From Aquimarina algicola (GTDB taxonomy: Bacteria; Bacteroidota; Bacteroidia; Flavobacteriales; Flavobacteriaceae): a stretch of DNA of 64,000 nucleotides. Below are positions 1-64,000 of this stretch, piece after piece. Positions within the stretch are counted from its first letter, which is position 1, and every line of letters starts with the position of its first letter. The position numbers and the translations under genes are program-made. The stretch is taken from contig NZ_VFWZ01000009.1 in NCBI RefSeq assembly GCF_006443095.1, forward strand, positions 378,990-442,989. The letters are read 5' to 3'. Under the pieces are notes generated by a model. That model did not search any database and was not told the DNA's origin. It saw only the letters and a list, made by a program, of their open reading frames with translations.

Positions 1-138
1 TGTAATAGACTTATTAACCATATTAATTCTTCATATTGTTAATAAATTACGTATATTACATATAGAATTTGCTGTTAAAACCGTCTTTATTTAACTAAAT
101 TAGCGCGTTTAATTAATTAAATTTTAGAATATTTTTTT

Positions 139-2673
139 ATGGCTGAAGGAGAAAAACTTATACCTATCAACATAGAAGATGAGATGAAGTCTGCATATAT
201 CGATTATTCGATGTCTGTGATTGTTTCTCGAGCTCTTCCTGATGTTAGAGATGGTCTCAAACCTGTACATAGACGTGTTCTTTATGGAATGTATGAATTA
301 GGAGTACGTGCTAGTAGTGCTCATAAAAAATCTGCAAGAATTGTAGGTGAAGTACTTGGTAAATACCACCCACATGGGGATACTTCTGTTTATGATACGA
401 TGGTTCGAATGGCTCAGGAATGGAGTTTGAGATATATGTTGGTTGATGGTCAAGGAAACTTTGGTTCTGTAGATGGTGATAGCCCGGCAGCAATGCGTTA
501 TACAGAGGCCCGTATGCGAAAAATATCTGAGGATATGCTGGCAGATATAGAAAAGGATACTGTAGATCATACATTTAATTTTGATGATACTCTACAGGAG
601 CCTACGGTTTTGCCAACAAGAGTTCCGGGATTATTAATTAATGGAGCTTCTGGTATTGCAGTAGGTATGGCTACAAATATGCCACCACATAATCTAAGTG
701 AAGTAGTGGATGGAACTGTAGCTTACATTGATAATAATGATATAGAAATTGATGAACTAATACAATACATCAAAGCACCAGATTTTCCTACCGGAGGTAT
801 TATTTATGGTTATGATGGTGTAAAAGAAGCTTTTAAGACAGGGCGTGGTAGAATAGTGATGCGAGGTAAAGCTACTTTTGAAGAAGTCAATGGTAGAGAA
901 TGCATTATCGTAACAGAAATACCATATCAGGTTAATAAAGCTGATATGATTAAAAAGACTGCCGACCTCGTTAATGATAAGAAAATTGATGGAATTTCTA
1001 CTATTCGTGATGAGTCTGATAGAAAAGGTATGCGTATTGTATACATTTTAAAGAGAGATGCTATACCTAATATAGTACTCAATCTTTTATACAAGTATAC
1101 CGCTTTGCAATCTTCTTTCAGTGTAAATAATATAGCACTAGTTAATGGCAGACCACAATTACTTAATGTAAAAGAAATGATCCACTATTTTGTGGAACAT
1201 AGACATGATGTAGTTGTTAGGCGTACTAAATTTGAATTAAGAAAAGCAGAAGAAAGAGCACATATTCTTGAAGGATTAATCATTGCTTCTGATAATATTG
1301 ATGAAGTAATTGCATTGATTAGATCTTCTGCAAATGCAGATGAAGCACGTGCTAAATTGATAGAAAGATTTAAGCTTTCTGAAATACAAGCTAAAGCAAT
1401 TGTAGAAATGCGTCTACGTCAATTAACAGGACTAGAGCAGGATAAACTACGTGCTGAGTATGAGGAATTAATGAAGACTATAGAAGATCTTAAAGACATT
1501 CTTGATAAGAAAGATCGAAGAATGCAAATTATTAAAGATGAACTTCTTGAAGTTAAAGAAAAATACGGAGACCCGAGACGTTCTCAAATTGAATATGCCG
1601 GAGGAGATCTTAGTATAGAAGATATGATTCCTGATGAAAAAGTAGTAATTACTATTTCGCATGCAGGATATATCAAAAGAACTTCTCTAAATGAGTATAA
1701 AAAACAGAATAGAGGAGGAGTAGGGCAAAAAGGAAGTACAACGCGTAACGAAGATTTTCTTGAACATTTATTTGTGGGGACAAACCACCAATATATGCTT
1801 TTCTTTACTCAAAAAGGAAAATGTTTCTGGATGCGTGTGTATGAAATACCAGAAGGAAGTAAAACTTCTAAAGGTAGAGCTATTCAAAATCTTATCAATA
1901 TAGAAAATGATGATAAGGTAAAAGCTTTTATTTGTACACAAGACTTAAAAGACGAAGAATATATCAATTCTCACTATGTCATAATGGCAACCAAAAAAGG
2001 TCAGGTCAAAAAGACATCTTTAGAACAATATTCTAGACCAAGAACAAATGGTATCAATGCTATTACTATAAAAGAAGAGGATGAACTACTCGAAGCTAAA
2101 CTGACAAATGGTAAAAGTCAAGTTATGCTTGCTGTAAAATCCGGTAAAGCCATTCGATTTGAAGAAGAAAAAACAAGACCTATGGGTAGGGGAGCTTCTG
2201 GTGTAAGAGGAATCAGAATGGCAGATGAAAAAGATGAAGTAATTGGTATGATTGCCGTTAATGAAATGGATAGTAATATCTTGGTAGTTTCAGAGAATGG
2301 ATATGGTAAGCGTTCTAAATTAGAGGATTACAGGATTACTAATAGAGGAGGAAAAGGAGTAAAGACCATTTCTATAACAGATAAAACAGGAAATCTTGTC
2401 GCTATTAAAAATGTAACAGACAAAGACGACCTTATGATTATTAATAAATCAGGTATTGCTATTAGATTAGCTGTAGAAGATTTAAGAGTAATGGGTAGAG
2501 CTACTCAAGGAGTTCGCCTTATTAATCTAAAAGGAAAAGATTCTATTGCTGCAGTTGCAAAAGTAATGCATGACGAAGACGATATAGATGCCAATAATGA
2601 AGAAGAAAATGAAAACTCTTCAATAGAAAATTCTGATGATGCAACTAATGGCACGACTATTGATAACAATTAA
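139..2673 (+). CDS. gyrA: DNA gyrase subunit A
   Basis: GyrA is the DNA-breaking and rejoining subunit of gyrase; with GyrB it introduces negative supercoils. The 844-residue length fits the family. The N-terminal breakage-reunion domain shows the catalytic tyrosine in AAMRYTEAR (Tyr121) and the quinolone-determining stretch [10 protein letters not shown], with Thr82 and Asp86 at the positions of E. coli Ser83/Asp87; Thr here is, to my knowledge, the wild-type state in Flavobacterium. The C-terminal half (about 500-800) is the DNA-wrapping pinwheel, and the GyrA box QNRGGVG marks gyrase rather than topoisomerase IV. It ends in an acidic, Asn-rich tail. It is followed 34 bp later by a TPR gene on the same strand, likely co-transcribed. 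Confidence 0.98.
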
Positions 2674-2707
2674 AGAATAACTAAATCTCATATTAAAAAC
2701 ACAAGTA

Positions 2708-3982
2708 ATGAAGACTAAATTTTTTGTAGCAATATTCTTGGCGGGTACTGCTATTGGATTTTCTCAAAAACAAGCTTTAAAAGCAGCTGCAAAGGCAATT
2801 AAATCAGGTAAAATGAATGTTGCTAGCGATGCTCTTAAATCTGCAGAAGCACAACTTGGTGCCGCAGACGAGAAGATGAAAGCTCAATTCTATTTCTTCA
2901 AAGGACAAGTAGAATCCTCTTCTGCAGGAGAATCTCTTGAAAAACTAGAATCTGCTGCAAATGCTTATGTAAAAGCTATGGAAATTGAAAAGGCTGCTGG
3001 AAGTTCTAAATACACTGCTGGAGCTAATGAGAATTTGCAGAAAATTCGCCAGTCTTTGATAGAAAATGCTATTAAAGATCAAAATGCTAAAAACTATAAA
3101 GGAGCAGCAGAAAAATTATATTTAGGATATAAAACAAACAAAGCAGATACAACTTATTTATATTATGCAGCTGGTAATGCTGTAAATGGTAAAGATTATG
3201 ATATTGCATTGAAATATTATAATGAGTTAAAAGAATTAGGCTTTTCAGGAATTAAAGAAGAATTCGTCGCTACTAATAAAGAAACAGGAGAAGTAGAGCC
3301 GTTTGATTCTAAACAAACTAGAGATTTGTCTGTTAAATCAGGTTCGTATATAAAACCAGATATTCGTAAATCAGAATCAAGAAAAGGAGAAATAGCTAAA
3401 AATATTGCTCTTATTTATATTACTCAAGGTAAAAATAATGAAGCTATTGCTGCTATAGAAGATGCAAAAAAAGAAAACCCTAACGATTCAGCTCTAATGC
3501 AAGCAGAAGCAGATATACACTATAAACTTGGTGATATTGCAAAATATAAAGAGATAATGGAGAAAATTGTTGCAAATGATCCTGAAAATCCAGATTTATT
3601 ATATAATTTAGGAGTAAGTGCATCTCGTTTAGGTGACAATGATAAAGCTTTAGAATACTACAAGAAAGCATTAGAATTAAAGCCAGATTATACATCAGCA
3701 CAAATCAATATAGCGTCTGTGATTTTAGGTAAAGAAGCTAAGGTTGTTGAAGAAATGAATGGTTTAGGAACATCTTCTAAAGACAATAAACGATACGAAG
3801 TTCTTAAAAAAGAAAGAGAAGGAATATATAAGAGTGCTGTGCCTTATTTAGAAGGAGCTCTTAAAAGTAAGCCTGATAATGTAGAAGCTGTTCGTACTCT
3901 AATGAATATTTACTACCAACTTGATGATCCAAAAGCTGATGAAATGAAAAATAAGCTTAAAGGTTTAGAAGGAGGGAACTAA
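2708..3982 (+). CDS. Secreted/periplasmic tetratricopeptide-repeat protein
   Basis: The 424-residue product starts with a signal peptide (hydrophobic stretch VAIFLAGTAIGFSQ) and is therefore exported. Several TPR units are visible, clearest at about 295-330 (NLGVSASRLGDNDKALEYYKKAL...), with others near 145-170 and 235-270. The protein is rich in Lys, Ala and Glu. TPR proteins mediate protein-protein contacts; no enzymatic motif is seen. It sits directly behind gyrA and ends at a strong terminator. The pairing with gyrA is common in flavobacteria (recollection), but the partner and role are unknown. Confidence 0.88.
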   Translation: MKTKFFVAIFLAGTAIGFSQKQALKAAAKAIKSGKMNVASDALKSAEAQLGAADEKMKAQFYFFKGQVESSSAGESLEKLESAANAYVKAMEIEKAAGSSKYTAGANENLQKIRQSLIENAIKDQNAKNYKGAAEKLYLGYKTNKADTTYLYYAAGNAVNGKDYDIALKYYNELKELGFSGIKEEFVATNKETGEVEPFDSKQTRDLSVKSGSYIKPDIRKSESRKGEIAKNIALIYITQGKNNEAIAAIEDAKKENPNDSALMQAEADIHYKLGDIAKYKEIMEKIVANDPENPDLLYNLGVSASRLGDNDKALEYYKKALELKPDYTSAQINIASVILGKEAKVVEEMNGLGTSSKDNKRYEVLKKEREGIYKSAVPYLEGALKSKPDNVEAVRTLMNIYYQLDDPKADEMKNKLKGLEGGN

Positions 3983-4010
3983 ATAATACCGATTTATAAA
4001 TTTTTGAAAA

Positions 4011-4036
4011 AACCGAAGCTATGCTTCGGTTTTTTT
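4011..4036 (+). terminator. Rho-independent terminator after the gyrA-TPR unit
   Basis: The stem CCGAAGC / GCTTCGG with a three-base loop is followed by a run of seven T. It lies 30 bp after the TPR stop codon. Confidence 0.9.
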
Positions 4037-4388
4037 ATTTCCAGATTTTTTGATTATTATATGGTATATAATTTTTTCATTCCAATGTCGTGAATGTATT
4101 ACCTAATGCTATCTCAAGAAGTCCTATGAAAATACGTTCTTATCATGTAATGATACCTTTACTGTTTCCTAATGTTTTTTCTTTGAAGTACAGCTTCTAA
4201 GGGTTTACTGTAAACCTATAAATTAACTTTTTTCAAATAGATGGATTACTCATGATATTGATTTTTTGTTTGCTACAAATTTAGTTAAGAATCGTATTGT
4301 TTTTTACAACATTCATATGTTACCTTGTCTTCCATTTTAGTTTTTAGACTCAATCATGTTTTGATCATTTTAGTGATAAAACAAAAAA
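4037..4388. other. Intergenic stretch without a recognisable gene
   Basis: About 350 bp between two convergent units. All six frames are broken and no RNA family is recognised. The only structured element seen is a perfect 15-bp palindrome, GGTTTAC-T-GTAAACC, at 4202-4216. Confidence 0.6.
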
Positions 4389-4414
4389 GAGGCTATTTTA
4401 TTAAAATAGCCTCT
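4389..4414 (-). terminator. Terminator for the minus-strand propeller gene
   Basis: The inverted repeat AGAGGCTATTTTA / TAAAATAGCCTCT is followed on the minus strand by TTTTTTGTTTTA. It lies about 25 bp beyond the stop codon of the gene ending at 4440. Confidence 0.85.
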
Positions 4415-4439
4415 GATAAAGTTCGCCAATAAATTAGGC

Positions 4440-6308
4440 TTAAAACTTATGAGATGAAATCAAATGATTTTTTTCATTTATAAAAATTACATTATCAATT
4501 TCGTCAATAAGATAGTTTGGAGTTTTATCCAAGATGTCTATCTGCTTATCTATAGCTCCTGTTTTTTTGTTGATCATATAAATAGCATGTTTTGTCGGAG
4601 CAGTTTCGCTTTTTATTTTTGCTACAATAAATTTATGATCTTTTATGGTTTTTGAATTTGAATATCTAGTTTTTGTAATTTCGAATACCGTAGACATATT
4701 GTTTTGATTATTTCCAACATATAAACCTGCTACAGTAGATTCTGATGAAGTACCATCCGTTTGATCTTTAGAAGTTCTGTATGCACCTTTAGATAAAGCA
4801 GATAGTTGATTGATGTTTTCTAAGGAACCAGTAATGTCTAAATCAACACCAGCAAAAGCTAATCCAGTCTCTGCAAGACCTACAAAACCCTTTAAACTGG
4901 AAGCAGGCTCGTAATACTTGCTATATTTTAATTCTCCAGATGATGAAAGTAACGAAACATGTTGACCTGTGTATAATAAGTAACCAGTATTGTTAACATA
5001 TTCTGCTAATAAAGGAGTTTTTTTCTTTACATTTTCTAAAGCTATATCTTCTGCAAATAGTTCAATTTGTCCGGTTTGAAGATCAAATTTGTATCCTTTT
5101 TTGTTTTCGAACAATACAACCTTGTTTTCAACTTCATCATAAGTAACTGCCGGTATTGCTTTGAATTTTACGTCTTTGTCCCAAACATCTTTCCCTTTTT
5201 CATAATCCAAAATATTAGATCTTTCTGTAGATACATATAATACGCCTTTATCAGTTGGAGTTACATAATATGCATACCCCTTTACTTTACTAGTCCATAT
5301 TTTTTTTCCATTATCATCAACTAGAGATATTGTGCCATCTTTTTCATCTTTACCAATTGCAATCAACCCTTTTTCATGTGGAATCACTTCATCAAGGTAA
5401 TCTATTTTAAAGCTCTTTTTCCATTTGAATTCGTTTGTACTAGGATCTATAATATTGAATCCTTCAGTTTCTACCAAAATTAAATTATTGGCATCGTCTG
5501 GTCTAACATCTATTAGTGTTCCTCTTAGTTTTAACTTACCTGGAGTTATATCACTACCATTAGAAGGGTCTAGTACTGTTAATTTTTTAGATTTTTTAAT
5601 TCCTAAATACAAGCTGCTGTTGGCTTCAGAATATACCAAAGCTTTTATTTTTTTATCAGCTTCATGCTTCCAGGTAATTTTTCCATTATCCTTATTGATA
5701 GCAAATATTCGATCTTTTATCCCGATGATTAAGTTATTGTCTTTTGTAAAATAGGGACCTTGATCAATAAAGCTTCTTTTGGTTAAAAGACTTTTGATAA
5801 ACCCTTTACTTTCTCCAAGCGGAGTAATCCATTTTTGTTCCCATGTTTCAAGACTAAAACTCATAAGGTATCGTTCTTTGTCCTTAGTAAGTTCAAAAAG
5901 AATAATTCCTTGATTAGGTAAAAGATTAAAGTTTTTAATTCTGTATCCTTCATCTTTTGTATCAAAGACAATATCACCATTGCTGGAGTTAATAATAATT
6001 CCTCTTGTTTTTCCGGCGATAGGCACATATTCAGCATAGAATAATGGTAAGCCGTCTATATTCTGAAAAGTACTTTTGTCAACAGCTTTCAGCTCTTTGT
6101 TATGCCATTTGATATCACCTGTATTATTATCCATTGCAAGTAAGCCTTTTGCACCAGAGGCAATTATTAAGCCATCATTTGATTGCATAATCCAGCCTAC
6201 TTCGTATAGACTTTCTTTAAGGTCTACTTCCCATTGTTTTTCTTGACTATATCCAGAGAAGATAATTGCAAGTAAGATAATTGTTAAAGATGTTAAGTGT
6301 TTTTTCAT
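4440..6308 (-). CDS. Exported PQQ-type beta-propeller protein
   Basis: I place the start at the ATG at 6308, giving 622 residues. There the protein begins MKKHLTSLTIILLAIIFSG, a clear signal peptide; the open frame extends 41 codons upstream, but that extension carries no signal peptide. The body has repeated WxxxL-type blades such as GLLAMDNNTGDIKWHNK and RIFAINKDNGKITWKHE, where a D-x-x-N/T-G-x-x-x-W core marks quinoprotein-like (PQQ-fold) propeller blades. No cofactor-binding dehydrogenase motif is visible, so a scaffold or sensing role is as likely as catalysis. It lies 126 bp downstream of pheT on the same strand. Confidence 0.85.
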   Translation of the reverse strand: MKKHLTSLTIILLAIIFSGYSQEKQWEVDLKESLYEVGWIMQSNDGLIIASGAKGLLAMDNNTGDIKWHNKELKAVDKSTFQNIDGLPLFYAEYVPIAGKTRGIIINSSNGDIVFDTKDEGYRIKNFNLLPNQGIILFELTKDKERYLMSFSLETWEQKWITPLGESKGFIKSLLTKRSFIDQGPYFTKDNNLIIGIKDRIFAINKDNGKITWKHEADKKIKALVYSEANSSLYLGIKKSKKLTVLDPSNGSDITPGKLKLRGTLIDVRPDDANNLILVETEGFNIIDPSTNEFKWKKSFKIDYLDEVIPHEKGLIAIGKDEKDGTISLVDDNGKKIWTSKVKGYAYYVTPTDKGVLYVSTERSNILDYEKGKDVWDKDVKFKAIPAVTYDEVENKVVLFENKKGYKFDLQTGQIELFAEDIALENVKKKTPLLAEYVNNTGYLLYTGQHVSLLSSSGELKYSKYYEPASSLKGFVGLAETGLAFAGVDLDITGSLENINQLSALSKGAYRTSKDQTDGTSSESTVAGLYVGNNQNNMSTVFEITKTRYSNSKTIKDHKFIVAKIKSETAPTKHAIYMINKKTGAIDKQIDILDKTPNYLIDEIDNVIFINEKNHLISSHKF

Positions 6309-6434
6309 ACGAGGGGTTTTTTGTATTCGTGATTTAAATTTTGAAATGAAATTTGTTGGCAAAAATACAAAAAGAAGAGGATGATTGTTAAAAAAAACAA
6401 AAATCCTCTTTGTAAACGATATAATTTGCAAAAA

Positions 6435-8861
6435 TTATCTTAACTCGGCATCAAGTTTATTTTCAAAATTATGTTGTAACTTATTCATGATTTTATCGAT
6501 TTGCTTGTCTGTAAGTGTTTTATTTTCATCTAAAAGCGTAAAACTTACAGCATATGATTTTTTTCCTTCCGGAAGATTTTCACCTTGATAAACATCAAAC
6601 AAATTAATATTTTTTAATAGGTTCTTTTCAGTTTGCTTCGCTATTGTATAGACTTCTTCAAAAGTGATAGAGTCATTTAATAAAAGAGCAAAGTCTCTAC
6701 GTACTTCAGGGAATTTAGGGATATCTTTATACTTGATTTTGGTATATTTTGAATATTCTAAAATATTATCCCAATTAAAGTCTGCATACAAAACTTCTTG
6801 AGTTATAGAAAAATGTTTTAGTACAGATTTTTTAATAACTCCAAAATCAACTAGTTTGGTTTTTCCTATACTTAAAGAAATACCTTCAGAAAACATATCA
6901 TTTTTGATGGGTGAAGTTTTTAATCTTTCAATGCCTAATCGGTTCAGGACATTAGAAACAATACCCTTTATGTAAAAGAAATCACTTGTTTTTTGTTCAG
7001 TATTCCAGCTTTCACTTGTCTTATTTCCAGAAATGGTAATACTTAAGTGTTTGTTTTCTACCCTTTCTTCACCATAATGATGATACGTTTTTCCAAATTC
7101 AAATAGTTTAAGATCAGCTCTCCTTCTGTTAATATTATAAGAAATTGCTTCTAGAACAGAAAAAAGCATTGATTGTCTCATAACTGCCAAATCATTACTT
7201 AAAGGATTAAGCATTTGAACATTGTGCTCTGGTTTTAATTGCTCACTTAAGTTAATGTATTCTGGGCTTGTTAGAGAGTTTGCCATCATTTCATTAAATC
7301 CTTGACCAATTAATTGATTAGCGATTGTATTTTGGATTTTATGGTCAGAGAATTTGTCGATATTAGAAATAGATGCATTTAATTTTTGAGTAAATCCAAT
7401 GTTGTTATATCCATATACTCTTAATATTTCTTCAATAACGTCAGACTCTCTTTGTACATCATTTCGATAGGCAGGAATAGTCAATCCAATTGCGGTTTCG
7501 GTGACGCTATTGATTTTTATTTCTAAAGAAGTAAGTATTCTTTTTATAGTATCTTGAGGAATTTCCTCACCAATAAGTTTGGTCGCATTTTCAAAAGATA
7601 GAAATACTTGAAAATCTTCAATTTTTTTTGGGTATAAATCTATGATTTCACTAGAAATATTTCCTCCTGCCAACTCTTGTATGAGTAGTGCAGCTCTTTT
7701 TAAAGCATACTCCGTTATATTAGGATCAATACCTCTTTCAAATCTAAAAGAAGCATCAGTATTAAGTCCATGTCTTTTTGCAGTTTTACGAATACTTACA
7801 GGATTAAAATAAGCACTTTCTAAGAATATTGATGTTGTTCTTTCTGTAACACCTGAGTTAAGCCCTCCAAAAACACCAGCAATACAGAGTGGTTTATTAG
7901 CATCGCATATCATCAAATCGTCTTCATGCAGTTCTCTTTCAACTTCATCGAGAGTAGTGAATTTTGTGCCTGCTTCAACCGTTTTTACCTCTATCTTTTC
8001 ACCTTCAATCTCATGCGCATCAAAAGCATGTAGAGGTTGGCCTAATTCATGAAGTACATAATTAGTAACATCTACAACATTATTTTTTGGAGTGATACCG
8101 ATTGCTTGTAATCTATATTTTAGCCAATTAGGCGATTCTTTTACTTTGATATTAGAAATGGTTAAACCACAATATCTAGGGGCTAATTCAGAGTTTTTAA
8201 CTTCTATATCAATTTTGTTTAATCTGTTTTCTACTCTAAAACTGCTAACCGAAGGTGTGATTAATTCTAGGTTAATATCTTTTTGTAGTAGTCCTGCTTT
8301 CAAATCTCTGGCAGTACCCCAGTGACTCATAGCATCAGCCCTATTGGGAGTAAGTCCTATTTCAAAAATTGAATCATTCTCTACATCAAAGATTTCAGAA
8401 GCTTTAGTCCCCACGGCAATATCAGCATCAAGAACCATAATACCTTCATGACTTGCACCCAGACCTAATTCATCTTCGGCGCAAATCATCCCATGGCTCT
8501 CTTCACCTCTTATTTTCCCTTTTTTAATTGTCCATTCTTTACCTTCTTGATCGTATAGTTTTGTGCCAATTGTAGCAACAGGTACTTTTTGACCGGCAGC
8601 AACATTGGGAGCTCCACATACAATTTGTACAGGATCACCTTTACCAAGATCTACTTTGGTTATTTTTAATTTATCTGCATTTGGATGTTTTTCGCAGTTT
8701 AATACCTGACCTACAATTACTCCTTCTAGTCCACCTTTTATACTTTGAAAAGTTTCTATTCCTTCTACTTCAAGTCCTAGATCTGTAAGTAATTCTCCAG
8801 CTTTTTCTGCCTCCCAATCAAGATTAATAAATTGTTTTAACCAGTTATATGAAATTTTCAT
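6435..8861 (-). CDS. pheT: Phenylalanyl-tRNA synthetase beta subunit
   Basis: PheT pairs with PheS to charge tRNA-Phe. The 808-residue length is standard. Reading from the N-terminus: the EMAP/OB tRNA-binding domain (about 40-150, with KHPNADKLKI), the B3/4 editing domain (about 210-390), the B5 domain (about 410-475), the catalytic-core-like fold, and the C-terminal anticodon-binding FDX-ACB domain (about 715-808, with PKFPEVRRDFAL). pheS is not in the window, so the two subunits are not adjacent here, as is usual in Bacteroidota. Confidence 0.97.
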   Translation of the reverse strand: MKISYNWLKQFINLDWEAEKAGELLTDLGLEVEGIETFQSIKGGLEGVIVGQVLNCEKHPNADKLKITKVDLGKGDPVQIVCGAPNVAAGQKVPVATIGTKLYDQEGKEWTIKKGKIRGEESHGMICAEDELGLGASHEGIMVLDADIAVGTKASEIFDVENDSIFEIGLTPNRADAMSHWGTARDLKAGLLQKDINLELITPSVSSFRVENRLNKIDIEVKNSELAPRYCGLTISNIKVKESPNWLKYRLQAIGITPKNNVVDVTNYVLHELGQPLHAFDAHEIEGEKIEVKTVEAGTKFTTLDEVERELHEDDLMICDANKPLCIAGVFGGLNSGVTERTTSIFLESAYFNPVSIRKTAKRHGLNTDASFRFERGIDPNITEYALKRAALLIQELAGGNISSEIIDLYPKKIEDFQVFLSFENATKLIGEEIPQDTIKRILTSLEIKINSVTETAIGLTIPAYRNDVQRESDVIEEILRVYGYNNIGFTQKLNASISNIDKFSDHKIQNTIANQLIGQGFNEMMANSLTSPEYINLSEQLKPEHNVQMLNPLSNDLAVMRQSMLFSVLEAISYNINRRRADLKLFEFGKTYHHYGEERVENKHLSITISGNKTSESWNTEQKTSDFFYIKGIVSNVLNRLGIERLKTSPIKNDMFSEGISLSIGKTKLVDFGVIKKSVLKHFSITQEVLYADFNWDNILEYSKYTKIKYKDIPKFPEVRRDFALLLNDSITFEEVYTIAKQTEKNLLKNINLFDVYQGENLPEGKKSYAVSFTLLDENKTLTDKQIDKIMNKLQHNFENKLDAELR

Positions 8862-8998
8862 TTGTGTTTGTCTAAATTAAGGCAGTAAAGATAATATATT
8901 GAGTAAAGGTTACAAATGAGATTATTAATAAAATCTTGTCATATGGTGTTGTATATAAAAGGGCTGATTTTTTTATTACCTTTGAAATATCCTATAAA

Positions 8999-9439
8999 AT
9001 GAAGATGATGAATAAATTAAGGTATTTTTTTACAAGTTTTTTTTTAATAGCATTTATAGCTATTGGTTTTTCTCAAGAAAAACAAACAGCTTCTGACAAA
9101 CCATCTAAGGAGAAAGAAAAAATAAAAAACGAAAAGAATAATAGCAGCAAAGATGATTTAACTTTGGTAAATCAAGCAACAAAATCTCCTAACCAAAAAG
9201 TTTATAAGGCGCAATCTAAAAGAAGTTTTGCTACTGCTAAACAAAGTAAACCTTCACAAAAAACTGCTAACGGACAAGTAAAGTCTTATACAACAAAAAG
9301 CGGGGATGAAGTCTTTTATGTCGAAAAGAAAGATAAAAATGGGAAAATGATTAAAAGTGAAGAGATTAGAGTGATTAGAAATCCCGATGAATTAGAAAAG
9401 ATGAGAAAAGGAGAAGAAATCAAAGAAGAAAATTTATAA
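8999..9439 (+). CDS. Small exported Lys/Ser-rich protein of unknown function
   Basis: The start at 8999 (MKMMNKLRYFF) gives 146 residues beginning with a signal peptide that ends near GFSQ; the frame is open 21 codons further upstream, but that extension is unlikely. The mature part is low-complexity and rich in Lys, Ser, Glu and Asn, with a short more ordered C-terminal segment (SYTTKSGDEVFYVEKKDKNG...). I do not recognise a family. It is divergent from pheT and ends at its own terminator. Confidence 0.7.
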   Translation: MKMMNKLRYFFTSFFLIAFIAIGFSQEKQTASDKPSKEKEKIKNEKNNSSKDDLTLVNQATKSPNQKVYKAQSKRSFATAKQSKPSQKTANGQVKSYTTKSGDEVFYVEKKDKNGKMIKSEEIRVIRNPDELEKMRKGEEIKEENL

Positions 9440-9462
9440 TTGTATCCAAATAACAATAATAT

Positions 9463-9500
9463 ACTGTCGTTATGATGTACATTCTAACGGCAGTTTTTGT
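9463..9500 (+). terminator. Terminator after the small exported protein gene
   Basis: The stem ACTGTCGTT / AACGGCAGT (one G-T pair) is followed by TTTTTGTT. Confidence 0.75.
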
Positions 9501-9534
9501 TAATACCCATACTATTTAAGTAAACTTAATATTC

Positions 9535-10767
9535 ATGAAGCACATACATCTATTACTTATACTCATTATTACTATTTCTTTAAATTCTTGTAAAAAAGAA
9601 CAAAAATCCGAACAAGTAGATTTTAAATCAGGTCCTTGGAGAGCCTATCTAGAGGTTCAAGACAATAAAAAATTACCATTTCTTACTGAAGTAATGGAAG
9701 ATCAAAGTTTAAAAATATTTAATGCGGAAGAAGTTATCAATGTAGATGAAATAGAAATAAATAAAGACTCTTTGATCATTAGGTTTCCGGTTTTTGAAGG
9801 GTATATAGCAGCACGGTTTGAAGATTCTATGACCTTATCAGGGAGTTTTATCAAAGAAAGTTTAGATCGAGTAGTGCCCTTTAAAGCAACATTTGGTGCG
9901 CAAGATCGATTTGATATAACAACCCAACCTTCTCAGAATATTTCAGGTAATTGGGAAACAGTCTTTAGTCAGGATAACAAAGAAGACAGGTATATTGCTA
10001 AAGGAATTTTTAAGCAAAATGGAAATATAGTTACAGGAACATTTAGAACCACAACAGGGGATTACAGATTTCTAGAAGGAGTTCTTAACGATAATCAATT
10101 AGAATTGTCTGCTTTTGATGGCGCACATGCATTTTTGTTTACTGCTCAAGTTACAGATACGACAATGAATGGTTATTTTTATTCTGGAAATCATTGGAAA
10201 GAACCTTTTGTAGCCAAAAGAAATGAAAACTATAAATTACCATCAGAAGACTCTCTTACTTTTTTGAAAGAAGGGTATGAAAAATTAGCATTTACATTTT
10301 CTGACAGCCAAGGTAATCAGGTCTCTTTAGAAGATAAGCGCTTTAAGGATAAGGTAGTGATTGTTCAAATTATGGGAACATGGTGTCCTAATTGTATGGA
10401 TGAAACCAAGTATTATGTGGATTACTATGCTCATCGCAAAGTGTCGAATGCAGAGTTTGTGGCCTTGGCATTTGAGTATGCTAAAACAGAGGAAAAAGCT
10501 TTTAAATCAATAAAAAGATTTAAAGAAAAGTTAGGGGTTGAATATCCGGTTCTTTTGGCTCAATATGGAACTTCTGATAAAGAAAAAGCGCAAGAAAAAT
10601 TACCAATGCTTAATCATGTGCTGTCGTATCCAACAACAATTTTTATCGATAAAAAGGGAAAAGTACGAAAAATACATACCGGATTTAATGGCCCTGCTAC
10701 AGGACAAAAATATCTTGATTTCAAAAAAGAATTTGAGCATTTTATTGAAGAATTATCAAAAGAATAA
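9535..10767 (+). CDS. TlpA/ResA-like thioredoxin lipoprotein
   Basis: The 410-residue protein starts with a lipoprotein signal peptide (ITISLNSC, lipidated Cys near residue 19). The N-terminal half (about 30-240) is beta-rich, with no family I recognise beyond TlpA-associated sequences. The C-terminal half (about 245-405) is a thioredoxin fold with the redox motif GTWCPNCMDE (Cys about 284 and 287) and the cis-proline region SYPTTIFIDKKGKV. Proteins of this type act at the periplasmic face as thiol-disulfide reductases, for example in cytochrome c maturation. The substrate is not evident from the neighbours. Confidence 0.9.
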   Translation: MKHIHLLLILIITISLNSCKKEQKSEQVDFKSGPWRAYLEVQDNKKLPFLTEVMEDQSLKIFNAEEVINVDEIEINKDSLIIRFPVFEGYIAARFEDSMTLSGSFIKESLDRVVPFKATFGAQDRFDITTQPSQNISGNWETVFSQDNKEDRYIAKGIFKQNGNIVTGTFRTTTGDYRFLEGVLNDNQLELSAFDGAHAFLFTAQVTDTTMNGYFYSGNHWKEPFVAKRNENYKLPSEDSLTFLKEGYEKLAFTFSDSQGNQVSLEDKRFKDKVVIVQIMGTWCPNCMDETKYYVDYYAHRKVSNAEFVALAFEYAKTEEKAFKSIKRFKEKLGVEYPVLLAQYGTSDKEKAQEKLPMLNHVLSYPTTIFIDKKGKVRKIHTGFNGPATGQKYLDFKKEFEHFIEELSKE

Positions 10768-10885
10768 GTAAAGATTTTTGATAAAAAATTAAAGCTAATA
10801 TTCATTTAAGCTAAGCAAAACATAAGGTTTATTATAAAAACACAAGTGTAATCGTTAATATTATAAAAGTCCTGTATAAACAATG

Positions 10886-10915
10886 TTGTACAGACCAATT
10901 TCTATGTTAAATTAT
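10886..10915 (+). promoter_or_regulatory. Candidate promoter for pta-ackA
   Basis: TTG at 10886-10888, then exactly 19 bases, then TAAATTAT at 10908-10915. This resembles the Bacteroidota sigma-A consensus TTG-N19-TAnnTTTG with two mismatches in the -7 box, and sits 27 bp before the ATG. Confidence 0.4.
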
Positions 10916-10942
10916 TACCTTAGCAATACCAAATGAAAACAA

Positions 10943-13036
10943 ATGAGTAAAGCCGTTTATGTAGCCACTATAGAGCCTAATAGTGGTAAATCCATTGTAG
11001 TTTTAGGAATGATGCGAATGTTACTTGGTAAAGTAGCAAGGGTAGGATATTTTAGACCGATTATAGATGATCCCGAAGCGGGAGAGGTCGATAATCATAT
11101 TAATACAGTAATCTCACACTTCGAACTCGATATTAACTTTAAAAAAGCATACGCATATACACGTAGTGAAGTACTTCAAAAACATAACCAGGGTAAATTT
11201 GGAGAAGTTATTGACGAGATTATAAGAAAATATAAAGCTCTTGAAGAGAAATTTGATTTTATACTGGTCGAAGGTACAGACTTTTCTGATGAAGGAAGTA
11301 TTATTGAATTTGATATCAATGTTGTTATTGCTAAAAACCTAGGTATTCCTGCTGTAATTGTAGCAAGCGGTGTTGATAAGAAGAACGAAGAAATTGTTGG
11401 GAATCTAAAGCTAGCTTTAGATACTTTTAACAACAGAGATGTAGAAGTTCTGGCATTGGTTGCAAACAAAGTGCAGCCCGGTTGTGAAAATCAACTGCAA
11501 ATTGAGTTTGATAAAGATTTTAAAAATGGAGTTGATAGAATTATCATTCCTAAGGTAAATTCTTTGAATAACCCAACGATCAAAGAGATTGTCAAAGAAT
11601 TGGATGGCAATATTTTGTTTGGGAAAGAATATCTTAACAATCAGGCAGGCAGTTTTGGAGTCGGAGCAATGCAATTGAGAAATTATCTCACACATCTCAA
11701 AGAAAATAGTTTGGTAATAACTCCAGGTGATCGAGCAGATATTATTTTGGGAGTATTACAAGCCAATATATCAGATAATTATCCTAAAATATCCGGAATC
11801 ATATTAACGGGGGGGATTATTCCTGAACCATCAATACTTAAGTTAATAGAAGGGGTTTCATTATCATTTCCAATAATTTCGGTTACAAGCGGAACATTCT
11901 CTGTAACAAATAAAATAGGAGCTATCAAATCAAGGATTTATGTTGATAATGTCCAAAAAATTAATACTTCAATTAGCACATTTGCAAAATATGCGAACGA
12001 GGATCATCTGGCAGATCGCCTAATTACATTTAAATCAGAAAGTTTAACTCCAAAAATGTTCCAGTATAATCTATTGAGAAGGGCGTTAAAACAAAAGAAA
12101 CATATTGTTCTTCCTGAAGGTTATGACGAGCGTATTTTGAGAGCAACGTCTCGTTTATTAGCATCTAGAGTAGTGGATATTACTCTAATAGGAGACGAGA
12201 AAAAAATAAAAAATAGATCAGCAAAACTTGATATTCCGATTGATTTTACCAAGATTAATATCGTAAATCCTGTAGAGTCTGAATATTATGAAGACTATGT
12301 ACAAACATTTTATGAGTTACGTAAACACAAAAACGTAAATTTGGATATGGCTAGGGATATGATGGCCGATGTATCTTATTTTGGTACTATGATGATCTAT
12401 AAAGGTCATGCCGATGGTATGGTGTCTGGTGCAGTGCATACGACTCAGCATACGATACGACCTGCACTTCAGTTTATAAAGACCAAGCCGAATGTTAAAG
12501 TAGTTTCCTCTGTGTTTTTCATGTGTTTAGAAGATCGTGTTTCTGTATTTGGTGATTGCGCAATTAATCCTAATCCCGATTCTGAACAACTGGCAGAAAT
12601 CGCTATATCTTCTTCAGAATCTGCTCAGGCATTTGGTATTGAACCAAAAGTAGCAATGTTATCTTATTCTTCGGGAACTTCAGGAAAAGGAGCAGATGTA
12701 GAAATTGTTAGGGCGGCAACAGAAATCGTAAAAGATAAACGTCCTGAACTCAAAATAGAAGGGCCGATACAATATGATGCAGCAGTAGATATGAAGGTTG
12801 GTCAAAGTAAATTACCTGATTCTGAAGTAGCGGGTCAAGCTAGTGTACTTATTTTCCCGGACTTGAATACCGGTAATAATACATACAAAGCCGTGCAGAG
12901 AGAAACAGGAGCACTTGCTATTGGCCCAATGCTGCAAGGGTTAAATAAACCTGTAAATGATCTTAGTAGAGGATGTACAGTAGATGATGTTTATAATACA
13001 GTGATTATTACAGCAATTCAGGCTCAAGGATTATAG
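10943..13036 (+). CDS. pta: Phosphate acetyltransferase (long form)
   Basis: Pta interconverts acetyl-CoA + phosphate and acetyl-phosphate + CoA. At 697 residues it is the long three-domain type: an N-terminal P-loop/BioD-like domain (VATIEPNSGKSIVVLG), a central DRTGG domain (around GDRADIILG and GIILTGG), and the C-terminal catalytic PTA_PTB domain (from about 375, with VLPEGYDERILRA, SSGTSGKGADVE and YDAAVD). ackA follows 36 bp later on the same strand, so the two form the acetate overflow/assimilation operon. Confidence 0.97.
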   Translation: MSKAVYVATIEPNSGKSIVVLGMMRMLLGKVARVGYFRPIIDDPEAGEVDNHINTVISHFELDINFKKAYAYTRSEVLQKHNQGKFGEVIDEIIRKYKALEEKFDFILVEGTDFSDEGSIIEFDINVVIAKNLGIPAVIVASGVDKKNEEIVGNLKLALDTFNNRDVEVLALVANKVQPGCENQLQIEFDKDFKNGVDRIIIPKVNSLNNPTIKEIVKELDGNILFGKEYLNNQAGSFGVGAMQLRNYLTHLKENSLVITPGDRADIILGVLQANISDNYPKISGIILTGGIIPEPSILKLIEGVSLSFPIISVTSGTFSVTNKIGAIKSRIYVDNVQKINTSISTFAKYANEDHLADRLITFKSESLTPKMFQYNLLRRALKQKKHIVLPEGYDERILRATSRLLASRVVDITLIGDEKKIKNRSAKLDIPIDFTKINIVNPVESEYYEDYVQTFYELRKHKNVNLDMARDMMADVSYFGTMMIYKGHADGMVSGAVHTTQHTIRPALQFIKTKPNVKVVSSVFFMCLEDRVSVFGDCAINPNPDSEQLAEIAISSSESAQAFGIEPKVAMLSYSSGTSGKGADVEIVRAATEIVKDKRPELKIEGPIQYDAAVDMKVGQSKLPDSEVAGQASVLIFPDLNTGNNTYKAVQRETGALAIGPMLQGLNKPVNDLSRGCTVDDVYNTVIITAIQAQGL

Positions 13037-13072
13037 ATATAAAACTCAAAAAAATACCTCTTTATAAATATT

Positions 13073-14257
13073 ATGCAGATACTTGTATTAAACTCAGGAA
13101 GTTCTTCTATAAAATTTCAATTATTTACCATGCCCGAAGCAAAAGTAATCTGTTCGGGGCTTGTGGAACGTATAGGTTTAGAAAATGCTAAAATTAATTA
13201 TCATTCAATTTCTACTACGATTGAAGAAGTAGCAACTATCTCTAATCATAAAGAAGGATTGCAGCTTATTGCAGACTATTTAATGGACAAAGAAAAGGGA
13301 GTTATTGATTCAGCTTCAGAAATACAGATAGTTGGTCATAGAGTTGTTCATGGAGGAAATACTTTTGCAGAGACTACTGTAATTAATGAAGCTGTTAAAA
13401 GTAAAATAAAAGAGCTCGCAGCACTTGCCCCTTTACATAATCCTGCAAATTTACAAGGAATAGAAGTAGCAGAACAAATATTTACAAAAGCAAAACAAAT
13501 CGCTGTATTTGATACCGCATTTCATCAAACGATCCCTGTAGAAGCTTATAAATATGCAATACCAAATCAATTTTTAGATGAAAATCATATTAGATTGTAT
13601 GGTTTTCATGGCACGAGCCATAAATATGTTTCAGAAAAAGCTAATGAGTTTTTGAATAAAAGCACCAGTAAAATAATTACAATACATTTAGGTAATGGAT
13701 GTAGTATGACTGCTGTAAAAGATGGAAAAAGTATTGATCACACATTAGGTTTTGCTCCTATGAATGGTTTAATAATGGGAACTCGATGTGGTGATATCGA
13801 TCCGGCAGTGATTTTTTATATGGTTAATGCCTTAGGGTATACTTTGGAAGAAGTAAATACACTCCTACAAAAAGAAAGCGGTATGCTTGGATTAACAGGA
13901 TTTAGTGATTTAAGAGATATAGAATCAGCAGCAGAACAAGGAAATGAACAGTGTAAATTAGCACTGAGAATGAATGCCTATCGTATCAAGAAGTTTATAG
14001 GGACTTATGCTGCAATAATGAATGGTTTGGATGCAATAGTGTTTACTGCCGGTATAGGTGAAAATTCTGATGTGATAAGAAAACTAGTTTGTGAAGAATT
14101 AGAATTTTTAGGAATTCAATTAGATAATGCAAAGAATGAGATAAGATCCAAAGAAATAAGAGAGATTAATGCAGAATTATCAAAAGTGAAAATTCTAATC
14201 GTACCTACAAACGAAGAACTTGAAATAGCAAAACAATCCTTTGATTTATTACAATAG
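13073..14257 (+). CDS. ackA: Acetate kinase
   Basis: AckA converts acetyl-phosphate + ADP to acetate + ATP, completing the Pta-AckA pathway. The 394 residues match the family. Visible signatures are the N-terminal LVLNSGSSSIKFQLF, HRVVHGG, FHGTSHKYV, the phosphate-binding HLGNGCSM, MGTRCGDIDP and the adenosine-binding TAGIGENS. It is the second gene of the operon, 36 bp behind pta. The region downstream is convergent with the peptide cluster. Confidence 0.98.
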   Translation: MQILVLNSGSSSIKFQLFTMPEAKVICSGLVERIGLENAKINYHSISTTIEEVATISNHKEGLQLIADYLMDKEKGVIDSASEIQIVGHRVVHGGNTFAETTVINEAVKSKIKELAALAPLHNPANLQGIEVAEQIFTKAKQIAVFDTAFHQTIPVEAYKYAIPNQFLDENHIRLYGFHGTSHKYVSEKANEFLNKSTSKIITIHLGNGCSMTAVKDGKSIDHTLGFAPMNGLIMGTRCGDIDPAVIFYMVNALGYTLEEVNTLLQKESGMLGLTGFSDLRDIESAAEQGNEQCKLALRMNAYRIKKFIGTYAAIMNGLDAIVFTAGIGENSDVIRKLVCEELEFLGIQLDNAKNEIRSKEIREINAELSKVKILIVPTNEELEIAKQSFDLLQ

Positions 14258-14273
14258 CTTCATATAAAAAACA

Positions 14274-14314
14274 ATCATCTTGAGTTGATAATAAATATAT
14301 AAACTCAAGATGAT
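14274..14314 (-). terminator. Terminator shared between ackA and the peptide cluster
   Basis: A perfect 13-bp stem, ATCATCTTGAGTT / AACTCAAGATGAT, with a 15-base AT-rich loop. On the minus strand it is followed by TGTTTTTTATATG, so it best serves the peptide transcript; on the plus strand no T run follows. Confidence 0.75.
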
Positions 14315-14359
14315 ATAAGAAGGGTAGTCTCTAAAGAAATACCCTAGTCATTGCTAATG

Positions 14360-14545
14360 TTATGCCCAAATACAACCATTAGCAACACAATATCCGAAAT
14401 CGCAAAATTCTCCTCCTTCTGGCAATCTGACACAACATCTACCTGGAGGTCCACAATAAGGTCTATTAAAATTAGAACCTTTAATTCCTTTCTGTTCTTC
14501 TTTTTGGAGTTTATGTACTCCTTTTAATTCTAAAATTTTCTTCAT
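14360..14545 (-). CDS. Cys-rich GA/GS-leader peptide D (last of four)
   Basis: A 61-residue precursor-like peptide. The 24-residue leader (MKKILELKG..., then KLQKEEQ, then IKGS) matches the three upstream paralogues. The KE-Q-x-x-IKG[AS] ending resembles the double-glycine-type leaders cut by C39 peptidases. The predicted 37-residue core has six cysteines in the order C-x5-C-C-x9-C-x4-C-x4-C and ends IWA. Its double Cys comes second instead of first, unlike the other three. The start is preceded by the ACACAATG context shared by the set. No modification or export gene lies nearby. A secreted antimicrobial or signalling peptide is the leading inference; function is unknown. Confidence 0.75.
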   Translation of the reverse strand: MKKILELKGVHKLQKEEQKGIKGSNFNRPYCGPPGRCCVRLPEGGEFCDFGYCVANGCIWA

Positions 14546-14717
14546 TGTGTAATATATTTAAATAATTAAGTAGTAATACTAAAAAAAATGAAAAACACTT
14601 TAATAGATCTTAAATGTAGGTAGACAGTTTTATTAAATACAATTTTATATTTTTATATAATAAGCCTTTTCATAAAAGTTTTATTAAAGCGTTATTTCCA
14701 GTCGGTTTTGTCAAAGG

Positions 14718-14906
14718 CTATGCCAATATACATTTACTCGAACCAAAACATCTTCCGGGGACACAGACAAATTCATCACCTGTTGAACTAATTAAACAAC
14801 CATTACCCGAAGGGCAACAGGATACGCTATTAGCAGCACCTTTTATGTTTTGCTGTTGTTCTTTGGTTAGTTTTTGAGTCCCTGACAATTCTAAGATTTT
14901 TTTCAT
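14718..14906 (-). CDS. Cys-rich GA/GS-leader peptide C
   Basis: 62 residues. The leader is MKKILELSG followed by TQKLTKEQQQNIKGA, nearly identical to that of peptide B. The 38-residue core has the pattern C-C-x5-C-x10-C-x4-C-x5-C and ends ILA, with a VPGRC segment matching the EPGxC of its paralogues. The 187 bp to the preceding peptide gene contain a nested inverted repeat. Upstream of the ATG is AAATATAAACACA, shared with the other copies. Confidence 0.75.
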   Translation of the reverse strand: MKKILELSGTQKLTKEQQQNIKGAANSVSCCPSGNGCLISSTGDEFVCVPGRCFGSSKCILA

Positions 14907-14971
14907 TGTGTTTATATTTATTTGTTAAAAAATACAAATGTGGCATCGTAGAGTAAAAGAGATTGATTGAT

Positions 14972-15074
14972 AATGCTCTAAAACTTATATATGATATTAG
15001 ACTAGCCGATTTAGTTTTACTAGTGCATGCCTCATATAAAGTGAGGTCTACCATTATGCAAGTTTTAAAGCATT
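14972..15074. repeat. Nested inverted-repeat element between peptide genes
   Basis: Outer arms AATGCTCTAAAACTT (14972-14986) and AAGTTTTAAAGCATT (15060-15074) pair over 15 bp with one mismatch. Inside lie two smaller hairpins, ACTAG/CTAGT (15001-15024) and CCTCA/TGAGG (15030-15046). The layout could be a multi-branch RNA in the peptide leader/intergenic transcript or a small MITE-like insertion; sequence alone cannot decide. Confidence 0.6.
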
Positions 15075-15093
15075 TTTTATGGTTTTGTAAAGA

Positions 15094-15285
15094 CTATGCT
15101 AATATACATCTATTAGGTCTGAATCGATCACAATATCCAGGCTCGCAAAAACTTTCGCCTCCAAAACTTAATAAACAACCTCTACCGGTTGGACAACAAG
15201 TAACGGTACCAAATGCACCTTTAATATTTTGTTGTTGTTCTCTCGTTAATTTTTGGATTCCTGATAATTCTAAGATTTTTTTCAT
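15094..15285 (-). CDS. Cys-rich GA/GS-leader peptide B
   Basis: 63 residues. The leader MKKILELSG...KLTREQQQNIKGA differs from that of peptide C at only two positions. The 39-residue core follows C-C-x5-C-x9-C-x4-C-x7-C and ends ILA; it contains FCEPGYC. It starts only 51 bp after the stop of peptide A, so the two are probably co-transcribed. An antisense frame of 118 codons overlaps this gene but has no support. Confidence 0.75.
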   Translation of the reverse strand: MKKILELSGIQKLTREQQQNIKGAFGTVTCCPTGRGCLLSFGGESFCEPGYCDRFRPNRCILA

Positions 15286-15336
15286 TGTATATATATTTAA
15301 AGTTATTGGTTACAAATAAAATAGAAGAAAAAGGTA

Positions 15337-15513
15337 TTAATAAAAAATACAGCCAAAGTTCGTGCAACGACCCGGTTCACAAAATTCTCCCCCCGGGAAA
15401 CTTACACGGCATTTGTTGCTACTACAACAGCCACTAAATATGGCTCCTCTGATTTTACTTTGTTCTTCTTTGTTGAGTTTTTGAATACCTGCGAGATTTA
15501 AGATGTTTTTCAT
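15337..15513 (-). CDS. Cys-rich GA/GS-leader peptide A (first of four)
   Basis: I place the start at the ATG at 15513, giving 58 residues; the frame is open 35 codons further upstream, but only the internal start aligns with the other three peptides and carries the same ACACAATG context. The leader is MKNILNLAG...KLNKEEQSKIRGA (24 residues). The 34-residue core is C-C-x4-C-x9-C-x4-C-x4-C ending IFY, with FCEPGRC. It is the promoter-proximal member, divergent from the nuclease gene. Confidence 0.75.
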   Translation of the reverse strand: MKNILNLAGIQKLNKEEQSKIRGAIFSGCCSSNKCRVSFPGGEFCEPGRCTNFGCIFY

Positions 15514-15802
15514 TGTGTAGTTATATTTAAATTGAATCTTTAAATTTAATTTAAAATATTGTAAAACAGTTACTTGTAAACCTTTAAAGAAATGCGGTAT
15601 AGTTCGCTTTTGTGACAATAATTATTGTATTAAGGGATAATTGCCATTTTTTTAAGAATAAAAAAGAAAAGTTTGGATACGTTTTTGATAAAGATATAAT
15701 GTTCTATTTAACAATTTAATAATGTTTTGTACAAGTACGTAAGTTAAAATAATGATAGTTTCGAAATTATTTATACCTTTTCAGTAAACTAACTTAAACA
15801 CA

Positions 15803-18082
15803 ATGAAAAAATTACTAGGCTTACTATTGATCATACCGACTCTTATATATAGTCAGATACCTTCTTATTATAACGATATTAATCTTAATGTATCAGGAAC
15901 GCAGTTAAAAAATGTATTAAGTGAAAAAATAACGAATACACATACAAACTTTTTATCATACACTCCTGGTGTTTGGGATGCATTAAAACAAACAGATATA
16001 GATCTTACAAATGCTTCAAAAGTATTATTAGTTTATGGATATAATGATTTAGATGGTGATAGCACTAATGATAGAACGAGAGGGATTAATGATAATGGAG
16101 GTGGATCAAATAGCTGGAATCGAGAACATGTATATCCAAAATCATTAGGTAATCCTAATTTGGGAACTAGTGGGCCTGGTGCGGATGCACATCATTTAAG
16201 ACCTGCAGATACACAGCGTAACTCATCTCGAGGCAATAGAAAATTTGGTGATGGTAGCGGAAACTCCGGAGCTACCTCTCAGGGGCATTGGTATCCCGGT
16301 GACGAGTGGAAAGGTGATGTTGCTCGTATGATGATGTATATGTATCTACGTTATGGAAACCGTTGTCTACCTAAAAATGTAGGAGTTGGCGCTTCGGTTT
16401 CAGGCGATAATAATATGATAGACTTATTTCTGCAATGGAATGTAGAAGACCCCGTTTCTCAATTTGAATTACAACGAAACCCAATTTTAGAAAATTTACA
16501 GGGTAATAGAAATCCTTTTATTGATAATCCCGCATTTGCTACGAAAATATGGGGAGGACCACAAGCAGAAGATAGATTTGGCAATTCTAATGGTAGTGAT
16601 ACTCAAGCACCAAGTACTCCTACTGCATTAGTAGCGTCTAATATTAATACAAATAGCATATCGCTATCCTGGAATGCCTCTACCGATAATGTAGGTGTTA
16701 CAGGATATGACATCTATCGTAACGGAATTCTTGTTAGCTCTTCTAATACTGCAAGTTATACAGTTACAGCTCTTGTAGCTAATACATCATATTCTTTTTT
16801 TGTAAGAGCAAAAGATGCAGCAGGTAATATATCTAATGCAAGTGCTACAATTGATGTAACAACTCTTAGTGGTCCACCAACAGGAGGATCAGGAGAACTA
16901 TTCTTTTCAGAATACATTGAAGGATCTTCAAATAATAAAGCCATTGAAATAGCGAATTTTACAGGAACATCAGTGAATCTATCAGAGTATAGTATTAAAA
17001 AACAGATTAATGGAGCTGGTTCATGGTCTTCTACTCTAAATCTTTCTGGAACGTTAGCTAGTGGAGATGTATTTGTAATAGCAAACGCTTCTGCAACTAG
17101 TGGGATTAAAAATGAAGCAGACCTTGTAACGTCATCTTCGGCAGTTACTTTTAATGGTAATGATCCTGTTGGATTGTTCAAAAATGATGTACTGATTGAT
17201 ATTATAGGAATATTTGATGGAGGATCTACTAATTTTGCACAGAATATGACATTGAGAAGAAAAGCAGATATATCAACACCTTCTACATCTTTTACAATAT
17301 CAAACTGGGATTCATACTCTCAAGATACTTTTAGTGGCTTGGGAAAGCACACAAAAAGTAGTCAAAATAATCAAACGTCTTATTGTACTTCAAAAGGAAA
17401 TACAACTACATACGAATACATAGATCATGTAGAGATTGGTGGAATATCTAATACTACTGTAGCAAATAATGGATATGGTGATTTTACTTCACAAACAGCT
17501 CAATTATCATATGGAAGAAATACGATAGTATTAAGTGCAGGTTTTACAGGAACTCCTTATGCAGAATATTGGAGAGTTTGGATCGATTTTAATAAAAATG
17601 GTGTTTTTGAAACTTCAGAATTAATGGTAGATGAATCTTCTTCCAGTGATTCACAACTATCATATGACTTTAATATACCATCTTCAGTAAGTAGTGGCGA
17701 GACCAGAATGCGTATTGCGATGAAATGGGATAGTGCCTCAACACCATGCGAGACTTTTGGTTATGGTGAGGTTGAAGATTATACAATAATCCTCAACACA
17801 TCTACTTCTCAAAGCTTGAAAACAAATTTAGCAACTTTACAAAAGCAAGAAGAAGAATTTTTAATAACAATTCACCCTAATCCTGCATCAGAATACATTC
17901 AAATTAATGGAGAGAATACACTCAATTCACAATTTAAAATTACAAATATGGTTGGAGTAACTGTAAAGTCAGGAAAAGTAACCAATGATAAAATCTCTTT
18001 GGATAATTTAAGATCAGGAGTTTATTTTATTAATGTTTCTAATGATGAATATCATACTTCAAAAACAATTATAATTGAATAA
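15803..18082 (+). CDS. Secreted multidomain endonuclease I with T9SS sorting domain
   Basis: The 759 residues open with a signal peptide (KLLGLLLIIPTLIYSQ). Then come an endonuclease I (EndA/NucM) domain at about 20-270 with the active-site stretches WNREHVYPKS and ADAHHLRPAD; a fibronectin type III domain (about 270-355, SLSWNASTDNVGVTGYDIYR); a lamin-tail-like domain (about 365-470, LFFSEYIEGSSNNKAIEI); a GEVED domain (about 525-670, ending FGYGEVEDYTI); and a type IX secretion C-terminal sorting domain (about 688-759, IHPNPASEYIQI...GVYFINV). The protein is thus exported across both membranes and degrades extracellular DNA, probably for phosphate or nucleotide supply. It is divergent from the peptide cluster, with 289 bp between the starts. 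Confidence 0.93.
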   Translation: MKKLLGLLLIIPTLIYSQIPSYYNDINLNVSGTQLKNVLSEKITNTHTNFLSYTPGVWDALKQTDIDLTNASKVLLVYGYNDLDGDSTNDRTRGINDNGGGSNSWNREHVYPKSLGNPNLGTSGPGADAHHLRPADTQRNSSRGNRKFGDGSGNSGATSQGHWYPGDEWKGDVARMMMYMYLRYGNRCLPKNVGVGASVSGDNNMIDLFLQWNVEDPVSQFELQRNPILENLQGNRNPFIDNPAFATKIWGGPQAEDRFGNSNGSDTQAPSTPTALVASNINTNSISLSWNASTDNVGVTGYDIYRNGILVSSSNTASYTVTALVANTSYSFFVRAKDAAGNISNASATIDVTTLSGPPTGGSGELFFSEYIEGSSNNKAIEIANFTGTSVNLSEYSIKKQINGAGSWSSTLNLSGTLASGDVFVIANASATSGIKNEADLVTSSSAVTFNGNDPVGLFKNDVLIDIIGIFDGGSTNFAQNMTLRRKADISTPSTSFTISNWDSYSQDTFSGLGKHTKSSQNNQTSYCTSKGNTTTYEYIDHVEIGGISNTTVANNGYGDFTSQTAQLSYGRNTIVLSAGFTGTPYAEYWRVWIDFNKNGVFETSELMVDESSSSDSQLSYDFNIPSSVSSGETRMRIAMKWDSASTPCETFGYGEVEDYTIILNTSTSQSLKTNLATLQKQEEEFLITIHPNPASEYIQINGENTLNSQFKITNMVGVTVKSGKVTNDKISLDNLRSGVYFINVSNDEYHTSKTIIIE

Positions 18083-18126
18083 ATTATAATTTATATATGT
18101 GATATAAAAAGGAAATAGTATATCTC

Positions 18127-18167
18127 AAAAAGATCTGTTATATATCTAGCGATAACAGGTCTTTTTT
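18127..18167 (+). terminator. Terminator after the nuclease gene
   Basis: The stem AAAAAGATCTGTTA / TAACAGGTCTTTTT (one G-T pair) is followed by further T residues. Confidence 0.85.
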
Positions 18168-18298
18168 ATATAAATACATATGGATTAAAAGTTGATTATA
18201 TGAGGTTTTGCCGTATTCAGAATTAAATCAATTGTTTGTAGCTTAGCTGACAAAATTAAGAATCTCCTAACGCTATATATTATTATAAATACAAAGGC

Positions 18299-18580
18299 AT
18301 GGAAGAAATTGAAGTAAGAGTCAAAGCAGTCAAAACTTTGCTTGAAGCATTTAGATTAGAACGGATTTTATATATCGTGATTTCGTGTCTCTCTGTAATG
18401 ATGTTATTATGTCTTCCTGTTTATATTATTTTGAAAGCTCCCGATAAAATTGAATGGGTAATAGGGCTTTTTGTTCCTGCAGGAGCAATTACTCTATCTA
18501 TTGGTAGACTTTTAAAAATGTGGAATCAAGCTATTTCGTTTGTAAGTGATCAAAAAGTAGAAGAGGATGAAAAGAAATAA
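18299..18580 (+). CDS. Small protein with two membrane segments
   Basis: 93 residues with hydrophobic segments at about 21-44 and 52-70, so both ends are likely on the same side of the inner membrane. The N-terminus is charged (EEIEVRVKAVKTLLEAFRLER) and helical. It overlaps the next gene by 14 bp, indicating translational coupling. No family is recognised. Confidence 0.65.
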   Translation: MEEIEVRVKAVKTLLEAFRLERILYIVISCLSVMMLLCLPVYIILKAPDKIEWVIGLFVPAGAITLSIGRLLKMWNQAISFVSDQKVEEDEKK

Positions 18581-19229
18581 TGTAAAGAACAAAACAGAAA
18601 CTATTATTTCGACAGGGGTTATTTTTATACTAATAGGTTTTGGCTATGTATTGTATTTACTTAATAGTTTGAGTCAAGATGTTCAAGAAAAAAAACAAGA
18701 ATTAGTTGATCTCAATATATTAATCTCTAAAAATCAAGATTCACTGAGCTTTATAGATCAAAGATTACGGTTGAAACAAACTGTATTAGATAGTATTGTA
18801 AAAGAAATTAATAAATCTAATGATATTGCTCTAAGAGAAAAAGTACAACAAGGACTTCAAATAGAGCAAACATTACATAATTCTCTCAAAACAAAAGTAA
18901 TGGGAGCGAATGTTGGACAAGTTGTCTATATGCAGGTAGGAGATAAAGAAACCAAAGAATACCTAGAAAATATATATCTTCTTGATACACTTCATCAAAA
19001 CGAGTATAAAGCATTTGGATACGATCTACAGCCTGAAAGGACTGATAATACAGTGCGTTATTTTCATTTAGAAGATAGTCTCAAAGCACAAAGCCTTAAA
19101 AATAGAATAGAAAAAGCTACGGGAATCCCTGTACAAGAGCAATATATACAAGGTTTTGAAAAAGAAGTGCCTAATCAACAACTAGAGGTATGGCTAAAAA
19201 AAGCTAAAAAGGATAGTATTTATCCTTAA
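18567..19229 (+). CDS. Membrane-anchored coiled-coil protein with SPOR-like tail
   Basis: 220 residues: one N-terminal membrane helix (about 12-33), a coiled coil (about 35-100, QDVQEKKQELVDLNILI...), and a compact C-terminal domain (about 110-215). That tail contains TVRYFHLEDSLKAQSL and ends LEVWLKKAK, a pattern I associate with SPOR/LytR-C-like domains that follow membrane anchors in diverse bacteria; the assignment is tentative. It overlaps the two-helix membrane gene upstream, and the pair probably works as one membrane complex. Confidence 0.6.
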   Translation: MKRNNVKNKTETIISTGVIFILIGFGYVLYLLNSLSQDVQEKKQELVDLNILISKNQDSLSFIDQRLRLKQTVLDSIVKEINKSNDIALREKVQQGLQIEQTLHNSLKTKVMGANVGQVVYMQVGDKETKEYLENIYLLDTLHQNEYKAFGYDLQPERTDNTVRYFHLEDSLKAQSLKNRIEKATGIPVQEQYIQGFEKEVPNQQLEVWLKKAKKDSIYP

Positions 19230-19329
19230 AAAATTTAGAAATTTTAAAAGAAAAATTTAAGAAAAATAAAGTATATTACTTGTCAAAATGTTTATAGCTT
19301 TGAATACCCTTGTAAATACTTTTTAAACG

Positions 19330-20181
19330 ATGAATTTGAGTACAAAGCTAATCTCTCCTCAAGTAGATTTTGAAAAACACTATCAAAAAGTTTTAAGAGA
19401 TATCAGAAGAAAGGATGAACTTTCTCCAGCTTCATGGCTATGGATTCTTGAAGAACGAAAGAAATATTGGGGTAGAAATTACATTTATAGCGATTATCCT
19501 GAAAATCAATTTCAAAAAATGGAAAAATTAAATCCAAAGATTGGGTTTGATTGGAAAGGACAAAGAGGAAATAGAAAACCTATTATAGAGTGGAGTCTGG
19601 AAATTCGTGAATCTCTGATATCAAAAGAAAGAGTAGAAGATGACCAATACGAATGGTTAATACGAAATAGAAAAAAGTATCAAGATGATCCGGATTCGTT
19701 TTCGGAACAAGATATTAGTGCTTTAGATAAATTGATCCCCTATTTAGGAAGGGATTGGAGACAAACCTCTAATTACGCTGCTTTTCTCAAGTTTGTAAAA
19801 GGTATAAATTATTCTTTAAGTAGGGATAAAAAATTGAGTTCTGCACAGGTTGTATGGCTTAATCACAAAGCTCAAACATTCAGAAATTTAAGTCCGGAAG
19901 AAGATACCCATGAATATTTACCACTCTTAGAAAAACTAAATAAGTACCTTGAATATGGATGGCGTGCCGGAAATAATGGAGTAGATTTTTCTCAAAAGGC
20001 CGAAGCGATACAACAATCTCTTGAAGAGCGAGGCAGTATAACAGGGTTACAAAAAAGATGGTTGAATTTTCAAAGTAAATTTTATAATGCTGATCGCTTA
20101 ACAGAAAAACAAATCGAAAAGCTTGAGCATTGCACAAAAAAACTACTTTTTGATTGGAAAAGTATTAATAAGAAAAAATAG
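19330..20181 (+). CDS. Protein of four helicase-associated-like repeats
   Basis: 283 residues without a signal peptide. Four units of about 60-65 residues recur, each with a WL-x-x-x-x-x-x-Y/F start and an L-x-x-x-x-x-x-x-W end: WILEERKKYWG...GFDWKG, WLIRNRKKYQ...LGRDWRQ, WLNHKAQTFRN...YGWRAG and WLNFQSKFYNA...LFDWKS. This matches the shape of the helicase-associated (HA) domain (W-x-x-qR-x-x-y...Ls-x-x-r...L-x-x-x-G-F-x-W), a presumed nucleic-acid-binding module, but no helicase is attached. It stands alone, convergent with the hydrolase gene. The family call is moderate and function is unknown. Confidence 0.55.
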   Translation: MNLSTKLISPQVDFEKHYQKVLRDIRRKDELSPASWLWILEERKKYWGRNYIYSDYPENQFQKMEKLNPKIGFDWKGQRGNRKPIIEWSLEIRESLISKERVEDDQYEWLIRNRKKYQDDPDSFSEQDISALDKLIPYLGRDWRQTSNYAAFLKFVKGINYSLSRDKKLSSAQVVWLNHKAQTFRNLSPEEDTHEYLPLLEKLNKYLEYGWRAGNNGVDFSQKAEAIQQSLEERGSITGLQKRWLNFQSKFYNADRLTEKQIEKLEHCTKKLLFDWKSINKKK

Positions 20182-20219
20182 AGATCAATAGCTGTAGATG
20201 TAATATCGTTCTACAGAAA

Positions 20220-20744
20220 TCAGTGATAGGTTTTAATAGTATCGCAAATGGTCTTTGCAAAATCTTTGTCTTTATAGAGATCATGACCTTTATTTTTTTC
20301 TATTAAGCAATCGATACCCATTTGATCAAACCATTTTTGATGCGGTGCAAAATTGTCTTGACCTCCATAATATAATTGTATTTTATTCTCAGGTTTGGTA
20401 GTTTCATATCGTAATCGTGTTGATGAAACTGCATATAATGAAGAAACATTTTGTTGTAAAAGCGCAAATCTCCATCCAATTGTCCCTCCGACACTAAACC
20501 CAAGGATGATCACCTTCTTTTTCTCAAGTTTTAGTAATTTTTGTACAGCTCGATCAATGCCACCATTTACAAACTGATGATGTATGTGTTGTTCTGTATA
20601 AGCATCCAGCGATAAGCCTGCTAATTTACAGCAATCGTAAAAACACACCTCGTATCTGGTTTTTAATGTGTGTTTATAACATTCTATCCATTGGGATTTT
20701 GGTTTTCCCCATAAATCAGATAAGATGATGATTCGTTTTTGCAT
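20220..20744 (-). CDS. Small alpha/beta hydrolase
   Basis: 174 residues with a full apparent catalytic triad: nucleophile Ser in GFSVGG, Asp in GGQDNFAP and His in KNKGHDLY. Size and layout resemble dienelactone hydrolase/RsbQ-like small hydrolases, but a short cap and no signal peptide leave the substrate open. It lies 5 bp after the 269-residue gene on the same strand and so is the last gene of the minus-strand block. Confidence 0.8.
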   Translation of the reverse strand: MQKRIIILSDLWGKPKSQWIECYKHTLKTRYEVCFYDCCKLAGLSLDAYTEQHIHHQFVNGGIDRAVQKLLKLEKKKVIILGFSVGGTIGWRFALLQQNVSSLYAVSSTRLRYETTKPENKIQLYYGGQDNFAPHQKWFDQMGIDCLIEKNKGHDLYKDKDFAKTICDTIKTYH

Positions 20745-20749
20745 ATTAA

Positions 20750-21559
20750 TTAAAAATCAAAATAAGAACCGGTGTCATAATCAGAATCCCCGTTACTCTC
20801 TGGACTGGTATAATATATTTCTAATTCGTTGAATATTTCTGATGTTTCAAAAATGATTTCGGCAGTATTAGCGTCGATTGAAGCAATGTAATCTACCCAA
20901 TACCAATCCGGGTCAAACGCTGCATGGGGCGTTTTTATATGTACGGATAGTTTTTCAAAAAGCTCAAAATTTAAATTTTTCAATAAAAAAATATTACTTT
21001 TTAAATCTTTAATGATTTCAACGGCTTTATCCGGTTGATTTTGTAATGCTTCCTGAAGCATTTTATCCATTTTATTAAGGTATTCTGTAATAGTTACCTT
21101 CAACTCTTTGCCTTTACGGTTTGTTTTGGTTATTGATAACATATATAAAAGCATATTGTTTTTAAAGAAAGCTCTCATTTTTAAATCACGAATGATTTGC
21201 TGTTTATATTGGCTCTTTTCATTAATGATTTTAGATACTTTTCGTAAGTATGCTTTTGCAATAAAATAGGTGTCTTCATCAATATTGGCAATAAAGTATT
21301 TTTCAAAATTATGAGGTGTATATTTTGCAAAATTTTTACCGGTTTCAATAATGATGTATTCTCTTAGATATGGATCTCTAGGGTGAGATTTTTTTAGTTC
21401 TTTTTTTAAAACTAAAACCTGTCTGTATACCAGATCAAATAATACCAACCGCATAAGTTCGATTGTTGAGGTCGTATTGGGGTCAAGAATCAGTTGAACT
21501 CCTACGGGTTTTATTTCTGATAAAATGGATGTGCTTGAAGATATTGTTTCTTGTCTCAA
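20750..21559 (-). CDS. Uncharacterised cytoplasmic protein, 269 residues
   Basis: I do not recognise this protein. It has no signal peptide or membrane helix. It is mostly helical and basic in the centre, then ends in an acidic Tyr/Asp/Ser tail (SPESNGDSDYDTGSYFDF). The gene is 19 bp downstream of the degenerate DUF922-like gene and 5 bp upstream of the hydrolase, so the three are likely co-transcribed. Confidence 0.6.
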   Translation of the reverse strand: MRQETISSSTSILSEIKPVGVQLILDPNTTSTIELMRLVLFDLVYRQVLVLKKELKKSHPRDPYLREYIIIETGKNFAKYTPHNFEKYFIANIDEDTYFIAKAYLRKVSKIINEKSQYKQQIIRDLKMRAFFKNNMLLYMLSITKTNRKGKELKVTITEYLNKMDKMLQEALQNQPDKAVEIIKDLKSNIFLLKNLNFELFEKLSVHIKTPHAAFDPDWYWVDYIASIDANTAEIIFETSEIFNELEIYYTSPESNGDSDYDTGSYFDF

Positions 21560-21578
21560 ATTAATGTTTTGTTTGGTA

Positions 21579-22196
21579 TTACTGATGATTCATACATATT
21601 TTGTGATCTATTGGTGGATTATCAACAAGTTCTTGCTGTATTTGTTTTTCCCATTGGTCAAGTTTTGAAGTATTAAAACCTTTTAAATCTTGATCTATCT
21701 GCATATCTATATTTTTGAACTGTTCTTCATGATATTTCATAATTTTTGCAATAGCATCTAGTGAGATCGTATGGTTACATTTCATGATATACATATTTTG
21801 ATTTAATTCACGAGCATATAACTCCATGATATTAAATTTTAATTGTATAACCCTCAGATAAAATCTTTTATTAAATTTCTTCTTGTCTTTAATCCAAGCT
21901 TCTTTTTGATCAAAAAATGCTTTGGCATATACCCTTTCAAGATGCTCATGATCATCTACATAAACCCCTACAAAATAATTGTAATTTGCGTTTGAAGCAT
22001 AATCAGGAAATCCTTTAAAATCATCTATTTCTATTGATCTTTCATCCCAATACACATGATGTAATGTGGTAAAAAAACGTTTTACAGGAACTTTTATGAT
22101 TAAATAAGCAAAATAAAGGGCTATGCATACTATAACTGCAAGTATGGTTGCCAATCCGGAAGATAGGATAGGATATCGTCTAAAATATGTGATCAT
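21579..22196 (-). CDS. Membrane-anchored DUF922-like protein lacking the zinc motif
   Basis: 205 residues with one N-terminal membrane helix (about 12-36). The rest resembles DUF922, a family of predicted secreted zinc proteases: IEIDDFKGFPDYASNANYN, then VYAKAFFDQKEAWIKD, then FNIMELYAREL. In the intact family, and in the neighbour at 23146, the metal motif HExxH sits just before the (T)EL-(Y/F)-AR segment; here the corresponding residues read V-I-Q-L-K, so the two His and the Glu are all replaced. It should therefore be catalytically dead and perhaps regulatory or structural. Family membership is read by eye. Confidence 0.6.
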   Translation of the reverse strand: MITYFRRYPILSSGLATILAVIVCIALYFAYLIIKVPVKRFFTTLHHVYWDERSIEIDDFKGFPDYASNANYNYFVGVYVDDHEHLERVYAKAFFDQKEAWIKDKKKFNKRFYLRVIQLKFNIMELYARELNQNMYIMKCNHTISLDAIAKIMKYHEEQFKNIDMQIDQDLKGFNTSKLDQWEKQIQQELVDNPPIDHKICMNHQ

Positions 22197-22223
22197 GATA
22201 TTTATCCGGTTTTCACTTTATTA

Positions 22224-22316
22224 TTATTTATGTCTTTTCATGGGTTTGGCAGAGACTTCTATTGGGATGTCAAAATAGATGTTCCTGTTTACAAAGTACA
22301 TAGAGGTATTTTTGTA
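22224..22316 (-). pseudogene. 3' remnant of a second copy of the MORN-like lipoprotein
   Basis: On the minus strand this encodes MYFVNRNIYFDIPIEVSAKP...KRHK and a stop, matching the C-terminus of the lipoprotein at 23950-24909 (MYYVNRNIYFDIPIEVSAKP...) with roughly one base in seven changed. No matching upstream coding sequence remains, so it is a truncated relic in a 200-bp intergenic gap. Confidence 0.75.
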
Positions 22317-22397
22317 GGGTCGATTCTGGCCTTATCATCTCTTGTATCGTGTATTCGCCCGTTGAAGGTGGTATATATAATATACGAACTGTTGTAA

Positions 22398-23159
22398 TCA
22401 GTTATTTTTTTCAGTTTCTTTTTTGAAATTAATTAATTCAATTAATCTGTTCAAAGAGGATCTCACATTGTCTGATTTACTTTTTTTCATCATTAATTCA
22501 GCTTTGTTTTTCATTTTACTATAATCAGCTTGTGGATAAACTTCAATTAGTGCAGAGAAATATTTATCAATACCATTTGCGAGCTCTATCTTTCCTTGTT
22601 CTGTGAATGCTTTTTCGTTATTTATTTCATCCAGATAGATCAAATAATTTTTGATTAGAGTTCTTACATTCGAATTAATATTGTTTTTAACGATTGGTGA
22701 ATTAGGATCATCTGCATTTTCTTTTATTTGGTCATTTCCTAATTTGAAATATTTTAGTTGAAGTTCTAATCCAAAATGCCAAACGGCAAGCATTTCTTTA
22801 TCATACAGATATTGATCTTTTCTGTCTAGAGCATCATAGATATTATTCATATCTTTCCATTTATTGAAGAATTTTTCAGCAATGTTATTTTTGTGTTTAA
22901 TTCCTAACTCATTATCATCAAGTATCACATTAAAGTTTTGTTGATCCGTAAGCTTTTCAACAATGATTCTTGTTGTTGGGTCATCAAAAGTTGGAAGTTT
23001 TTCATCCACTTTGTAACCATAATTTAATTCCAAAACCACTTTGTTATAATCATTTAAATCCCAATACCTTTTGTCAAGAGGGAATTCGCGTTTTTCTGAT
23101 TTGCAGTTTGTTAATACGATACTCGTTAAAGCAAAGATGATAAGTCTAATTTTTGTCAT
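22398..23159 (-). CDS. Uncharacterised lipoprotein, about 253 residues
   Basis: The start is set at the internal ATG at 23159 (MTKIRLIIFALTSIVLTNC), a clean lipoprotein signal with a lipidated Cys; an ATG three codons upstream is also possible. The mature part is helical and charged, with no recognised domain. It overlaps the 3' end of the intact DUF922-like gene by 14 bp (23 bp for the longer start), so the two are translationally coupled and likely act together in the envelope. Confidence 0.65.
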   Translation of the reverse strand: MTKIRLIIFALTSIVLTNCKSEKREFPLDKRYWDLNDYNKVVLELNYGYKVDEKLPTFDDPTTRIIVEKLTDQQNFNVILDDNELGIKHKNNIAEKFFNKWKDMNNIYDALDRKDQYLYDKEMLAVWHFGLELQLKYFKLGNDQIKENADDPNSPIVKNNINSNVRTLIKNYLIYLDEINNEKAFTEQGKIELANGIDKYFSALIEVYPQADYSKMKNKAELMMKKSKSDNVRSSLNRLIELINFKKETEKNN

Positions 23160-23847
23160 AAAATTCAATTTTTGGTTCTTTATAATCTATTAACAAATTT
23201 AGTAAACTGTCAATTTCTTTCTCATATCTTTTTTGTTCGCTCAAAACATAACTATGGAAAGTATTGTAGTCGTATTCGCTTTGAAATTTTCGTTCTTCTT
23301 TTTTAGTTTGTTGAATTATTCCTTCTATTTTATCTTTTTCAAACCTATCGAGTTTTGATATCTTTTCTTTGGCTTTACGAGCGAAGAGTTCAGTTATTTT
23401 TATATGGTATTTCTCATGAGTTAGTAATTCTCTATTATTCGTATTTTTTTTATAAACAAATGAACGAGATGGATAAAATAGAGATTGAACTGTTACAGAA
23501 TTTTTGTCAATGTTACTATCTATAGAAGTAACGACATAAGCAAATCTTTCACTATCATAAAGAGATCTTTTAAAAAATTCTAACCCTCTAAAATTCTCAA
23601 AAGTTATTTGATCGTATTTATCAAATGTTAAAGGCTTCTCATAATTCAAAAAATTTGTATGACTTAAAATTCCAAACCCTACTATAATAGGTATTAAAAT
23701 AACAACATTGTACTTGAGAAATTTTTTGAATTTTTTGAATGGAATTTTGTTTCCTTTTTTGTTCTCCATTATAACTATACCCAATTGATAAAAAACAGGT
23801 GAAAAATATATTAGAAGTAGTATTATGGCTATTGGATTTTCATTCAT
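23146..23847 (-). CDS. DUF922-like membrane metalloprotease with intact HExxH
   Basis: 233 residues with two N-terminal membrane helices (about 6-27 and 47-66). The soluble part shows the DUF922 layout: ITFENFRGLE, a central strand region with VTVQSLFYPSRSFV, then LLTHEKYHIKITELFARK, where HEKYH is a zinc-binding HExxH. A long helical, charged C-terminus follows. By family analogy it is a periplasmic metal-dependent protease; activity is inferred. The preceding 80 bp are a relic of a lipoprotein gene that reads in frame into this start, which may be how the gene got its present 5' end. Confidence 0.7.
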   Translation of the reverse strand: MNENPIAIILLLIYFSPVFYQLGIVIMENKKGNKIPFKKFKKFLKYNVVILIPIIVGFGILSHTNFLNYEKPLTFDKYDQITFENFRGLEFFKRSLYDSERFAYVVTSIDSNIDKNSVTVQSLFYPSRSFVYKKNTNNRELLTHEKYHIKITELFARKAKEKISKLDRFEKDKIEGIIQQTKKEERKFQSEYDYNTFHSYVLSEQKRYEKEIDSLLNLLIDYKEPKIEFYDKN

Positions 23848-23865
23848 TCATTCTATATGTTTTAT

Positions 23866-23942
23866 CTATTTTAGTCAGCTCTTGATTACAGGACGAGAAT
23901 AATATAATTACTCCTAAATATAAAATACGTTTAATCCCATAT
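23866..23942 (-). pseudogene. 5' remnant of a second copy of the MORN-like lipoprotein
   Basis: On the minus strand this closely matches the first 26 codons of the lipoprotein gene starting at 24909, including the lipobox region ILFSSCNQELTKI. One base is lost just after the ATG (ATGGGATT against ATGGGTATT), which shifts the frame. Together with the 3' remnant at 22224-22316 it brackets the DUF922/lipoprotein pair. Confidence 0.75.
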
Positions 23943-23949
23943 TTTGGTG

Positions 23950-24909
23950 TTATTGCTTTTTCTGTCTTTTCATGGGTTTAGCAGAGACTTCTATAGGGAT
24001 ATCAAAATATATATTTCTGTTTACATAATACATTGAGGTATCTTTGAAGGTCACATTCGATCTATCGATATATTCTGTAAACCAACCTCGTATGGTATCT
24101 TTACCCACTTTGGTAGGTTTGATATAAAACAGTACGGTCTCCCGATGCAGGGTAGTATCTATCTTTGCCTTATCAATAGGATAGGTGTCATCATGTTTCA
24201 AACTTTTTTTGATCGCAAATGGGATTCCTTTTTCGGGATCATAAGAGTCTGTATTGGTAAACTCGCGATCAAAATTTTCTTTTTCAAAATCTTTGGGTAT
24301 GGTTACCTTATAATCAGAATCGGTTTCGGAGATAAAAGGCACTCCTGCCTGAAACCACAAGCGTATAGAATCCCCCAGTTTGATATTTGCCTTGGTAGGT
24401 TTGTATCTCATATTACTACCATCATTAATGGTATCGCCTGTAACTGCAAAATGCCACCCTTGGTTAAGGTATCGTTTTCCTTTGATGATTTTAAACTCTT
24501 TGATATAATCTAATTCCCCATTGAGGGTGTCATAATATTTCCATTTTCCTGTTTTTTCGTGGGTATTAGTTTTAAGTCCTTCTTGATACATAATACCATT
24601 TGGTTTGAAATCTTTATGGTAGTAGTAATTATTAGGTTTATGATATGCAATTATTTCAATTTGATTTGCTTTGGATTCATAAAAAAAAATGGTAGAATCG
24701 ACTTTTTTATCATTACTGTAAATAGCTTTGTAATTAATATTGCCATTTGCATAGTATTTTAATACTGTTCCCTGTTTTAGGGAATCTTTATCGATATGAT
24801 ATACATATTTTTCTCCATTATCATAGATCTTTTCAATTTTAGTTAGCTCTTGATTACAAGACGAGAATAATATAATTGCTCCAAAAAATAAAATAAGTTT
24901 AATACCCAT
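23950..24909 (-). CDS. Lipoprotein with MORN-like (YwqK-type) N-terminal repeats
   Basis: 319 residues. The signal peptide ends at a lipobox (FSSC, Cys18). Residues about 30-150 contain YxNG-type units (IYDNGEKYVYHID, YYANGNINYKAIYSN, KPNGIMYQEG, KTGKWKYY) as in the YwqK/MORN-like family common in Bacteroidota. The C-terminal half (about 175-310) is beta-rich and unrecognised. It overlaps the 312-residue gene upstream by 11 bp. Two remnants of a second copy lie downstream. Confidence 0.7.
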   Translation of the reverse strand: MGIKLILFFGAIILFSSCNQELTKIEKIYDNGEKYVYHIDKDSLKQGTVLKYYANGNINYKAIYSNDKKVDSTIFFYESKANQIEIIAYHKPNNYYYHKDFKPNGIMYQEGLKTNTHEKTGKWKYYDTLNGELDYIKEFKIIKGKRYLNQGWHFAVTGDTINDGSNMRYKPTKANIKLGDSIRLWFQAGVPFISETDSDYKVTIPKDFEKENFDREFTNTDSYDPEKGIPFAIKKSLKHDDTYPIDKAKIDTTLHRETVLFYIKPTKVGKDTIRGWFTEYIDRSNVTFKDTSMYYVNRNIYFDIPIEVSAKPMKRQKKQ

Positions 24910-25837
24910 ATTTTTGTTTTATCTCTACGGTAATGGTCATATGGTTGGTGCTGCGTTGTACATGATAGGTAGAATCTTTTTTGGCATTGTTCAACCCTTT
25001 TACAGTACTAATGGCAGAATTGATCCATAGGTTGTCTCTATGAGGATCGGTTTTTTTGATCTCTAGATCATAGCTTACAGTATCATTCTTATTTTTGCTT
25101 TTTTGTATTTCTTTGGTTTCTATATCCTCTTTGTCAATACTATTATCATTTTTATACCCCAATGCTTCTTTAATGCTCACGTATTGCTCTATTACAGACT
25201 TTACGTTTAGGGTAAATTTGAAGATAGCTTCTAGGGCATTTCCCGATACTTTGGTAAAAGTGCCGAGATATTGTCGCGGGTCTATAGATCCCAAAATATC
25301 CCCGCCATTGGCGTGTCTACCACTGCGAAAGTCATTTCCGTTTGGGTTTTGCCCCCATATTGGACCAAACACTGCATTATGCGCCATTTTGTAGGATATA
25401 CTATTGGGGTCTATGCTATCGCCCCTACTAATCGTATCATATAGTTTGACCCATTTTTTGCTAAAACTGCTCCATTTGTAGATTTCGCCATTAAGCTCGG
25501 GATATTTGCAAAGTTGCCCGTCTTCTTTACCGGGATATCCGGGGCCACCATATTTTGCTTTGTCGGGTTTTGGGGCATGTTTTACGATGACCTTGCCCGT
25601 TATCATACCATCATCACAATTTGATAGGGTGTAGGATATCTTTTTGATCTCTGTCTTATCAGATACATAAGATCTAAAGGTAAAACTATCCTTGATCGTA
25701 TTCAATTTTTGCTGTACGGTCTGTACAATGGTTTTTTTGATATCATAGGGGTTCTTCATACAGAGTACCTCGTCTATTGCCCGTTTAAGGAGTTCTTCAA
25801 TTTTTTTTGAGATTTTTTCAGATTCAAAACGATCCAT
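24899..25837 (-). CDS. Uncharacterised protein, 312 residues
   Basis: I do not recognise this protein. It has no signal peptide or membrane helix. The N-terminus is a charged helix, the centre is Gly/Pro/Asn-rich (GGPGYPGKEDGQL, WGQNPNGNDFRSG), and the C-terminus is beta-like, ending TITVEIKQKYGY. It overlaps the lipoprotein gene by 11 bp, a sign of coupling. The central Gly-rich part with His/Asn residues could be a binding or catalytic surface, but no motif supports a call. Confidence 0.6.
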   Translation of the reverse strand: MDRFESEKISKKIEELLKRAIDEVLCMKNPYDIKKTIVQTVQQKLNTIKDSFTFRSYVSDKTEIKKISYTLSNCDDGMITGKVIVKHAPKPDKAKYGGPGYPGKEDGQLCKYPELNGEIYKWSSFSKKWVKLYDTISRGDSIDPNSISYKMAHNAVFGPIWGQNPNGNDFRSGRHANGGDILGSIDPRQYLGTFTKVSGNALEAIFKFTLNVKSVIEQYVSIKEALGYKNDNSIDKEDIETKEIQKSKNKNDTVSYDLEIKKTDPHRDNLWINSAISTVKGLNNAKKDSTYHVQRSTNHMTITVEIKQKYGY

Positions 25838-25931
25838 ATATCAGGTTTTAAGAGTGTTATATTATAACCTACGAATTTAATTATGAAAATGACACATCAG
25901 ACATTATGATTATGTTTTATGAAAAAATTAA

Positions 25932-26414
25932 CTACTGTTGGATAGTGGTTTTGATCAGTTTTTTGAAGTGTGGATAATAAATCCTACCCCATATCGGATT
26001 TTTATCAAAAGCGAATACTTCGTTGGTACTCGTATTGATACACACGGGGATCGTAAACCCTGCCCATTTTTTACCTGATTTTAACTTGATACAATACTCT
26101 TTTGCCTGCGCATCGATTTGAGTAGACAACAAAATAGAAATCACTCCTAATCCCGATTGTATCCCTCTGGGCCAACCTTTATAATTTTTTTCTGCATACT
26201 TAAAAGCATGAGTGAGATGAAAATCAATTTCGTTTACAGTAATAGGATCATCTTCAAAGTCTGTGGCTACAATAAATGTATTAAGTTGTGTAGCCATCCA
26301 GCTCCACTTGAATTTTTTCTCATATCCAATTACAGTAGGCTGTTTTAGAATTTCGTCATTGGTAAAAAAAATACCATTTTGGGTTAAATTACTTTTGATG
26401 ATTTCCAGATTCAT
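25932..26414 (-). CDS. Conserved protein of unknown function, 160 residues
   Basis: A soluble protein without a signal peptide. It shows FKWSWMATQLNTFIVA near residue 35, then KGWPRGIQSGLGVISILLS, and a C-terminal WGRIYYPHFKKLI. I associate this W-x-W-x-AT-x-L-x-TF / PRG-x-Q-x-G pattern with an uncharacterised family found widely in bacteria, but cannot name it. It is the first gene of the minus-strand block, 94 bp ahead of the 312-residue gene. Confidence 0.65.
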   Translation of the reverse strand: MNLEIIKSNLTQNGIFFTNDEILKQPTVIGYEKKFKWSWMATQLNTFIVATDFEDDPITVNEIDFHLTHAFKYAEKNYKGWPRGIQSGLGVISILLSTQIDAQAKEYCIKLKSGKKWAGFTIPVCINTSTNEVFAFDKNPIWGRIYYPHFKKLIKTTIQQ

Positions 26415-26580
26415 GTGTGTTGTTTTTATGATTTCTAAACTAATATAGACATCTGTTAGAATAATGATTCAATATAAAAAACTAAAAATAAAACATTATA
26501 GGGGAATCATAAAACACATTTATTAAAATATTGTTAAAACAAGATTTTTTGTAAATAACTGATATTGAATACAATAAATT
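26415..26580. other. AT-rich leader between the block start and the palindrome array
   Basis: The region is non-coding in all frames and probably holds the promoter of the minus-strand block. No clear TTG-N19-TAnnTTTG match was seen. Confidence 0.4.
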
Positions 26581-26845
26581 TTCCTGTCAATGACGGGAAG
26601 ATATTCTGAGTTCAGGAAACCTTCATGTCAGTGACGAGAAGGTTTTTTTGTTAAAAAATAGCTTCATGTCACTGACAGTAACCAATTTTGAGCATAAAAA
26701 ATGCTCATGTCAACGGCATGAAACCGTTTATCGATCAAAGTGATCTCTAGTCGATGACATGAACGTTTTCTATACTTAACTAAGTTTCTCGTCACTGACA
26801 GGAACATATAAAATGCCTAGTAAAAACTCATGTCATAGGAGTGAT
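26581..26845. repeat. Seven palindromes at an exact 41-bp period
   Basis: Nineteen-base units start at 26581, 26622, 26663, 26704, 26745, 26786 and 26827, every step being 41 bp. The majority consensus TTCATGTCA-N-TGACATGAA is a perfect dyad. Individual copies are degenerate: the first is TTCCTGTCAATGACGGGAA, and the last keeps only the left half. The 22-bp segments between them are unrelated to each other. The period is about four helical turns, placing all dyads on one DNA face. This fits an operator or cooperative protein-binding array. It lies between the minus-strand block and the plus-strand gene at 26963. Confidence 0.9.
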
Positions 26846-26962
26846 TTAATTATGAGGTAGTTATGATTTTTATGAAGGTGATAATATGATATTTTTGCAT
26901 TTTTTTAACTTTTATATCGAAACTTTTTATACTTTCGTCGAAAATTTTTTAAAAATCAACTT

Positions 26963-27568
26963 ATGAATTATATTAATACAGCTACCACAAGTTTTTATCG
27001 GAATGGAGAGATCATTCAGTTTTTTGATGATGTATTGACACTCACCGAAAAAAGAGGAGGGATTCCTAAAAAATTAACCAAACAGTATCAGGAATTAAAA
27101 ACCAAAAATGATGCACTGGCAGAAATATTTAATTCTAGCCGCAAACTGGTACATACAAAAGATATCAAAGAGATAGATGAAAAAAGAGATGAGCTTACGA
27201 TTGGGCTTCGATTTTTATTAGTAGGGCTTACCAAACACCCTAATCCCGAATGTCAAAAAGCGGCAGAACGATTATTGGAGGTGTATGATAGTGCAGGAAA
27301 AAGAATCTATAGGCTGAACTATCAATTACAAACACGAGTAACCAAAAACTTGATTGATACGATCCTGAACAACGCTACATTGGTTGCCGATGTTGATCTA
27401 CTAAAAGTGGTACGAGATTATATTGATGCACTACAAACAACAAACGATGCTTTTGCAGAAGCTTATGTAATCCGTACACAAGAAAAAGGCCAGCAAGAAG
27501 AAGGAGAAATGCTAGAATTAGTACAAGAAACTATATTATCATATCGAAAATATATTGTTCGTCTGTAA
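26963..27568 (+). CDS. Uncharacterised protein, probably truncated by an in-frame stop
   Basis: The 201 residues end YIVRL at TAA 27566-27568. The protein is helical, with no signal peptide or membrane segment, and resembles uncharacterised helical Bacteroidota proteins (a DUF6261-like family is possible; low confidence). The same frame continues after the stop for another 48 codons with normal codon use, so the ancestral protein was probably about 250 residues. The gene lies 118 bp downstream of the 41-bp palindrome array, which may control it. Confidence 0.65.
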   Translation: MNYINTATTSFYRNGEIIQFFDDVLTLTEKRGGIPKKLTKQYQELKTKNDALAEIFNSSRKLVHTKDIKEIDEKRDELTIGLRFLLVGLTKHPNPECQKAAERLLEVYDSAGKRIYRLNYQLQTRVTKNLIDTILNNATLVADVDLLKVVRDYIDALQTTNDAFAEAYVIRTQEKGQQEEGEMLELVQETILSYRKYIVRL

Positions 27569-27715
27569 GCCATTGTAGAGCTTGATGATAGTACCTCTTT
27601 TGATAATTTGGTAAAAGATATCAATGCTGCCATAGACCAATATAATCAAGTAGCAAAAGACCGTATAGGTGCAAACACCCCAGAAAACGAAGAAGAAATA
27701 GAAACTACCTTATAA
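27569..27715 (+). pseudogene. In-frame continuation of the truncated gene
   Basis: After the TAA, the same frame reads AIVELDDSTSFDNLVKD...EEEIETTL and stops at 27713-27715. The composition is that of a coding tail (acidic, helical), and a terminator follows 37 bp later. A single base change, a sequencing error or stop readthrough could each explain it. Confidence 0.7.
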
Positions 27716-28373
27716 TCATCATTGTATTATATTTTTTTAAATTGGGACTAGCCCTTGAGTGTAAATACTTGAGGGTTTTTTAGTAGATAAGTTTTTTAGT
27801 TATGAGTTATGAGTTATGAGTTATGAGTTTAGAGTTATGTGAGTATTTGAGAATGTAAGGGATGCACATGAGAAAACTTCTTACTCAGTACTTTGTACCC
27901 ATTACTCTGTACTTCTAACCTTGTACTTCAACAATGTAAAATGTAAAAGTTCAAATGTAGAATGTAAAGGGAGTTTGTGAGGTCGCTTTGCTTTGAGTTT
28001 TTGAGTTATGAGTTATGAGTTTAGAGTTATGTGAGTTTTTGAGAATGTAAGGGATGCACATGAGAAAACTTCTTACTCAGTACTTTGTACCCATTACTCT
28101 GTACTTCTAACCTTGTACTTCAACAATGTAAACTCTAAACTCAACCATCTATAATCTAACTTTGTATATGAGATTCTGAATCAAGTTCAGAATGACGAAG
28201 CGATTTTACTTACTACAAATAATGACTAGGGAAGTTCAAACTGCACTTTGGGCAATAAAACCATACTCTTGGGAAGTTGATCCCATACCAATCCATCTAA
28301 AATCAACAATTTTGAGGGCTGCAAATACAAACAGCACTTTATAATAATAGTCTAACGATAAAAAATTACCCTT
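27716..28373. repeat. Non-coding repeat block 1
   Basis: A 120-bp unit occurs at 27821-27940 and again at 28013-28132, nearly identical. It starts TTATGAGTTTAGAGTTATG and runs through CTTACTCAGTACTTTGTACC. A REP-like hairpin, ATTCTGAA-tcaag-TTCAGAAT, lies at 28173-28193. From about 28230 there is a 145-bp leader also found in front of the second LRR gene. No coding potential is seen. Confidence 0.85.
27752..27783 (+). terminator. Terminator after the interrupted gene
   Basis: The stem CCCTTGAGT / ACTTGAGGG with two G-T pairs is followed by TTTTTTAGT. Confidence 0.8.
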
Positions 28374-29699
28374 ATGAAAAAGTCCCAATGGATTTCTACA
28401 ATCTTAGTATGGCTCTGTATCCCGGCAGTAGTATTATCCTTAGCTACAAGTTGTAGTAGTGATGATGATACCACTCCACCTAATGGAGAAAACCCTAACC
28501 CCGAAGAACCTACGCCACCCGAAGAAGAACTGAGTGATGCCAAGCAGATCACAGCTTTTGTATTTAGAGCTGCTGATAATGCAGCACTAGAAGAAGATGT
28601 AATCGCTACTATCGATCAGGAAGCTTTTACGGTAACCTTAGCCGTACCTTTTGGAACGAGCCTCAGGGAGTTAACCCCTGCTATTGAGCTTTCAGAAAAA
28701 GCTGCGTTGACTCCGGCTATAGAAGGGCCACAAAGTTATGCCGTACCTGTAACCTATACCATTACCGCAGAAGACGAGAGTACACAAGACTACAGGATCA
28801 CTGTATCTTTACAAGATTTAGAATTAACTGATCGCCAGATTTTAGAAAAATTCTATAACGACAATCCTGATAATACTCTAGGGTGGGATTTGAATGCCCC
28901 GAATATGGATAATTGGGAAGGAGTTGTTCATGAAAATGGAACGGTTACAGAGTTAAGAGCATCTTCTGTAAGGATTAGTGTCGTGTCTAAAGAAATAGGA
29001 GCATTGAATGATTTAAAAATTTTGAACTTAAGAAATTTTGCTCTAGGTGCATTTATAACAAATAGATTTACAAGTATTCCTGCTGAAATTGGTAATTTAA
29101 GAAAATTAGAACGATTAGCTTTAGGTAATAATGATCTTAATGAAATTCCCACAGAAATAGGGAATTTAATCAATTTGTTGTTTTTGGACTTAGGTTCAAA
29201 TGATCTTACCAATATTCCTAATGAAATAGGAAATTTAATTAGTTTAGAAAGATTAGACTTAGTTAATAATAACATTACCAGTGTTCCTATTGAAATAGGG
29301 AATTTAAGTAATTTATTGTCTTTGGATCTAAGTTCAAATGATCTTACTGAAATTCCCACAGAAATAGGAAATTTAAGTAAATTGGATTTCTTCAATTTAA
29401 GAAACAATACTCTTATTAATATACCTGTAGAAATTGGTAATTTGAATGATTTAAGATTTTTAAATTTAATTGATAACGACCTTACTAGTATTCCTACAGA
29501 AATTGGTAATTTAAGTAATTTAGAAAGTTTAGTTATATCTAATAATAACCTTAGCAGTATTCCTTCAGAGATCGGAAATTTAAGTAGTTTAAAAAATTTG
29601 TTTTTAAGTAATAACAATCTTATCAGTCTCCCTCAAGAAATATGTGATTTGGTTACCAATAATAATGTGAATCTAACCCCAGCTACTTTATGTAATTAA
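28374..29699 (+). CDS. Leucine-rich-repeat lipoprotein 1
   Basis: 441 residues: a lipoprotein signal peptide with lipobox LATSC (Cys27), an acidic linker rich in Asp, Pro and Glu, and a beta-sandwich-like domain (about 55-145, KQITAFVFRAADNA...VTYTITAEDES) like DUF5018-type modules. After an LRR cap (about 150-210, LTDRQILEKFYND) come nine or so LRRs of 23 residues with the core I-P-x-E-I-G-N-L-x-x-L-x-x-L-x-L-x-x-N-x-L-T. It is surface- or periplasm-anchored and probably binds protein or polysaccharide. A paralogue follows 2,163 bp later. Confidence 0.9.
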   Translation: MKKSQWISTILVWLCIPAVVLSLATSCSSDDDTTPPNGENPNPEEPTPPEEELSDAKQITAFVFRAADNAALEEDVIATIDQEAFTVTLAVPFGTSLRELTPAIELSEKAALTPAIEGPQSYAVPVTYTITAEDESTQDYRITVSLQDLELTDRQILEKFYNDNPDNTLGWDLNAPNMDNWEGVVHENGTVTELRASSVRISVVSKEIGALNDLKILNLRNFALGAFITNRFTSIPAEIGNLRKLERLALGNNDLNEIPTEIGNLINLLFLDLGSNDLTNIPNEIGNLISLERLDLVNNNITSVPIEIGNLSNLLSLDLSSNDLTEIPTEIGNLSKLDFFNLRNNTLINIPVEIGNLNDLRFLNLIDNDLTSIPTEIGNLSNLESLVISNNNLSSIPSEIGNLSSLKNLFLSNNNLISLPQEICDLVTNNNVNLTPATLCN

Positions 29700-30536
29700 T
29701 AAGAATTGTTTATCATAAATACCATTTTGTTTTTCTTTCAAGCCTTGTAGTCGTTTTATGCTTGCTACAAGGTTTGGTTTTTTATTAGGTTTTTTTAGGT
29801 CTGAGTGTTGAGGTTTGAGTGTTGAGGTTTTTTAGTTATGAGTGATGAGTTTAGAGTTATGTGAGTATTTGAGAATGTGAGGGATGCACATGAGAAAACT
29901 TCTTACTCAGTACTTTGTACCCATTACTCTGTACTTCTAACCTCGTACTTCAAAACTCAAGACTTAACCATCTACAATCTAACTTTGTATGTGAGGTTCT
30001 GAATCAAGTCCAGAATGATGAAGTGATTTTACTTACTACTTAGTACTCTATACTCATTACTTTGTACTTTAGAAATGTAAAATGTAAAAGTTCAAATGTA
30101 GAATGTAAAGGGAGTTTGTGAGGTCGCTTTGCTTTGAGTTTTTGAGTTATGAGTTATGAGTGATGAGTTTAGAGTTATGTGAGTATTTGAGAATGTAAGG
30201 GATGCACATGAGAAAACTTCTTACTCAGTACTTTGTACCCATTACTCTGTACTTCTAACCTTGTACTTCAACAATGTAAACTCTAAACTCAACCATCTAT
30301 AATCTAACTTTGTATATGAGATTCTGAATCAAGAATCAGAATGACGGAGCGATTTTACTTAGTACTCTATACTCACTACAAATAACGATTCGGAAGTTCA
30401 AACTGCACTTTGGGAAATAAAACCCTATGCTTGGGAAGTTGATCCCGTAAAAAATCATCCAAAAACCAGAATTTTGAAGATTGCGAATACAAACAACGCT
30501 TCATAATAAAAGTATAACAATTAAAAAATTACCCTT
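29700..30536. repeat. Non-coding repeat block 2
   Basis: Contains the third (29843-29953) and fourth (30161-30280) copies of the 120-bp unit, REP-like hairpins at 29997-30017 (imperfect) and 30321-30342, and the 145-bp conserved leader from about 30390. The order matches block 1, showing that block and LRR gene were duplicated together. No coding potential is seen. Confidence 0.85.
29739..29783 (+). terminator. Terminator after LRR gene 1
   Basis: The stem CAAGCCTTGTAG / CTACAAGGTTTG is followed by GTTTTTTAT. The same hairpin recurs after LRR gene 2. Confidence 0.8.
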
Positions 30537-31718
30537 ATGAAAAAGTCTAAATGGATTTCTACAGCCTTACTATGGCTCTGTATCCCGGCAGTAGTATTAT
30601 CATTAGCTACAGGTTGTAGTAGTGATGATGATACGACTCCACCTAATGGAGAGAACCCACCACCGACACAACCGGTAGTAGAATTAAGTGATGCTAAACA
30701 GATCACAGCTTTTGTATTTAGAGCTGCTGATAATGCAGTATTAGAAGAAGATGTAATCGCTACTATCGATCAAGAAGCTTTTACGGTAACTTTAGCTGTA
30801 CCTTTTGGAACGAGCCTTAGAGAATTGACTCCTACTATTGAGCTTTCAGAAAAAGCTGTATTAACTCCGACTGTAGAAGGTCCACAAAGTTATGCCATAC
30901 CGGTTACTTATACTATTACTGCAGAAGATGAGAGTACACAAGAGTATACAATTGCCGTGTCTTTACAAGACTTGGAATTGACTGATCGCCAGATCTTAGA
31001 GAAATTCTATAATGATAATCTAGGCAATAATTTAGGCTGGGATTTGAGCGCCCCGAATATGGATAATTGGAGTGGAGTGACCCATGAAAATGGAACGGTT
31101 ACAAGGTTGACGTTAGATTTTCGAAACATTACTATACTACCCAAAGAAATAGGAGCCTTAAATAGTTTACAAATTCTGAATTTAGGGAATCCGGTTGCTG
31201 ATCCATTTGCAGGGAACAAAATAGGTAATATTCCTGCAGAGATCGGAAATTTAAGTAATTTAGAAAGCTTAAACGTAAGATCAAATAACCTTGGTGGGAT
31301 TCCTAGAGAAATTGGTAATTTGAAGAATTTAAAAATTTTAGAATTAGGGAACAATTCTATTGCTACTATTCCTGTAGAAATCGGTAACCTAGATAATTTA
31401 GAACGTTTAGGCATGGAGAATAACAATAATCTTAATATAGTTCCTGCAGAAATAGGGGATTTAGGTAATCTAAAAGTCTTGTCATTAAGTAATAACTTTA
31501 TCTTCAATATTCCTGCAGAACTGGGAGATTTAAGTAATTTGGAAACATTAAGTTTATCAAATAATAAACTCACAAGTCTTCCGGTTGAGATTGCTAATCT
31601 AAGTAACTTAAAAGAGTTATTCTTAGGTGGCAATAACCTTACCAGTTTACCTCAAGAAGTATGTGATTTGGTAACAAATAATAATGTGAACTTTGCCCCA
31701 TCTTCTTTATGTAATTAA
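30537..31718 (+). CDS. Leucine-rich-repeat lipoprotein 2
   Basis: A 393-residue paralogue of the gene at 28374, with the same signal peptide (lipobox LATGC, Cys27), acidic linker, DUF5018-like domain and LRR cap. It has about seven 23-residue LRRs, two fewer than copy 1. The N-terminal 150 residues are nearly identical between copies, while the LRRs have diverged, as expected if the repeats are under diversifying change. It ends in the same QE-x-CDLVTNNNVN tail as copy 1. Confidence 0.9.
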   Translation: MKKSKWISTALLWLCIPAVVLSLATGCSSDDDTTPPNGENPPPTQPVVELSDAKQITAFVFRAADNAVLEEDVIATIDQEAFTVTLAVPFGTSLRELTPTIELSEKAVLTPTVEGPQSYAIPVTYTITAEDESTQEYTIAVSLQDLELTDRQILEKFYNDNLGNNLGWDLSAPNMDNWSGVTHENGTVTRLTLDFRNITILPKEIGALNSLQILNLGNPVADPFAGNKIGNIPAEIGNLSNLESLNVRSNNLGGIPREIGNLKNLKILELGNNSIATIPVEIGNLDNLERLGMENNNNLNIVPAEIGDLGNLKVLSLSNNFIFNIPAELGDLSNLETLSLSNNKLTSLPVEIANLSNLKELFLGGNNLTSLPQEVCDLVTNNNVNFAPSSLCN

Positions 31719-31757
31719 TATCAACAGTGTATTTGTAACAACAGGTTGTTGTTTTTT

Positions 31758-31803
31758 CAAGTCTTGTAGTGATTTCATGCCTAGCTACAAGGCTTGACTT
31801 TTC
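31758..31803 (+). terminator. Terminator after LRR gene 2
   Basis: The stem CAAGTCTTGTAG / CTACAAGGCTTG (one G-T pair) is followed by ACTTTTCT; it is homologous to the hairpin after LRR gene 1. Confidence 0.75.
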
Positions 31804-32060
31804 TATTAGGTTTTGGGTATGAGGTTTGAGAGGTGAGTAACTTAAAATGTAAAAGTTTAAATGTAAAGGGGGAGTGTGTGAGTATTTGCATGATTCTTTT
31901 GCTTTACAGGTGTAAATGACTCAAAAGGTATTATCATCTAAGTGCAAACAGATTTTAAATTAAAACATAAAAAAATGAAATAATTTATAGAAAAACTATA
32001 TTGTAAAACATATTACTCCTTAAATTTTTATTAAATAATGTAAACTAAAACATGCTTATT
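31804..32060. other. Non-coding stretch with repeat fragments
   Basis: Together with the terminator, the gap after LRR gene 2 is about 340 bp. It holds a short fragment of the block repeat (TTAAAATGTAAAAGTTTAAA near 31850) and an AT-rich leader for the next gene. No other signal is seen. Confidence 0.5.
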
Positions 32061-33002
32061 ATGAAAAAAAATACACTGCTATACTTATTTTTTACATTCT
32101 ATGTATTCGTTCAGAGTCAAGAAGTCAAGCATTTTTCTTCTGTTTACAAGTCTGAAACGCACGAATCAAGATACTATATGGTGTTATCAGATAATACGTT
32201 TTGGTGGTACGATCCCAAAGCACAAATATTCAAACAGAGTGAAGGGAAGGGATTGCCAAAAAATTATAATGTCAAACATTTTTCTTCTATTTATAAGTCT
32301 GAAACACACGAATCAAGGTACTATATGGTGTTATCAGATAATACATTTTGGTGGTACGATCCCAAGGCACAAATATTTAAACAAAGTATAGGGACGGGAT
32401 TGCCAAAACATTATAATGTTAAACATTTTTCTTCTATTTATAAGTCTGGAACGCACGAATCAAGGTACTACATGGTGTTATCAGATAATACATTTTGGTG
32501 GTATGACCCTAAAGCACAAATATTCAAACGAAGTGAAGGGACGGGATTGCCAAAAAATTATAATGTCAAACATTTTTCTTCTATTTATAAATCTGGAACA
32601 CACGAATCAAGGTACTACATGGTGTTATCAGATAATACATTTTGGTGGTATGATCCCAAGGCACAAATATTTAAACAAAGTATAGGGAAGGGGTTACCAA
32701 AAAATTATAATGTCAAACATTTTTCTTCTGTTTATAAATCTGAAACGCACGAATCAAGATACTATATGGTGTTATCAGATAATACATTTTGGTGGTACGA
32801 TCCCAAGACACAAATATTTAAACAAAGTTTAGGAACAGGATTACCAAAAAACTATGATGTCAAGCACTTTTCTTCTGTTTATAAATCTGAAACGCATGAA
32901 TCAAGATACTATATTGTATTATCAGATAATACATTTTGGTGGTATGACCCTAAAGCACAAATATTCAAACAAAGTAAGGGGACGGGATTGCCAAAAAGCT
33001 AG
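32061..33002 (+). CDS. Exported protein of six near-identical 49-residue repeats
   Basis: I choose the ATG at 32061 (MKKNTLLYLFFTFYVFVQSQE, a signal peptide); an ATG three codons upstream is possible. The whole mature protein is six copies of a 49-residue unit, VKHFSSVYKSETHESRYYMV-LSDNTFWWYDPKAQIFKQS then x-G-x-GLPKNYN, differing at only a few positions. At DNA level the units are 147 bp and highly similar, implying recent expansion. Each unit has the four-strand, Trp/Tyr-rich look of a beta-propeller blade (47-residue blades occur in tachylectin-2), so a six-bladed lectin-like propeller is a reasonable inference. No family is recognised. Confidence 0.75.
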   Translation: MKKNTLLYLFFTFYVFVQSQEVKHFSSVYKSETHESRYYMVLSDNTFWWYDPKAQIFKQSEGKGLPKNYNVKHFSSIYKSETHESRYYMVLSDNTFWWYDPKAQIFKQSIGTGLPKHYNVKHFSSIYKSGTHESRYYMVLSDNTFWWYDPKAQIFKRSEGTGLPKNYNVKHFSSIYKSGTHESRYYMVLSDNTFWWYDPKAQIFKQSIGKGLPKNYNVKHFSSVYKSETHESRYYMVLSDNTFWWYDPKTQIFKQSLGTGLPKNYDVKHFSSVYKSETHESRYYIVLSDNTFWWYDPKAQIFKQSKGTGLPKS

Positions 33003-33345
33003 ATCAACCTGTTGTGTATTAAAAAAATAAAATATAAAGGTTTTAAAAGTGTTTTTTGGGTTGATGAGGTCGCTTTGTTTTGGGTATGTGAGGAATGAGG
33101 TTTGAGAGAGGGCGGCATACTTCTTACTTCAAAACTCGTATTTCTGACCTTGCTTATATATGAGATTCTGAATTAAGTCCAGAATGACGAAGCAATTTTA
33201 CTCAGTACTCCTATATTTTGTACTTCTAAACTCTACAATCTAATTCGGTATTTTTAACTTTGTACTCACTACTCACTACTCACTACTCACTACTCACTAC
33301 TCACTACTCACTACTCACATACTCCAAAACTCGAGACTCACTACT
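33003..33345. repeat. Non-coding repeat block 3 with a 7-bp microsatellite
   Basis: Carries a degenerate part of the block repeat (GAGGTCGCTTTGTTTTGGG near 33067), a REP-like hairpin ATTCTGAAttaagtCCAGAAT at 33165-33185, and about eight tandem copies of ACTCACT at 33264-33318. It separates the repeat protein from the convergent recG. Confidence 0.85.
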
Positions 33346-35448
33346 TTAAGAAATATAATTCCAGATATTTTTATGCTTTGCTAATTGCCCGTAGGTGTAT
33401 AGTAATACTTTGTTTTTATCAAGTGACAGAGAAGGGTCTTCTTGTAATATTTTTACAGCATAGTGGCGAGCAGTTTTTAAGATATCATTATCTCTTACAA
33501 TATCTGCTATTTTTAGATTAAGGACACCACTTTGTTGTGTACCCATAATATCTCCCGGTCCCCTTAACTTTAAGTCAACTTCTGCAATGTCAAAACCATC
33601 ATTGGTACGTACCATGGTTTCTAAACGGGTTTTACTATCTGACGAAAGTTTGTGACCGGTCATCAAAATACAATAACTTTGTTCGGCGCCGCGCCCCACA
33701 CGACCCCGCAATTGATGTAGTTGTGATAATCCAAAACGCTCGGCACTTTCTATAATCATTACGCTGGCATTAGGTACATTTACACCCACTTCTATTACGG
33801 TAGTGGCAACCATAATCTGAGTTTCGCCTTTTACAAAACGATCCATTTCATAATCTTTGTCTGCCGGTTTCATCTGCCCATGTACAATTGATATTTGATA
33901 TTTTGGAGCAGGAAAAGACCTGGCAATACTCTCATAACCGTCCATCAAATCTTTATAATCCATAGCTTCAGATTCTTGTATCAATGGATATACAATGTAG
34001 ATTTGCCTGCCTTTTTCGATTTCGTCAGCAATAAATTTGAATACTTTGAGGCGATTGCTATCATATCGATGTACTGTTTTAATCGCTTTACGCCCCGGAG
34101 GTAATTCGTCTATAATAGAAATATCAAGGTCGCCATATAAACTCATAGCAAGTGTTCTGGGGATTGGGGTAGCGGTCATGACCAAGATATGAGGGGGATA
34201 CGTGTTTTTGCGCCATAATTTTGCCCGTTGGGCTACGCCAAATCGATGCTGTTCATCAATAATAGCAAGGCCAAGATTTTTGAATTGTACCTTATCTTCA
34301 AGAACAGCATGTGTTCCGATTAAAATATGTATTGTGCCATCTTCTAATCCTTGATGGATTTCTCTTCGTTGTTTTGTGGTCGAACTCCCCATTAATAATC
34401 GTACTTCTATATCAAGGTCTTTAGTAAGCTCTGTAATCCCTTGATAGTGTTGATTGGCCAAGATAGCAGTAGGAGCCATAAGACATGCCTGAAAATTATT
34501 ATCAATAGCCAATAGCATGGTCATTAATCCCACAATCGTTTTTCCCGAACCTACATCACCTTGCAATAGACGATTCATCTGGGCACTACTACCAATATCA
34601 TTACGGATTTCTTTGATGACCCTTTTTTGTGCATTAGTAAGATCAAAAGGAAGATGATCCTTGTAAAATGTATTAAAATATGTGCCTACTTCTGTAAAGG
34701 GAAACCCTTTGATTTTCTGTTTACGGATCAGCTTTTTAGTAATAAGCTGCAGCTGAATGTAAAATAACTCTTCAAACTTTAATCTAAATTGTGATTTGGA
34801 TAACAATTCTTGATTTTTAGGGAAATGGATATTAAAAATAGCCTCACTTTTTGAAATTAACTTCAATTCGTCCAAAATATCCTTTGATAACGTATCATAA
34901 AAACGAGCATTGGTTTCTATAAATAACTGTTGCATCATTTTACTGATGACTCTATTGGTGATCCCTTTATTAGATAATTTTTCAGTAGAAGGATATATAG
35001 GCTGCATTGCTATGCGAAGGTTTTTTTTATGTTCTTCTAGCAATTCCATTTCTGGATGTGGCATACTAAACCCATTGTAATAATTTGTTTTTCCAAAAAT
35101 TACATAAGGTGTGTTTATTTTTATATTATCACGAATCCATTTGTGTCCACGAAACCAAACCAATTCCATTTCTCCTGTATCATCAATAAACTTGGCAACT
35201 AATCGTTTTCCTCGTTTTTGCTCTACTGTTTTAAGATGTATAATCTTACCTATAATTTGTACTTCGGCAGAGTTACGTTGTAATTGATTAATCTTATAAT
35301 ATTGAGTTTTATCCAGATAACGATTCGGAAAAAGGTTGACTAAATCCTGATAGGTATGAATCCCTAATTCAGACCGCAATATAGCTGCTCTAGATGGGCC
35401 TACACCTTTTAGATAATCTATTGGAGTTTGTAAAATATTAGGATTCAT
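33346..35448 (-). CDS. recG: ATP-dependent DNA helicase RecG
   Basis: RecG remodels stalled forks and branched DNA. The start at 35448 gives 700 residues beginning MNPNILQTPIDYLKG; an upstream extension of 12 codons is unlikely. The N-terminal wedge/OB domain is followed by the SF2 helicase core with Walker A GDVGSGKT, DEQHRFGV (motif II), MTATPIPRTL (motif III), and RFGLSQLHQLRGRVGRG (motif VI), then the short TRG-region tail. The gene is divergent from the aminopeptidase and its 3' end abuts the microsatellite region. Confidence 0.97.
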   Translation of the reverse strand: MNPNILQTPIDYLKGVGPSRAAILRSELGIHTYQDLVNLFPNRYLDKTQYYKINQLQRNSAEVQIIGKIIHLKTVEQKRGKRLVAKFIDDTGEMELVWFRGHKWIRDNIKINTPYVIFGKTNYYNGFSMPHPEMELLEEHKKNLRIAMQPIYPSTEKLSNKGITNRVISKMMQQLFIETNARFYDTLSKDILDELKLISKSEAIFNIHFPKNQELLSKSQFRLKFEELFYIQLQLITKKLIRKQKIKGFPFTEVGTYFNTFYKDHLPFDLTNAQKRVIKEIRNDIGSSAQMNRLLQGDVGSGKTIVGLMTMLLAIDNNFQACLMAPTAILANQHYQGITELTKDLDIEVRLLMGSSTTKQRREIHQGLEDGTIHILIGTHAVLEDKVQFKNLGLAIIDEQHRFGVAQRAKLWRKNTYPPHILVMTATPIPRTLAMSLYGDLDISIIDELPPGRKAIKTVHRYDSNRLKVFKFIADEIEKGRQIYIVYPLIQESEAMDYKDLMDGYESIARSFPAPKYQISIVHGQMKPADKDYEMDRFVKGETQIMVATTVIEVGVNVPNASVMIIESAERFGLSQLHQLRGRVGRGAEQSYCILMTGHKLSSDSKTRLETMVRTNDGFDIAEVDLKLRGPGDIMGTQQSGVLNLKIADIVRDNDILKTARHYAVKILQEDPSLSLDKNKVLLYTYGQLAKHKNIWNYIS

Positions 35449-35550
35449 TACAGCGAATATAATACTTATCATCACATATATCAATGCATATCATGTCACA
35501 TAAACAGACTATTTTCGTTATTTTGGCAGAACATTTGATCAAAGTGAACT

Positions 35551-37671
35551 ATGAGAGTACTTATAATCATCTTTTTAAGCATATTTTGTTTTGTAGGTCA
35601 TGCCCAAGAGGTAGATAATACCATAGAGCGTAAAGACTTAAAAAGCCAACCATATGTAGATTTTTTAACCGGAAAAGTAAAGGTAACGATGCATCCTAAA
35701 ACCGGTACCGTATCGGGGGAAGTTACTTATACTTTCAAAATTCTGGAAGCTACTCCAAGAATTCGTATTGATGCGTGGGATATGCAATTAGGAAACATCA
35801 CTATGGATAACAAAAAAGTACGTGTTGATTATGATAGAGAAGCGATTGTCATTAGTGCCGATTTTAAACCCAATGCCTTACATAGTGTTACAATTAACTA
35901 TAAAACCACGCCTAAAAAAGCATTGTATTTTGTAAAAGATAATAAAGAGAAAGATCAAATCTGGACACAGGGACAAGGTAAATATACTTCAAATTGGTTA
36001 CCGAGTTTTGATGATATGAATGAAAAGGTAGAGTTTGATCTAAATATCCAATATACAAAAGGGTATGAAGTGATTGCTAATGGTAAATTGGTATCTTCAA
36101 AACCCGTAAATGATTCGATACAAAGTTGGCAGTACGATATGACAAAACCGATGAGTAGCTATTTGGTTGCATTGGTTATTGGTAAATATGAAAAGGTTGT
36201 AGAAACTTCAGAAAGCGGGATTCCTTTGGAATTGTATTTTTATCCGGAAGATAAAGATAAGTTTGAAGCTACATACAAACACAGTAAAAAGATCTTTGAT
36301 TTTTTAGAAAAAGAAATTGGATTTCCTTATCCGTGGCAAAATTATAAGCAAATTCCTGTAAAAGATTTTTTATATGCAGGTATGGAAAATACGGGTACTA
36401 CTATATTTTCTGATGCCTTTGTGGTAGATGAAACTGCTTTTGTAGACCGTAATTACATTAATGTAAATGCGCACGAGTTGGCACATCAATGGTTTGGAGA
36501 TCTCGTCACCGAGACCGGGGGGACACATCATTGGTTACAAGAAGGTTTTGCTACTTACTACGCACTATTGGCTGAAAAAGAAATTTTTGGAGAAGAGTAT
36601 TTCTTATTTAAACTCTATGAAAATGCAGAACAACTTACAGCATTGTCCAAAACTGAAAAAGCCACATCATTATTAGATCCGAACGCAAGTTCATTAACTT
36701 TTTATCAGCGTGGGGCTTGGGCTATACACGCACTTCGTAATCTGATAGGAGATGCCAGTTTTAAAATCGTGATCCATAATTATTTAGAAAAACACCAATT
36801 CAGTAATGCAACAACCGATGATTTTATAGCAATAGCAGAAGAGGTGAGTGGTACAGATTTATCAGGATATAGAGAACAATGGTTAGAGAGCATAAAATTT
36901 CCTTCGCAAGAAGCATTGAATATATTGACCAAATCAGATTTTATCAAAAACTACCTGAGTCTTGCACAAGAACGTACACAACCCATGGCCGGTAAGTGGG
37001 GAGCATTAAAAGAAGCACTTCGTTTTCCTGTGAATGATTATTTAGGTCAAGAAGTAGTGTATCAACTAGAAGGAAAAACTGATGATGAGGTTATCGCTTT
37101 ATATGCAAAAGCCTTTGAGACCAATAATCTCTTAGTGCGTCAAACAATAGCCAATACATTAAGTACAATACCCAAAGAACTACAAGAACAATACGAATCT
37201 TTGTTAAAGGAAGATTCGTATGCTACTATAGAACCGGCATTATATCATCTTTGGGCTAATTTTCCTGAAAAGAGAAAAGAATATTTGGATCAAACTAAAG
37301 ATATTGTTGGGTTTACAAACAAGAATGTAAGGATTTTATGGCTGGTTTTAGCATTAAGTACAAAAGAGTACCAAACGATAAACCACCAACAGTTTTATAA
37401 TGAACTTTCTGGGTATACTTCTCCAAAATTTAGGTTTAGTACCAGAGAAAATGCTTTTACATATTTAGAAAGTTTGCAGGCTTTTTCTGATACAACATTA
37501 GAGCATTTGGCAGAAGGTGCAACACATCACAATTGGAGGTTTAGAAAATTTTGTAGAAATATTCTAGATAAGCTGTTAAAGGATGAAAAATATCGAAAGA
37601 AATATGTAGATTTAGCGACCAAATTACCAAAGAAACAACAAGAATTTATACAAAAACGATTAACCCCATAA
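35551..37671 (+). CDS. Exported M1-family aminopeptidase
   Basis: 706 residues: signal peptide (MRVLIIIFLSIFCFVGHAQE), an N-terminal beta saddle domain, and the catalytic domain with the exopeptidase motif GMENTG, zinc motif HELAHQW (about 308-314) and the third ligand Glu in WLQEGFATYYA. A HEAT-like helical C-terminus follows. Zinc aminopeptidases of this family trim N-terminal residues from peptides, here in the periplasm or outside the cell. The patatin gene follows 6 bp later, so they share a transcript. Confidence 0.95.
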   Translation: MRVLIIIFLSIFCFVGHAQEVDNTIERKDLKSQPYVDFLTGKVKVTMHPKTGTVSGEVTYTFKILEATPRIRIDAWDMQLGNITMDNKKVRVDYDREAIVISADFKPNALHSVTINYKTTPKKALYFVKDNKEKDQIWTQGQGKYTSNWLPSFDDMNEKVEFDLNIQYTKGYEVIANGKLVSSKPVNDSIQSWQYDMTKPMSSYLVALVIGKYEKVVETSESGIPLELYFYPEDKDKFEATYKHSKKIFDFLEKEIGFPYPWQNYKQIPVKDFLYAGMENTGTTIFSDAFVVDETAFVDRNYINVNAHELAHQWFGDLVTETGGTHHWLQEGFATYYALLAEKEIFGEEYFLFKLYENAEQLTALSKTEKATSLLDPNASSLTFYQRGAWAIHALRNLIGDASFKIVIHNYLEKHQFSNATTDDFIAIAEEVSGTDLSGYREQWLESIKFPSQEALNILTKSDFIKNYLSLAQERTQPMAGKWGALKEALRFPVNDYLGQEVVYQLEGKTDDEVIALYAKAFETNNLLVRQTIANTLSTIPKELQEQYESLLKEDSYATIEPALYHLWANFPEKRKEYLDQTKDIVGFTNKNVRILWLVLALSTKEYQTINHQQFYNELSGYTSPKFRFSTRENAFTYLESLQAFSDTTLEHLAEGATHHNWRFRKFCRNILDKLLKDEKYRKKYVDLATKLPKKQQEFIQKRLTP

Positions 37672-37677
37672 TAAAAT

Positions 37678-38601
37678 ATGCGCGCATTAGTAATTTCTGG
37701 CGGAGGTAGTAAAGGAGCTTATGCCGGTGGTGTAGCACAATATTTAATGCATGAAGCAGGGCGAAAATATGATCTGTTTCTAGGAACGTCTACCGGAAGC
37801 TTATTAGTGCCTCAATTAGCTTTGGGTAACATTGGTAAGACCTATGAGGTATATACAAATGTTAAGCAGAGTACGATTTTTAATGTCAATCCTTTTATAG
37901 TACGAAAAAAAGGAAATAGAGAGTTTGTATCGATCAACTTTTTTTCTTCTCTATGGCAGTTTATCAAAAGAAAACGAACATTTGGTGAAAGTAAAAACCT
38001 TAGAAATACGATTCGTAAAAATTTTTCTGAAGCAGAATTCAGATTGGTAAGACGAAAAGCTCATGATGTTGTTGTTACAGTTTCTAACCTCACAAAAAAT
38101 AGAACAGAATATAAGTCTATCAATGACTTTTCTTATGAGGATTTTTGTGACTGGATATGGATATCTTGTAATTATGTTCCCTTTATGAGTCTTATCAAAA
38201 AAAATGGTTGTGAGTATGCAGATGGAGGGTTTGGTTGTATGATCCCAATTAGAGAGGCAATTAGAAGAGGAGCAACAGAGGTAGATGCTATCATTCTAGA
38301 GTCAGAAAATATGGAACACAATAAGGTACTGGGTAAAAATCCATTCTCTTTGATGGTCAATCTCTTTGGCTATATGTTAGATCAGGTAGAACGCCACGAT
38401 ACTATTGTTGCTAAACTTGCCGCTGCACATAAAGATGTAGCATTGAATCTATATTATACCCCTTCTAAACTCACAGAAAACTCATTAATTTTTAATAAAA
38501 AACTGATGAGTAAATGGTGGCGACAAGGGTTTATGTACGCCGCCAAAAAATTTAAGCAAGCTGAAGAGAACGAATTAAAAGATATCGATCTTGCAGGATA
38601 A
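37678..38601 (+). CDS. Patatin-like phospholipase
   Basis: 307 residues. It begins with the oxyanion-hole motif ISGGGSKGAYAGG, then has the nucleophile elbow GTSTGS (about 37-42) and the catalytic Asp in YADGGFG, which together form the Ser-Asp dyad of patatins. No signal peptide is present, so it is likely cytoplasmic or delivered otherwise. It hydrolyses acyl esters of phospholipids. It lies 6 bp after the aminopeptidase gene. Confidence 0.93.
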   Translation: MRALVISGGGSKGAYAGGVAQYLMHEAGRKYDLFLGTSTGSLLVPQLALGNIGKTYEVYTNVKQSTIFNVNPFIVRKKGNREFVSINFFSSLWQFIKRKRTFGESKNLRNTIRKNFSEAEFRLVRRKAHDVVVTVSNLTKNRTEYKSINDFSYEDFCDWIWISCNYVPFMSLIKKNGCEYADGGFGCMIPIREAIRRGATEVDAIILESENMEHNKVLGKNPFSLMVNLFGYMLDQVERHDTIVAKLAAAHKDVALNLYYTPSKLTENSLIFNKKLMSKWWRQGFMYAAKKFKQAEENELKDIDLAG

Positions 38602-38616
38602 TTCTAATTAAAATAT

Positions 38617-39135
38617 TTAGAATAAGTCGCTAATTTCATTCTTGATAAATGCCAGTGCTGCGTCGCTGGGAGCTCCTTTTTCAATGATTTCTGTAAGAAT
38701 ATCTTCTCTCATTTTATTGGCTGAGTCGACCTCACTTTTTAAAGAAGATTTTCTGATCAAAGCAATAGTAGCATTTTTGGCAGCTTTTATGGTATTCCAA
38801 CATTCATCAGAAATATAAATCTGTTGTGTTAGGTTATGTTCAAACTCTTGATCAATTGTCTGTGTTAATAAAGAGGTATACCCTTGCTTATCGTCATTTA
38901 CAGGAGCCATGCGGGTTAAAAGGTTTCCCGGAGCTATACGTTCAAGAAAAAGAGCCATACGCTCATAAGCTTGTAATCGTAATGGTAAAGATTGTTTTTG
39001 ATTTTCTCTATGCAATAAAAATCTTCTACGTCTTTCTTCATTTGTAGTATGAAGTTTAAAAAAGTAAAATGCAAGAAGCGTTATAAGCATTGCAGGGACT
39101 AAAGAAATAAGCAAAGATGTAATGTCAAGATTCAT
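38617..39135 (-). CDS. Conserved single-pass membrane protein
   Basis: 172 residues: an N-terminal membrane helix (about 8-28), a basic stretch (EERRRRFLLHRENQK), then a helical soluble part with LPLRLQAYERMALFLERIAP. I recall this as a Bacteroidota-conserved protein of unknown function (possibly DUF7935). It is 17 bp downstream of the glutamate-synthase-like gene, on the same strand. Confidence 0.7.
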   Translation of the reverse strand: MNLDITSLLISLVPAMLITLLAFYFFKLHTTNEERRRRFLLHRENQKQSLPLRLQAYERMALFLERIAPGNLLTRMAPVNDDKQGYTSLLTQTIDQEFEHNLTQQIYISDECWNTIKAAKNATIALIRKSSLKSEVDSANKMREDILTEIIEKGAPSDAALAFIKNEISDLF

Positions 39136-39152
39136 TATTCGGTAAATATAAT

Positions 39153-40724
39153 TTATAGTTTATTTTCGTTATCGTACCCTCCTAAATATGTGCACTCTTT
39201 TAAATCTTGTGCACAAGTGTATTTAACGGGGGTTTTTGTGTATTTAAATGATTGTTCCAGTGTTTTTGTAAGTTCTCCATCATCAACATTTAAGTTAATA
39301 TCCTGCATCGTAAATTGACAAGGATGTTCATAACCGGCGGCATGTGTAATTTCGATAAATTCTTTCCTGAATGTTTTAAAATATTGAGAGAGACGATCTG
39401 ATTTAAGTGGAATATTAATCCCGTTTTGTAGCCATTTACTCTGCGTAGCAACACCACTAGGACATCGATTGGTATGGCAAACTTGTGCTTGTATACAACC
39501 GATACTCATCATTGCTTCTCTAGCGACATTTATACAATCAACTCCCATTGCAAACGCCATAGCCGCTTTTGCAGGAAATCCTAATTTGCCACTACCTATA
39601 AAAACAATTCTTTCTGTTAAGTTATAATGTTGAAAAATCTTATAAATAGAAGAAAATCCATACACCCATGGTAAGGATACGTGATCTGCAAAACTTGGAG
39701 GAGCAGCACCAGTACCTCCTTCGCCACCATCAATTGTAATAAAATCAGGTCCTTTATTTGTCTCAGCCATTAGTTTTGCTAAAAGTTCCCACTGTTCAGT
39801 CTTGCCGATAGCAGCTTTGATACCAACAGGCAAACCTGTTTCATGAGCAATATCCTCAACAAATTTTAGTAGTCCTGGGACATCAGAAAAAGCAGTATGA
39901 GCAGATGGAGAAAGTACATCTTCGCCCATTTTTACACCTCGTATTTTTGCGATCTCTGAAGTTATTTTTGACCCAGGCAATACACCACCTTTTCCGGGTT
40001 TCGCTCCTTGAGATAATTTTATTTCTATAGCTCTTATAAAAGGATTGTTTTCAACAAGTTCTTTCATTTTTTGCATCGAAAAATTGCCGTTTTCATCGCG
40101 AACACCAAAATATCCTGTTCCAAAATGAAAGATGACATCACCGCCATTACTATGATATGGTGATAAACCACCTTCTCCTGTAATATGATATGCATTAGAT
40201 TTGAGTACTCCGATATTAAGAGACTCTACCGCCTTAGCAGAAAGTGAACCAAAGCTCATAGCAGATACGTTGATGATTGATCCGGGACGATACGGTTTTT
40301 TACGATTATTATATAATCCCATTACTTTGGCACAAGGAAGAAAAGATTTATCCTTTTTATTAGGGTGATCTTGACCAACTTGAAATGGGATCATACAATT
40401 TTTTACAAAGATATGATGATGTCCGTGGAGATCTCTATCTGTTCCAAATCCTTCGTAGTTATTTTCATTTTTTGATGAAGCATACACCCATCCTCGTTCA
40501 ATCCTATTAAAAGGTAATTCTTCTCTGTTATTGGCAACAAAATATTGCCTCATTTCTGGGCCAATACTTTCTAATAAATACCTGAGATGCCCTACGATAG
40601 GAAAATTATGGCTTATTGTATGTTTTTTGTTAAAAAAGACATCTCTTATGGCTATAAGTGCCAATCCAATAATAATCCATACCCACCAAGAAATTGAACT
40701 TAAAAAAGAAAATATATTTTCCAT
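39153..40724 (-). CDS. FMN-binding glutamate-synthase-family protein
   Basis: 523 residues: a short N-terminal membrane helix (about 10-26), then the FMN-binding TIM barrel of the glutamate synthase large-subunit type, with NVSAMSFGSLSAKAVESL, GEGGLSPYH, KLSQGAKPGKGG, DGGEGGTGAAP and the Cys cluster around CIQAQVCHTNRCPSG. There is no amidotransferase or FAD domain, so it is a stand-alone GltB-domain oxidoreductase; the physiological reaction is not established. It lies between an M20 gene and a small membrane protein gene on the same strand. Confidence 0.92.
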   Translation of the reverse strand: MENIFSFLSSISWWVWIIIGLALIAIRDVFFNKKHTISHNFPIVGHLRYLLESIGPEMRQYFVANNREELPFNRIERGWVYASSKNENNYEGFGTDRDLHGHHHIFVKNCMIPFQVGQDHPNKKDKSFLPCAKVMGLYNNRKKPYRPGSIINVSAMSFGSLSAKAVESLNIGVLKSNAYHITGEGGLSPYHSNGGDVIFHFGTGYFGVRDENGNFSMQKMKELVENNPFIRAIEIKLSQGAKPGKGGVLPGSKITSEIAKIRGVKMGEDVLSPSAHTAFSDVPGLLKFVEDIAHETGLPVGIKAAIGKTEQWELLAKLMAETNKGPDFITIDGGEGGTGAAPPSFADHVSLPWVYGFSSIYKIFQHYNLTERIVFIGSGKLGFPAKAAMAFAMGVDCINVAREAMMSIGCIQAQVCHTNRCPSGVATQSKWLQNGINIPLKSDRLSQYFKTFRKEFIEITHAAGYEHPCQFTMQDINLNVDDGELTKTLEQSFKYTKTPVKYTCAQDLKECTYLGGYDNENKL

Positions 40725-40732
40725 TTAAAAAA

Positions 40733-42025
40733 TTATTGCATGTTAAGATAATCAATTGCAAGTTGTGACATCACTTTAACTCCTAATAATAGTCCTTTTT
40801 CGTCTATAAAGAATTCTGGTGTATGATGAGAAGGAGCATTTTCTACACCAGGCGTTTTACCTCCTAAAAAGAAATAAAATCCGGGGACTACTTCTTGAAA
40901 ATAAGAAAAGTCTTCGCCACCTGTAGTAGCCTTAGATAATATAACATTGTCTTTGCCTGCAATTCCCTGTAGTGTAGGGAGCATTTTCTTTACTAGATCA
41001 TGATCATTATAGGTGATAGAAGTATTATTTTGAAAATCTATTGTTGCGCTTCCACCATATGTTTTGGCAATAGACGGCACCATTTCTTTCATTCTTCTAA
41101 TAATAAGTGCCCTCATCTTTGGGTCAAGAGTTCTTACAGTTCCAATCATTTCGGCAGTTCCCGGAATGATATTAAATCGTACTCCACTTGTTATTTTACC
41201 TACGGTAATTACAGCAGCTTCGTCTACCAATGGGGCTTCTCTACTAATAATAGTTTGTAGACCATCTATAATTTTTGCTGAAATCACAATAGGATCTGTT
41301 CCTGACCAAGGCGCAGAACCATGTGTTTGTTTTCCTTTTACATTGATTACAAATCGTTCTACCGCTGCCATAGTACCTCCGGGTTTGTATCTTATTTTTC
41401 CAACTTCTGTTCCAGAATTAATATGTAATCCAAAAATGGCATTTACATCCGGGTTTTTAAGAACCCCTTCTTTAATCATAAGTTTTGCTCCTCCTTCTTC
41501 GCCCGGTGGAGGACCTTCTTCAGCCGGCTGAAAAATAAACTTTACAGTTCCCGAAATTTTATCCTTATGTTTTGAAAGTATTTCGGCAACTCCCATTAAT
41601 ATGGCTGTATGTGTATCATGACCACAAGCATGACTAACACCAACTTCTGTATTCAAAAAAGTCGTTTTGACAGTTGATTTAAAAGGAACATCTGCTATTT
41701 CAGTTACAGGCAATGCATCAATATCTGCTCTTAAGGCTACTGTTTTTCCTTTTTTGTCACCTTTTAAAATACCTATAACACCAGTTTTTGCTACATTTTC
41801 TGTAACGTCTAAACCTAAATCTTTAAGATGTTTGGCGATTTTTTTAGCAGTTTCAACTTCTCGATTTGATAATTCTGGATTTTGATGAAAATCTCTTCTC
41901 CATTCTATTACTTTGGATTCAATTTCTTCTGCCATTTTATTAACCGCAGGATCGATTTTTTGCGCATTAATCGAACAGAATGTAAATAAAAAGGCAAATA
42001 TGAAGATTTGTGCTTTTGTAATCAT
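40733..42025 (-). CDS. Exported M20-family amidohydrolase
   Basis: 430 residues: signal peptide (IFIFAFLFTFCSINAQ), then a metal-dependent amidohydrolase of the hippurate hydrolase/IAA-amino-acid hydrolase type, with RRDFHQNPELS, SHACGHDTHTAILMG, FQPAEEGPPPGEEGGA and a late metal ligand in SHHTPEFFID. It cleaves N-acyl amino acids in the periplasm. It is 8 bp upstream of the glutamate-synthase-like gene, so the two share a transcript. Confidence 0.95.
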   Translation of the reverse strand: MITKAQIFIFAFLFTFCSINAQKIDPAVNKMAEEIESKVIEWRRDFHQNPELSNREVETAKKIAKHLKDLGLDVTENVAKTGVIGILKGDKKGKTVALRADIDALPVTEIADVPFKSTVKTTFLNTEVGVSHACGHDTHTAILMGVAEILSKHKDKISGTVKFIFQPAEEGPPPGEEGGAKLMIKEGVLKNPDVNAIFGLHINSGTEVGKIRYKPGGTMAAVERFVINVKGKQTHGSAPWSGTDPIVISAKIIDGLQTIISREAPLVDEAAVITVGKITSGVRFNIIPGTAEMIGTVRTLDPKMRALIIRRMKEMVPSIAKTYGGSATIDFQNNTSITYNDHDLVKKMLPTLQGIAGKDNVILSKATTGGEDFSYFQEVVPGFYFFLGGKTPGVENAPSHHTPEFFIDEKGLLLGVKVMSQLAIDYLNMQ

Positions 42026-42138
42026 ATGTTAGTACTTAAATTATGTAAAGAAAAGAATTTATCTAGAAATATGGTAACCAAACTATATCGGTATCCTCAA
42101 AAGTTTCTTGGATAAATATATATATTTCTATGTCTTAA

Positions 42139-42678
42139 TTAAAAATTAATAAGTCGATATTCTTCATTTTGCAATTGTACAAGGGCAGTCATAGCAGACA
42201 AAGCAAATTTTACTTCCGGTAAAGTATCTTCTTGAGAAATATTACGATAAGCTGCTGTTTGTCCACATAAAATAATTTGTACTCCTTTATCAGATAGCGC
42301 TTTGATTAAAGGTGCATTTGGATTTTCAATTTTATACTTTTCGTGATACTTTTTTGAGTCAAGGATATCACTTGATGCAGATCCGTGAATTACTAATGCA
42401 ACTTTTAATTTTTCTATAGGCACTCCTGCCTTTTCATGCATGTTTAAATATCTGGCAGCGGTATTAAATAGAGGATTTACCTTCGAATGATCTTCAAAAT
42501 TTCGTCCAATATCAAAAACTACTTTCAGTTCCTGATCAGTTCTAGTTTCAAATTCAGGCGAGATTACTTCAAATGTTTTGCCGTATTGCGTAATAACGTT
42601 ACCACTTTTTGCTTTCTGTTGAGCAGATAGTAACAATGGAAATATGATAAGAGAGAGTGTTGATATTGTGTTTTTCAA
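42139..42678 (-). CDS. Exported DsrE-family protein
   Basis: 179 residues: signal peptide (TISTLSLIIFPLLLSAQ) and a DsrE/DsrF-like fold, with KVALVIHGSASSDIL, IKALSDKGVQIILCGQTAAYRNI (the Cys conserved in many DsrE proteins) and ALSAMTALVQLQNEEYRLI. Family members bind or move sulfur, but the exported members are poorly characterised. It stands alone. Confidence 0.85.
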   Translation of the reverse strand: MKNTISTLSLIIFPLLLSAQQKAKSGNVITQYGKTFEVISPEFETRTDQELKVVFDIGRNFEDHSKVNPLFNTAARYLNMHEKAGVPIEKLKVALVIHGSASSDILDSKKYHEKYKIENPNAPLIKALSDKGVQIILCGQTAAYRNISQEDTLPEVKFALSAMTALVQLQNEEYRLINF

Positions 42679-42860
42679 ACTTTAATTTTTTAGAATCCTA
42701 AATATATTCAAAAATCATATAATGAAAAACTAAAAAATTAATTTTAGAGAAATGACTTATAAAGATCATTATTAATAAGTATAATTTTAAATATATAAAA
42801 GACATGTATACAATTGATACATGTCTTTATGTGTTGTCATCGAGTTTTTGTCATAAAGTA

Positions 42861-43148
42861 TCAAGAAATCGCTATGATTCTTTCTAGGGGTATAATTGTA
42901 CTTTGTTTTAGGATTACTGCTTTATCTGTTATTCCCCATATGGTTGTTTCTACTCGTTTTAAGCCATTATCATCGACAAATAAAATCTTTACTTTTTGAT
43001 GTTCTAGGTTACCCAGAGAAAGTGCTCTTTGTAAATCCAAGAATCGATCAATTTGATCTTTTCTTTTATTTAAAACATCTTCTTTTGGAAACTTTAAAAA
43101 TTTGATTTGTTCTTTTTGCACAATTTGTGCTGTAATGTTTGGGGCCAT
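42861..43148 (-). CDS. Small conserved protein of unknown function
   Basis: 95 residues from the ATG at 43148 (MAPNITAQIVQKEQI); an upstream extension of 13 codons has no support. A helical first half is followed by strand-rich KVKILFVDDNGLKRVETTIWGITDKAVIL. Recalled as a flavobacterial conserved small protein; no domain can be named. An antisense frame of 61 codons overlaps it and is rejected. Confidence 0.7.
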   Translation of the reverse strand: MAPNITAQIVQKEQIKFLKFPKEDVLNKRKDQIDRFLDLQRALSLGNLEHQKVKILFVDDNGLKRVETTIWGITDKAVILKQSTIIPLERIIAIS

Positions 43149-43444
43149 AATGTAGATTTTGGTTAAAATTAGTTCTCGAAAAAACAATAGTTATGACGAT
43201 TGTTTAGTTAAATATATGTATTTTATCTTTTAAAAGTGAATTTAATCTATTTTTTTAACTAAATTTTTGATAATTAGTAAGAAAATTACTGTATTTATAA
43301 ATTCATTATTTTTTAGTGATTTTATAGTTTAAAGTGAATGTTATGGGAGCGAGTTATTGACTAAGATTTGTTTACAAAAAATGGATATAGCGTTTTTATA
43401 AACGTTGTTCTTTCCTTAAATTTCAGGCTTAAAAAAATGTTGCT

Positions 43445-45769
43445 TTGGAAGAATACATTGCTGAATTAAATGATGCGCAAAGAGCGCCTGTTTTGCAGAA
43501 AGATGGACCTATGATTGTTATTGCCGGTGCAGGTTCAGGAAAAACAAGGGTGTTGACATATCGTATTGCTTATCTGATGCATCAAGGAATCGATGCGTTT
43601 AATATTTTATCTCTCACATTTACAAATAAGGCTGCTCGTGAAATGAAAAAACGTATCGCAGATATTGTAGGGACAAGTGAGGCCAAGAATCTTTGGATGG
43701 GAACATTTCACTCTATTTTTGCTAAGATTCTTAGATTTGAGGCAGACAAACTAGGGTATCCATCAAATTTTACAATTTACGATACTCAAGATTCTCAAAG
43801 ACTAATAGCTTCTATTATTAAAGAGATGGGCCTTGATAAGGACATTTATAAGTATAAACAAGTATACTCTAGAATTTCGTCTTATAAAAATAGCTTGATT
43901 ACTGTAAAAGCTTATTTTCAAAATGCAGAATTAGTAGAAGCAGATGCGATGGCAAAACGGCCACGAATGGGAGAGATTTATCAAAACTATGTAGAACGCT
44001 GTTTTAAAGCAGGAGCAATGGATTTTGATGATCTTTTATTAAAAACAAATGAGCTTCTGAATCGTTTTCCAGATGTTTTGGCCAAATATCAGAATAGATT
44101 TAGGTATATTTTGGTTGATGAGTATCAAGATACAAATCATTCTCAATACTTGATTGTTAGAGCACTTTCAGATAAATTTCAAAATATATGTGTCGTAGGG
44201 GATGATGCTCAAAGTATTTATGCTTTTCGAGGGGCAAATATCAATAATATCCTTAATTTTCAGAGGGATTATGATAACGTACAACAATACAGACTTGAAC
44301 AGAATTACAGATCTACTAGAAATATTGTAGAAGCTGCAAATTCTATCATAGATAAAAATAAAACAAAATTAGAAAAGGTAGTTTGGACTGCAAATGAACC
44401 CGGACCCAAAATTATTGTTAATCGACTATTGACGGATGGAGATGAGGGTAGATATGTGGCAAGTTCTATTTTTGAGAATCAAATGCAGTATCAGTTGACT
44501 AATGGTCAATTTGCAGTTTTATATAGAACCAATGCTCAATCTAGAGCTATAGAAGACGCATTGCGTAAAAGAGATATAAAATATCGAATTTATGGAGGGC
44601 TTTCTTTTTATCAGCGTAAAGAGATAAAAGACGTACTGGCATATCTACGATTGATTATTAATCCTAGTGATGAAGAAGCTTTAAAACGTGTTATAAACTA
44701 TCCTGCCAGAGGTATAGGTGCTACTACTGTTGATAAACTTATTGTAGCGGCAAATCACTATGAACGCTCAATTTTTGAAGTTATAGAAAACTTGGACCGG
44801 ATTAATCTTAAGATTAATAGTGGGACTAAAACAAGATTGGAGAACTTTATCACTATGATCAAAAGTTTTCAAATCACTAACGAAACATCTGATGCTTTTG
44901 TGCTATCAGAAATGGTAGCAAAAAAAACAGGGTTGCTGCAAGAGTTGAAAAAAGATGGAACACCAGAAGGAATTGCTCGTATCGAAAATATAGAAGAACT
45001 CCTTAATGGTATTAGAGACTTTGTTGAAGGACAAAAAGAACTTGATGAAGCGACTGGCTCGCTCACAGAATTTTTAGAAGATGTTGCTCTGGCTACAGAT
45101 TTGGATCAAGATACAGGAGATGATGATAGAGTGGCATTAATGACAATCCATCTTGCAAAAGGATTAGAATTCCCTTATGTATATATTGTTGGTATGGAAG
45201 AAGATCTTTTTCCATCGGGAATGAGTATGAATACTAGAAGTGAGCTCGAAGAAGAACGACGTTTATTTTATGTTGCATTGACCAGAGCAGAAAAACAAGC
45301 ATATCTAACCTATACACAATCTCGTTATCGATGGGGGAAGTTAGTAGATGCAGAACCTAGTCGATTTATAGAAGAAATCGATGATAAATTTTTAGATTTT
45401 ATTACACCGGTCGATAACTATAAATATAAACCGCTCATAGATTCTGATATCTTTGGAGAGGTTGATAAAAGCAAATTACGCCTCAAGAAGCCTGTTTCAG
45501 GTTCTCCGCCTTTGGCACATAAACCTACTGAGGACCAGTTGCGAAAATTAAGAAAGCTAAGACCTGCATCTAGTGCTAATGAAACCAAAAATACAATTTC
45601 AATCGATGGTAACCTTGTTGCCGGTGCTACAGTAGAGCATATGAGATTTGGAATTGGTAAAATTCTTAAAATAGAAGGAGTAGGGCAGGATAGAAAAGCT
45701 GAAATTCATTTTGAAAAAGGAGGAATCAAAAAATTATTACTTCGTTTTGCGAAGTTAAAGGTTCTTTAA
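43445..45769 (+). CDS. UvrD/PcrA-type 3'-5' DNA helicase
   Basis: 774 residues starting at TTG (MEEYIAELNDAQRAPVLQ); no in-frame ATG lies near enough, and the N-terminus aligns with relatives. SF1A motifs are complete: Walker A GAGSGKT, motif II VDEYQDTN, GDDAQSIYAFRGA, QNYRST, HLAKGLEFPYVYIVG and RRLFYVALTRA. A C-terminal Tudor-like module follows (VEHMRFGIGKILKIEG), typical of PcrA/UvrD. It acts in nucleotide excision repair and replication-transcription conflicts. Confidence 0.95.
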   Translation: MEEYIAELNDAQRAPVLQKDGPMIVIAGAGSGKTRVLTYRIAYLMHQGIDAFNILSLTFTNKAAREMKKRIADIVGTSEAKNLWMGTFHSIFAKILRFEADKLGYPSNFTIYDTQDSQRLIASIIKEMGLDKDIYKYKQVYSRISSYKNSLITVKAYFQNAELVEADAMAKRPRMGEIYQNYVERCFKAGAMDFDDLLLKTNELLNRFPDVLAKYQNRFRYILVDEYQDTNHSQYLIVRALSDKFQNICVVGDDAQSIYAFRGANINNILNFQRDYDNVQQYRLEQNYRSTRNIVEAANSIIDKNKTKLEKVVWTANEPGPKIIVNRLLTDGDEGRYVASSIFENQMQYQLTNGQFAVLYRTNAQSRAIEDALRKRDIKYRIYGGLSFYQRKEIKDVLAYLRLIINPSDEEALKRVINYPARGIGATTVDKLIVAANHYERSIFEVIENLDRINLKINSGTKTRLENFITMIKSFQITNETSDAFVLSEMVAKKTGLLQELKKDGTPEGIARIENIEELLNGIRDFVEGQKELDEATGSLTEFLEDVALATDLDQDTGDDDRVALMTIHLAKGLEFPYVYIVGMEEDLFPSGMSMNTRSELEEERRLFYVALTRAEKQAYLTYTQSRYRWGKLVDAEPSRFIEEIDDKFLDFITPVDNYKYKPLIDSDIFGEVDKSKLRLKKPVSGSPPLAHKPTEDQLRKLRKLRPASSANETKNTISIDGNLVAGATVEHMRFGIGKILKIEGVGQDRKAEIHFEKGGIKKLLLRFAKLKVL

Positions 45770-45857
45770 AAATTAACAACTTGTTTGGATATTATGGTTA
45801 CAGATTTAGCCACTTTATGATGCATTTTACATTATCTTTAATGCATATTATTTTTTG

Positions 45858-46478
45858 ATGGCAGAATTTATAAAATTATATAACGAAAACCCTAATCCAA
45901 GAGAAATACAGAAGGTTGTAAGCTGTTTGCAAAATGGAGGATTAATTATTTATCCTACAGATACTGTTTACGGTTTGGGTTGTGATGTTACAAATAATAG
46001 AGCTTTAGAAAAAATTGCTAGAATTAAAGGTGTAAAGGTTGAAAAAGCTAACTTCTCTTTTATTTGCAAAGACTTAAGTAATTTATCAGATTATGTTAAG
46101 CAAATAGATAATTCTACCTTCAAACTTTTAAAGAGAACATTACCTGGTCCGTACACATTTATACTTCCGGGAAGTAATAATTTACCTACCGTTTTTAAAA
46201 AGAAAAAGACAGTTGGGATTCGTGTTCCTGATAATATGATTTGTACAACAATTGTAGAAGAGTTAGGGAATCCTATTGTCTCTACATCAATTTATGATGA
46301 AGACGAAGTAATAGAATATACGACCGATCCAGAACTTATTTTAGAAAAGTGGGACCATTTAGTAGATATTGTTATAGATGGAGGATATGGGGATAATGTG
46401 CCTTCTACCGTAATAGATCTAACAGGTAGCGAACCCGAATTAGTAAGAGAAGGTAAAGGAGTAATAGATATTATATAA
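45858..46478 (+). CDS. L-threonylcarbamoyladenylate synthase-type protein (Sua5/YciO/YrdC)
   Basis: 206 residues from the ATG at 45858; a TTG one codon earlier is less likely. The YrdC fold is visible from YPTDTVYGLGCDVTN, KANFSFICKDLSNLSDY, TLPGPYTFILPG, VGIRVPDN and PSTVIDLTG. TsaC/Sua5 makes the intermediate for t6A in tRNA; with no Sua5 C-terminal domain and a YciO-like shape, it may be the paralogue YciO. Confidence 0.9.
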   Translation: MAEFIKLYNENPNPREIQKVVSCLQNGGLIIYPTDTVYGLGCDVTNNRALEKIARIKGVKVEKANFSFICKDLSNLSDYVKQIDNSTFKLLKRTLPGPYTFILPGSNNLPTVFKKKKTVGIRVPDNMICTTIVEELGNPIVSTSIYDEDEVIEYTTDPELILEKWDHLVDIVIDGGYGDNVPSTVIDLTGSEPELVREGKGVIDII

Positions 46479-46503
46479 GGATTTCTATTTATTATCCTGA
46501 GTT

Positions 46504-47376
46504 TTATGTAACAGTATATTTTAATTCATTTCGATACATACTAGGAGTTTTGCCGGTAAATTGCTTGAATAATTTATTAAAATGAGAGAAATTATTAAAA
46601 CCACTTTCGAAGCAAATATCTGTAATGCTGGTTTGTTTTTCATGGAGTAGCTTTGCAGCATGCACCAATCTATATTCGTTTACGAATTGTGTAAATGTTT
46701 TGCCTGTAATTTTTTTAAAATATCTACAAAATCCCGGAACACTCATACTTACTTTATCTGCAATTTCTTCTAAAGGAATAGCTCTGGAAAATTCTTGTTG
46801 TACAAAATTAAAAATAAGATTAATTCTATTATTATCTTGTATTTCAGTTTCAATAACAAACCCTTCTGCATTGAGAATAGTATAGTCATTTGTTTTTTCC
46901 ATCTCTTTGAGAACTTGTAAAATACCAATTAGTTTTTCAAAAGATTCCAGATTTTTTAATGCTTCTATTTGAGCTCCTATTCTTCTTTTAGTATCTCCAT
47001 GAAAAATAATTCCTTTTTTTGCCTGTTCTAAAATTTGCCCGATAGCGATCATCTCAGGAATTTCAAAAAAAGTATTGCCCAAAAAATCAGGTAACATCTG
47101 GATAATGGTCTCACTACTATTACCTGTCATCCCGTCTGTAAAACCACAATGAGGCAGGTTGGATCCTATGAGCATGAGTGCTCCATTTCTATAATAAGAC
47201 ATATGACTCCCTATTTGCCGTTTACCTGTTCCTCCGTTTACATACACAATTTCGATTTCAGGATGATAGTGCCAAATAGGGTTTTTGTTCTTTTTTTCTT
47301 CAGAAAATGTTTCATAATATAATGAGCTTCCAAATTCGGGAACAATTTTTTCTAAGGAAGGTTTTATATTTTTCAT
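46504..47376 (-). CDS. AraC-family transcription regulator
   Basis: 290 residues: an N-terminal cupin sensing domain (WHYHPEIEIVYVNGGTGKRQIG, then LPHCGFTD) and a C-terminal double helix-turn-helix (about 185-285, with IADKVSMSVPGFCRYFKKITGKTF and ICFESGFNNFSHFNKLFKQFTGKTPSMYR). The cupin ligand is unknown. It is convergent with the preceding gene and divergent from the 195-residue exported protein, which could be a target. Confidence 0.93.
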   Translation of the reverse strand: MKNIKPSLEKIVPEFGSSLYYETFSEEKKNKNPIWHYHPEIEIVYVNGGTGKRQIGSHMSYYRNGALMLIGSNLPHCGFTDGMTGNSSETIIQMLPDFLGNTFFEIPEMIAIGQILEQAKKGIIFHGDTKRRIGAQIEALKNLESFEKLIGILQVLKEMEKTNDYTILNAEGFVIETEIQDNNRINLIFNFVQQEFSRAIPLEEIADKVSMSVPGFCRYFKKITGKTFTQFVNEYRLVHAAKLLHEKQTSITDICFESGFNNFSHFNKLFKQFTGKTPSMYRNELKYTVT

Positions 47377-47598
47377 ACTTCACAATAATTATCAATTTTT
47401 ATTTCAAATATCGTATTAATAGCGTTAATCTAATATAAAATTAAGAAAAAATAAATGTAAAATTAACTTTAGGTAATGATTATGTGTGTGTTTTGGGTTA
47501 ATATAGTACATATATATGCAAATATTGTTGTGTTTACCAGCGGATTCCTGTTTTAAATTTGCAGTGTAAAATTATTAATAAACTAAAATTAGAAAGTT

Positions 47599-48186
47599 AT
47601 GAAAAGAGTAATTAATCTAGGTTTGTTTTTATTCGCTCTTTTATTAAGCGCTAATGTAAAAGCTTCAAGCCTATTATCTGTAAAGGTTGAAAACGCGTCG
47701 ACAATTAATGTGTCTTTGTCCAATATTAGTAAAGGACAAAAACTATATTTAAAAGATTATTCAGGTACGATTCTATTTAATGTTACATTAGATGCGATGC
47801 CTTCTTATAAAAAATATTTTAACTTGAATACTGTAGACAAAGGCATTTATTTTGTTGAAACAGAAACAGAGTTTGATGTTAAAATAACTCCTGTGTTAAA
47901 AAACTCAAAAGGAATAGCACTAATAGAAAATTCTACTGTTACTATTTTTAAACCAAAAGTAGTAGTAGAGGATCAAATAGCAAGAGTTATGCTGACAAGA
48001 GTAGAAAAATCTCCTTTGAGAATCTCTATTTATGATGACAAAGGGTTTATTCTTTTTACTGAAAAAATAGAAGAAGGAAATACAATTTTTGAAAGAAATT
48101 ATAATTTTGAGAGTACTCCATCAGGAAAATACACTATTTATTTTGCATTAAAAGATCGTGTTTTTGCAAAAGAAATTGATATATAA
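47599..48186 (+). CDS. Exported protein of unknown function, 195 residues
   Basis: A signal peptide (LGLFLFALLLSANVKA) is followed by two beta-rich halves, each with a short motif like the T9SS-type sorting fold (GKYTIYFALKDRVFAKEI) but without the full sorting sequence. The pattern is close to Bacteroidota DUF3244-type exported proteins (low confidence). It ends at a terminator. Confidence 0.7.
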   Translation: MKRVINLGLFLFALLLSANVKASSLLSVKVENASTINVSLSNISKGQKLYLKDYSGTILFNVTLDAMPSYKKYFNLNTVDKGIYFVETETEFDVKITPVLKNSKGIALIENSTVTIFKPKVVVEDQIARVMLTRVEKSPLRISIYDDKGFILFTEKIEEGNTIFERNYNFESTPSGKYTIYFALKDRVFAKEIDI

Positions 48187-48218
48187 GAATGATTGTTTTA
48201 ATACATTTAACCACAGTG

Positions 48219-48253
48219 AAAAGGTGATATCTATGTTGGGTATCACTTTTTTT
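48219..48253 (+). terminator. Terminator after the 195-residue gene
   Basis: The stem AAAAGGTGATA / TATCACTTTT is followed by TTTTG. Confidence 0.8.
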
Positions 48254-48275
48254 GATTAGTGTATTGCTAGAAATA

Positions 48276-48313
48276 TAAAAAGCCATCAGAATCAAATCCT
48301 GATGGCTTTTTAT
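48276..48313 (-). terminator. Terminator for the OmpA-family gene
   Basis: The stem AAAAAGCCATCAG / CTGATGGCTTTTT is nearly symmetrical and can end transcription from both sides. It lies 27 bp beyond the minus-strand stop. Confidence 0.85.
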
Positions 48314-48339
48314 TACTGTTTTGTATCAGTATATATATC

Positions 48340-50412
48340 TTACTTTATAAGATTTATTTCTACACGTCTATTTTGAGCTCTACCTGCTCTTGTTTTGTTT
48401 GTTGCAATAGGTCGTTCCTCTCCATATCCTATAGCAGATAATCTAAATTGGTCAACACCATTTTCAACCAAATAATCTTTTACTGCATTTGCTCTAGAAT
48501 CAGATAAACGTTGATTTAGTTTGTTACTTCCTGCACTATCAGTATGACCTTCTACGGTAAATTTAGCTAGAGGATATTCATTAAGAATTTTAATTATATC
48601 ATTAAGTACCTCATTCGATTCTTCTTTGATCGTTGATCTTCCAGAGTCAAAAAGAATAGTTTTTGCATACTCATTTAATGTCTTTTGTACTTCTTCTGTA
48701 ACTTCTGGACAACCATTGTTTGCTACTGTACCTGCAACATTAGGACAATTATCATCTTTATCAAGAACACTATCGCCATCGGTATCAGGCCAAGGACAAC
48801 CATTATTTTCGATAGGACCTGCTATTTGTGGGCACGAATCATCCTTATCTAGTAAACTGTCGCCGTCAGTATCAGGCCAGGGGCAACCATTATTTTCTAC
48901 TTCTCCCGCTTCTTCAGGACATTGATCGTCTTTATCTAAAACAGTATCACCATCGGTATCAGGCCATGGGCAACCAAAGTTTTCTTCAGGCCCTTTTATT
49001 TCAGGACAATCATCTACTTTGTCCAATACTCCATCTCCATCTTTATCCTTTAAACGAGATTGGTATACAGGAATCTTTAATCCGGCGTATACATCCGCAC
49101 CTTTAGATTCATCATTTAATAAAACAGATATAATAGAACCAGATCCTATGTATAGAGGACCAGCTCTTAATCCAGCTCCCCATCGAAAACCACTATGTTG
49201 TACTAGACTTAATGGAGAGTAAAAACTAAACCATTTGCTTTCGAATCTTGGTGTAAGAGATACAAGATTTGCTATTCTACTTCTGTTGATTTTATCTTTG
49301 GCTGTCAATGAAAGGTCTGTGTTTACGTTTACATAGAATCTTTGATTGATATTCCAATCAGCATTAAGATGTAATGCAGTCGGTAAAACAGCTTTTTCTG
49401 TTTCACCTATAGTTGGAGTTCCATAAAATCTTTCTAATTCATCAATATCAATATCTTCAAAATCATCTTGTGTTAGTACTCTGTTGAAATCATAGCTTTC
49501 TTGAATACCTTTGTCATAACTTATAGAACCAATGTCTGTTAATGATAAACCAAATTTTAGTTTATACTTATTAATATCTTTTGGCAGATATGTTTTTCCT
49601 TTACTATCTGTTGCAATGTATTCATCATAATCAGGTCTCCATTCATATATGAAACCCAGATCAACACCAATTCCTTTGGCATTGCTTACTATTTCTATTT
49701 CATCAAGGTCCTCTTCGAGATTTTCACTATATCCATAAACGACATCTCCAGTAGTTGCTACAGTTCCGTTACCCTGTATAATCGCATTTGCATCAAAATC
49801 AATAGACAAATTATTACCAGAAGCATATGCATTACCCAATCCTTGAAGATATTTAAGTGTAATACCACCTTTAATAAAGTGTTGTTGTTTATTCATTAAT
49901 ACTCTTGCATATGATACACCTAGTTCAGCCCATACATTTCCACTACCGTATGCGTCATCCTCGTTTACATTAAAATTAATGTTATCATCTAAGTTGTTTA
50001 TTACACCATCAAGTGTTTCTCCATCAATATCACTTACACTGGCAAAAGCTCTAAGTCTAAAATAGGCTGCGATAGAATTTCTTTCATTGATATTAAACAT
50101 AAAAGCAGGGCCAAGGACATCAATATTTCCTACCAAATTATTACTGCTTTCAGGAAATGTTTTTGCATCATCATCAATATCATAATCACTATCCAGATCA
50201 TTAAAATTAATCCCATAGTAATCATTTGCAGCAAATGCACTTATACCAACTAAATTGATATCTGTTTTTAGGCGTGAATCTACGATATTAGCAGGGTTAC
50301 TGATAACTCCATGAACACCACTATAATTATCAGTTAAAAATCCGAGGTAGGATTGTGATTTTACAGATGCTATACAGAGTAATAGCATGATTGTAGGTAA
50401 AATTTTTCTCAT
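48340..50412 (-). CDS. Outer-membrane OmpA-family protein with thrombospondin-3 repeats
   Basis: 690 residues: signal peptide ([16 protein letters not shown]), a large beta-barrel-like N-terminal domain (about 20-450, DUF5723-like), four calcium-binding type 3 repeats (about 455-575, [15 protein letters not shown]...), and a C-terminal OmpA peptidoglycan-binding domain (about 580-690, [43 protein letters not shown]). It anchors the outer membrane to the cell wall. A PorE- or SprF-type role in gliding/T9SS is possible but not shown. Confidence 0.93.
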
Positions 50413-50506
50413 GTTTTAAATTTTTAGATTTGGGTCGCATTTCAGATCGCAAATATATTAGTATTTCTTTAACACTAAAAGTTTTTTATTTGAATTTAAA
50501 ACAAAA

Positions 50507-50530
50507 AAAGCTGCCAATATTGGCAGCTTT
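50507..50530 (-). terminator. Terminator for the OmpA/MotB lipoprotein gene
   Basis: A perfect 24-bp palindrome (AAAGCTGCCAAT and its complement). On the minus strand TTTTTTTGTTTT follows. Confidence 0.9.
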
Positions 50531-50552
50531 ATATATGAACTTAAAGTCTTTA

Positions 50553-51419
50553 CTAGTTACCTCCTTGAGAAGCTTTTTTCATACCATCTTCGATCATATT
50601 ATAGAACTGATCTAATTTTGGTAATACTACTATTCTAGTTCTTCTATTCTTAGCTCTGTTTGCAGATGAACTGTTGTCTGAAATAGGCACATAATAACTT
50701 CTTCCTGCTGCAGTCATACGCTTAGGATCTACTTTAAAATCATTTTGTAACACTCTTACAACAGAAGTAGCACGTTTTACACTAAGATCCCAGTTGTCTA
50801 AAAGAACTTTATTTTTGATAGGCACATTATCTGTATGTCCTTCTACCAGGAATTCAATATCTGGCTTGTCGTTTACTACTTTAGCTACTTTTCCTAACAC
50901 TTCACGTGCTCTTCCAGAAACATTATAGCTTCCGCTTTTAAAAAGAAGCTTATCAGAAATAGAAACATAAACAACTCCTTTTTCAACATTTACTTCGATA
51001 TCTTCATCAGCTAAGTTACCTAATGCACCTTTAAGGCTAGTAACAAGAGCTAAAGTCACAGAATCTTTCTTTGTAATTGCGTCTTGCATTGTTTTGATCT
51101 GCAAGTCTTTTTCTTTTATACTTTCTAAAGACTTTTCAAGATTTTCTGCTTCTTTAGAAGAAAGGGTAGCTAAATTCCCTACATTATTTAATAAAGCAGA
51201 ATTCTGATTCTTTAGATTGGATACTTGATCTTGAAGTACCTTTAATTGAGAAGTAGAACTTGCTTTTTCTTCTAGACAGCTGTTTAATTTTACAGTAGCT
51301 GTATTTAATAAGTCTGAAGTTTCTTTTTGTTTGGCTTCTAGATCAGCATATTTCTTTTGCGAGACACAAGAAGATAATACAATGGCTAGAGAAGCCCCAA
51401 TAATCATTACTTTTTTCAT
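50553..51419 (-). CDS. OmpA/MotB-family lipoprotein with coiled coil
   Basis: 288 residues: lipoprotein signal (IVLSSC, Cys18), a coiled coil (about 25-130, with KQKETSDLLNTATVKLNS...), then an OmpA-like peptidoglycan-binding domain (about 155-275, LLFKSGSYNVSGRAREVL, FLVEGHTDNVPIKNK, RAKNRRTRIVV). It tethers the envelope to peptidoglycan. It stands close to the larger OmpA protein but is in a separate unit, with a terminator between them. Confidence 0.93.
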   Translation of the reverse strand: MKKVMIIGASLAIVLSSCVSQKKYADLEAKQKETSDLLNTATVKLNSCLEEKASSTSQLKVLQDQVSNLKNQNSALLNNVGNLATLSSKEAENLEKSLESIKEKDLQIKTMQDAITKKDSVTLALVTSLKGALGNLADEDIEVNVEKGVVYVSISDKLLFKSGSYNVSGRAREVLGKVAKVVNDKPDIEFLVEGHTDNVPIKNKVLLDNWDLSVKRATSVVRVLQNDFKVDPKRMTAAGRSYYVPISDNSSSANRAKNRRTRIVVLPKLDQFYNMIEDGMKKASQGGN

Positions 51420-51518
51420 TAGAAAATTTGTTTTAGTCTTACACTGGTAATATAACTCAAAATTATTAAAAATGTGACGTAAGTGTTCGCAGCGTTAACA
51501 ATAATTTATTATAATACC

Positions 51519-52511
51519 TTATAATTGGTTGAAATATTTATGTTTTAAAATAAAGTACTGCCATACAACGGAGAAAATTGAATAATATTTCCCCGTTTTT
51601 GAAAGTTTTTTGCGTTTTTTAAGAAAAGTGTTAAAATTGGAATAGAAACTCATATGAGCTTTTAAGATCGCCATGAAGTAAGACAACTTTCCTTGTATCA
51701 GAAACCTAAAAGCTGCAATACCATCCAGAATCATCCTTAGAAATATGATATACCACACCGCATTCCCCGGTACATTTTTGAGTAGTAAATATAGATTATT
51801 TCTAAAATTCAAAAATGTTTTGCGAGGATTCATTGTATCCAAAGTAGCACCACCCAAATGATAGACGATAGAAGAACCATGATATAAAATGGTATATCCA
51901 TTGTTTTGAATTCTCCAACAAAGATCTATTTCTTCTTGATGAGCAAAAAAATCTTCATCTAGTTTACCCACTTCGTCAAAGACAGGTTTTCGGATAAACA
52001 AACAAGCACCACTAGCCCAGAAAATAGAAGTATTATCATCATATTGTCCTTTGTCTTCTTCTATTGTTTCAAATATTCTTCCTCTGCAATAAGGGTAACC
52101 TAGCTTATCGATATAACCTCCTGCTGCTCCTGCATATTCAAAATAGTTTTTTCTTTTGTAGTCTAATATTTTTGGTTGTATAGCAGCGACTTTAGGATCT
52201 GTTTTAAAAGTTTCTAAAATGGGTAATAACCAGTCTTTAGAAACTTCTACATCACTATTTAATAAACAATAGATATCAGCATCTATGGTAGCCAAGGCAT
52301 CATTATAGCCTTTTGCATATCCACCATTTACTTTATTTTGTACAATAGAAACTTCTGGAAAAGTAGTTTGTACATACGTTATAGAATCATCTGTAGAAGC
52401 ATTATCTGCTAGATATATATCCGCTGCTTTAGAGTTCTGAATTACCGAAGGTAAAAATTGCTCTAGCAATGACCTACCATTCCAATTTAATATAACAACT
52501 GCTATTTTCAC
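51519..52511 (-). CDS. Family 2 glycosyltransferase
   Basis: I place the start at GTG 52511, where the protein begins (M)KIAVVILNWNGRSLLEQF as in relatives; this gives 330 residues, and an upstream ATG would add 13 unlikely ones. GT-A fold motifs: LNSDVEVSKDWL (DxD-type), AIQPKILDYKR, ASGACLFIRKPVFDEVG and DEDFFAHQEEIDLCWRIQ. A C-terminal membrane-associated stretch follows. It probably transfers a sugar onto a surface polysaccharide (rhamnosyltransferase-like); the acceptor is unknown. Confidence 0.93.
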   Translation of the reverse strand: MKIAVVILNWNGRSLLEQFLPSVIQNSKAADIYLADNASTDDSITYVQTTFPEVSIVQNKVNGGYAKGYNDALATIDADIYCLLNSDVEVSKDWLLPILETFKTDPKVAAIQPKILDYKRKNYFEYAGAAGGYIDKLGYPYCRGRIFETIEEDKGQYDDNTSIFWASGACLFIRKPVFDEVGKLDEDFFAHQEEIDLCWRIQNNGYTILYHGSSIVYHLGGATLDTMNPRKTFLNFRNNLYLLLKNVPGNAVWYIIFLRMILDGIAAFRFLIQGKLSYFMAILKAHMSFYSNFNTFLKKRKKLSKTGKYYSIFSVVWQYFILKHKYFNQL

Positions 52512-52594
52512 GGCTGCAAAGTAAAGAAAGTTTGTTATAAAAATGAACAATCTTAATCAAATGAAGTTAAGATGACGTTAATATATTATATGTA

Positions 52595-53041
52595 TTATTT
52601 TTTATAATCAGGAATATCTTTTAAAAAAGTATAACATTGATGATCATAATCCATTTGACAATAATAATGAGAAAGCCCATTTGTTATCATTAGATAATCT
52701 GCATCTAAAACAAGGTTATATCTTGCAATTTGATCAAATACATCTTGTGTTACCTTAACCGTATGAGACTTACACTCAACAATGAGGTTGATACTACCAT
52801 CCGGATGAAAAATTATAATATCATATCTCTTATTAAGCTTATTTACTTTTATTGTTTTTTCTACATTGATTAAGCTTTCGGGATATTTTTTGCTTTCGAT
52901 AAGATAATGTATAGTATGTTGACGTACCCATTCTTCTGGAGTAAGAACAACAAATTTTTTGCGAATTCTGTCAAAAATAGAAACTTTATTTTCGCTACTT
53001 TTGAACCTAAACCGATACTCGGGAAAGTTAAGCTGTTGCAT
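52595..53041 (-). CDS. HsdR-N-like nuclease-fold protein
   Basis: 148 residues resembling the N-terminal domain of type I restriction HsdR (PF13588-like): EWVRQHTIHYLIESKKYPESLI, RYDIIIFHPDGSINLIVECKSH (the D...ExK of a PD-(D/E)xK site) and FDQIARYNLVLDADYLMITNG. No helicase or methylase is attached. The pairing with divergent holA is conserved in flavobacteria (recollection), so it is a housekeeping companion rather than a defence island. Confidence 0.88.
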   Translation of the reverse strand: MQQLNFPEYRFRFKSSENKVSIFDRIRKKFVVLTPEEWVRQHTIHYLIESKKYPESLINVEKTIKVNKLNKRYDIIIFHPDGSINLIVECKSHTVKVTQDVFDQIARYNLVLDADYLMITNGLSHYYCQMDYDHQCYTFLKDIPDYKK

Positions 53042-53067
53042 AACACAAATTTGATGATTTTTTCTGA

Positions 53068-54072
53068 ATGGATGAAGTAAAACAAATTGTAAGTGATATA
53101 AAAGGAGGTAATATTAAACCTATTTATTTCCTTATGGGGGAAGAACCGTATTACATAGATAAGATTTCTGAATTTATAGATAAAAATGTGCTTGCCGAAG
53201 AAGAAAAAGGGTTCAACCAAATGCTTTTGTATGGTCGGGATGTAACTATAGATGATATTGTTGCTAATGCAAAGCGTTTTCCTATGATGGCCGAAAGGCA
53301 AGTTGTAATTGTAAAAGAAGCTCAAGAATTATCTCGTACTATAGAAAAACTATCGGATTATGCCGAAAACCCGCAACCTTCTACAGTTTTGGTAGTATGT
53401 TATAAATATAAAAAAATTGATAAGCGTAAGAAACTATACAAAATAGTAGCTAAAAATGGGGTGATCTTTGAGAGTAAAAAAATGTATGAAAATCAGGTAG
53501 CTGATTGGATTAGAAGGGTACTTTCTGGATCAAAATATAACATAGAACCCAAGGCAGCTCAAATGCTTGTTGAGTTTTTAGGAACGGATTTGAGTAAAAT
53601 TAACAATGAATTAGAAAAGTTAAAACTGATTATTCCATCAGGGTCTCAAATTACGGCTGATCAAATCGAAGACAATATAGGAATCAGTAAAGAATTTAAT
53701 AATTTTGAACTTCGTAAAGCTATAGGAACACGTAATAAAGTTAAAGCATTTCGTATTATAAATTATTTTGCCCAAAACCCAAAAGACAATCCATTAGTAG
53801 TAACTATTTCTTTACTATATAGTTTCTTTTCCCAAGTGTTGCAGTATCATGGTTTACCAGATAAATCACAACGTAATGTAGCTAGTGTCTTAAAAATCAA
53901 TCCATACTTTGTAAAAGATTATACAGAAGCAGCACATCACTATCCAATGAAAAGAGTTAGTGCTATTATTGCTTTATTAAGAGATGCAGATATTAAAAGT
54001 AAAGGAGTAGGAGCATCAAACCTTCCGCAGGGAGATATCTTAAAAGAATTGTTAGTGAAAATTATGGGGTAA
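53068..54072 (+). CDS. holA: DNA polymerase III delta subunit
   Basis: The delta subunit opens the sliding clamp within the clamp loader. 334 residues with the expected layout: YFLMGEEPYYIDKISEFI, GRDVTIDDIVANAKRFPMMAERQVVIVKEAQ, ADWIRRVLSG, VEFLGTDLSKINNELEKL and the C-terminal collar (HHYPMKRVSAIIALLRDADIKSKG). The start lies 26 bp from the divergent HsdR-N-like gene. Confidence 0.95.
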   Translation: MDEVKQIVSDIKGGNIKPIYFLMGEEPYYIDKISEFIDKNVLAEEEKGFNQMLLYGRDVTIDDIVANAKRFPMMAERQVVIVKEAQELSRTIEKLSDYAENPQPSTVLVVCYKYKKIDKRKKLYKIVAKNGVIFESKKMYENQVADWIRRVLSGSKYNIEPKAAQMLVEFLGTDLSKINNELEKLKLIIPSGSQITADQIEDNIGISKEFNNFELRKAIGTRNKVKAFRIINYFAQNPKDNPLVVTISLLYSFFSQVLQYHGLPDKSQRNVASVLKINPYFVKDYTEAAHHYPMKRVSAIIALLRDADIKSKGVGASNLPQGDILKELLVKIMG

Positions 54073-54076
54073 ATTA

Positions 54077-55060
54077 TTAGAACCTATACGATCCTGAAAT
54101 AGTTCCAAAAATATGATTTTCGGTGGTGTCAAGAACTCCAGAAGACCACGAATATGAAATATTACAAGAAAATCTGTTTTTAGAAAAATATAATCCATTT
54201 TTAATATTCCAAGATACATTATTCAAATCTGAAAAAGAATATTTACCGCGATCAAAAATATTGCCTTGTATTGTTGCATCAGATATGTTGATACCTCCAG
54301 AAGACGAAAATTGGAAAAAGAACTCGAAATTTTTCTTTGGTAATAAAATACTATTGTTAAAACTTGACGATTTAGAGATTTTTGCAAATTTACCAATTCG
54401 GAATCCTAATCCAGCAGAGGCTTGATTGAAAAGATTACCTAATTTTAAATTTGCAGTACCAAAAGTATTAAACCAATTATGATTTGGGTTAAAATCGTGA
54501 GTATAATACGAATTGATGTTAAGTAAGAATTGATCTTCTAGTTGAAATTTCCACCCATCATAAATAGGTTCGTCAATAATATTTCTATGAAACCAACTTT
54601 GTACTTCATCAGCTTGAGAAGAAGGGCCTAAAACACCAACTAAAAGTTCTGTTTTAAAAAAAGATCTTTTGAAAATATAAGATGCTCCCAGAGTAAAATA
54701 AGATAACCCCGCATAAGGCCTATCAAACTCGTCAGGACCTTCTATTCTTTCGGTCAACGCAAAATCATTAACATCAGAGGGCGTATATCCTTCTATTCGA
54801 TATTCTACATCATAAAAAACATTGTCTTTATTTTTGAATAAATGTTGTAATCCTAAAAATCGTTTTGCAGTAAATGTATATTTTAGACCACCTCCAAAAG
54901 AGTAATATCGATCAGATCCGTTATCAAAAGTAAATACATCATTGTCTGTAGAGAATGTAATTTGATGAGTATAATGATCCTCTTGAGAAATACAATAATT
55001 TGAGATGATGACAAGAAAAAGACAATATAAGAATAATGATTTGTTTACGAACATTAGCAT
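54077..55060 (-). CDS. Lipid A deacylase LpxR-family outer membrane protein
   Basis: I choose the ATG at 55060 (MLMFVNKSLFLYCL), giving 327 residues; an ATG at 55054 is equally possible. A signal peptide is followed by the LpxR-like start TFSTDNDVFTFDNGSDRYYSFGGGLKYTF and PDEFDRPYAGLSYFTLG, then repeated amphipathic strands and a terminal aromatic residue (GSYRF) as expected of an outer membrane barrel. Family members remove 3'-acyl chains from lipid A; activity here is inferred. Confidence 0.9.
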   Translation of the reverse strand: MLMFVNKSLFLYCLFLVIISNYCISQEDHYTHQITFSTDNDVFTFDNGSDRYYSFGGGLKYTFTAKRFLGLQHLFKNKDNVFYDVEYRIEGYTPSDVNDFALTERIEGPDEFDRPYAGLSYFTLGASYIFKRSFFKTELLVGVLGPSSQADEVQSWFHRNIIDEPIYDGWKFQLEDQFLLNINSYYTHDFNPNHNWFNTFGTANLKLGNLFNQASAGLGFRIGKFAKISKSSSFNNSILLPKKNFEFFFQFSSSGGINISDATIQGNIFDRGKYSFSDLNNVSWNIKNGLYFSKNRFSCNISYSWSSGVLDTTENHIFGTISGSYRF

Positions 55061-55280
55061 ATTAATATAATTCCCCAAAAAGTATAGCGGACGCTAAAAT
55101 ACATTTTAATTAATAAGAAATTCTGATTGAGTTCTTTTTTTGCATATTTTTAGACTTCTCGATTAATAAGAAAGCTTATATATAACAACTCTATTGCAAA
55201 ATTGTTACTACCGCTTTTGTATAAATAAGTATCAATTAATAATAAAAACTTACAACTATAATTGTTTAATAAGCACACAA

Positions 55281-56621
55281 ATGAAAGCAATACGTTTTTT
55301 TAGGCTTACTATTTTTCCGATACTATTAGTTAATTTTATTGGGATTTTGGGATATAGTATTGTTATTCCAATCTTAATTTTTATTGTTACAGATTTAGGA
55401 GGAAACGGATTTATTTATGGTGTCTTAGGAGCAATGTACCCTTTTTTTCAACTTATAGGTGCTCCAATATTAGGAAAATTATCAGATCGTATCGGAAGAA
55501 AAAAAGTACTTGTAATAAGTCAGGCAGGCACATTTCTTGCATGGATGTTGTTTTTGCTTGCATTTATACTCCCCAAAACAGTTCTATGGTCTTCAGATTC
55601 TGGATTTACAGGAAATTATATGATGACTTTACCCTTGGTTTTACTTTTTGTTGCCAGGATTTTTGATGGTTTTACCGGAGGTAATGTTTCTGTGGCTAAT
55701 GCATATCTATCAGATATTTCTGATGATCACAATAGGGACAAAAATTTTGGCATGATGGGGGCTTCTACAAGTCTTGGCTTTGTTTTGGGTCCAGCAGTTG
55801 CAGGAATTTTGGCCTCAACATTTTTGGGAGAATCACTACCTATTTTGCTTGCAGCTATAATTTCTCTAGTCGCAATTTTTATAATTATTATAAAACTACC
55901 GGAAAGTAATCCTTGTGTTGTTGATACTGGGAGTATAGGGTTTAAATCATTTAGAAGGTTTTTTCAAGTGGAACACAAAGAATGTTACACCGGAGATTCT
56001 AGTATAGCAAAAGAAAATACCAATACTTTTTGGAATATTCTGAAACAAGATCAGATTGCTTTGCTATATATGATTTATTTTCTCACTTTTTTAGCATTCA
56101 GTTTATTTTATGCAGGATTACCGATATATGCCTCTACTATATTAGAATGGTCTTCTACAGAGCTAGGTGTATTTTTAGCATACTCTAGTGTGATAATGAT
56201 ATTAATACAAGGGCCATTATTGTCTTTTTTGTCAGGTAAAATTTCAAATCTGTTATTTATTGTTATTGGTTCACTATTATTAGCTATTAGTTTTTATTTA
56301 CTGTCTTTTTCTAATATTGTGATTCTATATCTTGCAAATACACTCTTGTCTATTGGTAATGGTATGATGTGGCCTAATTTTTTGTCACTCTTATCTAAAA
56401 CTGGTAATCAGCAGATGCAAGGCGCTATTCAGGGATATGGAAACAGTATGGGGAGTTTTGCTAGTATTTTTGGGTTGGTTATTAGTGGGATTTTGTTTGA
56501 AAGTTTACAAACAATAGTCTTTATAATAGGTTCAGTTATATTTTTGCTGATATTTTTATTTGTGTTTATCAGTTATATAAAAGAAAAAAGAGTTTCTAGA
56601 ACTCCTGAAATTATTAATTGA
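55281..56621 (+). CDS. MFS transporter
   Basis: 446 residues from the ATG at 55281 (MKAIRFFRLTIFPILLVNF). About twelve membrane segments and the family-specific loop GKLSDRIGRKKVLVISQ between TM2 and TM3 mark a major facilitator, probably a drug- or tetracycline-resistance-like exporter. A soluble insert (about 230-260, with CYTGDSSIAKENT) splits the halves. No neighbouring gene indicates the substrate. Confidence 0.92.
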   Translation: MKAIRFFRLTIFPILLVNFIGILGYSIVIPILIFIVTDLGGNGFIYGVLGAMYPFFQLIGAPILGKLSDRIGRKKVLVISQAGTFLAWMLFLLAFILPKTVLWSSDSGFTGNYMMTLPLVLLFVARIFDGFTGGNVSVANAYLSDISDDHNRDKNFGMMGASTSLGFVLGPAVAGILASTFLGESLPILLAAIISLVAIFIIIIKLPESNPCVVDTGSIGFKSFRRFFQVEHKECYTGDSSIAKENTNTFWNILKQDQIALLYMIYFLTFLAFSLFYAGLPIYASTILEWSSTELGVFLAYSSVIMILIQGPLLSFLSGKISNLLFIVIGSLLLAISFYLLSFSNIVILYLANTLLSIGNGMMWPNFLSLLSKTGNQQMQGAIQGYGNSMGSFASIFGLVISGILFESLQTIVFIIGSVIFLLIFLFVFISYIKEKRVSRTPEIIN

Positions 56622-56637
56622 GTAGTATAGAAAATCT

Positions 56638-56680
56638 CACAGAAAAAGGGCATACAAAATTAATTTGTAGCCCTTTGTGA
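56638..56680 (+). terminator. Hairpin after the MFS gene
   Basis: A long near-palindrome (AAAGGGC...TACAAA, loop, TTTGTA..GCCCTTT) without a strong T run on the plus strand. Its role as a terminator is tentative. Confidence 0.4.
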
Positions 56681-56869
56681 AAATCTTCTAAGGCACGTTT
56701 ACTACTTCCGGACGTATTAAATCGACTTGCCAAAATTTGTAAACAAGAGTGTTTTTGTTTAATTAAATTAGGTCATTCTCAGAAGATTGCCTTATAAAGT
56801 TAAACAAAAACTATTGAAACTTAGAATTATAATAGAAATACTTACTATTATATTTTTGTAAATTATTAA

Positions 56870-57598
56870 TTATACCTTCGGATTAGTTGCAAAAACAGTA
56901 GCTTCTGTAATAAATCCTCGATCATCCATTTCTAATAGACTAGAAATTGTATGTGCAATTTCTTCTCCTCTTAGTTTTGTTTCTTGTTCTGCTTCAGTAT
57001 ATTGTTTTGTAGTGATATTACTATCAACTCTATTATTTGCAAAATTAGTCATTACCTCACTGGGATTTACTTGCATAACTCTTATATTATGAGGCCTTAA
57101 TTCGTTTCTCCAGCTTTCAGTCATACCTCGTAATGCAAATTTGGTTGCTACATAAGGAGAAGCTGTAGGAGAACCTTTTAAAGAAGAAGTAGATCCAATA
57201 TTGATAATATTTCCATATTCATTTTTTACAAAATGTTTTGCTGCGGCTTTGGCACATAGGGTAGCTCCAAGGATATTTGTCTTGAATTGATCCGTAAATT
57301 TGTCTGGTTCTATATCTATAAGCTTTGAAATATATCCATAACCGGCATTATTGATAAGCACATTTAGCCCACTCATCTTACTTTTTGCATCCTCAACCAT
57401 TTGTTGTACCTCGTTTTCGTCAGTAACATCAGCCTTTATATAATCTATATTGAGTTCTTTGGCAGTTTCTTGTAGTGTTTCCTGATTTCTTCCAGAAATG
57501 ATAACTTCTGCTCCTTTTTCTTTTAAGAGTTTGGCAGTCGCTTTTCCTATTCCTGAGTTACCTCCCGTTATCAGTACTTTTGCGTCTTTAATATTCAT
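56870..57598 (-). CDS. Short-chain dehydrogenase/reductase
   Basis: 242 residues. It has the NAD(P)-binding TGGNSGIGKA, the structural NNAGYG, catalytic Ser in GSTSS, and the YxxxK pair in YVATKFAL. It is classical SDR length. The gene stands alone; the substrate cannot be inferred. Confidence 0.94.
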   Translation of the reverse strand: MNIKDAKVLITGGNSGIGKATAKLLKEKGAEVIISGRNQETLQETAKELNIDYIKADVTDENEVQQMVEDAKSKMSGLNVLINNAGYGYISKLIDIEPDKFTDQFKTNILGATLCAKAAAKHFVKNEYGNIINIGSTSSLKGSPTASPYVATKFALRGMTESWRNELRPHNIRVMQVNPSEVMTNFANNRVDSNITTKQYTEAEQETKLRGEEIAHTISSLLEMDDRGFITEATVFATNPKV

Positions 57599-57698
57599 GT
57601 TTTTGATATTTTGTATTCGTTTTAATAAATGATTTATTGTGTAATTTCTTCACTTACAAATATAACTGCAAAAAGATGTTTGTTTTCTTTTTATAATG

Positions 57699-58154
57699 TT
57701 ATATAACTGGTAAAAAAGAGAAGTCTTTTACTTCTGTCATCACAAAAGAACTCTGCACCTTAGAAATATTTTCTAGAGATGCTAGTTTATTAGACAAAAA
57801 TTCCTGGTAACTTTCCATGTCTTTGGCATATATTTTAATGAGATAATCAAACATACCTGCAATATGATAGCATTCTGCTACTTCAGGAAATTGTTGTATG
57901 TCTTTTTCAAATTTTTTTAGATAATCAGTTTGATGAAGGTTGAGTGTGATATTACAAAAAACCATAAGTTGTAACCCTACTTTTTTACGATCCAAAATAG
58001 CTTTGTATGATCTTATATACCCTTCTTTTTCTAGTCTTTTAACTCTTTCAAAAATAGGAGTAGTTGTTAAGTTAAGGCGAACGGCAATTTCTTTGATTGT
58101 AATCTTACTGTCTTTTTGCAATAAAAGTAGTATCGATTGATCAATTTTATCCAT
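57699..58154 (-). CDS. Lrp/AsnC-family regulator
   Basis: 151 residues: an N-terminal helix-turn-helix (about 1-60, DSKITIKEIAVRLNLTTTPIFERVKRLEKEGYI) and a C-terminal RAM ligand-binding domain (about 65-145, with VAECYHIAGMFDYLIKI). It is divergent from the PLP enzyme gene, 134 bp away, a layout typical of regulation by an amino acid. The ligand is probably a substrate or product of that enzyme (inference). Confidence 0.95.
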   Translation of the reverse strand: MDKIDQSILLLLQKDSKITIKEIAVRLNLTTTPIFERVKRLEKEGYIRSYKAILDRKKVGLQLMVFCNITLNLHQTDYLKKFEKDIQQFPEVAECYHIAGMFDYLIKIYAKDMESYQEFLSNKLASLENISKVQSSFVMTEVKDFSFLPVI

Positions 58155-58288
58155 AATTTTTTTCTTTTTATCAGAGTTAAATAAAATATTTTAAGAATAA
58201 AATTCTATAATTAATTATTTTTATAAATTTTTATGCTGAATTGATGTGAAAATAAGGTTTTAAATTCTAATTCTTTTAATTTTATAGA

Positions 58289-59539
58289 ATGAAAGAACAT
58301 GATTTTAACCCAGAAAGTTTGATGATGACTTATGGATATAAGCCAGAGTTATCAGAAGGAGCTATAAAATGTCCAATTTTTCAAACCTCGACTTTTGTTT
58401 TTAAAACAGCAGAAGAAGGAAAAGCCTTTTTTGAATTGGCTTATGGTCTTCGCGAAAAATCTCCAAAAGAAGAGCTGGGGTTAATCTACAGTAGAATTAA
58501 TAATCCAAACCTTGAAATTTTAGAAAACCGACTCTGTCTTTGGGATAAAGCAGATGATTGTGCAGTTTTCGAAAGTGGAATGTCTGCTATTAGTACCGTA
58601 CTATTAGAATTTCTGAAACCCGGTGACTTATTAGTGTATAGTAATCCATTATATGGAGGAACAGATCATTTTATTCAACATTTTCTTGATAAAATAGGAG
58701 TGCATACCATTGGAGTAATGCCACACCATAGTATAGAAGAAGTAAAGCAAATGATTGAGGAATCCGGTAAGTCTGATAAATTAGCAATGGTTTATTTAGA
58801 AACTCCGGCAAATCCCACTAATCATATTGTAGATATTGAAAAATATAGTGAATTGGCCGCACAATACAATACCGAAGATAAAAAGGTATTGGTTGCAGTA
58901 GATAATACTTATATGGGACCACTTTGGCAACATCCTCTACAATGTGGTGCTGATCTAGTACTGTACTCTGCTACCAAGTATATTGGCGGGCATAGTGATC
59001 TAATCGCAGGAGCAGTTTTAGGTAATGCAGAATTGATGTTACGCGTAAAAACGCTTAGAACATTTTTAGGTAATATGGTAAGTCCTCATACAGCATGGTT
59101 GATGTTACGTAGTTTAGAAACCCTGAAAATTAGAATGGATCAACAAACTAAAAATGCACAAGTTGTCGCTGAGTATTTGAAGAATCATCCAAAAGTAGAA
59201 AAAGTATATTATTTAGGCCTATTAAAAGAAGGTACTACTACTTATGATGCTTATAAAAAACAATGTTCTGCTCCGGGAGCTATGGTTTCTTTTGATATTG
59301 TTGGTGGTGAAAAAGAAGCATTTTTGTTTTTAAATCATCTTCAACTGATCAAACTTGCAGTAAGTCTAGGAGGAACAGAAAGTTTGGCAGAACATCCAAA
59401 AACAATGACACATGCAGGAGTAGACGAAACGCAACAACAAGAAATGAGTGTGACAGATAAATTAATACGATTATCTATAGGTGTAGAGAATGAAAAAGAT
59501 TTATTGTGGGATTTGGAACAAGCATTAGATAAAGTTTAA
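58289..59539 (+). CDS. Cystathionine gamma-synthase/methionine gamma-lyase-family enzyme
   Basis: 416 residues of a PLP-dependent Cys/Met metabolism enzyme. Visible are FESGMSAISTVLLEFL, the phosphate contacts, VAVDNTYMGPLWQHPL, the PLP-lysine motif YSATKYIGGHSD, and SLGGTESLAEHPKTMTHAG. The family includes synthases and lyases that cannot be told apart here. The divergent Lrp regulator likely controls it. Confidence 0.93.
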   Translation: MKEHDFNPESLMMTYGYKPELSEGAIKCPIFQTSTFVFKTAEEGKAFFELAYGLREKSPKEELGLIYSRINNPNLEILENRLCLWDKADDCAVFESGMSAISTVLLEFLKPGDLLVYSNPLYGGTDHFIQHFLDKIGVHTIGVMPHHSIEEVKQMIEESGKSDKLAMVYLETPANPTNHIVDIEKYSELAAQYNTEDKKVLVAVDNTYMGPLWQHPLQCGADLVLYSATKYIGGHSDLIAGAVLGNAELMLRVKTLRTFLGNMVSPHTAWLMLRSLETLKIRMDQQTKNAQVVAEYLKNHPKVEKVYYLGLLKEGTTTYDAYKKQCSAPGAMVSFDIVGGEKEAFLFLNHLQLIKLAVSLGGTESLAEHPKTMTHAGVDETQQQEMSVTDKLIRLSIGVENEKDLLWDLEQALDKV

Positions 59540-59573
59540 AATACTAAAATCTAGTTTTTATAAAGATAAGATC

Positions 59574-59601
59574 AAGCATATCCAATAGGATATGCTTTTT
59601 T
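59574..59601 (+). terminator. Terminator after the PLP enzyme gene
   Basis: The stem AAGCATATCC / GGATATGCTT with a four-base loop is followed by TTTTAC. Confidence 0.9.
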
Positions 59602-59742
59602 ACTTGTGTATTACTACTAAAAAAGAATAAAATAGATGATTTTTTGAGAAGAGGGGGAGATTAACTGTAAAAAAAGGGGTTTTTCCCCGTTGTTTTGTAT
59701 GTGTTATAAAAGTACTTTTACATCATAATAATAAAACAATTT

Positions 59743-59856
59743 ATGAACCAATTTTACACACAAAAAATCATGAACTTATTCGGCATTAATTTTCAGTTTA
59801 TTTTAGAATTTGTAAGAGAACTTCCAAAGGCTTGTAGCCATGCTATTCATAGATAA
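59743..59856 (+). CDS. Possible 37-residue small protein
   Basis: An ATG frame of 37 codons (MNQFYTQKIMNLFGINF..., ending HAIHR) sits between two terminators. It has a hydrophobic centre and basic ends and no known family. The following hairpin with T run (59927-59965) indicates a short independent transcript, which could equally be non-coding. Confidence 0.3.
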   Translation: MNQFYTQKIMNLFGINFQFILEFVRELPKACSHAIHR

Positions 59857-59926
59857 GCCATAACAAACTTTGTTGGGGAACAAAGCCTGTTAGTTTGGAG
59901 AAAACATAAATTTAAGTAAGGAGTTT

Positions 59927-59965
59927 AGAAAATTCACATTTTTAATGTGGATTTTCTATTTTTAT
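59927..59965 (+). terminator. Terminator of the short intergenic transcript
   Basis: The stem AGAAAATTCACAT / ATGTGGATTTTCT (one mismatch) is followed by ATTTTTAT. Confidence 0.65.
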
Positions 59966-60056
59966 AATAAGATTTTTTTGCTAAAAATAGGTCAATCAGG
60001 TATAAGGATGTTTAATACATGTCATCACTGTTTTTTTAGAATTTAGAAGATATAAA

Positions 60057-60095
60057 AAATCCCAAAATTGATACCTAATGTCGATTTTGGGATTT
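60057..60095 (-). terminator. Terminator for fumC
   Basis: The stem AAATCCCAAAATTGA / TCGATTTTGGGATTT (one mismatched pair) is followed on the minus strand by TTTTATA, 20 bp beyond the stop. Confidence 0.85.
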
Positions 60096-60114
60096 ATATA
60101 TAAGTATTTGATTT

Positions 60115-61512
60115 TTATTTTAGGCTACCAACCATGTCTTCTGGTTTTACCCATTCATTAAATTCTTCTTCGGTAACATATCCTAAAGAAATAGCTTCAT
60201 GTCTTAGTGTAGTTCCATTTTTATGAGCCGTGTTTGCTATTTCTGCTGCTTTGTAATATCCTATCTTGGTATTAAGTGCAGTAACCAACATCAAAGAATT
60301 ATTCAATAATTCAGTGATTCGTTTATGATTAGGTTCAATACCTTTTGCGCAGTGTTCATCAAAAGAAACACAAGCATCTCCCAGTAATTGAGCACTTTGT
60401 AATAGGTTTGCTGCCATTACGGGTTTGAATACGTTTAACTCAAAGTGACCTTGCATACCACCAACATTGATAGCAACGTCATTACCCATTACTTGTGCAC
60501 AAACCATAGTAAGGGCTTCACACTGTGTTGGGTTTACTTTTCCTGGCATGATTGAGCTTCCTGGTTCGTTTGCAGGAATGATAAGTTCTCCAATTCCGCT
60601 TCGTGGTCCAGAAGCCAACATACGGATATCATTACCTATTTTGTTTAAAGAAACTGCTAGTTGCTTTAATGCTCCATGAGTTTCGACAAAAGCATCATGA
60701 GCGGCAAGCGCTTCAAATTTGTTTTCAGCCGTTATAAAAGGCAGACTGGTAAACTGGGCAATAAACTCTGAAACACGCTTCGCATATCCTTTAGGAGTAT
60801 TCAATCCCGTACCTACTGCAGTACCACCAAGTGCCAGTTCTGCTAGATGTGGTAAGGTGTTTTCTAACGCTTTTAATCCATGATCCAATTGAGATACATA
60901 GCCTGATAATTCTTGTCCTATTGTAAGAGGAGTAGCATCCATAAAATGAGTACGACCAATCTTAACAACATCTTTAAATTCAGAAGACTTTTCTTTTAAA
61001 GTATCTCTTAATCGCGTAATTCCCGGAATAGTAACTTCTATTATTTTTTTGTAAGCAGCAATATGCATTCCTGTAGGAAATGTGTCATTAGAAGACTGAG
61101 ACTTATTTACATCATCATTTGGCTGTAATGTTTTGTCGCCTTCTCCAATCACATTACCTGCTAGTTGGTGAGCTCTATTAGCAATAACCTCATTAACATT
61201 CATATTGCTTTGTGTTCCTGATCCTGTTTGCCAGATCACCAAAGGAAATTGATCATCGTGTTTACCTTCTAATATTTCGTCGCATACTTGCGCAATTAGA
61301 TCTCTTTTTTCTATAGGTAAAGCCCCTAATTCACAATTTGTATATGCAGCTGCTTTCTTTAAATAAGCAAAGCCATAAACTATTTCTAGAGGCATAGAAG
61401 CAGGAGCTCCTATTTTAAAATTGTTTCTGGAACGTTCTGTTTGTGCCCCCCAAAGTCTATCAGCAGGTACTTTTACCTCGCCCATTGTATCCTTTTCTAT
61501 TCTATATTCCAT
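60115..61512 (-). CDS. fumC: Class II fumarate hydratase
   Basis: FumC interconverts fumarate and malate in the citric acid cycle without iron-sulfur. The start at 61512 gives 465 residues beginning [19 protein letters not shown], matching the family; the frame is open 69 codons upstream, but that stretch is not conserved in character. Motifs: [34 protein letters not shown] and the signature [11 protein letters not shown]. Confidence 0.97.
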
Positions 61513-61701
61513 AGGTAAGAAGATTTGTTTTTTTAAGACAGCAAATTTAAACATTTGCCTCACTAATTCTGTCATAACAAAGGCTTTTTTTGGGAGATAA
61601 ATTGCTTGTAAAAAAAGATCATAAATAAATGATATTTCTTTTATGAGAAATACATAAGAGTTATTATCTTTGTAAAAATTTTTAGAAAATAAATAATCGT
61701 T

Positions 61702-61878
61702 ATGTTTGAATTCGATCAATACCTTGGCTTTTTAGCTTTCTTAACTATACTTACTATTGGATTTTGGTTAATGATCTTTTTGTTAACCTTCGTTATTCCT
61801 TATTGGGTTATTGGAGCTAATATCGAAAACTTTAAAATGTGGAGAGCTAAGCGTAAAGCTGAAGCAGAACAAGCATAA
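61702..61878 (+). CDS. 58-residue single-pass membrane protein
   Basis: Starts [21 protein letters not shown] hydrophobic stretch at about 9-40 is followed by a basic/acidic helix ([15 protein letters not shown]). It is divergent from fumC and followed by a terminator at 61915-61945, so it is likely expressed alone. The Lys/Arg-rich tail after the membrane segment predicts a cytoplasmic C-terminus. No family is known to me. Confidence 0.65.
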
Positions 61879-61914
61879 TAGCTGATTTAGAATATATTAA
61901 AATCAATATAAGTA

Positions 61915-61945
61915 AGGTTATCTATCAAAATAGGTAACCTTTTTT
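61915..61945 (+). terminator. Terminator after the 58-residue gene
   Basis: The stem AGGTTATCTAT / ATAGGTAACCT with a short loop is followed by TTTTTTC. Confidence 0.85.
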
Positions 61946-61968
61946 CATTTTATAAAATAACAAAAACA

Positions 61969-62568
61969 TTACTTCATTAAACCTTCAAACTTCAGAAACA
62001 TATAATCTCTGATAACAGCTTCTAAATCTTTGGTTGATGTATCAAAAAAAGAGTCGTCAGTGATCAATTGTAAGATAAAATATTCATCAATCTTAATAAG
62101 CAATTTGGTGGATACAGCATTAAAAAGTTCATTTTCAATACCAGAGATATAAAATTTTTCAAGATCTTTTAATAATTCGAGTAAAAAATCTTCGATAAGC
62201 TTCCAGGCAGAAGGATAGTGTTCTCGTAATTGTCTTAGGTAAAAAGCAGAAATATCTTTTGCACCTTCGGTAAGAATTTGAATTAGTGCTTTGTATTGGT
62301 AATCTAGTTGTAGTATTTCACTAGCAATCTCTGCTTTATAAGAAGAAAGATGCTCCAAACGTACTTGCGTTAAATACTCAAAAAACTCTTCTTTTGTAGT
62401 AAAATACTGATAAACAGTAGATTTGCTTTTATTCATTAGAGAAGCTAAATCATCTATAGTAAGTGTGCCTAAATCAGTACTTTTTAACTTTGGAAGTATG
62501 GCCTGCGTCCATTTTTCTACTTTTTTGGTCTTTTCTTTTCGATTTTTGACAATTGATTTTCTTCCCAT
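61969..62568 (-). CDS. TetR-family regulator
   Basis: 199 residues from the ATG at 62568 (MGRKSIVKNRKEKTKK); a TTG three codons upstream is less likely. The N-terminal helix-turn-helix is clear (about 30-60, LTIDDLASLMNKSKSTVYQYFTTKEEFFEYL). The C-terminal ligand domain is helical and unrelated to known pockets by eye. It is divergent from the GMC oxidoreductase, 84 bp apart, which it probably regulates. Confidence 0.92.
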   Translation of the reverse strand: MGRKSIVKNRKEKTKKVEKWTQAILPKLKSTDLGTLTIDDLASLMNKSKSTVYQYFTTKEEFFEYLTQVRLEHLSSYKAEIASEILQLDYQYKALIQILTEGAKDISAFYLRQLREHYPSAWKLIEDFLLELLKDLEKFYISGIENELFNAVSTKLLIKIDEYFILQLITDDSFFDTSTKDLEAVIRDYMFLKFEGLMK

Positions 62569-62652
62569 ACTTGACAATGTATTAAAATCGAACTATATTT
62601 GGTAAATAGTTCGATTTTATAAATCCTACTTCCAAAAGTAACCATTTACACT

Positions 62653-64000
62653 ATGAAATTAAAAGAAGAATATGATTATGTAATTATAGGCAGTGGTTTT
62701 GGAGGGTCAGTAAGCGCATTAAGACTTTCTGAAAAAGGTTATAATGTTTTAGTAATTGAAAAAGGAAAATGGTATACCCCTAATGATTTTCCAAAATCAA
62801 ACTGGAATCTTAAAAAATGGCTATGGGTGCCTTTTTTGAGGTGGTTTGGTATCATGAAAATGTCTTTCTTTAAGCATATAGTGGTCATTTCAGGAACAGG
62901 AGTAGGGGGAGGTTCTTTGGTATATGCCAATACATTACCAATTCCTAAGAAAGAATTTTTTAATTCAGGAAGTTGGGCAAAACTTAATAATTGGCAACAA
63001 GAGTTATCCCCGTTTTATAAAACTGCATTGCAGATGTTGGGAGCTCAAAAAAATCCTTTTCTTTTTGATGGAGACAAAGCTTTAAAAGAATTGTCCAAAG
63101 AAATGAATATCGAAGATGGTTTTAACAGAACTAATGTAGCTGTATTTTTTGGTCAACCCAATCAAACTGTGAAGGATCCGTATTTTGATGGTAAAGGTCC
63201 GGATCGAACCGGTTGTAATTTTTGTGGAGGTTGTATGACAGGATGTAGAGTAGGAGCAAAAAATACATTAGATAAGAATTATCTTTATCTCGCTCAACAA
63301 TTAGGTACAGATATTTTAGCAGAACATGAGGTGTACGATGTGCTTCCACAAGAAGATGGATATATGGTAAAATTTAAGACCTCAACACAAATTTTTACTT
63401 CCAAAAAGCAGGTGAAAGCAAAAGGTGTTATCTTTTCGGGAGGTGTACTGGGTACAGTAAAATTACTATTGAAGCTTAAACAAACTTCTTTACCAAAACT
63501 TTCTAATCGTTTGGGGTATGATATAAGAACTAATAATGAGAGCTTGATTAGTGTTACTAATCTCGATCATAAAAAAGATATGTCAAATGGTGTGGCTATT
63601 GGTTCTATTCTAAATACAGATGATAATAGTCACTTAGAAATTGTACGATATGCAAAAGGTTCAGGGTTTTGGAGATTGTCTCATTTGCCTTTGATCAATG
63701 GAAGTAATACTATAGTAAGAGTTGCAAAAATGATAACAAGTTTTGTAAAATATCCAATATCTTATATCAAATTATATACAACTAAAGACTGGGGAAAGAG
63801 TACAGCTATTTTGTTATTTATGCAAACATTGGATAGTACTTTAAAATTTAGAAGAAATATTTTTGGAATCATGAATACTCGGATTTCTAAAGGTAAAAAA
63901 CCAACCGCATTTATCCCGCAATCTATAGATTTAGCAAAAAAATATGCTTCTATAGTAAATGGTAAAGAAACCGTATTTGGATTAGAACCCCTTGCAGGAA
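62653..64000 (+). CDS. GMC-family oxidoreductase, cut by the window end
   Basis: Runs off the end with at least 449 codons. It starts MKLKEEYDYVIIGSGFGGS, the Rossmann FAD-binding GxGxxG. The ISGTGVGGGSLVYANTL segment is the GMC signature. A Cys cluster follows (CNFCGGCMTGCRVGAKNT), as in cholesterol-oxidase-like GMC proteins of actinobacteria. The C-terminal substrate domain is incomplete here. Substrates of this subgroup include sterols and other alcohols; the physiological one is unknown. It is divergent from the TetR gene. Confidence 0.9.
   Translation, partial: MKLKEEYDYVIIGSGFGGSVSALRLSEKGYNVLVIEKGKWYTPNDFPKSNWNLKKWLWVPFLRWFGIMKMSFFKHIVVISGTGVGGGSLVYANTLPIPKKEFFNSGSWAKLNNWQQELSPFYKTALQMLGAQKNPFLFDGDKALKELSKEMNIEDGFNRTNVAVFFGQPNQTVKDPYFDGKGPDRTGCNFCGGCMTGCRVGAKNTLDKNYLYLAQQLGTDILAEHEVYDVLPQEDGYMVKFKTSTQIFTSKKQVKAKGVIFSGGVLGTVKLLLKLKQTSLPKLSNRLGYDIRTNNESLISVTNLDHKKDMSNGVAIGSILNTDDNSHLEIVRYAKGSGFWRLSHLPLINGSNTIVRVAKMITSFVKYPISYIKLYTTKDWGKSTAILLFMQTLDSTLKFRRNIFGIMNTRISKGKKPTAFIPQSIDLAKKYASIVNGKETVFGLEPLAG

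Follow-up and report, generated by a model that had tools for sequence, protein, structure and literature searches.

We found that a cluster of four small cysteine-rich peptide genes in Aquimarina algicola is a real and conserved locus, and that it offers an entry to an unusual dispersed system. On balance, we consider it probable that each of the four genes specifies the precursor of a disulfide-rich mini-protein for export, matured in trans by a C39-like/VKOR/thioredoxin fusion protein and a PCAT exporter. An earlier note, made from the letters of the window (the whole 64,000-nt stretch of DNA that was analyzed), had described the genes as an orphan cluster of secreted, possibly modified antimicrobial or signalling peptides that would have to mature in trans. 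Its leader class, export and trans maturation held up, its "orphan" label did not, and the evidence pointed to disulfides rather than thioethers.

The four-gene locus and its leader

The four tandem minus-strand genes of 58–63 codons reported in the earlier note were recovered as ORFs of 61, 62, 63 and 58 codons, and all of them encode the 24-residue leader it had claimed (ending in KGS, KGA, KGA and RGA, respectively), followed by six-cysteine cores of 37, 38, 39 and 34 residues, within its range of 34–39. Gene 1 (14360..14545, minus strand, 61 aa; leader 14474–14545) has the core pattern C-x5-CC-x9-C-x4-C-x4-C, gene 2 (14718..14906, minus strand, 62 aa; leader 14835–14906) has CC-x5-C-x10-C-x4-C-x5-C, gene 3 (15094..15285, minus strand, 63 aa; leader 15214–15285) has CC-x5-C-x9-C-x4-C-x7-C, and gene 4 (15337..15513, minus strand, 58 aa; leader 15442–15513) has CC-x4-C-x9-C-x4-C-x4-C. 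A longer 93-aa ORF for gene 4, starting at TTG, was dropped; the conserved leader begins at the ATG at 15513. The genes are separated by 172, 187 and 51 nt, and the cluster lies 102 nt from a gene we take to be ackA, encoding acetate kinase (13073..14257, plus strand), and 289 nt from a gene presumably encoding an endonuclease I-like secreted protein (15803..18082, plus strand). Synteny by tblastn identified both neighbors as locus markers that stand outside the system.

Pairwise, the four leaders are identical at 14–22 of 24 positions, while the best minimum identity among 5000 composition-preserving shuffles was 5/24, against 14/24 for the real leaders. The existence of 106 distinct homologous peptides, together with omega values of 0.33 for the leader and 0.68 for the core (147 non-independent pairs with pS of 0.03–0.45), leads us to conclude that the four ORFs are genuine genes rather than chance. 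Omega and the column counts below were taken from 100 of the 106 peptides, namely those with six cysteines and a score over 43; exactly six cysteines are present in 101 of the 106. The window-type peptides are thus under purifying selection, with the leader tightly kept and the core kept mainly at its cysteines.

Window-type peptides were found at 21 loci in a scan of named genomes, 19 of them with Aquimarina in the record title, and the same two neighbors flank the peptides at 16 of the 21, with the endonuclease side alone retained at two more and the remaining three (L058, L063 and L065) placed elsewhere. Between one and six copies occur per locus across Aquimarina, and the four-peptide profile matched 41 of 52 genomes of the genus at E ≤ 0.001. 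At least two listed family members (G048 and G023) carry stop codons. Scans of the four peptides against NCBIfam and Pfam gave no match above cut-off, and an Rfam search of positions 13000–17000 gave none at E ≤ 1. For gene 3, the best PDB match to an AlphaFold model (pLDDT 74) had an E-value of 2.6, far from the threshold of 0.001, and a sequence search for its fold returned a single chance-level match (E 0.3).

The earlier note had assigned the leader to the double-glycine (PCAT/C39) class, and this assignment was confirmed by the recognition positions kept in the 100 window-type homologues: glycine at position 23 in all 100, alanine or serine at 24 in 92, isoleucine at 21 (–4) in 92 and valine there in 7, and leucine at 13 (–12) in 98, along with glutamine at –7 in 98. 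PMC6363468 describes a C39 recognition layout that is hydrophobic at –4 and –12 with glycine at –2, and a groove in LahT that is filled by leader residues –4, –7 and –12. Further upstream lies a second conserved block, ILxLxG, which could serve a second leader reader, a role we would assign to the C39-like domain of the fusion protein described below. Genes 2 and 3 scored 12.7 and 15.4 bits against NF047798 (leader_Chryseo bacteriocin-like; cut-off 23.5), which genes 1 and 4 did not match, and one sister peptide from another genus passed the TIGR01847 bacteriocin signature (18.8 bits, cut-off 15.7). The high cysteine content, at 13.8% of core residues, would suit peptides that stay inside the cell, for instance as metal-binding cysteine-rich proteins for which the leader is a relic. 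We regard this explanation as extremely unlikely, given that the leader fits the layout from PMC6363468 cited above and that the peptides co-occur with a PCAT.

A dispersed peptide family and a candidate upstream RNA element

The earlier note had suggested searching the leader against the rest of this genome and other Flavobacteriaceae, and this search showed that the cluster is anything but an orphan. The four-peptide profile marked 27 places in the A. algicola genome at E ≤ 10, and a leader-only profile (A2) recovered 27 dispersed peptides at E < 5e-6, all of them cysteine-bearing, with the limit that A2 was built from these same 27 peptides. Three further leader genes, two of which are also weak leader matches, were found via the RNA element described below. 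The genome therefore holds at least 30 dispersed precursors that share the leader and vary in the core, the window four included. Across the genus, the number of leader matches per genome at E ≤ 0.01 ranged from 0 to 53.

Many of the sister genes are preceded by an element of about 34 nt that ends about 25–30 nt before the start codon, in which stem A (GACAC/GTGTC) and stem B (CCTTGA/TCAAGG in one copy) interlock as an H-type pseudoknot. The dyad had been considered as a DNA operator and was re-read as RNA because the second stem covaries. In 25 sequences, two of which were added by hand for stem B, two-sided changes occurred in all six pairs of this stem (39 cells, against 12.0 when shuffled; 0/500), pairs with two-sided changes numbered 7 against 4.5 when shuffled (14/500), and the covariation of stem B was 0.444, compared with at most 0.138 when the stem was slid. 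The exact dyad pattern matched five places in the genome (with one control match), each before a GG-leader gene: C1:49540, C3:231185, C21:447535, C21:610596 and C26:258335 (loci L204–L208). Many further elements lie in loci L096–L173. Of 52 elements inspected (52 of 56 matches, near-duplicates having been dropped), 47 are followed directly on the 3′ side by an ORF whose leader fits a loose GG-type pattern. We regard the element as a candidate cis-regulatory RNA of GG-leader peptide genes in several genera of Flavobacteriaceae.

No position of the window matched the pseudoknot model at E ≤ 5, and the element was not found at the four window genes. A model of stem A alone gave eight matches in sources from this genome at E < 0.003, seven of them already in the set used to train it and L173 being new, and none of them in the window. 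Rfam, applied to 11 loci at E ≤ 5, returned six matches, every one short of its gathering score and located away from the elements, a result to be read knowing that pseudoknot-free models may miss so short an element. At L173:6290-7372 (contig C23), a VKOR-thioredoxin frame lacking both the C39-like part and a clear start is followed by a pseudoknot element and then by a GG-leader peptide (7480–7683) that the leader profile did not list. A short palindrome (TTCTCTCGCGAGGAAT or TTCTTGCAAGGA, for instance), possibly a further hairpin, also lies just 5′ of many pseudoknots, among them those at L166, L132, L138 and L173.

Linkage to a probable fusion oxidase and a candidate exporter

The earlier note had stated that no exporter lies within the window, and for C39 this was correct, as no C39 domain match was found there; the cluster has no maturation gene close by. 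A check for C39 proteins revealed four places in the genome, three of them PCATs and the fourth a 532-aa C39-like/VKOR/thioredoxin fusion (C21:445195-446790) flanked by three GG-leader peptides. Maturation in trans is supported, with this fusion and a PCAT that has an HlyD partner (C27:130436-132637) as the candidate genes. We saw no GG peptides beside the C27 PCAT, and we preferred it as the candidate exporter because each of the other two PCATs (L025 and L026) has GG peptides of its own, absent from the leader-profile list, although either of these could be the exporter. The peptides at those two loci are cysteine-free, bacteriocin-like and GG-leadered (L025:8069-8197 on C12 and L026:11836-12126 on C26).

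The catalytic C39 cysteine, histidine and aspartate are present in all three PCATs, and were not seen in the aligned fusion proteins, as judged among the rows listed in an alignment of 54 proteins, two of which have most of the N-domain missing from the ORF. The fusion's VKOR cysteines (C193, C201, C268 and C271) and thioredoxin cysteines (C381/C384) are invariant in 40 of 40 sequences. Pfam VKOR matched the fusion at 55.8 bits (cut-off 27.5), and Pfam C39 scored 18.4 bits on its N-domain, under the cut-off of 22. A structural model of the fusion (pLDDT 84.7, pTM 0.53) placed its N-domain near PCAT1 (8vp9; Z 13.3, rmsd 3.1, 126 residues) and LahT (6mpz; Z 13.2, rmsd 3.1, 120 residues), its middle part near Synechococcus VKOR (4nv2; Z 13.2 over 129 residues) and its thioredoxin part near ScsC/DsbA-like proteins (Z 17.6 over 161 residues). 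An ORF at one locus in another family of the phylum (L200, genome G538) shares the HPxYPS motif of the fusion and reads KSWC at the VKOR CxxC, by which the fusion enzyme seems to reach beyond Flavobacteriaceae.

Within the genus, 22 of 30 fusion loci (the best 30 of 44 genomes matched) have a cysteine-bearing GG peptide within 1.5 kb, as found by regular expression and then by eye, with ABC-permease matches excluded. In nine Aquimarina stretches, counterparts of the C27 PCAT and HlyD directly follow the divergent fusion; these stretches were picked for having fusion and PCAT together and show the arrangement only. Eleven stretches from other genera had been chosen for having a leader next to the fusion, with the PCAT not a criterion, and in eight of them an orthologue of the C27 PCAT at 69–76% identity follows the peptides, with HlyD seen in seven (the stretch of L172 stops early); the order fusion, peptides, PCAT holds as an operon in 8 of the 11. 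Of the 59 fusion rows listed outside the genus, at least 20, from at least 18 of 45 genomes, have a listed leader within 2 kb and mostly within 250 bp, a lower bound that uses all 59 rows where a first comparison took 43. The window-type peptides themselves are also linked to these genes: one such core lies 112 bp downstream of a fusion (G016, L209; E 4.7e-9 to the core profile), and two lie 1.1–1.3 kb downstream of a PCAT of 46% identity (G008, L210).

Co-occurrence across genomes agreed with this linkage. Among the 52 genomes of the genus, all 43 with leaders carry the fusion, as does 1 of the 9 that lack them (Fisher 1.2e-8, relatedness ignored), and a PCAT orthologue of at least 83% identity, a cut set after seeing the gap to 74%, was present in 41 of the 43 leader-positive genomes and 0 of the 9 leader-negative ones (1.5e-8, relatedness ignored). 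The two leader-positive genomes without such a PCAT are 78% and 55% complete, and in the 46 genomes that are at least 90% complete the counts became 40/40 and 1/6 for the fusion and 40/40 and 0/6 for the PCAT. Three leader-negative genomes (G003, G007 and G036) keep PCATs of 45–74% identity, and G003 has a fusion at 29% without leaders. This co-absence at genus level may reflect few losses. Across 299 genomes of the family, from 203 genera, both leader and fusion were found in at least 35, the leader only in 5 (two at E 0.007–0.008), the fusion only in 13 and neither in 246 (1.8e-29, relatedness ignored), and without A. algicola's genus the figures among the matches listed were 32, 5, 13 and 246 (3e-27, relatedness ignored); these family counts are lower bounds, with at most 28 and at most 4 candidates per genome scored in the two scans. 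Linkage gives good support for naming the fusion as the oxidase at work.

The same linkage bears on the chemistry of the cores, for which the earlier note had left the choice between disulfides and thioethers. An even number of cysteines is present in 102 of 113 non-redundant cores, in 33 of 33 of the window-type family and in 70 of 81 without that family, as well as in 26 of the 27 leader peptides of this genome, in a tally made without the cysteine-free GG peptides of L096–L098, which the leader profile missed. These cysteine-free peptides lie near the fusion, up to four in tandem (L096:187-987, L097:180-991 and L098:401-559), and they misfit a pure disulfide story. No serine or threonine column of the core is invariant in the 100 homologues, the best being serine in 57. 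Even parity and linkage to a VKOR/thioredoxin oxidase thus favor disulfides over thioethers. The cores might instead be thioether or other RiPP products (lanthionine, sactionine or graspetide) whose maturing enzyme is encoded at a distant site, and the gene 2 leader does show weak similarity to grasp-with-spasm precursors (TIGR04194; 17.8 bits, with 13.8 for gene 3 and with genes 1 and 4 unmatched). As these scores fall under the curated cut-off of 33, and as cysteine parity, the lack of an invariant core serine or threonine and the linked disulfide oxidase all weigh against it, we find such a RiPP product very unlikely.

A proposed pathway and its relation to known systems

We consider it likely that the peptides form disulfides and leave the cell through the PCAT, and export, which the earlier note had claimed, is supported as the best reading by the double-glycine leader and the PCAT linkage in relatives. 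For the steps themselves we infer leader recognition, step order, topology, cleavage, export and any outer-membrane pore as follows. The C39-like domain of the C21 fusion, which is without catalytic residues, would hold the common leader; its VKOR and DsbA/ScsC-like thioredoxin parts would then oxidize the core cysteines to disulfides, probably at the cytoplasmic face of the membrane; the C39 domain of the C27 PCAT would cut the leader after GA or GS; and the PCAT with its HlyD partner would export the core, which might then serve as a toxin, an inhibitor or a signal.

The side of the membrane on which oxidation takes place depends on the topology of the fusion. Of its six hydrophobic helices, four belong to the VKOR part, one precedes it and one follows it, and its N- and C-terminal domains are predicted by hydropathy to lie on the same side of the membrane. 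The positive-inside rule is the basis for assigning that side. In 40 fusions, mean lysine plus arginine was 0.15 in the TM2-3 loop, 2.02 in the 12 residues before the CxxC and 0.40 in the TM4-5 loop, whereas in 15 ordinary VKORs of the phylum, several of them near-identical, the same regions gave 3.6, 0.2 and 3.33; this pattern is inverted, and the side index is positive for 39 of the 40 fusions and for none of the 15 controls. The controls were 15 of 30 phylum-scan loci, 19 of which had a VKOR-submodel match, leaving out L200 (a fusion by motif), L182 (a fusion) and L188 and L193 (labelled by position). The standalone VKOR-Trx of this genome was rejected as a control, being truncated, and controls were drawn from the phylum scan instead. 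By this charge pattern, the active site, thioredoxin and C39-like domain of the fusion would face the cytoplasm, which is the weakest link of the proposal, and the leader would then be readable before the PCAT cuts it.

Bacterial VKOR-Trx proteins are known that act outside the cytoplasm, and the fusion could likewise be an ordinary oxidase facing the periplasm, with cores cut, exported and oxidized on the way out and the C39-like domain serving another role. PCAT C39 domains do cut before export, and the linkage evidence is the same for this arrangement; even so, we judge it unlikely, as it sits poorly with the inverted lysine/arginine pattern and with the six helices, which put the C39-like domain with the thioredoxin in a periplasm where the cut-off leader would be unavailable. 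Leader-guided oxidation in the cytoplasm is suggested by the C39-like domain without catalytic residues and by the inverted charge pattern, and we offer the cytoplasmic site as a testable proposal. The full scheme, in which a fusion of C39 reader, inverted VKOR and DsbA guides disulfides by the leader in the cytoplasm, one conserved PCAT cuts and exports dozens of scattered precursors and part of the set is under the 5′ pseudoknot, would be a new way of maturing ribosomal peptides and is one that we put forward tentatively. If true, flavobacteria hold large sets of disulfide-rich mini-proteins on one processing route (up to 53 leader matches per genome), and this route might be adapted for making disulfide-rich peptides in the bacterial cytoplasm. 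Small genes that now lack annotation would also become part of a secretion system open to testing, and the fusion would gain a candidate substrate.

Like PCAT/AMS substrates (LahT, PCAT1 and class II bacteriocins), the precursors have a short leader ending in G-G/A/S that is hydrophobic at –4 and –12, and their candidate transporter retains the C39 cysteine, histidine and aspartate; the precursors differ in being scattered over the genome and, compared with LahT, in having glutamine rather than leucine at –7 and the extra ILxLxG block. Prochlorosins likewise pair dispersed precursors of conserved leader and variable core with one promiscuous enzyme acting in trans, although that enzyme is a lanthionine synthetase and the one here would be a disulfide oxidase. 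Dedicated thiol oxidoreductases also help bacteriocins form disulfides, with BdbB acting for sublancin and PedC for pediocin, and the fusion resembles them in standing beside cysteine-bearing exported peptides; it differs in that VKOR and DsbA-like parts are fused to a degenerate C39 domain, a possible leader binder. As a precedent for an inverted VKOR, the topology of the Aeropyrum pernix enzyme reportedly promotes disulfide formation in two subcellular compartments (work attributed to Hibender et al., 2017); that protein is archaeal and is not known to have a C39-like domain or peptide partner. Our search of open-licence PMC literature returned no paper linking a C39-like/VKOR/thioredoxin fusion to such peptides, and the main text of PMC4555120 makes no mention of C39, peptidase, Bacteroid, fusion or Flavobacteri. 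According to PMC6363468, the C39-like domain of HlyB has the C39 fold without catalytic residues and recruits substrate. The fusion shares such a fold without catalytic residues, but here it is attached to an oxidase, whereas in HlyB it is attached to a transporter.
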